Virus record (IMG/VR): IMGVR_UViG_3300031785_000071
Coordinates: 1-21,075 of that record
Source: a virus
Reading direction: 5' to 3' (one strand)
DNA length: 21,075 bases
The position numbers and the translations under genes are program-made. The first letter of the stretch is position 1. The number at the start of each line of letters is the position of its first letter. Of this stretch, positions 1 to 21,075 are shown in pieces. A model generated the notes under the pieces. That model worked only from the letters and a program-made list of their open reading frames with translations. It made no database searches and was not told the origin of the DNA.

Positions 1-802
1 AGATTGTTCTGATAACTTCTCTGTTGATCTCTGCAAGAATCTCTGTTGAAAGAATGTTTGCAAGTTCTGCTTCAGCATTCAATCCGTGGATTGCTTTAAG
101 ATCTTGAGCTAGCTCTAATGAGTACTCAGCTTTGAGAGCTCTGGACTTCGCAGTCACAGTAACTTTCTCGATGCTGAATGCCATCTCGTTGAAAGCATTA
201 GAAGTAGCATCGCCCATTTTCTCAGCGTCATCAGTACGCATACCTTGTCCAGTTGGATAGGTAGTAGCAGACTGAGAACCCTGTGGGTTAAGAGCAGCTG
301 GGTTTGAAGCGTTTGTTAAACCAGTACCACCAGTTGTACCGAAACCAACTGATCCACCTGAGAATCCGTTTGTTAAGTTACTGCTGTTATTCTGTGAGGA
401 GAATGATGTATCTGGCTCGTTGAATAGTGCTTCTGTTCCGTCCTGAGTGGAGAATCTAGATCTCATTGCGAAGATGAGTCCAGTAGGTCCAGTCATTGGT
501 TGTACACCTGCTAGGTCATAAGCGACCAAGTTAGGCATAGCACGACGGATTAAGGAGATCAATACAGGATCGAAACCTGCTACTGTTTGACCACCTGAAG
601 AGGTGAAACCTCCGTTTCCAACTGAGTTAGTTGGAGCAGCTTCATGTAAGAATTCTTTTTCTTCACGAAGTGCAATTTCTTGGTTTTCTAGGAGTTGTGC
701 AGTAACCGCCTTACGGTGTGCATCTTTGATTGGGTCTATACCATCATAGTTTAGAAGGGGAGACCACTTCTCCTGCAAAACCTCATTGCTAGGCATTTGC
801 AT
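1..802 (-). CDS. 23: Major capsid protein gp23 (3' end cut by window edge)
   Basis: This gene encodes the T4-type major capsid protein, which forms the hexamers of the head shell. Only the first 267 codons are present; the rest lies left of the window. The start MQMPSNEVLQEKWSPLLNYD and the later segments VAGFDPVLISLIRRAMPNL, VAYDLAGVQPMTGPTGLIF and KVTVTAKSRALKAEYSLELA are highly typical of cyanomyovirus gp23. The ATG at 802 is chosen over the one at 796 because AAGG sits 8 bases upstream of it. In T4 the gp21 protease removes an N-terminal propeptide; here L-H-E at residues 52-54, before Ala-Ala-Pro, fits the (L/I)-x-E cleavage rule. That site is inferred. The gene follows the scaffold gene gp22 as in T4 and has its own late promoter-like motif upstream. 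Confidence 0.97.
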   Translation of the reverse strand, partial: MQMPSNEVLQEKWSPLLNYDGIDPIKDAHRKAVTAQLLENQEIALREEKEFLHEAAPTNSVGNGGFTSSGGQTVAGFDPVLISLIRRAMPNLVAYDLAGVQPMTGPTGLIFAMRSRFSTQDGTEALFNEPDTSFSSQNNSSNLTNGFSGGSVGFGTTGGTGLTNASNPAALNPQGSQSATTYPTGQGMRTDDAEKMGDATSNAFNEMAFSIEKVTVTAKSRALKAEYSLELAQDLKAIHGLNAEAELANILSTEILAEINREVIRTI

Positions 803-831
803 TTTTTTTACCTTTTAAGGAATTAGTTTGA

Positions 832-839
832 AATTTATA
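832..839 (-). promoter_or_regulatory. T4-type late promoter motif upstream of gp23
   Basis: Minus strand reads TATAAATT, one base from the T4 late consensus TATAAATA. It lies in the 46-base gap between gp22 and gp23, about 30 bases before the gp23 ATG. This would give the most abundant head protein its own transcript. Position and motif are seen; function is inferred. Confidence 0.55.
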
Positions 840-848
840 ATTTAAAGA

Positions 849-1928
849 TCACTTTTTAGCAACTCTACCCAGAGTTTGCATGTATGCTTCCATTGCGGAA
901 GAAACTTGTCGTGGACTATCCACTTGAGTTCCCTCAGATATGGTTTCTGAGTGAGCACTTGGAGCACTAGTTTTTGATGGGAAATAAGATTCCTTCAACT
1001 TTTCTAGTTTCTCACGATAGTCTGTTTCACTTTCAAACTCAACATTTGAGGCAAGAGAAGCGAGTTTTTCCTTCTGAGAAAGTGCAAGACCTTCACTAAC
1101 ATCTGCTAAGATGACATCGGAATTTGACTCTGCTAGTCTTTGATTTAGAGCAACGTTTCTTTCAATTTGCTCGTTGAGTTTACTCTCCATTTCATCAAGT
1201 TTATCTACCATGCTTTCAAGAACATCGTATTTGTCTTCAGGGACAGATACATAATGCTCTTCAAACAATGACTTCATACCTTCTAGGAAGGATTCAGTCA
1301 TTTCTGTTTTGAGACCTGATTCTACTTGCAACTGATTCTCCTGAATCCACTCATCGGCAACGTACTCAAGATATGCGTCAACTCTCTCTGTTAACTCATC
1401 TCTTACGCTTGCTACCTCTTCAACAAGTGCTTGCTCGTATGCGGTCTGCAAATTCTCTTTAATTTCTGAAACTTTTTCTTTGATTGCAGCTTCAAAAATT
1501 GTTCTTGCCTTGGATTGGAACTCCTCAGAAAGTTCTTCGCCTTCAAAGAGTGCTTGAACGTCTTGCTCAACGTCCACTTTGTAGTCCTCTTCTTCAACGA
1601 TTTCTTCTTCAGATGTTTCCCCTTCAGCAACTACTTCATCTGTAGTAGTTTCCTCTTCTGCTACAACTTCATCAGTTGCAGGAGCCTCATCCTCAGAGAT
1701 TTCCTCTCCTTCTAGTTCTTTACTAGACATAACAGGCATAGGTTCTGCTGGCTTTGCTTTTGAATTAACAACATCTTTAACAGATGCAAGCTCAGGAATC
1801 TTTAACTTGTTTGAGTCATCGTCTGGTTTTGAGTTTGTAGGTGTAGGTCCACCTAGATCCTCATAAGGTGCACCGCCAGATACCATTGGTTCTGCGGGCT
1901 TGGCGTTTTTGGTTACTACGTTATCCAT
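849..1928 (-). CDS. 22: Prohead core scaffolding protein gp22
   Basis: This is the probable main prohead scaffold, which fills the assembling head and is then degraded by gp21. The call rests on position between gp21 and gp23 and on composition. The N-terminal 40 percent is acidic and disordered-looking, with two KPAEPM copies and a doubled TDEVVAE block near residues 85-105. The rest (about 125-345) is long, charged and helical or coiled-coil-like. LxE and IxE tripeptides suitable for gp21 cleavage occur in it. At 359 aa it is longer than T4 gp22 (about 270 aa). The ATG at 1928 has no clear Shine-Dalgarno sequence: the bases before it are TTTACAAAAA. A consensus late promoter lies 51 bases upstream. 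Confidence 0.88.
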   Translation of the reverse strand: MDNVVTKNAKPAEPMVSGGAPYEDLGGPTPTNSKPDDDSNKLKIPELASVKDVVNSKAKPAEPMPVMSSKELEGEEISEDEAPATDEVVAEEETTTDEVVAEGETSEEEIVEEEDYKVDVEQDVQALFEGEELSEEFQSKARTIFEAAIKEKVSEIKENLQTAYEQALVEEVASVRDELTERVDAYLEYVADEWIQENQLQVESGLKTEMTESFLEGMKSLFEEHYVSVPEDKYDVLESMVDKLDEMESKLNEQIERNVALNQRLAESNSDVILADVSEGLALSQKEKLASLASNVEFESETDYREKLEKLKESYFPSKTSAPSAHSETISEGTQVDSPRQVSSAMEAYMQTLGRVAKK

Positions 1929-1957
1929 TTTTTGTAAATTGCTACCAAGGGCTAATT

Positions 1958-1972
1958 GATTTTTGTAAAATC
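1958..1972 (-). promoter_or_regulatory. Possible 5'-terminal hairpin of the gp22 leader
   Basis: Minus strand GATTTT-ACA-AAAATC is a perfect 6-bp AT-rich hairpin with a 3-base loop. With the late promoter at 1979-1986 the expected transcript start is near 1973, so the hairpin would sit at the very 5' end of the RNA. In T4, 5' stem-loops can stabilise phage mRNAs; that role is only inferred here. Confidence 0.3.
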
Positions 1973-1978
1973 TGATAT

Positions 1979-1986
1979 TATTTATA
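1979..1986 (-). promoter_or_regulatory. T4-type late promoter upstream of gp22
   Basis: The minus strand has an exact TATAAATA, the T4 late promoter -10 consensus, in the 62-base gap between the gp21 stop and the gp22 start. It is one of three exact matches in intergenic gaps in this window. Confidence 0.75.
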
Positions 1987-1990
1987 GAAC

Positions 1991-2641
1991 TTATAGATTT
2001 GATAAGAAATCATTGAATAAGTTCAACTTATACTCTTCGAGTCTTTTTTGATCGACAAGTGTATTAATACGCTTTTCGGTCTTTTCTGCTAGTTGTTCAC
2101 GAAGGATTCCACCTTCCCAAACCCACTCTTTTCCTTCCATAATTCCATTCACAAAAGCGTCTGGGGCAGAAGGATCTGCTACTATATCAGCAGCAGTTGC
2201 TAGTTGGAAATCTTCTCCAACAACTTTACAACCGTGCATGTCTTCTTTAAGTGATCCAACACCACGAGAAGACACTCCAAGTTTTACACCTTCATCAATT
2301 AATGACGATGCAATTTTACCCATAGGGGTTGATAATAAAGTTGCCTTACCTACAAAATTATTTCCCTCTCTTACAAGTGAAGTAATCTTGTGTGATACAC
2401 GATCTAAGTTAACTGTAGGACCATCAGGATGACCAAGTTCACCTAATGCTCTACCCTTACCGACAAAGTTTTCATTGTATCTACCAACTTCTCTATCGAG
2501 AGTGTCGATTGGATACATTCTTCCATTACGGTTTTTAATTTCACCTTGAAGGAATATACCTTCAATACACATTCTTTTTTTACTACCTTTTCCTTCAGTA
2601 ATAATTTTAACGTTTGATACTTCTTCGGTAATTAGTTTCAT
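1991..2641 (-). CDS. 21: Prohead core protein and maturation protease gp21
   Basis: This is the serine protease that, in T4, cleaves scaffold and shell proteins during head maturation and then itself. At 216 aa it matches the T4 length (212 aa). The N-terminal domain has FLQGEIKNRNGRMYPIDTL, typical of this family. The conserved histidine motif ELGHPDGP places the catalytic histidine at residue 71. The motif GVSSRGVGSL gives the serine nucleophile at 124 or 125. DPSAPDAFVNGIMEGKEW (156-173) is another typical block. The gene starts only 4 bases after the stop of the 90-aa gene and precedes gp22 as in T4. No important residue appears to be missing. Confidence 0.95.
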   Translation of the reverse strand: MKLITEEVSNVKIITEGKGSKKRMCIEGIFLQGEIKNRNGRMYPIDTLDREVGRYNENFVGKGRALGELGHPDGPTVNLDRVSHKITSLVREGNNFVGKATLLSTPMGKIASSLIDEGVKLGVSSRGVGSLKEDMHGCKVVGEDFQLATAADIVADPSAPDAFVNGIMEGKEWVWEGGILREQLAEKTEKRINTLVDQKRLEEYKLNLFNDFLSNL

Positions 2642-2645
2642 TTTC

Positions 2646-2918
2646 TTAGTTTGTGTATCCTACTTTTGCACCTTTAACTGCAGCAGCTGCAGCAAAGATA
2701 ACATGACTGGTTTGCTTTTCAATTAATGCACTCTCAGATCTCATTAAAGTAAAGGTTCCTACTACTGTACCACCTGCACTTTCTGCGACAGTAACTAAAT
2801 GATCAGCATTAGTTGCTGTATTTACAACACGAACTACAGTTGCATTTCCAAATGTTGACGCACTACCAGATGCGGTAGCCATCGCTGCTTCTGTACCTTT
2901 AATTAATAGTCTAGGCAT
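2646..2918 (-). CDS. Unknown 90-aa protein between gp67-like and gp21
   Basis: I do not recognise the function of this gene. The product is small, rich in alanine, threonine and valine, and probably beta-rich in its middle (ATVVRVVNTATNADHLVTVA, then GGTVVGTFTLMRSESALIEK). It has an alanine run near residues 76-80 and ends in GYTN. It has no signal peptide or cysteine. It overlaps the upstream gp67-like gene by 8 bases and lies 4 bases before gp21, so it is translated within the head-core cluster. T4 has gene 68, a prohead core protein, at this place, but this sequence does not look like the basic gp68. A head-associated structural role is an inference from position only. Confidence 0.8.
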   Translation of the reverse strand: MPRLLIKGTEAAMATASGSASTFGNATVVRVVNTATNADHLVTVAESAGGTVVGTFTLMRSESALIEKQTSHVIFAAAAAVKGAKVGYTN

Positions 2919-3150
2919 CTTCTTGAGGTTCCTCTTCGGGTTCTTGATCTACTTCAGTTTCAAGTTCTGCTTCTGGTTCTTCTGGTTCTTGACCAAATAA
3001 ACTCGCTGCAGCATATTTTTTCATTCCATCAATTTTCTCACCAGCTTTTGCATAAATCATAGACTTTAAAGTGTCTGTTATTTCTGCAGGTGATGAATCA
3101 GTGGCGATCATATCCAACACGTTTGTTGGTTGAGCATCATTATCTTCCAT
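2911..3150 (-). CDS. 67: Prohead core protein, gp67-like
   Basis: This 79-aa protein probably corresponds to T4 gp67, the small prohead core protein that is later cut into internal peptides. It has a short helical N-terminal half (DTLKSMIYAKAGEKIDGMKK) and a strongly acidic tail of Glu, Pro and Asp from about residue 52 to the end. That layout, its length (T4 gp67 is 80 aa) and its place directly after the portal gene match T4. Sequence identity to T4 is not obvious, so the call relies on position and composition. An exact late promoter is 24 bases upstream. No Shine-Dalgarno sequence is evident. Confidence 0.8.
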   Translation of the reverse strand: MEDNDAQPTNVLDMIATDSSPAEITDTLKSMIYAKAGEKIDGMKKYAAASLFGQEPEEPEAELETEVDQEPEEEPQEDA

Positions 3151-3173
3151 AAAAATACTATAATTATATAATT

Positions 3174-3181
3174 TATTTATA
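3174..3181 (-). promoter_or_regulatory. T4-type late promoter overlapping the gp20 stop codon
   Basis: The minus strand has an exact TATAAATA. The portal gene's TAA stop (3177-3179) lies inside the motif, so the end of gp20 and the promoter for the gp67-like gene share bases. The gp67-like ATG is 24 bases downstream. Confidence 0.72.
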
Positions 3182-4847
3182 TCTCGGCTTTCCTAGCATC
3201 TTTTTGTGCTTGTGCATCAGTTACTTCACCTTGTGCTTCAAGGTCAGGATCTTGGGGAACTTCACCCATTTCACCACCTTGTTGAGGTAAAGGTTGACCT
3301 GTTATTGGATCTACTTGTGATGGATCAGGTAGTATGCCTTTTTCAATCTCATCTTCAATTTGTTGATCTAGTTCTATGATTTCAGTATCTGTTTGTCTTA
3401 ATATCTTTTTCCTAACGTATTCAGTGGAATAAAACTTACCAATATATGGTTCAATAGTTGCTAGATTACCTAAACGACTTTGAAGCATTTCAGATTCTTT
3501 TAATTCTGCAAACTGATTATCATATAAGAAATCATATTGAATATGTTCACCCATAGATTCCCAATCTTCTGGTGTAACAATATTCTTTAATATTAATTGA
3601 GTGCGAAGCATATCATTGAACATTGCAGAAAATCTTTTTCTCAATCTTCCGACAAATTTTGAAAACTTTAGTTCATCTCTTAAGATCTCTGATGATCTAC
3701 CTAAATTAAATCCACCATCTGCAGCGATTCTTGACTCAGGAACACCTAATGCACGATATAATTTTTTCTGGAAATATTCAATATCAGAGAGTTCACCAAG
3801 ATTCTGTCCACCTGGTAATGTTGTAATTTCAGTTCCACGACCACCCTCTCTACGAGGCAACCAGAAATCTTCTAGCATACTCATAAATTTACGATCATCC
3901 CTAACTTCACCAGTGTTTGCATCATAAACCAACTTATTACGATAGCGACTCATGACCTCTTTTAGGTATTGCTCTGCTTTTACTTTTGGTAGATTACCAA
4001 CATCAATATAAAATATTCTTCTTTCTGGTGCTCTTGATAATCTGTAAATTACAAGACTATCTTCGATCATTCTTAACTGATTAAGTGCCTTAATTGCTTT
4101 ATGTAAATATGATAAAACTGTTCCTTTATTACGATCAACTAAACCAGAACTACAATATACAACAGAATCTTTTGCAATTTTTACTGATCCTTTTCTACCA
4201 CCAGCACCTGCAATCATACCAGAATTATAATTTGGTTTCGCTGTATATAAAAAATATTCCTCTATCTCTGGTTCATTTATATTGTCTTGTGAACCTTTCG
4301 CACCAAGATCTAACAATTTAGTTTTAGGGTCTTGTTTTTTCTGCTGACGAACAAACTTCATCTTCATTGGATCAATGTATCTTAGATCCTGTATACCAGC
4401 CATTGGATTTTTAACATCTATGACTTTAAGATAATATACTCTACCATCAATATACCAATTTCTGAATATTTCATGAGCCTTTCTATCAAAGTCCATGATT
4501 TCCTTTATATTTTTAAACTCCTCTCTTATTGCTTTTTTTAATGCTTCACCAGCGTTTAAATTAGATAATTCTATTTCTACAGGAGAATCATATAAATCAC
4601 TAACAATCGCTTCATTAACAACATCTTCAATCGCACCATCTGCCTCTGGATGAAGAGCCATCTCACGATATCTGCGAATTAAATCATGTTCAGTTTTATA
4701 AACACCTTCAATATCCAGATACGATCCATAAAATCCACTGGAAATATAATTATCAACCCCGTCCTGATTAGTTTTCGGGACAGGGGATATTACTGACGGT
4801 GATTTACTTTTACCATCATCAATAGAAAAACCAAACAGTTTAGCCAT
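3177..4847 (-). CDS. 20: Portal vertex protein gp20
   Basis: This encodes the head portal: a dodecamer at the unique vertex that starts head assembly and is the channel for DNA packaging with gp17. At 556 aa it is close to T4 gp20 (524 aa). Recognisable blocks are YREMALHPEADGAIEDVVNE (59-78), the stretch with GRVYYLKVIDVKNP (about 134-147), LRMIEDSLVIYRLSRAPERR (258-277) and the region FWLPRREGGRGTEITTLPGG (about 329-348), all strongly conserved in cyanophage g20, a common marker gene. The C-terminus is a Gln/Pro/Glu-rich tail. The gene follows tail tube gp19 across a 41-base gap. Its start is the ATG at 4847. Confidence 0.97.
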   Translation of the reverse strand: MAKLFGFSIDDGKSKSPSVISPVPKTNQDGVDNYISSGFYGSYLDIEGVYKTEHDLIRRYREMALHPEADGAIEDVVNEAIVSDLYDSPVEIELSNLNAGEALKKAIREEFKNIKEIMDFDRKAHEIFRNWYIDGRVYYLKVIDVKNPMAGIQDLRYIDPMKMKFVRQQKKQDPKTKLLDLGAKGSQDNINEPEIEEYFLYTAKPNYNSGMIAGAGGRKGSVKIAKDSVVYCSSGLVDRNKGTVLSYLHKAIKALNQLRMIEDSLVIYRLSRAPERRIFYIDVGNLPKVKAEQYLKEVMSRYRNKLVYDANTGEVRDDRKFMSMLEDFWLPRREGGRGTEITTLPGGQNLGELSDIEYFQKKLYRALGVPESRIAADGGFNLGRSSEILRDELKFSKFVGRLRKRFSAMFNDMLRTQLILKNIVTPEDWESMGEHIQYDFLYDNQFAELKESEMLQSRLGNLATIEPYIGKFYSTEYVRKKILRQTDTEIIELDQQIEDEIEKGILPDPSQVDPITGQPLPQQGGEMGEVPQDPDLEAQGEVTDAQAQKDARKAEI

Positions 4848-4867
4848 AGTATAATATTTTTACTTCT

Positions 4868-4896
4868 ATTATAGCACTATTTAGGCGATTAGTTAA
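4868..4896 (-). promoter_or_regulatory. Possible sigma70-like promoter upstream of gp20
   Basis: The minus strand has TTAACT (4891-4896, 4 of 6 match to TTGACA), a 17-base spacer and TATAAT (4868-4873, 6 of 6). It lies in the gp19-gp20 gap, 21 bases before the portal ATG. AT-rich DNA gives such matches by chance, so confidence is low, but the spacing is exact. Confidence 0.35.
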
Positions 4897-5485
4897 TGTC
4901 CTCTCCACCAGCATTAGCACCGTTACCTTTAATTGCTTCCCAGTAAAGAACTTGAAGTTCGACCTGAAACTCCTGAATTCCTTGAGCATCATAAGATAAT
5001 TCTATAGGTGCAACCTGTGTTGGGAATACATCATAGAAATGATATTTTCTTAATGTCTCTCCGCTACGATCAAGTTGGAATACAAATGCATCTGCCTGAT
5101 AATCTGCTGGATTAGTTGTACCAGTGTTATCAGAAACTCGGTTGATTGTATTCATCCACTTTTCAAAAGCAGACCTGATTGCAAAATCTGTATCGTTAAT
5201 AACTGTGATTGTCCAAGTGTCGAATGTTCGATCACCTGCGATTTTTAAAACCCTACCTCTGAAAGGAACTTCAATCGGAGCAACGTTAGATGCAGGTAAG
5301 TTTGCTGCTTTGACTAAGAATCTTGCCTTATTCAAAATATCATTCAAACCTTCCACATTTACTGCTGGTGGAAATGCTAGTTCACATTCAAAGAGATTTG
5401 AACGTGCACCACCACCACTTAGTTTACTCTTGAAATCAGTAATCTTTCTTAATGGAGGTGGATTGAGTTGGTTTCTTGTGGCCAT
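4889..5485 (-). CDS. 19: Tail tube protein gp19
   Basis: This encodes the tail tube subunit, which polymerises into the inner tube through which DNA passes. The 198-aa product has features typical of marine T4-like gp19: N-terminal NPPPLRKITDFKSKL, RSNLFECELAFPP, VPFRGRVLKIAGDRTFDTWT (about 74-93) and the C-terminal IELSYDAQGIQEFQVELQVL. T4 gp19 is 163 aa, so this is slightly longer. It lies just after the sheath gene gp18, as in T4. AAGGAAG about 9 bases before the ATG at 5485 is a good ribosome binding site. Confidence 0.96.
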   Translation of the reverse strand: MATRNQLNPPPLRKITDFKSKLSGGGARSNLFECELAFPPAVNVEGLNDILNKARFLVKAANLPASNVAPIEVPFRGRVLKIAGDRTFDTWTITVINDTDFAIRSAFEKWMNTINRVSDNTGTTNPADYQADAFVFQLDRSGETLRKYHFYDVFPTQVAPIELSYDAQGIQEFQVELQVLYWEAIKGNGANAGGEDIN

Positions 5486-5508
5486 GAGTTGTTACTTCCT
5501 TAAGTTAA

Positions 5509-7752
5509 TTAAATGTTACCGATTACTTCCTCAAAGGATACGCCAGTTCTTGTAGCAACAAAGGTTAGACCGATGAAGTTGATTGAACGTGCGGGTTTAA
5601 TGAAGATATCTGCGACAAACTCATTATTGTCTATTACAGATGCGGTGTTGTTAGTTTCGTCACATATGACGACATAATCAAAGATTCCTCGTTTTGCTTG
5701 AGTATCACGAAGGAATGGTTCAACAATATTTACAAAGTTTGTTCTTGTAATTTCATCATTAAACTCAAATAATTGATCTCTAGCAGCAGCTGAGATTGCA
5801 TCCTCAAGATATATGAACAAACGACGAACGTTGATTCTATCAAATGCGGATGATTTTCCAAATCCAGTCTTATCACCAAATAAGATGATTCCATCACCTG
5901 GTTGGAAAATTACTGGGTTGACTCTGTTTGAATAAAGTGTATCTCTTTGAAGTTTGCTAGGATTATATGCTAGTTTAACAGCATTAAGTATTGCACCTCT
6001 TGAGTTACCTGCTGGTGAGAACCATGGGAATTGTGTTAGATCATTTCTAGCACATGTTCCAGCAATGTCTCCATTTAGTGGTACATAACGGAAGGTATCA
6101 CTGAATCTATCGTACATATACTTGTATCCACTATCGAATACTCCGTATGTTGTAGATGTGATCGGTGAATAGAAATCAACCACTGAGTTGGTTATTGCAG
6201 AATCATTATTAACTGTAACTGTTCCTACAGCACCATCACTAATGAATGTGTTTCTGCTTGGTGATATGAACGCTATAGCGTCCTTTCTTAGTTCAGCGAC
6301 TGCAATGATTTTGTTTGCTTTTGCTTGAACAGTTGATTTAGTACCTGCACCAGAACCCATGAGTAAGAAATCTACCTCAAAGTTTTCTGTATTTTCAAAT
6401 AACTCATATCCAGTAGATATTTCACCAAGTGTTGCTGTTAAAGCACCTGATGCAGTAAGACTTGTTCCACCCTGATAGTTTACACCACCGCTTAATGTAT
6501 AAGTGTTACTACCCGATCCACCATATGCTATTCCTTCAGCATCCTGATCCCATGCTATGTCAGTCGCTGCAGCGTATCCAGTTCCAAATGAAGCAGCAAC
6601 CACACCTGTAGGTTGTGAACCACCAAACACATTAGTTGATGTATTGTAAAGATACTTTCTCCAGTACGCTGTGCTTCCTACTGAGTATTCAGCATCTTTT
6701 GCTTTTGATAATGAAACATGCTTTTCTAAAATTGTTCCTGCATTACCAGTAACTTCACCAGCACCGTCAATCACAAGAACGTGAATCTCATCAAATCTTG
6801 CATTTCTTGCTTCAGCATAACTTGATGTGCCTGGTCTTTCAACTATTGAATTCCAAGTAATTGTTGATCCAGCACCAGTAAGTGTTAGTGTTTGCTCATT
6901 AAACCAGTCTATTGCTGATGCGATTGTTCCAGCGTAACCTATTGTTGTATTAGCACCAGAGGTTGCTGTAATAATACCGATTGAACCTGTATCAGTATCA
7001 GTGGTTCCACCACCAACATTGAAACCTGTCTTGAATCTGTAAATTCCAGACTCTGTATAGTCTACAGCAGTTTCTGTTCCTGCAGCTGATACATGAGATA
7101 CTACTTTAACACCAAACTTATTACTACCTAATTCCTGAGTTATGATTCCTTTTAAGAATCCATCTAAAGATGATGTTGATCCTGCACCCACTACAGTGGT
7201 TCCCTTTGGTATTGTTTGTGTAACCCCAAGTCCAACCATGCTTGATGGTGCTGGTGTTCCTGCAGTTCCGAAACCAATACCTGCTGTGTTAATACCAACA
7301 ATCTGATCTGCAAGACCATCAATTGTTGCTACTCTAATACCGTTGCCCCATGAGCCAGGATTTCTAGCTGCGAATGTAACACCAGTGATTGTGTTATTAT
7401 CGTACCCTAATTGATTGTAATGCTCTGTGCTTTTTATTTTGAAACTTGATGCTGATCCTGTATAAGCATTTCTTAGATCAGTGTCATCTGCTCTCACTAC
7501 CCTCATATTTCCACCATATGCTAGGTAAGAAGAGGCGACTAGCCAATCTTCATAATGCTTGTCTGTCTCGTATGGTTGACCAAAGTTTTCTAACAGATCT
7601 GCTTCATCTGTTACTAAAACTGGTGTACCGACAGGTCCTTTAGCAAAGGGAGCAACAAGTGCACCAATTGATCCAGAGGTAGCGTCTACTCTACCAATGG
7701 TTAAATCAACCTCTCTAACTACGATACCAGGAGATGCTAAATTTAACGCCAT
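5509..7752 (-). CDS. 18: Contractile tail sheath protein gp18
   Basis: This encodes the sheath subunit that contracts to drive the tube into the host. The N-terminal LASPGIVVREVDLT and the C-terminal half, with FQPGDGIILFGDKT, SAFDRINVRRLFIYLEDAIS and QAKRGIFDYVVICDETNN, are diagnostic for the phage sheath family. At 747 aa it is longer than T4 gp18 (659 aa). The extra length is in the Gly/Thr/Ser-rich central part, about residues 150-480, which corresponds to the surface-exposed protease-resistant domains and varies between phages. GGAG is 8 bases before the ATG at 7752. A late-promoter-like AATAAATA lies 35 bases upstream. Confidence 0.97.
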   Translation of the reverse strand: MALNLASPGIVVREVDLTIGRVDATSGSIGALVAPFAKGPVGTPVLVTDEADLLENFGQPYETDKHYEDWLVASSYLAYGGNMRVVRADDTDLRNAYTGSASSFKIKSTEHYNQLGYDNNTITGVTFAARNPGSWGNGIRVATIDGLADQIVGINTAGIGFGTAGTPAPSSMVGLGVTQTIPKGTTVVGAGSTSSLDGFLKGIITQELGSNKFGVKVVSHVSAAGTETAVDYTESGIYRFKTGFNVGGGTTDTDTGSIGIITATSGANTTIGYAGTIASAIDWFNEQTLTLTGAGSTITWNSIVERPGTSSYAEARNARFDEIHVLVIDGAGEVTGNAGTILEKHVSLSKAKDAEYSVGSTAYWRKYLYNTSTNVFGGSQPTGVVAASFGTGYAAATDIAWDQDAEGIAYGGSGSNTYTLSGGVNYQGGTSLTASGALTATLGEISTGYELFENTENFEVDFLLMGSGAGTKSTVQAKANKIIAVAELRKDAIAFISPSRNTFISDGAVGTVTVNNDSAITNSVVDFYSPITSTTYGVFDSGYKYMYDRFSDTFRYVPLNGDIAGTCARNDLTQFPWFSPAGNSRGAILNAVKLAYNPSKLQRDTLYSNRVNPVIFQPGDGIILFGDKTGFGKSSAFDRINVRRLFIYLEDAISAAARDQLFEFNDEITRTNFVNIVEPFLRDTQAKRGIFDYVVICDETNNTASVIDNNEFVADIFIKPARSINFIGLTFVATRTGVSFEEVIGNI

Positions 7753-7785
7753 CCCTTACTCTCCGAATCTCAGATTTATTTAAAA

Positions 7786-7833
7786 TTATTTATTCAAAAG
7801 GGTATTTTCATTGGGGAAACAGCACATGAACAT
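7786..7833 (-). CDS. Possible 15-aa micro-ORF between the zinc protein gene and gp18
   Basis: The stop of the upstream zinc-protein gene forms TAATG (7831-7835), opening a 15-codon frame reading MFMCCFPNENTLLNK. This frame closes at 7786, inside the putative gp18 late promoter. TAATG junctions start many genuine genes in this window, which is the only reason to list it. The length is too short to judge coding, and no family is recognised. Confidence 0.2.
   Translation of the reverse strand: MFMCCFPNENTLLNK
7787..7794 (-). promoter_or_regulatory. Late-promoter-like motif upstream of gp18
   Basis: The minus strand reads AATAAATA, matching the looser NATAAATA form of the T4 late promoter. It lies in the 80-base gap before the sheath gene, where a strong late promoter is expected. 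Confidence 0.5.
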
Positions 7834-8063
7834 TACCAATCTGGATAATACCACTCCTTTTCTTTTATATTTGATTTCCTTCTCTTTACAATCCTTTTAA
7901 TTGTGCATATCTTACACTCATAAGAATAGGCAGATGGAATATCTCCTCTGCCTTTTCTAGTTAGATAATAACCATCAATCAGATCCTTTATCTCACCACA
8001 TACTCTACACTTTCTCTCTTTTAGTAATATATGCTCTAGATCAAACTGATCATCTAAGTCCAT
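7833..8063 (-). CDS. Small four-cysteine zinc-binding-like protein
   Basis: The 76-aa product has two CxxC pairs, C19/C22 (CRVC) and C50/C53 (CKIC), 27 residues apart, followed by a basic stretch (IKRIVKRRKSNIKEKE). This pattern is what zinc-ribbon or treble-clef folds use, as in the zinc knuckles next to phage HNH domains. No HNH catalytic residues are seen, so a nuclease is not supported. A nucleic-acid-binding role is plausible but inferred. The start ATG overlaps the stop of the upstream membrane-protein gene as TAATG, so the two are translationally coupled. T4 has nothing between genes 17 and 18. Confidence 0.85.
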   Translation of the reverse strand: MDLDDQFDLEHILLKERKCRVCGEIKDLIDGYYLTRKGRGDIPSAYSYECKICTIKRIVKRRKSNIKEKEWYYPDW

Positions 8064-8326
8064 TAGATACCATTCCAGAAGTTGTCTACGGGTTGTGCGT
8101 TTCTAGATGCTATGTACAATGCTACATTACAGAAGAACCATAAAATATTTGTTACCCATGCTTGTCTCCAACAATACTTCCTATTTGTTTGCACAATAAA
8201 AAGTTCCTCTTCAGTTCCTGTATTTTTTATAAACTGTTCTAAGATTAATGAAATAACAAATCCTATAGCGAAGATATAGAATAGAAGATTTAAAAATCCT
8301 GCGTTAAAAAGTAAAAATGAAATCAT
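8063..8326 (-). CDS. Small two-helix membrane protein between gp17 and gp18
   Basis: The product is 87 aa. A hydrophobic stretch at about residues 8-30 (FNAGFLNLLFYIFAIGFVIS) and another at 57-74 (WVTNILWFFCNVALYIAS) predict two membrane helices joined by a polar loop. I choose the ATG at 8326: it overlaps the gp17 TGA as ATGA. A GTG four codons upstream (8338) would extend into gp17 and is less likely. No holin or antiholin family is recognised, although size and topology would allow one. An inner-membrane location is inferred. The gene sits in a late packaging/tail operon and is coupled on both sides. Confidence 0.83.
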   Translation of the reverse strand: MISFLLFNAGFLNLLFYIFAIGFVISLILEQFIKNTGTEEELFIVQTNRKYCWRQAWVTNILWFFCNVALYIASRNAQPVDNFWNGI

Positions 8327-9969
8327 CTGTAGTCCCACATGTAAGAGCGATCACCATATTCATCAGTATGCCACCTATCTCCTTCAGAGTCAACAAATGT
8401 TTCATCATCCAGACCATCTGATATAAAACCGAATGGAGCCATGTCCTGTTCGATTTGATTTTTTTGTTCCTCATATATTCTTTTTCTTATATCATTATCA
8501 GTCATCTCTTTAAAATAATCCTGTGCAACTAACCATGCAAAGATTACAAGACACATCGCTAAATCATCATTACAACCCTCTTCTGCCTCAAAAGAGTTAT
8601 GTTTTTGAGAAAATGTTGTGAGTTCGGAAATTATCTCATAATCACAGGTTAGCAACTTATCATCTTCAATTAGTGTCTTTAAATTACTACACCCTAACTT
8701 TTTGACTGCAGCAGTCATTCTAACTCCTAACTGAGACTTCTTACCAGAGAATCCCTGACCAACTACCTGACCATTTCTACCTCTCATTGAAGCCATCAAT
8801 AGATTATCATACTCTAAATCATATTGCAAGATGCTTGCTACTTGATCTCCAATATCATTTACCTCAACTAAAAGAAACGCATTATTATATCCTTTCGCAA
8901 CGCTATGAATGATATTAGGGAACAACATAGGTTTGATTTCATTATTACGATATTTCGCAACTACTTTATATGGAAACTCAGTGATATCAAATACAATAAA
9001 TGCTGAGTAGTCATTTCCCAATCCACGAGCAACGTCAACTGTGATCATATAATTATGTTCTTTTATAGAATCCTCGTAGATATCCAATCCAGCATTCTTT
9101 GTTATAGGTGCATCATAAATTAAGTTTTTAAGTTTGCTTGGTGCTATAAGAGTATTAACAGATCCTAGAAACTCACATTCAAACTCAACTTTAAACTGTT
9201 GTTCGGATGTATTTGCTATAGTTTGTGCTTTCCATGCTTCATCTCTACCAGGAACTTCATTCCAATGTACATCAGTAGGGATATATCCATTTGTCCCTCT
9301 CTCAGCATCATGCCACATTCTATAAAAGTGGTTCATACCACGAGGAGTAGATACAATTATTACTTTAGTGCTAGTACCAGAAGAAATTGTGGGGTATACA
9401 GACGCAAAGAAATCATCTGCTACATGATTCGGAACGAAAGCAAACTCATCAAGGAATAGTATGTTAAAAGACATACCTCGAACAGCAGATGCTGATGTAG
9501 ATGCTGCTAATATTTTTGATCCGTTATCTAATTCTAATGATCCTTTATTCCATGCAATGATGCCTTGTTGCATCCATTTTGGTAAGTTTTCATATGCGGT
9601 CTGTAATCTACCAAGTAGATCCATTGCAATTTTTGCTTTGTTCGCAAGAATTCCAATATTAACACTATCATTGAAGATTGCATAATGTAGAAGATAAGAT
9701 ACCACAGTGGTTGATTTACCAGTCTGTCGTGGCATCTTGCAGATATTAAATCTTTCTCTGTGAAAATTATTAACTAGTTTTTCTTGAAAGGGATATAGAT
9801 CAAATGGAACAAGACCCTCATCAAGAGATACTATCTTAATGTATTTCTTTGCAAAATATACTGGATCATCCTTACACTTCAAAAACTCAATGATATTCTC
9901 TTCAGAGAATTCAATCGGTGTATTTGCTTTTTTTAGATTAGGATTTCCAAGATATACATTATCAACCAT
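8323..9969 (-). CDS. 17: Terminase large subunit gp17 (packaging ATPase and nuclease)
   Basis: This is the DNA packaging motor: an N-terminal ATPase drives DNA through the portal and a C-terminal nuclease cuts the concatemer. At 548 aa it is slightly shorter than T4 gp17 (610 aa). Walker A is PRQTGKST at 80-87 (K85), Walker B LFLDE at 171-175 (D174, E175), and the coupling motif STPR at 207-210. The RNase H-like nuclease centre shows D312 in ITVDVARG, E369 in LVEVND and D468/D469 in CNDDLAM, matching the T4 triad. All key residues are present. The gene follows the 491-aa gene by 5 bases and overlaps the membrane-protein gene by 4. Confidence 0.98.
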   Translation of the reverse strand: MVDNVYLGNPNLKKANTPIEFSEENIIEFLKCKDDPVYFAKKYIKIVSLDEGLVPFDLYPFQEKLVNNFHRERFNICKMPRQTGKSTTVVSYLLHYAIFNDSVNIGILANKAKIAMDLLGRLQTAYENLPKWMQQGIIAWNKGSLELDNGSKILAASTSASAVRGMSFNILFLDEFAFVPNHVADDFFASVYPTISSGTSTKVIIVSTPRGMNHFYRMWHDAERGTNGYIPTDVHWNEVPGRDEAWKAQTIANTSEQQFKVEFECEFLGSVNTLIAPSKLKNLIYDAPITKNAGLDIYEDSIKEHNYMITVDVARGLGNDYSAFIVFDITEFPYKVVAKYRNNEIKPMLFPNIIHSVAKGYNNAFLLVEVNDIGDQVASILQYDLEYDNLLMASMRGRNGQVVGQGFSGKKSQLGVRMTAAVKKLGCSNLKTLIEDDKLLTCDYEIISELTTFSQKHNSFEAEEGCNDDLAMCLVIFAWLVAQDYFKEMTDNDIRKRIYEEQKNQIEQDMAPFGFISDGLDDETFVDSEGDRWHTDEYGDRSYMWDYR

Positions 9970-9974
9970 AACAA

Positions 9975-11450
9975 TTACTTTTTAGTTTTCTTTTTCATCG
10001 AGTTGATGAATTTTCGGTAGACTGCTGCTTCAGAGGTTTTACCCATTTCTCTTGCTCGTTGCTCCATAGCAACAGCAGCTTGAATTTTATGAGCATGTGA
10101 TCTAGAAGAATTCCTGATTTTTGAGACAGACGCTTTAGCAGTAGCAACGTCCTTGAAACCAAGTCCATGAATAGTTCCTTTAGGATTTTCATCTGTATAT
10201 AAGTCTGAGTGTTTTTTTGAGTTTGCAGGTTGACCTTTCTTTCTAGGGATGCGAGGATTTGACTCCTCATTCATTGCTTTCTCTAATTTATCTGCTTGTT
10301 TAGCATGAGTTTTAGATCCCTTTCTAAGATTTTTAACTAACTTCTTGATATAAGGTTTATCTTTTTTATCTAACTCCTCTTTCATATCATCTTTGCTATC
10401 AAGATAATCAGCAGCAGTATCTAAGTAATCAGTCGCTTTGGTTATCTTAGATTGTACCCATGCTTTGAAGTTATCTTTTTTAAGAGTATGACTCTTAATT
10501 CTCTTTGATGCTCTCTTTGCAGTCTTTAACTGATTACGAATCATCTCAGGTTCATGATCCTTATGTTTCTCCTCTTCCATTGCTTGTTTGCGAATGGTTG
10601 CAAAGTAAACTTTCTTACCCTCTTCTTTACCATATTGCTTCTGCATACTCTTCTTCATATCAGACTTATCATACTTCTTCTTTAACCTATCGTCTTTTCT
10701 CTTTTCCTTCTCAGTCATCTTTCTTTCAACTAACTCACCCTCTGGTTGATAATCTGCTTTGTCTATCTTAGGTGATAATCTCTTCAATTTCATGTAATCT
10801 CTAGGTTTTGTAGGATCTAAATCTGGATTTTGTTTTAATACCTCTGGGTCTAATTTACCTGTATATTTTCTTTTTGCTATTTCCATAGGTTCAGTGCCCG
10901 TAGGTGCTTGATCTCCTAACTCAGTTACTTTTGAATCTGATTTAGTTAAATTAGGATCACCATCAGTTTTACCTGCATCAACCATCGCCTGATTCATCTT
11001 ACTGGTTCTAGACATTATTTTTGCCTTTTGAAGAGCACCTAAAAATTGAGATGGATTTAAAACTTCAGATATATTAGTGCCTTTCCATACTCCTTCATCA
11101 TTTAATTTGGGCTTCATGTGAGCAGGACCAATTATATCAACTACAACTGCAGTTGTCTCTCCATCAGAATTTTGTATCTCTACGCTCTCTCCTACTCCCC
11201 CTGAGCCATTACCACCACCATTACCACCAGAGCTACCGTTACCATTTCCACTACCATTCCCACCGTTCCCATTTCCGTTAGAACTTCCGTTAGATTTGCC
11301 ATTACCATTACCATTCTTTTTAGAATCCTCCTTTTCATCTTCACGCTCTCTACGAAGATATCCACCAATTCCTCTACGGAATCCTTTAGGGATTGGTTTG
11401 CACTTGCTATCTTGGTAACAGTAATAGTGTCCTTCCTTACACTTCTTCAT
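9975..11450 (-). CDS. Unusual Cys / Gly-Asn linker / Lys-rich protein inserted between gp16 and gp17
   Basis: The 491-aa product is of unknown function. Four regions are visible. Residues 1-35 have C4, C11 and C17 in a Tyr-rich motif (GHYYCYQDSKCKPIPKGFRR). Residues 45-87 are an almost pure Gly/Asn/Ser linker. Residues 88-240 are mixed. From about 240 to the end the protein is very basic and helical, with MQKQYGKEEGKKVYFATIRK (269-288) and, near the C-terminus, GTIHGLGFKDVATAKASVSK (425-444) and SHAHKIQAAVAMEQRAREMG (451-470). From memory, similar Cys plus Gly/Asn N-termini and YG-GKK-VYxAT motifs occur in marine phage virion proteins. Such a basic protein could bind DNA, but that is inferred. 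T4 has no gene between 16 and 17. Confidence 0.85.
   Translation of the reverse strand: MKKCKEGHYYCYQDSKCKPIPKGFRRGIGGYLRREREDEKEDSKKNGNGNGKSNGSSNGNGNGGNGSGNGNGSSGGNGGGNGSGGVGESVEIQNSDGETTAVVVDIIGPAHMKPKLNDEGVWKGTNISEVLNPSQFLGALQKAKIMSRTSKMNQAMVDAGKTDGDPNLTKSDSKVTELGDQAPTGTEPMEIAKRKYTGKLDPEVLKQNPDLDPTKPRDYMKLKRLSPKIDKADYQPEGELVERKMTEKEKRKDDRLKKKYDKSDMKKSMQKQYGKEEGKKVYFATIRKQAMEEEKHKDHEPEMIRNQLKTAKRASKRIKSHTLKKDNFKAWVQSKITKATDYLDTAADYLDSKDDMKEELDKKDKPYIKKLVKNLRKGSKTHAKQADKLEKAMNEESNPRIPRKKGQPANSKKHSDLYTDENPKGTIHGLGFKDVATAKASVSKIRNSSRSHAHKIQAAVAMEQRAREMGKTSEAAVYRKFINSMKKKTKK
11190..11318 (-). repeat. Coding low-complexity Gly/Asn/Ser repeat
   Basis: This is a stretch of imperfect GGTAAT/GGTAGT-like hexamers (minus strand) encoding residues 45-87 of the 491-aa protein. 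It keeps the reading frame. Such tracts change length easily by slippage, so the linker length may vary between close relatives. Confidence 0.75.
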
Positions 11451-11458
11451 TGTAGCGA

Positions 11459-11881
11459 TTATTTTTCCTCTTTATTATTTAGAAACCCTTTCTTTAGCAT
11501 CTTTGAGAGTTCGGATGTAGAACCCACAAATAAAGCGTTATTAGTTACGTTATTAGTTTTCGGACTATCTTCATTTACGTCTTTAATTTTTTTCTGTAAA
11601 TCCATCAACTTATCAGTTGTGTCTGCTACAGATTTTATAAGTTGACCTGCTACTTCATATGCTCTAGGACTTGCACTCTCCCCTGCAACTTCCATTATTC
11701 CATTGATCGCTTCTTGACCTTTTTCTATGATTGAGTATAAATTAGCACGAGTATACTCATAGTCCTTTTCAATCTCATTGATCTTTACACGATCATCTTT
11801 TTTAGGACTCTCTTTTTTTACAGGCACTACATCAGGTTCACTAATGTTTAATGCTTTATCAATAGATTCATAGTTTTCCAT
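11459..11881 (-). CDS. 16: Terminase small subunit gp16
   Basis: This encodes the small terminase, which in T4 regulates gp17 and helps recognise DNA for packaging. The 140-aa product (T4: 164 aa) has the family's central region: DYEYTRANLYSIIEKGQEAI (40-59), SPRAYEVAGQLIKSVADTTD (71-90) and a following coiled-coil-forming helix. The N-terminus is short and charged, and the C-terminus (NNALFVGSTSELSKML) resembles cyanophage gp16. The start overlaps the gp15 stop as TGATG (11879-11883). Unusually, the next gene is not gp17 but the 491-aa gene, 8 bases away. Confidence 0.93.
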   Translation of the reverse strand: MENYESIDKALNISEPDVVPVKKESPKKDDRVKINEIEKDYEYTRANLYSIIEKGQEAINGIMEVAGESASPRAYEVAGQLIKSVADTTDKLMDLQKKIKDVNEDSPKTNNVTNNALFVGSTSELSKMLKKGFLNNKEEK

Positions 11882-12729
11882 CAGATATCATTTTGTTTTG
11901 TTGGACTGCGATCTCTACCATCATCAAAGAATTCAGATGTTTCACTGAATCCAAAGTCATCGCCTGGAACGATAAGTGCGTTATCATTACTATCTATAGC
12001 ACCATCACTATTGTAATCTTTGGTTGCAGTTGGAGTTACAGTATATCTCATTTCTCTTCTAGCATTTACAGTATCAACACTTGCATACTGATCGACAATA
12101 ACTTTCTTAATAAGACCCTCTGGATTCTCTGCGATTGGTCCGTATAAGTATGTCTTTGCAACAAATTGGAACGTGTATATCAACGCTCTTCTAGTTGAAA
12201 AATCTCCCTCATAATCGTCTTGAAAAGTAACGTTAGTGAGTGTTATGGGGACATCTCTTTTTTCACCAATTGAGTCAATTAAATTAATAGTGATGCTAAA
12301 TGATGGTTGAAAAAATGGTAATATTTGTTCTACAACTTGTAACGCATCATCATTTATTTTAGTAAGTAAACTTAATTCAAAACCAATATTATAAGGGACT
12401 GGCATGAAGACCTTCTTTAACTTATTGGTTGAATTATCTACTGCTTTAAAGGTTTGAGTTATACCTGATTTTCTAGATGAGTCATAAGCAATAGAGGTCA
12501 TTTCAAAAGACATTCTTGGTAATGTAATCGCAACCATTTTATTTAAATCGGGTTGCTGTTCTAATCTAGCGATAAATTTTGCAGCAGGTCCATATGCAAG
12601 AGGAACTCTTTTGATATCAACAGTTGTTCCATCGGAAGTTTGATGTCTAACCTCCATATTGTTAAACAATGTTCCAAAACCTATGATGGTTTTTCTAATA
12701 ACTTCGTGATAAAAATAAGTCCCTAACAT
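11881..12729 (-). CDS. 15: Tail completion and sheath stabiliser protein gp15
   Basis: This forms the hexameric ring that ends the tail and joins it to the neck. The 282-aa product (T4 gp15: 272 aa) has typical features: MLGTYFYHEVIRKTIIGFGT at the start, VPLAYGPAAKFIARLEQQPD (42-61), LPRMSFEMTSIAYDSSRK (70-87), PVPYNIGFELSLLTKINDDA (110-129) and FVAKTYLYGPI (189-199). The C-terminal tail holds DYNSDGAIDSND at 238-249, whose acidic spacing resembles an EF-hand or dockerin calcium loop. The ATG overlaps the gp14 stop as TAATG, so translation is coupled. Confidence 0.95.
   Translation of the reverse strand: MLGTYFYHEVIRKTIIGFGTLFNNMEVRHQTSDGTTVDIKRVPLAYGPAAKFIARLEQQPDLNKMVAITLPRMSFEMTSIAYDSSRKSGITQTFKAVDNSTNKLKKVFMPVPYNIGFELSLLTKINDDALQVVEQILPFFQPSFSITINLIDSIGEKRDVPITLTNVTFQDDYEGDFSTRRALIYTFQFVAKTYLYGPIAENPEGLIKKVIVDQYASVDTVNARREMRYTVTPTATKDYNSDGAIDSNDNALIVPGDDFGFSETSEFFDDGRDRSPTKQNDI
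11983..12018 (-). other. EF-hand/dockerin-like calcium loop in gp15
   Basis: Residues 238-249 of gp15 place D238, N240, D242, D246 and D249 at positions 1, 3, 5, 9 and 12 of a calcium-binding loop, with Gly at 6 and Ile at 8. The pattern is seen directly; calcium binding is an inference. Confidence 0.5.
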
Positions 12730-14123
12730 TAAAATAGTCCAAATGGATTTGATTCAGTGAAATCGAGAATTTGATCTGCTTCATTCTCAATTTCATCACT
12801 ATGATCATATTTATCCTTATCTGTGTTTGCTGCAGATACTTTAACAGTGTATTGTGCACCAGATCTTGTTCCAGTTACAGTTTCACCTCTAAAGAATGTT
12901 CCAGTTTCAATACCAACCTGTAAAATCCCAGTATCAAGATCCCATCTCTTAACTCTTGCAGATGCATTAGATCTATTACCCGTTACAAGTTCATTGAACC
13001 AGTAACTTCCAGATCCTATACCAGCTGATGAAGGTGGACCAACAGTAATTGTTGGTGGTGAGAAGAATCCTGCACCAGCATCTTGGATAAAGATATTTGA
13101 TATGGTTCCACCAGCACCAACTTCCGCACGAGCAGAAGCAGGTAATTGTGGGGATAGAGATGGAAGTGAAATGGATACGTTTGGTGTTGTGGAATATCCA
13201 ACTCCACCTGTGCCTCCAATGGAGATACGTATGATACCTTTCTTACCATCTGATCTAATCAATGCAGTAGCAGCAGCACCTACACCTCCACCACCAGATA
13301 TTGTGACTATTGGTGCAACAGTATATCCAGCACCAGAATTAGTAATTACAATCTCTTCTATCGAGGTTACATTATTTCTTGTAGTAAGTATACCAACAGC
13401 AGTAGCATCTATTCCACCACTTGGTGCTGTGGTTAGTCCAATAGTTGGAACACTGGTGAATCCTGAACCATCATTTAGTAAACTTATACTCTTAACAAAT
13501 CCTGTTCCTATTGTTGCTGTAGCAGTTGCTGCAGATCCAACTCTGTTCATAGTAAGATCGGTTATAACACCCAAATCTTCTGTTTTACTATCAATTGCAT
13601 CAATACCAGTATCAATTGTTTCATCATTGTACTCGAACAATTCACACTGTAATTCATAAACATAAGTATTTCCTAACTGATAAAAAGGAACCTCATGCTC
13701 TACGAATTTTATTTCAAATAATCTACCACCTAGAGGAAAAAATACTAAATCACCTTCACGAGGTCTCATAACTGCTTCACCCACCTCATCTACATCTTCT
13801 TGACTTAAAAATGGAGAGATAAAATCTTCAAATCTTTCTCTTGAAATTACAAGTTGTAATTCATCTCTCAAACTCATTCCAAATTTAGTTAGAACATCAC
13901 CTGCTCCACTGTAACCATCCCATGTATTTACATATGCCTCAAGTTGAAAATTATCATCAAACTTTGATGCTTCAATTTCTTGAAATACAGTGCTTTTGTT
14001 AACAAATTTTCTAGGTATATAAGTTACTTCAACACCATAAATTTTCAATTGCTCATTTACAAGCGATTGAATTAAATCTTGTTCTTCAGGTGAACCTTGT
14101 AGAAAAAAGGGATTAAGAGCCAT
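12729..14123 (-). CDS. 14: Neck protein gp14, enlarged by repeat insertion
   Basis: This is a head-completion/neck protein that, with gp13, seals the filled head and docks the tail. Residues 1-170 are gp14-like (MALNPFFLQGSPEEQDLIQS, REGDLVFFPLGGRLFEIKFV, YVYELQCELFEYNDETIDTG) and the end (EADQILDFTESNPFGLF) is the usual gp14 C-terminus. Between them are about 250 extra residues; the whole is 464 aa against 256 in T4. The insertion holds four diverged repeats around GSGFTSVPT, GAGYTVAPIV, GVGYSTTPNV and GAGFFSPPT (about 212-372), then a VTGxxS-type segment (380-430). These resemble beta-rich modules of phage fibres. The gene is coupled to gp13 and gp15 by TAATG junctions at both ends. Confidence 0.93.
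   Translation of the reverse strand: MALNPFFLQGSPEEQDLIQSLVNEQLKIYGVEVTYIPRKFVNKSTVFQEIEASKFDDNFQLEAYVNTWDGYSGAGDVLTKFGMSLRDELQLVISRERFEDFISPFLSQEDVDEVGEAVMRPREGDLVFFPLGGRLFEIKFVEHEVPFYQLGNTYVYELQCELFEYNDETIDTGIDAIDSKTEDLGVITDLTMNRVGSAATATATIGTGFVKSISLLNDGSGFTSVPTIGLTTAPSGGIDATAVGILTTRNNVTSIEEIVITNSGAGYTVAPIVTISGGGGVGAAATALIRSDGKKGIIRISIGGTGGVGYSTTPNVSISLPSLSPQLPASARAEVGAGGTISNIFIQDAGAGFFSPPTITVGPPSSAGIGSGSYWFNELVTGNRSNASARVKRWDLDTGILQVGIETGTFFRGETVTGTRSGAQYTVKVSAANTDKDKYDHSDEIENEADQILDFTESNPFGLF
13008..13511 (-). repeat. Four G-x-G-[FY]-x3-P beta-repeats inside gp14
   Basis: Gp14 residues 205-372 contain four copies of a 33-45-residue unit. Each has a hydrophobic strand, then G(S/A/V)G(F/Y) followed by S/T/V-x-P, a short strand, a glycine-rich turn and usually an alanine-rich strand. 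The copies differ at the DNA level, so they are old duplications rather than a recent tandem array. Confidence 0.75.
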
Positions 14124-14968
14124 TATCCAATAAAATCAAGTGGTGGTAGTTCGTAAGTAGAACTCATTTCTTGTTTGATCATTTCAATTTCTCTCAGAGC
14201 ATCATCATATATCTGTCTACCATTCAATTCAATACCACCAGGTAGTTTAACACCTTGGAACTTAATTAAATTTTGACCCCATTGTCTCTTTATCAAAGCA
14301 GTTAGATATCTCTTTAAAAAACTATCATTAAACAATTGTGTGTAAGTTGTTGGATCTAATATTCTATGACAGTCAATTACTATGAAATCACCAGCATTTA
14401 AACTATTGTAATCAATATCCAAATATAATCTATCTTGTCTTTTATTAAATCTGATCTGTGCTTCAGTTGTTAAGAGAAAATCTATATCTTCTAGATATGA
14501 TTTTACCATAGCGTATTGTAATAATTCTACTGAATTGAAATAATATAAATCATTCAAAAATAATTGGTACTTAATACTAAACATACCACCAGATATTGCA
14601 CTCATATCAAATTTAAATATCTTTTCTATACCTACAACTGTTTCGGGTACTTGAATGAAGTTAGATGTTTCGTAGAAGTTTGATGTGGTTGTGCCATAAC
14701 CACTTATTGCAGTGGATGTGCCAGTGGTTGTTACAATTCCTACACCTGTTGTTCCCTGTGCCTTTCCTCTGTCTATATCCCCTTGTGTAAACTGATATTT
14801 AAGATACATTCTTTCAATACCGTCAAAATGACGTTCTTGGAAATACTGAAATGCATCATCTACTAGATCATCAACCTGTTCATCACTCACGTTGATTTCT
14901 AAGACTGGTGCACCTAATTGTCTTTTGCAATATTCAATTAATTCTTCTCGTGAAGCAGGTTTCGCCAT
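14123..14968 (-). CDS. 13: Neck protein gp13
   Basis: This is the head-completion protein that binds gp14 at the portal vertex. The 281-aa product (T4: 309 aa) has the N-terminal SREELIEYCKRQLGAPVLEI, then SDEQVDDLVDDAFQYFQERH (28-47) and IERMYLKYQFTQGDID, all typical of cyanophage gp13. A Gly/Thr/Ser-rich loop follows (about 72-95). The rest includes DFIVIDCHRILDP, LTALIKRQWGQNLIKFQGVK and a C-terminal MSSTYELPPLDFIG. The ATG overlaps the stop of the coiled-coil gene as TAATG (14966-14970), and its own stop overlaps the gp14 start in the same way. Confidence 0.95.
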   Translation of the reverse strand: MAKPASREELIEYCKRQLGAPVLEINVSDEQVDDLVDDAFQYFQERHFDGIERMYLKYQFTQGDIDRGKAQGTTGVGIVTTTGTSTAISGYGTTTSNFYETSNFIQVPETVVGIEKIFKFDMSAISGGMFSIKYQLFLNDLYYFNSVELLQYAMVKSYLEDIDFLLTTEAQIRFNKRQDRLYLDIDYNSLNAGDFIVIDCHRILDPTTYTQLFNDSFLKRYLTALIKRQWGQNLIKFQGVKLPGGIELNGRQIYDDALREIEMIKQEMSSTYELPPLDFIG

Positions 14969-15183
14969 TAGAAATCCTCAGAATCTATTGTTATATTTTT
15001 TGGTTTTTTCTTACCTTTCAGTTGAATCAATAAATTTTCCTGATCAGTTACCTTTGTGCTCAGTTGGTCAACAACATTATTTAAACCAAGTACTCTTGTT
15101 TCTAATGCTATTATTTGAGCAAGCATTTCGTGTGTCTTTTTCTGATAAACACCCAAAATCATCTTGTATTCGTTTTCATCCAT
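14968..15183 (-). CDS. Small coiled-coil protein upstream of gp13 (wac position)
   Basis: The 71-aa product has a long helix with heptad-like leucine, isoleucine and valine spacing (about residues 18-50: LAQIIALETRVLGLNNVVDQ and on), then a basic KGKKKPK patch and an acidic end. It is probably an oligomerising coiled coil. T4 carries wac (fibritin, a trimeric coiled-coil neck fibre) directly upstream of gene 13, so position suggests a neck-associated role. The sequence is too short to call it a fibritin. I choose the ATG at 15183; an upstream in-frame GTG at 15216 would lie inside the terminator hairpin. A late promoter is 37 bases upstream. Confidence 0.82.
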   Translation of the reverse strand: MDENEYKMILGVYQKKTHEMLAQIIALETRVLGLNNVVDQLSTKVTDQENLLIQLKGKKKPKNITIDSEDF

Positions 15184-15193
15184 GACAGAGTAT

Positions 15194-15217
15194 AAAAAAA
15201 GGTGGGATACACCCACC
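15194..15217 (-). terminator. Rho-independent terminator after the fibre gene
   Basis: The minus strand reads GGTGGG (15212-15217), loop TGTAT (15207-15211), CCCACC (15201-15206), then seven T (15194-15200). This is a perfect 6-bp, mostly G-C stem with a U-tract, a textbook intrinsic terminator. It lies 26 bases downstream of the 636-aa gene stop and is the only strong terminator seen in the window. Confidence 0.85.
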
Positions 15218-15219
15218 TA

Positions 15220-15227
15220 TATTTATA
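15220..15227 (-). promoter_or_regulatory. T4-type late promoter abutting the terminator hairpin
   Basis: The minus strand has an exact TATAAATA two bases before the terminator stem. With the usual T4 late spacing the transcript would start near 15214, inside the 5' arm of the hairpin, and would lead into the coiled-coil, gp13, gp14 operon. Confidence 0.75.
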
Positions 15228-15243
15228 AGTTATACTTTACTCG

Positions 15244-17154
15244 TTAGAATGAGCCACCATCGACGGTTATATTCTCTAACTGTCGTAATGAACCATCGTG
15301 ACTAATTACTGCTGATAATCCTGCAGCGTCTTTGATGAATACACCACCTGCTTCAATCGTAGCGTGTGTGGTATTAGTTAACACACTTGTGCTTTCTGAT
15401 ACATCTGCACCAAAAGCAATTCTACCTACAGAATCATCCCAGAAGACTGCTGCTTTCTTTGCAGAACCACTATAATAATGGAATATTAAACCAACGTCTA
15501 TGTTAGCATCTGATGATGGAGCGACTAATGATCCACCACTGTTAACAAGACCTACCTCAATTAAACTATCCTCAACCTTTAAGGTTTCAGTATTAATTAT
15601 TGATTGTGATCCTAATACTGTAAATGTACCATTAACTGTTAAGTTATCATCAACAGTAACTGTACCACCAGCAGAGTCGATTGTTAAACCACCACTTGAT
15701 GTATCAATTTCATTATCACCAGTAACACCGATTTGTATGTTACCACCAGTTAAGTCTGTAAATGTACCAGCAGCAGCAGAGTTACCACCAATAGTGGTTC
15801 CATCAATAGTACCACCGTTGATATCAGCAGTATCTGCTACTAATGAGTCAATCTGTGCAGTTCCATCAAGGAATAAATTATTCCACTCTAGTGTAGAAGA
15901 TCCTATATTTCTGTTACCATCTGAAGATGGAATTAGGTCACTACTGAATCTAGCGATTGCATTTATAGTATCACTTGTAGCATTACCTAAAGTTGTATTA
16001 CCCTCTACACTTATGGTTGACTTGAATGTTGCACTGTGTGGAGTATTGACTGCATTTGAATGAGTAATAATAGCATTACCCATCTTAGCATGAGCAGTGC
16101 ACTGATAATGTAAAACAGCAGGTGTAGTGTCTGAGATTGTAATCTCAGTATAAGTATTCTGAAAACTTACACCGTTTGTATAATTATATACCTTATCAAC
16201 ATCTAGGTAAAACTTTAATGGATGACTTCCTGTATTGTCATTCGTAAATCTGTAAGTTTTACCTGGAGTCAAGTGTAGTATTGGTGCTTCTACACCATCA
16301 ATCTTATATCCATTACTACTACCTGAACCATTATATCTGTGTGCTGCGGATTTTGCTGCAACTGATACAGTAAAGTTCTGTGTGGTAGCAGAATGTGGTG
16401 CTTGTAAATATGAAAATCCTTTTAACGATGTTGTAGTTGTAACACCAGAGTTATTAATTGCATCTGCTTCTAAAGTACCATCTAAGTATAAATGTCTCCA
16501 TTGCTGTGTGGCTGAACCTAAATCAAAAGTATCATCATCATCTGGAACAAGACTTGAAGCAAATTCACCACCAACTACAATGTCGTCAGTAACTGAGTCA
16601 CCAAGTCTTACAGTTCCACCACGGAATGTTACAATACCTATAAATTCTGACTCACCACCAACAAATAATCTATCTGTTACTGAAAGTGCTGCTCCAACAT
16701 GTACGCTCTTTTCAATACCAACACCACCTTCAACTATTAAAGCTCCTGTATCTTTGCTAGTTGAATCTGTTGTGTCTGATATTGTAATAGGACCTACAAG
16801 TGTACCACCTGTCATCCAACTTAAATTACCACTTCCATCATTCTGAAGAATACCATTAGTGGCGTTAGTAGCTGGAAGTGTATATGTTAAGTTACCACCT
16901 AATGTTGCAGGTGCCTTAAGTTCTATATAATTGTCGCCATTACTTGCACCTTCTACGACTCTTACCGCAGAACCAGCAGTGTTAGTTTCTCTTGTCCAGT
17001 ACCTATGTGATCCGAAAAATTTATTATTGCCTGAAGTCCCATCCAGACCAACATAAAAATCAAATTCATCAGTTACAAACGCTGGTTCACCTGCTTTTAG
17101 AGCGGGTAAACTGCTGTTGGCACCTCTTTTAAACTTTATTACAGGAGCAGCCAT
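15244..17154 (-). CDS. Fibre-like virion protein with embedded cupredoxin-like domain
   Basis: This 636-aa protein is probably a tail or neck fibre subunit. The N-terminus (IKFKRGANSSLPALKAGEPA, FVTDEFDFYVGLDGT) is a common fibre anchor in marine phages. Ser/Thr/Gly-rich beta-repeats follow. Residues 250-366 resemble a cupredoxin: AHRYNGSGSSNGYKIDG, LTPGKTYRFTND, then H311 in SHPLKFYLD, and C352, H355 and M358 in HYQCTAHAKMGN, the order of type-1 copper ligands. The segments 184-232 and 389-438 on either side are related copies. The end, VDGGSF, resembles that of the preceding 93-aa protein. A late-promoter-like motif is upstream and a strong terminator downstream, so it may be a single-gene late unit. 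Host specificity is not readable. Confidence 0.85.
   Translation of the reverse strand: MAAPVIKFKRGANSSLPALKAGEPAFVTDEFDFYVGLDGTSGNNKFFGSHRYWTRETNTAGSAVRVVEGASNGDNYIELKAPATLGGNLTYTLPATNATNGILQNDGSGNLSWMTGGTLVGPITISDTTDSTSKDTGALIVEGGVGIEKSVHVGAALSVTDRLFVGGESEFIGIVTFRGGTVRLGDSVTDDIVVGGEFASSLVPDDDDTFDLGSATQQWRHLYLDGTLEADAINNSGVTTTTSLKGFSYLQAPHSATTQNFTVSVAAKSAAHRYNGSGSSNGYKIDGVEAPILHLTPGKTYRFTNDNTGSHPLKFYLDVDKVYNYTNGVSFQNTYTEITISDTTPAVLHYQCTAHAKMGNAIITHSNAVNTPHSATFKSTISVEGNTTLGNATSDTINAIARFSSDLIPSSDGNRNIGSSTLEWNNLFLDGTAQIDSLVADTADINGGTIDGTTIGGNSAAAGTFTDLTGGNIQIGVTGDNEIDTSSGGLTIDSAGGTVTVDDNLTVNGTFTVLGSQSIINTETLKVEDSLIEVGLVNSGGSLVAPSSDANIDVGLIFHYYSGSAKKAAVFWDDSVGRIAFGADVSESTSVLTNTTHATIEAGGVFIKDAAGLSAVISHDGSLRQLENITVDGGSF
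16057..16407 (-). other. Cupredoxin-like domain (possible type-1 copper site)
   Basis: Encodes residues 250-366 of the fibre-like protein. Candidate ligands are H311, C352, H355 and M358. The C-x2-H-x2-M spacing is shorter than in plastocyanin (C-x2-H-x4-M). The fold match is from sequence pattern alone; copper binding is inferred. Confidence 0.6.
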
Positions 17155-17179
17155 TGTTTAAAATCTACCTTTTAATTAT

Positions 17180-17187
17180 TATTTATT
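17180..17187 (-). promoter_or_regulatory. Late-promoter-like motif upstream of the fibre gene
   Basis: The minus strand reads AATAAATA (NATAAATA form) in the 49-base gap before the 636-aa gene, 25 bases from its ATG. Confidence 0.5.
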
Positions 17188-17203
17188 GATAATCTATGTT
17201 TAA

Positions 17204-17485
17204 TTAAAACGTTCCAGCGTCAAAAGCGTCATCATCAACTGAATCTGCTAAGTCAACAATTTGTGCTGCATCTACGTGAAGGTATTTGTCGGTGTCTGCA
17301 TCATACATCAAAAATGTATTATCCACCCTCTGGGATATGTCAATATCTTGAACTTGTTCAAGTTGTTGAAGTGACGCTAGAGTTGTAGTCGCTGCCTTTT
17401 CAGAAGCAACAACCTTTTTGACTGTGCGTTGTCCAATCCTAATAGTTATAGGATTAACATTTTTTACTACTCTTATGCTAGCCAT
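17204..17485 (-). CDS. Unknown 93-aa protein, probably virion-associated
   Basis: No function is recognised. The N-terminal 30 residues are basic (SIRVVKNVNPITIRIGQRTV), then there is a short helical stretch (TLASLQQLEQVQD). The C-terminal half, VDNTFLMYDADTDKYLHVDA and an acidic DSVDDDAFDAGTF, is of a type often seen in cyanophage fibre-region proteins. Its last residues DAGTF resemble the DGGSF end of the next gene. The start overlaps the stop of the 116-aa gene as TAATG. A role in fibre attachment or assembly is inferred from position. Confidence 0.82.
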   Translation of the reverse strand: MASIRVVKNVNPITIRIGQRTVKKVVASEKAATTTLASLQQLEQVQDIDISQRVDNTFLMYDADTDKYLHVDAAQIVDLADSVDDDAFDAGTF

Positions 17486-17835
17486 TAGGTTCGTGTAACT
17501 GCTTGTGATACGAGTACCATACCCTCAACAACACACTCCATAACTCCAGTTGTATTAGTAGTTATAACATCATATACATGTCTGCCTGGTTTAAGGGCAG
17601 CAGTTTGTGTTGTTGATAGACCGATTTGTATTTTTCCACCCACTGCATCATATATTGAACATGTGAATGTAGTGATTCCAGTTGGACCTTGAGCACCACG
17701 ATGCTTACGCATTTGGGCAGAGACTCCAAAATTAGTCAAATTTATTGGTGAGTTACTTACACCATCTTCTAAGGTAAACACTTGTTCAAATGTAGTACCC
17801 GTCTTAATTATTAAATTACTGGAGTATACAGCCAT
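17485..17835 (-). CDS. Unknown 116-aa beta-rich protein in the fibre cluster
   Basis: The product looks like a single beta-sandwich domain: alternating hydrophobic strands (NLIIKTGTTFEQVFTLEDG, FGVSAQMRKHRG, TFTCSIYDAVGGKIQIGLS) and a conserved-looking GRHVYDVITTN near residues 84-94. This layout recalls the N-terminal domain of phage baseplate/fibre adaptor proteins such as BppU, but the likeness is general and not proof. No signal peptide is seen. It sits between small baseplate-region genes and the fibre gene, is coupled to the 93-aa gene by TAATG, and has a late-promoter-like GATAAATA 20 bases upstream. Confidence 0.82.
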   Translation of the reverse strand: MAVYSSNLIIKTGTTFEQVFTLEDGVSNSPINLTNFGVSAQMRKHRGAQGPTGITTFTCSIYDAVGGKIQIGLSTTQTAALKPGRHVYDVITTNTTGVMECVVEGMVLVSQAVTRT

Positions 17836-17855
17836 GCATTATCACCGATCTTAGT

Positions 17856-17863
17856 TATTTATC
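17856..17863 (-). promoter_or_regulatory. Late-promoter-like motif overlapping a stop codon
   Basis: The minus strand reads GATAAATA (NATAAATA form) and contains the TAA stop (17859-17861) of the 63-aa gene. The next gene starts 20 bases downstream. This resembles the gp20 stop / late promoter overlap at 3174-3181. Confidence 0.42.
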
Positions 17864-18050
17864 TATCTAAAAGTTGTCTTAACTGGTTTTTTAATTCATC
17901 AATCTCATTTCTAAGATCTTCGATCTCTCTTCTCTCAGTTAATTTTTTGTTTTTTGCTCTCATATAATTAATATAACCGTTTGTATCAGTATTTACAATC
18001 GCACCTGATTCTTCACGGTATAGATTCTTGTGTCCTTCTACTGGTATCAT
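17859..18050 (-). CDS. Small coiled-coil protein, 63 aa, unknown function
   Basis: The product begins MIPVEGHKNLYREESGAIVN and continues into NGYINYMRAKNKK, followed by a charged helix (REIEDLRNEIDELKNQLRQL, about 41-60) with heptad spacing that predicts a coiled coil. I recognise the type as a small conserved protein of T4-like marine phages, without known function. The ATG at 18050 forms ATGA with the stop of the 28-codon gene upstream. A longer reading from a TTG at 18092 would run over that gene in another frame and is rejected. It may oligomerise and act in baseplate or fibre assembly; that is inference. Confidence 0.85.
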   Translation of the reverse strand: MIPVEGHKNLYREESGAIVNTDTNGYINYMRAKNKKLTERREIEDLRNEIDELKNQLRQLLDR

Positions 18051-18133
18051 AGTAATATACTCATTGAAACTGCTGCACCAACTGCGATCCAAAATATTTT
18101 AGGAACAATACTTAAAGGAACTGGATGCTTCAT
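18047..18133 (-). CDS. 28-aa single-span membrane peptide
   Basis: A 28-codon frame encodes MKHPVPLSIVPKIFWIAVGA followed by AVSMSILL. It has a short basic N-terminus and one hydrophobic helix from about residue 7 to 28. The start overlaps the stop of the 87-aa gene as TAATG (18131-18135), and the stop overlaps the next start as ATGA (18047-18050), exactly the junctions used by the recognised genes here. It fills the only gap between the 87-aa and 63-aa genes. The function is unknown; it could be a membrane-acting peptide. Length limits statistical support, but the double coupling is strong. Confidence 0.7.
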   Translation of the reverse strand: MKHPVPLSIVPKIFWIAVGAAVSMSILL

Positions 18134-18396
18134 TATTTATCTTGCAACCTCTCTACAACTGTTTTTGCTTGCATCGGTGCAACATCATTCAAACCATTAG
18201 CGTCAAACCAAGGTGCATCTTCCCAACTAAAACCTTCACCAAAGGTGTTATCAGGAGACATTACATACCAGTGACATTTTGCATCTGGAATATCAACTGC
18301 ACATACCGCCCAGTCATCTGCCCACTGTGGAACCTGTACATACATTACTGGTAAATGATTAGCAAAAAATGAAAGTATCAAAGAAAAGAAGATCAT
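18133..18396 (-). CDS. Small Trp-rich protein with N-terminal hydrophobic segment
   Basis: The 87-aa product starts with MIFFSLILSFFANHLPVMYV, a hydrophobic segment that could be a signal peptide or a membrane anchor. The rest is polar and rich in tryptophan (W25, W29, W43, W58, W63), with two cysteines (C32, C41) and a motif WYVMSPDNTFGEGFSW. An exported or periplasm-facing domain with a possible disulfide fits, but the family is not recognised. The ATG overlaps the stop of the 66-aa gene as ATGA, and its own stop forms TAATG with the 28-aa gene. It lies in the baseplate/fibre region, so it may be a virion or a lysis/envelope-related protein. Confidence 0.83.
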   Translation of the reverse strand: MIFFSLILSFFANHLPVMYVQVPQWADDWAVCAVDIPDAKCHWYVMSPDNTFGEGFSWEDAPWFDANGLNDVAPMQAKTVVERLQDK

Positions 18397-18593
18397 GCTG
18401 TTTTAGTATCAGTTTTTTTCTTTACCAAGTCTAACATAGATCTTGGAAAAGGGTACAAACTTCTAAATTTTTGATTTTCTTTTTTTCTTATATCAGGAGT
18501 TCTAATAAATCTCAAGTCAGATTTAAAAACATCAAGTTGTTTTGGAGTTACTGGTTTTGAAAGATCTTCCTTAAACTGTTTAAATGTTTTCAT
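18393..18593 (-). CDS. Small basic protein, 66 aa, unknown function
   Basis: The product begins MKTFKQFKEDLSKPVTPKQL and is rich in lysine, ending in LVKKKTDTKTA. The MKTFKQF-type beginning is common among small marine-phage proteins (from memory). It is soluble, without cysteine or membrane segment. The start overlaps the stop of the large DUF4815-type gene as TAATG (18591-18595), and the stop overlaps the next start as ATGA. Coupling supports a real gene; no function can be given. Confidence 0.8.
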   Translation of the reverse strand: MKTFKQFKEDLSKPVTPKQLDVFKSDLRFIRTPDIRKKENQKFRSLYPFPRSMLDLVKKKTDTKTA

Positions 18594-21075
18594 TATGCTA
18601 ACGCTATGACTCGTAGATCCTTAAATCTTGGTGGTTTTGCCTCATTTGTTCCACTCATTACGATCTTGATTTGAAATCCATTAAACTGTTCAAGTTCATC
18701 AATACTAAATTGATAATCAAAGAATTCATCATCAGCACTTGCAGGAACATTTGAATCAGGTCTTCCACTATTGTTAATTGGGTTGATAACCTTATCACCA
18801 AATCCATCACCATCAGTATCTGTTGTATTGTCGAAACCAGGAAATAGTTCAAATGTTTGCTCAACATTACTTGAATCTGTACGAGATAGTTTATATAAAA
18901 CTCTAAAGTCTGCAGAAGAATCTCTAAAAGCACTAATTAATACTTTTAGTGATGTTGCAGGTTGATCTAGAGTTATATTTCTACTAATATAATTTGAAGC
19001 GTGAGGATCTTCCAGACTAAGATTAACTCTACTATCAAATGCATAATTTTTAATTGGATTATTTAAAGCACTTCTACCTAAAACTATTGCAGCGTTATCG
19101 ACAACATTAACCATAGGAGATAAATTATTATCATCTGATGTTAATGTTAAACCAAGTGTAAATGATTTATTTTTAGGAAGTTCAGTTAATCTGGTGGTCT
19201 CGTTTATATCTGATGCAACGATTCTAGGAGTTGTTAATTCGTTATCATCATTTAACGCAACACCTTCAAATCCTTGATCTATGAATGATATTTCAGATCC
19301 ACCTGAACTCGTGCCTGAAACAGTTCTTATAGATCCAGATACAGTAGAACCCTCGCCAGGTGTGATTACATCAAATACTGGAGTGAGTCTATTAAATTGT
19401 ATATTTCTTGTTCCTTTTGCATTAGATCCACCAATCTGATTTTCATCTGTAAAACTTGGTACCTCATCTGGATTTGTAATATCACCTCTAAGTATCTGAA
19501 TATGATACTTATCAATACCCCTCTCTGATTTCAATAAAGTGCTTGATGGAAGCGTGTGTGTTTGATTGTTAATTCTATGCAAACCAACACCATTCAGTTC
19601 ATATGGGAATATTTGAGTATTAACTGTGTGTGATTGTTGAATTGAATCAACACCTCTTGAACCAATTCCCAGTGATCCTGCAGGAGATACTCCAGCGGTT
19701 ATTGATGAATAGTAAATTATTTCACCATTTATTTGTGCATATCCTGCACCTGTTGAGATTCCCTCCTGAGTTCCAAATATCGTAGTATTAGCGACTGATA
19801 CAGTATTATCATTAAGACCAAACGCTGCTGATATTGTGGTAGGAACTGAATTTGGTTCAATACCAGACAATTTAACAACATTAGTGTCCGCATGCATACC
19901 ATGACTAGGTTGAGATACCTCAATTACATCACCAGCGTATAAATCATTGATTACGTCTGAGCTTGCAATAGTAGTACCAGCCATAGCCACAGCACTGCTA
20001 CCATTATATACAACCAGAGGGCGACCTGCAGTAAAGTCTGTGCCTTGTACATTTGTTAGATAAAGTGTGTTTCTATTTGATAAACTTGTTACGGTTATTT
20101 GTGCACCAGATCCCTTAACCATCGTGCTGGTTGTTAAACCTAATACATCACCAATTACATAACCAGATCCACCACTGATGCTTGATGGATCAGCGTTTAT
20201 AGTTCCTTGAGCATTGATTACAATAGTTGCTGTAGCACCTGTTCCAGATCCAGTAATATTATATAAAGGAACAGCAGCGTAAGTTCCCTGCGAGTAACCA
20301 ACACCAACGTTAGTTTTAGTCATTGCACTGGCGGTTCCACCTGCTTTTTCAATAATACCTGAAATAGCTGTTGATGCAGTTTCATCACTAACTTTAGCAC
20401 CAGGTATTAGAACACTATTCATGACTGTAGTATTACTAATAACAACCTTTAACTTACGTGGTAGAGTCTTGATTGGATCTTGCTGAAGTTTAGATGAGGC
20501 ACTATCAAGTAATTGCTTAGGACTATAGAAGAATGCAGTGCCTGAATTTGAAGTGAAGTTGCATTTGTTAAGTCTTAACTTCATATCTTCAAACTGACTA
20601 GCAGTCCAAATTGTTCCATTTTGTGACTTAAATAAACTACCACCAATGTATTGTTTAGTGACTATAACACTCTCAGCATCAGGTAATGTAGTAGTGTTAA
20701 CAGTTCTCTCTCCCATGCGAGCACACCAAACCTCATATAGATTTGATGTTGGGGCAAGAAGAACTATACAATATTCTTGCTCTGGTTCTAGATATACTGG
20801 TGATGGGAATTTAACGTTTGTTGCAATAGAAGCATCATTAGAGGTTACAATCTGAGACGGTTCTATAGCAACTTCTGCATGAATCGCCACTAAGTTTTCT
20901 GTTGGAGTTCCTAACTGTAATGGTCTAACTTGAACTGTGATTTTTGCTGATGGATCAACATTCGCAAAGTATAAGTCTACTGAAGAAAGAAACGCTCCTT
21001 TTGAATCAACCGTAAATGATTGTGCTAGAGGATCACTATGCTTACGTCCTCTTCTTCTTCTCCTTCTTTGTATCG
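18593..21075 (-). CDS. Large DUF4815-type virion protein, probably baseplate (5' end beyond window)
   Basis: The frame runs open to the right edge, so the gene is 5'-truncated; the in-frame GTG at 20890 is internal, not the start. Codons upstream of it (20891-21073) encode a six-arginine run, then DPLAQSFTV and GAFLSSVDLYFANVDP, hallmarks of this family. Blocks further on include PVYLEPEQEYCIVLLAP and, near the end, HASNYISRNITLDQPATSLK and FRDSSADFRVLYKLSR. It is at least 826 aa. Two GxGY beta-repeats like those in gp14 lie around 20085-20312, and DTDGDGFGD (18794-18820) is a thrombospondin-3-like calcium motif. The family is found in cyanophage virions and is probably a baseplate or fibre-connector component, by position in the T4 gene 10-12 region. 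Confidence 0.88.
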   Translation of the reverse strand, partial: IQRRRRRRGRKHSDPLAQSFTVDSKGAFLSSVDLYFANVDPSAKITVQVRPLQLGTPTENLVAIHAEVAIEPSQIVTSNDASIATNVKFPSPVYLEPEQEYCIVLLAPTSNLYEVWCARMGERTVNTTTLPDAESVIVTKQYIGGSLFKSQNGTIWTASQFEDMKLRLNKCNFTSNSGTAFFYSPKQLLDSASSKLQQDPIKTLPRKLKVVISNTTVMNSVLIPGAKVSDETASTAISGIIEKAGGTASAMTKTNVGVGYSQGTYAAVPLYNITGSGTGATATIVINAQGTINADPSSISGGSGYVIGDVLGLTTSTMVKGSGAQITVTSLSNRNTLYLTNVQGTDFTAGRPLVVYNGSSAVAMAGTTIASSDVINDLYAGDVIEVSQPSHGMHADTNVVKLSGIEPNSVPTTISAAFGLNDNTVSVANTTIFGTQEGISTGAGYAQINGEIIYYSSITAGVSPAGSLGIGSRGVDSIQQSHTVNTQIFPYELNGVGLHRINNQTHTLPSSTLLKSERGIDKYHIQILRGDITNPDEVPSFTDENQIGGSNAKGTRNIQFNRLTPVFDVITPGEGSTVSGSIRTVSGTSSGGSEISFIDQGFEGVALNDDNELTTPRIVASDINETTRLTELPKNKSFTLGLTLTSDDNNLSPMVNVVDNAAIVLGRSALNNPIKNYAFDSRVNLSLEDPHASNYISRNITLDQPATSLKVLISAFRDSSADFRVLYKLSRTDSSNVEQTFELFPGFDNTTDTDGDGFGDKVINPINNSGRPDSNVPASADDEFFDYQFSIDELEQFNGFQIKIVMSGTNEAKPPRFKDLRVIALA

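Follow-up and report, generated by a model that had tools for sequence, protein, structure and literature searches.

In phage T4, the late promoter of I-TevI is placed so that late transcripts cannot form the hairpin that hides the ribosome-binding site (PMC2988022). Similar layouts occur at I-TevII, I-TevIII, segB, and Aeh1 mobE, and comparable hairpins regulate soc and e (PMC2988022). T4-like phages keep intrinsic terminators between late genes as well, after gene 23 and between genes 35 and 36 (PMC1524935). The T4 late motif spans positions -13 to -6, which places +1 six bases past its end, and a CTAAATA motif has been described for phage Aeh1 (PMC1524935). In the open-licence literature, we came across no account of a terminator with a late promoter nested in it, although such an absence is weak evidence. 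The locus described here is probably of this kind: a gp55-type late promoter set against the 5′ arm of an intrinsic terminator, the two forming a stop-and-restart boundary between operons. I-TevI is its closest known precedent. As in the I-TevI family, a gp55-type motif lies beside the 5′ arm of a hairpin that RNA from upstream would contain in full and late RNA would not; there, however, the hairpin acts on translation by covering a ribosome-binding site, whereas the hairpin studied here has a conserved T-run instead. Like the T4-like late-gene terminators, it has a GC-rich hairpin and a T-run and marks a constant operon boundary in several genomes, but those have been described simply as terminators, and this unit has an overlapping late promoter upstream of its hairpin.

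The DNA analyzed here, called the window throughout, is a viral record of 21,075 bases; it comes from a T4-like phage whose structural genes lie on the minus strand. The gp13 protein shares 75% identity with its counterpart in Prochlorococcus phage P-SSM2 and 76% with that of Synechococcus phage S-SRM01, and the source phage is T4-like and Kyanoviridae-related. A cyanobacterial host is not established, because no psbA-family match was found among 11 related fragments. Read along the minus strand, the unit consists of GTATAACT, TATAAATA, a single T, the hairpin AGGTGGG-TGTAT-CCCACCT, and TTTTTTATAC. The features of the window are the following:

15244..17154, minus strand: tail-fibre-like gene, the last of the upstream block (phrog_30742 tail fiber protein, E 8e-43)
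15228..15233, minus strand: ATAACT, directly 5′ of TATAAATA, unusually conserved (column counts)
15220..15227, minus strand: T4-type late promoter motif TATAAATA, positions -13 to -6 (exact match)
15214, minus strand: predicted late start (+1) within the 5′ arm of the hairpin (T4 rule)
15200..15218, minus strand: putative terminator hairpin, 7 bp with a 5-nt loop (fold and covariation)
15194..15200, minus strand: T7 run of the putative intrinsic terminator (sequence)
14968..15183, minus strand: 71-aa ORF downstream of the unit (shared position, alignable with P-SSM2 PSSM2_119)
14123..14968, minus strand: gp13 neck protein (head-tail adaptor Ad2), which starts the neck-packaging-tail block (phrog_211, E 9.7e-48)
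3174..3181, minus strand: TATAAATA at the gp20/gp67-like boundary, without a hairpin, for comparison (motif scan)
1979..1986, minus strand: TATAAATA between gp21 and gp22, without a hairpin, for comparison (motif scan)

The first-pass annotation of this DNA had the coordinates and the adjacency of motif and hairpin right, but its 6-bp stem and two-base gap have to be revised: the outer A-U pair gives a stem of 7 bp, and the hairpin (15218-15200) begins one base past TATAAATA (15227-15220). The first T of the T-run (15200) is the pairing partner of the outer A of the stem. The start that it had placed six bases past the motif, at 15214, agrees with the T4 rule (PMC1524935) and is kept here as the predicted start. 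The full hairpin folds at -12.2 kcal/mol, with z = -3.1 relative to shuffled sequences. RNA begun at 15214 retains a weak hairpin, because a register-shifted GGGUG/CACCU helix still forms at -4.6 kcal/mol in the window fold, and given this residue, escape of the late-started RNA may be incomplete. The stem is GC-rich and directly followed by a U-run, in the window and in its relatives, and the motif is an exact match on the coding strand, 5′ of the gp13 block of late structural genes. The 71-aa ORF, queried with the window sequence, had no PHROG or Pfam match. Taken singly, neither motif is above chance in the window: TATAAATA occurs 3 times against 2.25 expected, and terminator-like sites 9 times against 9.1 expected. 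Relatives were therefore needed to decide.

We gathered relatives by protein similarity only, to gp13 or to the small ORF. This gave 135 loci with 77 distinct intergenic regions, one of them clipped by a contig end, which leaves 76 informative. A scan of viral contigs for the pattern itself, and therefore biased towards it, served as a lead only, and all counts come from the protein-selected loci. A late motif is present at the boundary between fibre gene and small ORF in 76/76 regions, as TATAAATA in 75 and as TCTAAATA in one (L416), the latter resembling the CTAAATA motif of phage Aeh1. A perfect hairpin follows 0 to 2 nt past the motif in 71 of the 76, with stems of 7 to 9 bp, loops of 3 to 6 nt, and at least 5 consecutive T after the stem in 68/71; the T-run is weak in some carriers (L384 and the CCCATTTTAG group). 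Loss of the stem/promoter spacing in relatives, which the first-pass annotation held would speak against its reading, was looked for and not seen: the gap is 0 nt in 8 of the 71 hairpin regions, 1 nt in 62, and 2 nt in 1. In one further region (L389), the hairpin is bulged. The terminator is dispensable in some lineages, because four distinct regions of the 76 (L388/L390, L397, L400, and L414) keep the promoter with no hairpin. The unit is kept at gp13 identities to the window as low as 55%, and the adjacent small ORF is merely ~33 to 47% identical to that of the window in other groups; the unit is therefore an island of conservation. Judging from these comparisons, the conserved adjacency of motif and hairpin excludes chance. 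Most of the carriers, which form a large group of T4-like phages, are uncultured.

Two side observations concern these sequences. A very divergent gp13 lineage on a long branch (L392, L398, and L413; 55 to 57% identical to the window) still has the nested unit. At the locus, the ATAACT columns are strongly biased (for example A 63/68, C 50/68, and T 64/68), with T in 66/68 a few bases further upstream, and ATAACT is absent beside other late motifs of the same genomes.

The register of the start is conserved together with the hairpin. As in the T4 translational switches, the predicted late start lies within the 5′ arm, in 71/71 regions, and the base at +1 is G or A in 70/71. Starting there strips 3 to 5 of the 7 to 9 pairs, and the mean folding energy goes from -13.0 kcal/mol for the full RNA to -4.4 for the truncated one across the 71 regions. 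The nested geometry and the truncation of the 5′ arm, first proposed from the window, thus hold throughout the hairpin-bearing relatives. Since +1 always falls in the arm and pairs are lost throughout, the difference between read-through and late RNA is a conserved predicted property.

We then considered whether the two arms change together. The covariation set comprised 40 distinct cores picked for a perfect hairpin, so that the pairing percentage, 96.8% of cells against 91.1% with the 3′ letters reshuffled, is partly built in. What is informative is that both sides change together and that reshuffled arms fail. Double-changed cells number 20, against 5.7 in shuffles, and 0/500 shuffles match the score. 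When the arms were re-paired among sequences, the true combination gave 59/59 against a mean of 46.3, matched in 0/5000 trials. Any slid register lowers pairing to 50 to 68%, and RNAalifold recovers the same helix unaided. Three sequences (L384, L405, and L416) were misregistered by the aligner and counted against the structure, which makes the estimate conservative; in their own registers, their pairing is perfect, as TGGATAGG/CCTATCCA, AAGGTGGGG/CTCCACCTT (one G-U), and GAGGGGT/ACCCCTC. On the gp13 tree, the pair at +1 changed at least 8 times and the stem-base pair at least 10 times; with a poorly resolved backbone and likely recombination, these counts and those of independent events are rough.

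In several of the compensated pairs, the 5′ partner precedes +1: the stem-base change from A-U to G-C, GGATAGG/CCTATCC, and GAGGGG/CCCCTC. Such pairs would be absent from late RNA, which leaves DNA or transcripts coming from upstream as the only levels at which they can be selected. Of the two, RNA is favoured by the variable loop and by the T-run on one side only; a loop that ranges from 3 to 6 nt while the arms hold speaks for an RNA hairpin and against a protein site. What is selected to fold would then be the full-length read-through RNA. We conclude from these comparisons that the arrangement exists, is conserved over deep divergence, and is maintained by selection.

The position of the unit is also constant. 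In related contigs, the order is TATAAATA, a gp8-like baseplate gene (Pfam Gp8), about 11 to 12 kb, the fibre gene, and the nested unit, followed by the small ORF and gp13-14-15-16-17-18-19-20. The unit thus divides two ~12-kb blocks, one running from gp8 to the fibre gene and the other from gp13 to gp20. The gp67-like gene and gp22 each have a separate TATAAATA site before them, and those related contigs that extend far enough have a terminator after gp23. In four related contigs (G001, G003, G004, and G006), the unit is the sole coding-strand terminator found between the gp8 promoter and gp23 or the end of the stretch; a fifth (G007) has one additional weak candidate in the same scan. No terminator was found adjacent to the other late motifs of the related contigs, and their strand counts follow the coding strand (for example 6/0, 7/0, and 0/4). 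This agrees with the earlier proposal that the unit separates the fibre gene from the neck and packaging operon. The same proposal had called it a stage-dependent switch, and this part is not supported: in related contigs, the upstream gp8-to-fibre block has its own TATAAATA at its head and looks late too. Both flanking blocks appear to consist of late genes, and because both are headed by late motifs, we prefer a relay at an operon boundary over a stage-dependent switch.

An alternative is that two independent elements are packed tightly and that their overlap only saves space. We consider this unlikely. The gap from the fibre stop to the small ORF is just ~60 bp, and the elements are separable, since DSL-LC02 has a hairpin before the small ORF and CATAAATA after it. 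Against it, the gap of 0 to 2 nt is kept across gp13 identities down to 55%, and the commoner order elsewhere in these genomes is the reverse, terminator first and late motif after. With the order seen here, a start upstream of the arm would also kill its own transcript, so that the register matters even if the overlap arose by packing. Some phages have no unit at this locus: P-SSM2 (L083), its near relatives L082 and L087, and L049 have a homologous small ORF after a short gap with neither element, and in S-SKS1 and S-SRM01 the preceding gene runs directly into gp13.

Cultured carriers were found via the small ORF; searching cultured phages with the unit by short-sequence blastn returned chance hits only. 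In Synechococcus phages S-B05, RN05-S, and RB11-B, the fibre stop is followed by AATAAATA abutting a hairpin, AGAGGGTA-GCAA-TACCCTCT, then a T-run and the ATG of a small-ORF homologue. They differ from the window in having A at -13 of the motif and, past the small ORF, another fibre/structural gene, not gp13. Phages of the S-B05 type (L445, L446, and L448) have the unit and small ORF at this different locus, before the fibre/structural gene, which suggests that small ORF and nested unit move together. A comparable geometry occurs at P-SSM2 purL/hsp20 and at S-PM2 117809, where NATAAATA stands 2 to 3 nt ahead of a terminator-like hairpin whose arm contains +1; these are other loci (that of P-SSM2 lies between purL and hsp20), and the likeness is one of geometry, not of established descent. 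Outside the lineage, ATAAATA falls within -2 to +4 of the arm at 6/293 terminators against 0.29 expected by frequency. Permuted AT motifs reach 0 to 4 of 293, and for this reason a general enrichment of the nested layout outside the lineage is only suggestive. A similar-looking P-SSM4 site after psbD was not counted, since truncation leaves its RNA with -10.8 kcal/mol and another TATAAATA lies past the terminator. At this site (NC_006884, 172837), the terminator directly follows psbD, with a late motif on each side. Also set aside, among the matches listed, were types at other loci (L088, L110, and L128) that have no clean T-run directly past the stem.

Slightly less likely again is translational control of the kind known for T4 I-TevI, e, and 49, in which the hairpin would hide the start of the small ORF, late RNA would free it, and termination would be incidental. 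T4 does use the late-promoter-in-hairpin layout for translation (PMC2988022), and our scan recovers e and 49. In the window, however, the 3′ arm contains no Shine-Dalgarno sequence, the sequestered ribosome-binding site that defines the T4 switches was not found in the unit, and the ATG of the small ORF lies ~17 nt beyond the stem with the T-run in between. Translational control needs no T-run, yet one is kept in 68/71. A different phage group (L090, L094, L125, L143, L167, and L195) has TATAAATA-TAGGGAGG-CGTAAAAA-CCTCCCTA some ten bases ahead of an ORF of 86 aa, again with +1 in the 5′ arm. This hairpin may be a translational version, because no T-run follows it. Among the matches listed, other phages (L110, L116, L149, and L174) have TATAAATA-TTGGTAGG...CCTACCAA hairpins without a T-run at another locus.

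An attenuator, with the true start upstream of the hairpin, most RNA stopping at ~25 nt, and gp13 depending on anti-termination, seems very improbable. The unexpected conservation of ATAACT upstream of the motif could point to an extra promoter element of this sort, but TATAAATA is invariant and the T4 start rule puts +1 within the arm. Even if TATAAA is read as a sigma-70 -10 element, the start would presumably fall at almost the same base. Least credible of all is that TATAAATA is a mere A-rich upstream flank of the terminator and no promoter: the flank can pair with the T-run in an extended fold of the window and AT-rich 7-mers do arise near terminators by chance, as the permuted motifs illustrate, but 8/8 positions are invariant bar the one TCTAAATA, even where the tail is unpaired (CTCTTTTTG and CATTTTAG), and regions without a perfect hairpin still have the motif.

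The reading we prefer is therefore the stop-and-restart boundary, and its mechanism would follow from well-established rules. Polymerase arriving from the gp8-to-fibre block would transcribe the whole hairpin and the U-run and stop. Polymerase initiating at TATAAATA would begin ~4 bases into the 5′ arm, so that the full terminator could not form, and its RNA would continue into the small ORF, gp13-17, and the tail and portal genes. Within ~34 bp, the neck and packaging genes would gain a late dosage of their own, independent of fibre transcription. Whether the unit stands for an undescribed class of control element, in which the start site disarms a terminator, we see as evenly balanced; such a class would comprise a late-operon relay kept as one unit in a broad T4-like lineage, with parallels at other loci of cultured cyanophages.

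If this reading is correct, the late operons of widespread aquatic T4-like phages would be insulated by a single sequence that combines a stop and a start, and the T4 device of starting inside a hairpin would extend from translation to transcription termination. The cultured Synechococcus phages S-B05, RN05-S, and RB11-B, which have a version of the unit, would make this directly testable. The arrangement would also provide a compact, self-insulating promoter design, and it would allow the carriers to set the dosage of fibre and of neck and packaging proteins separately in very little DNA.
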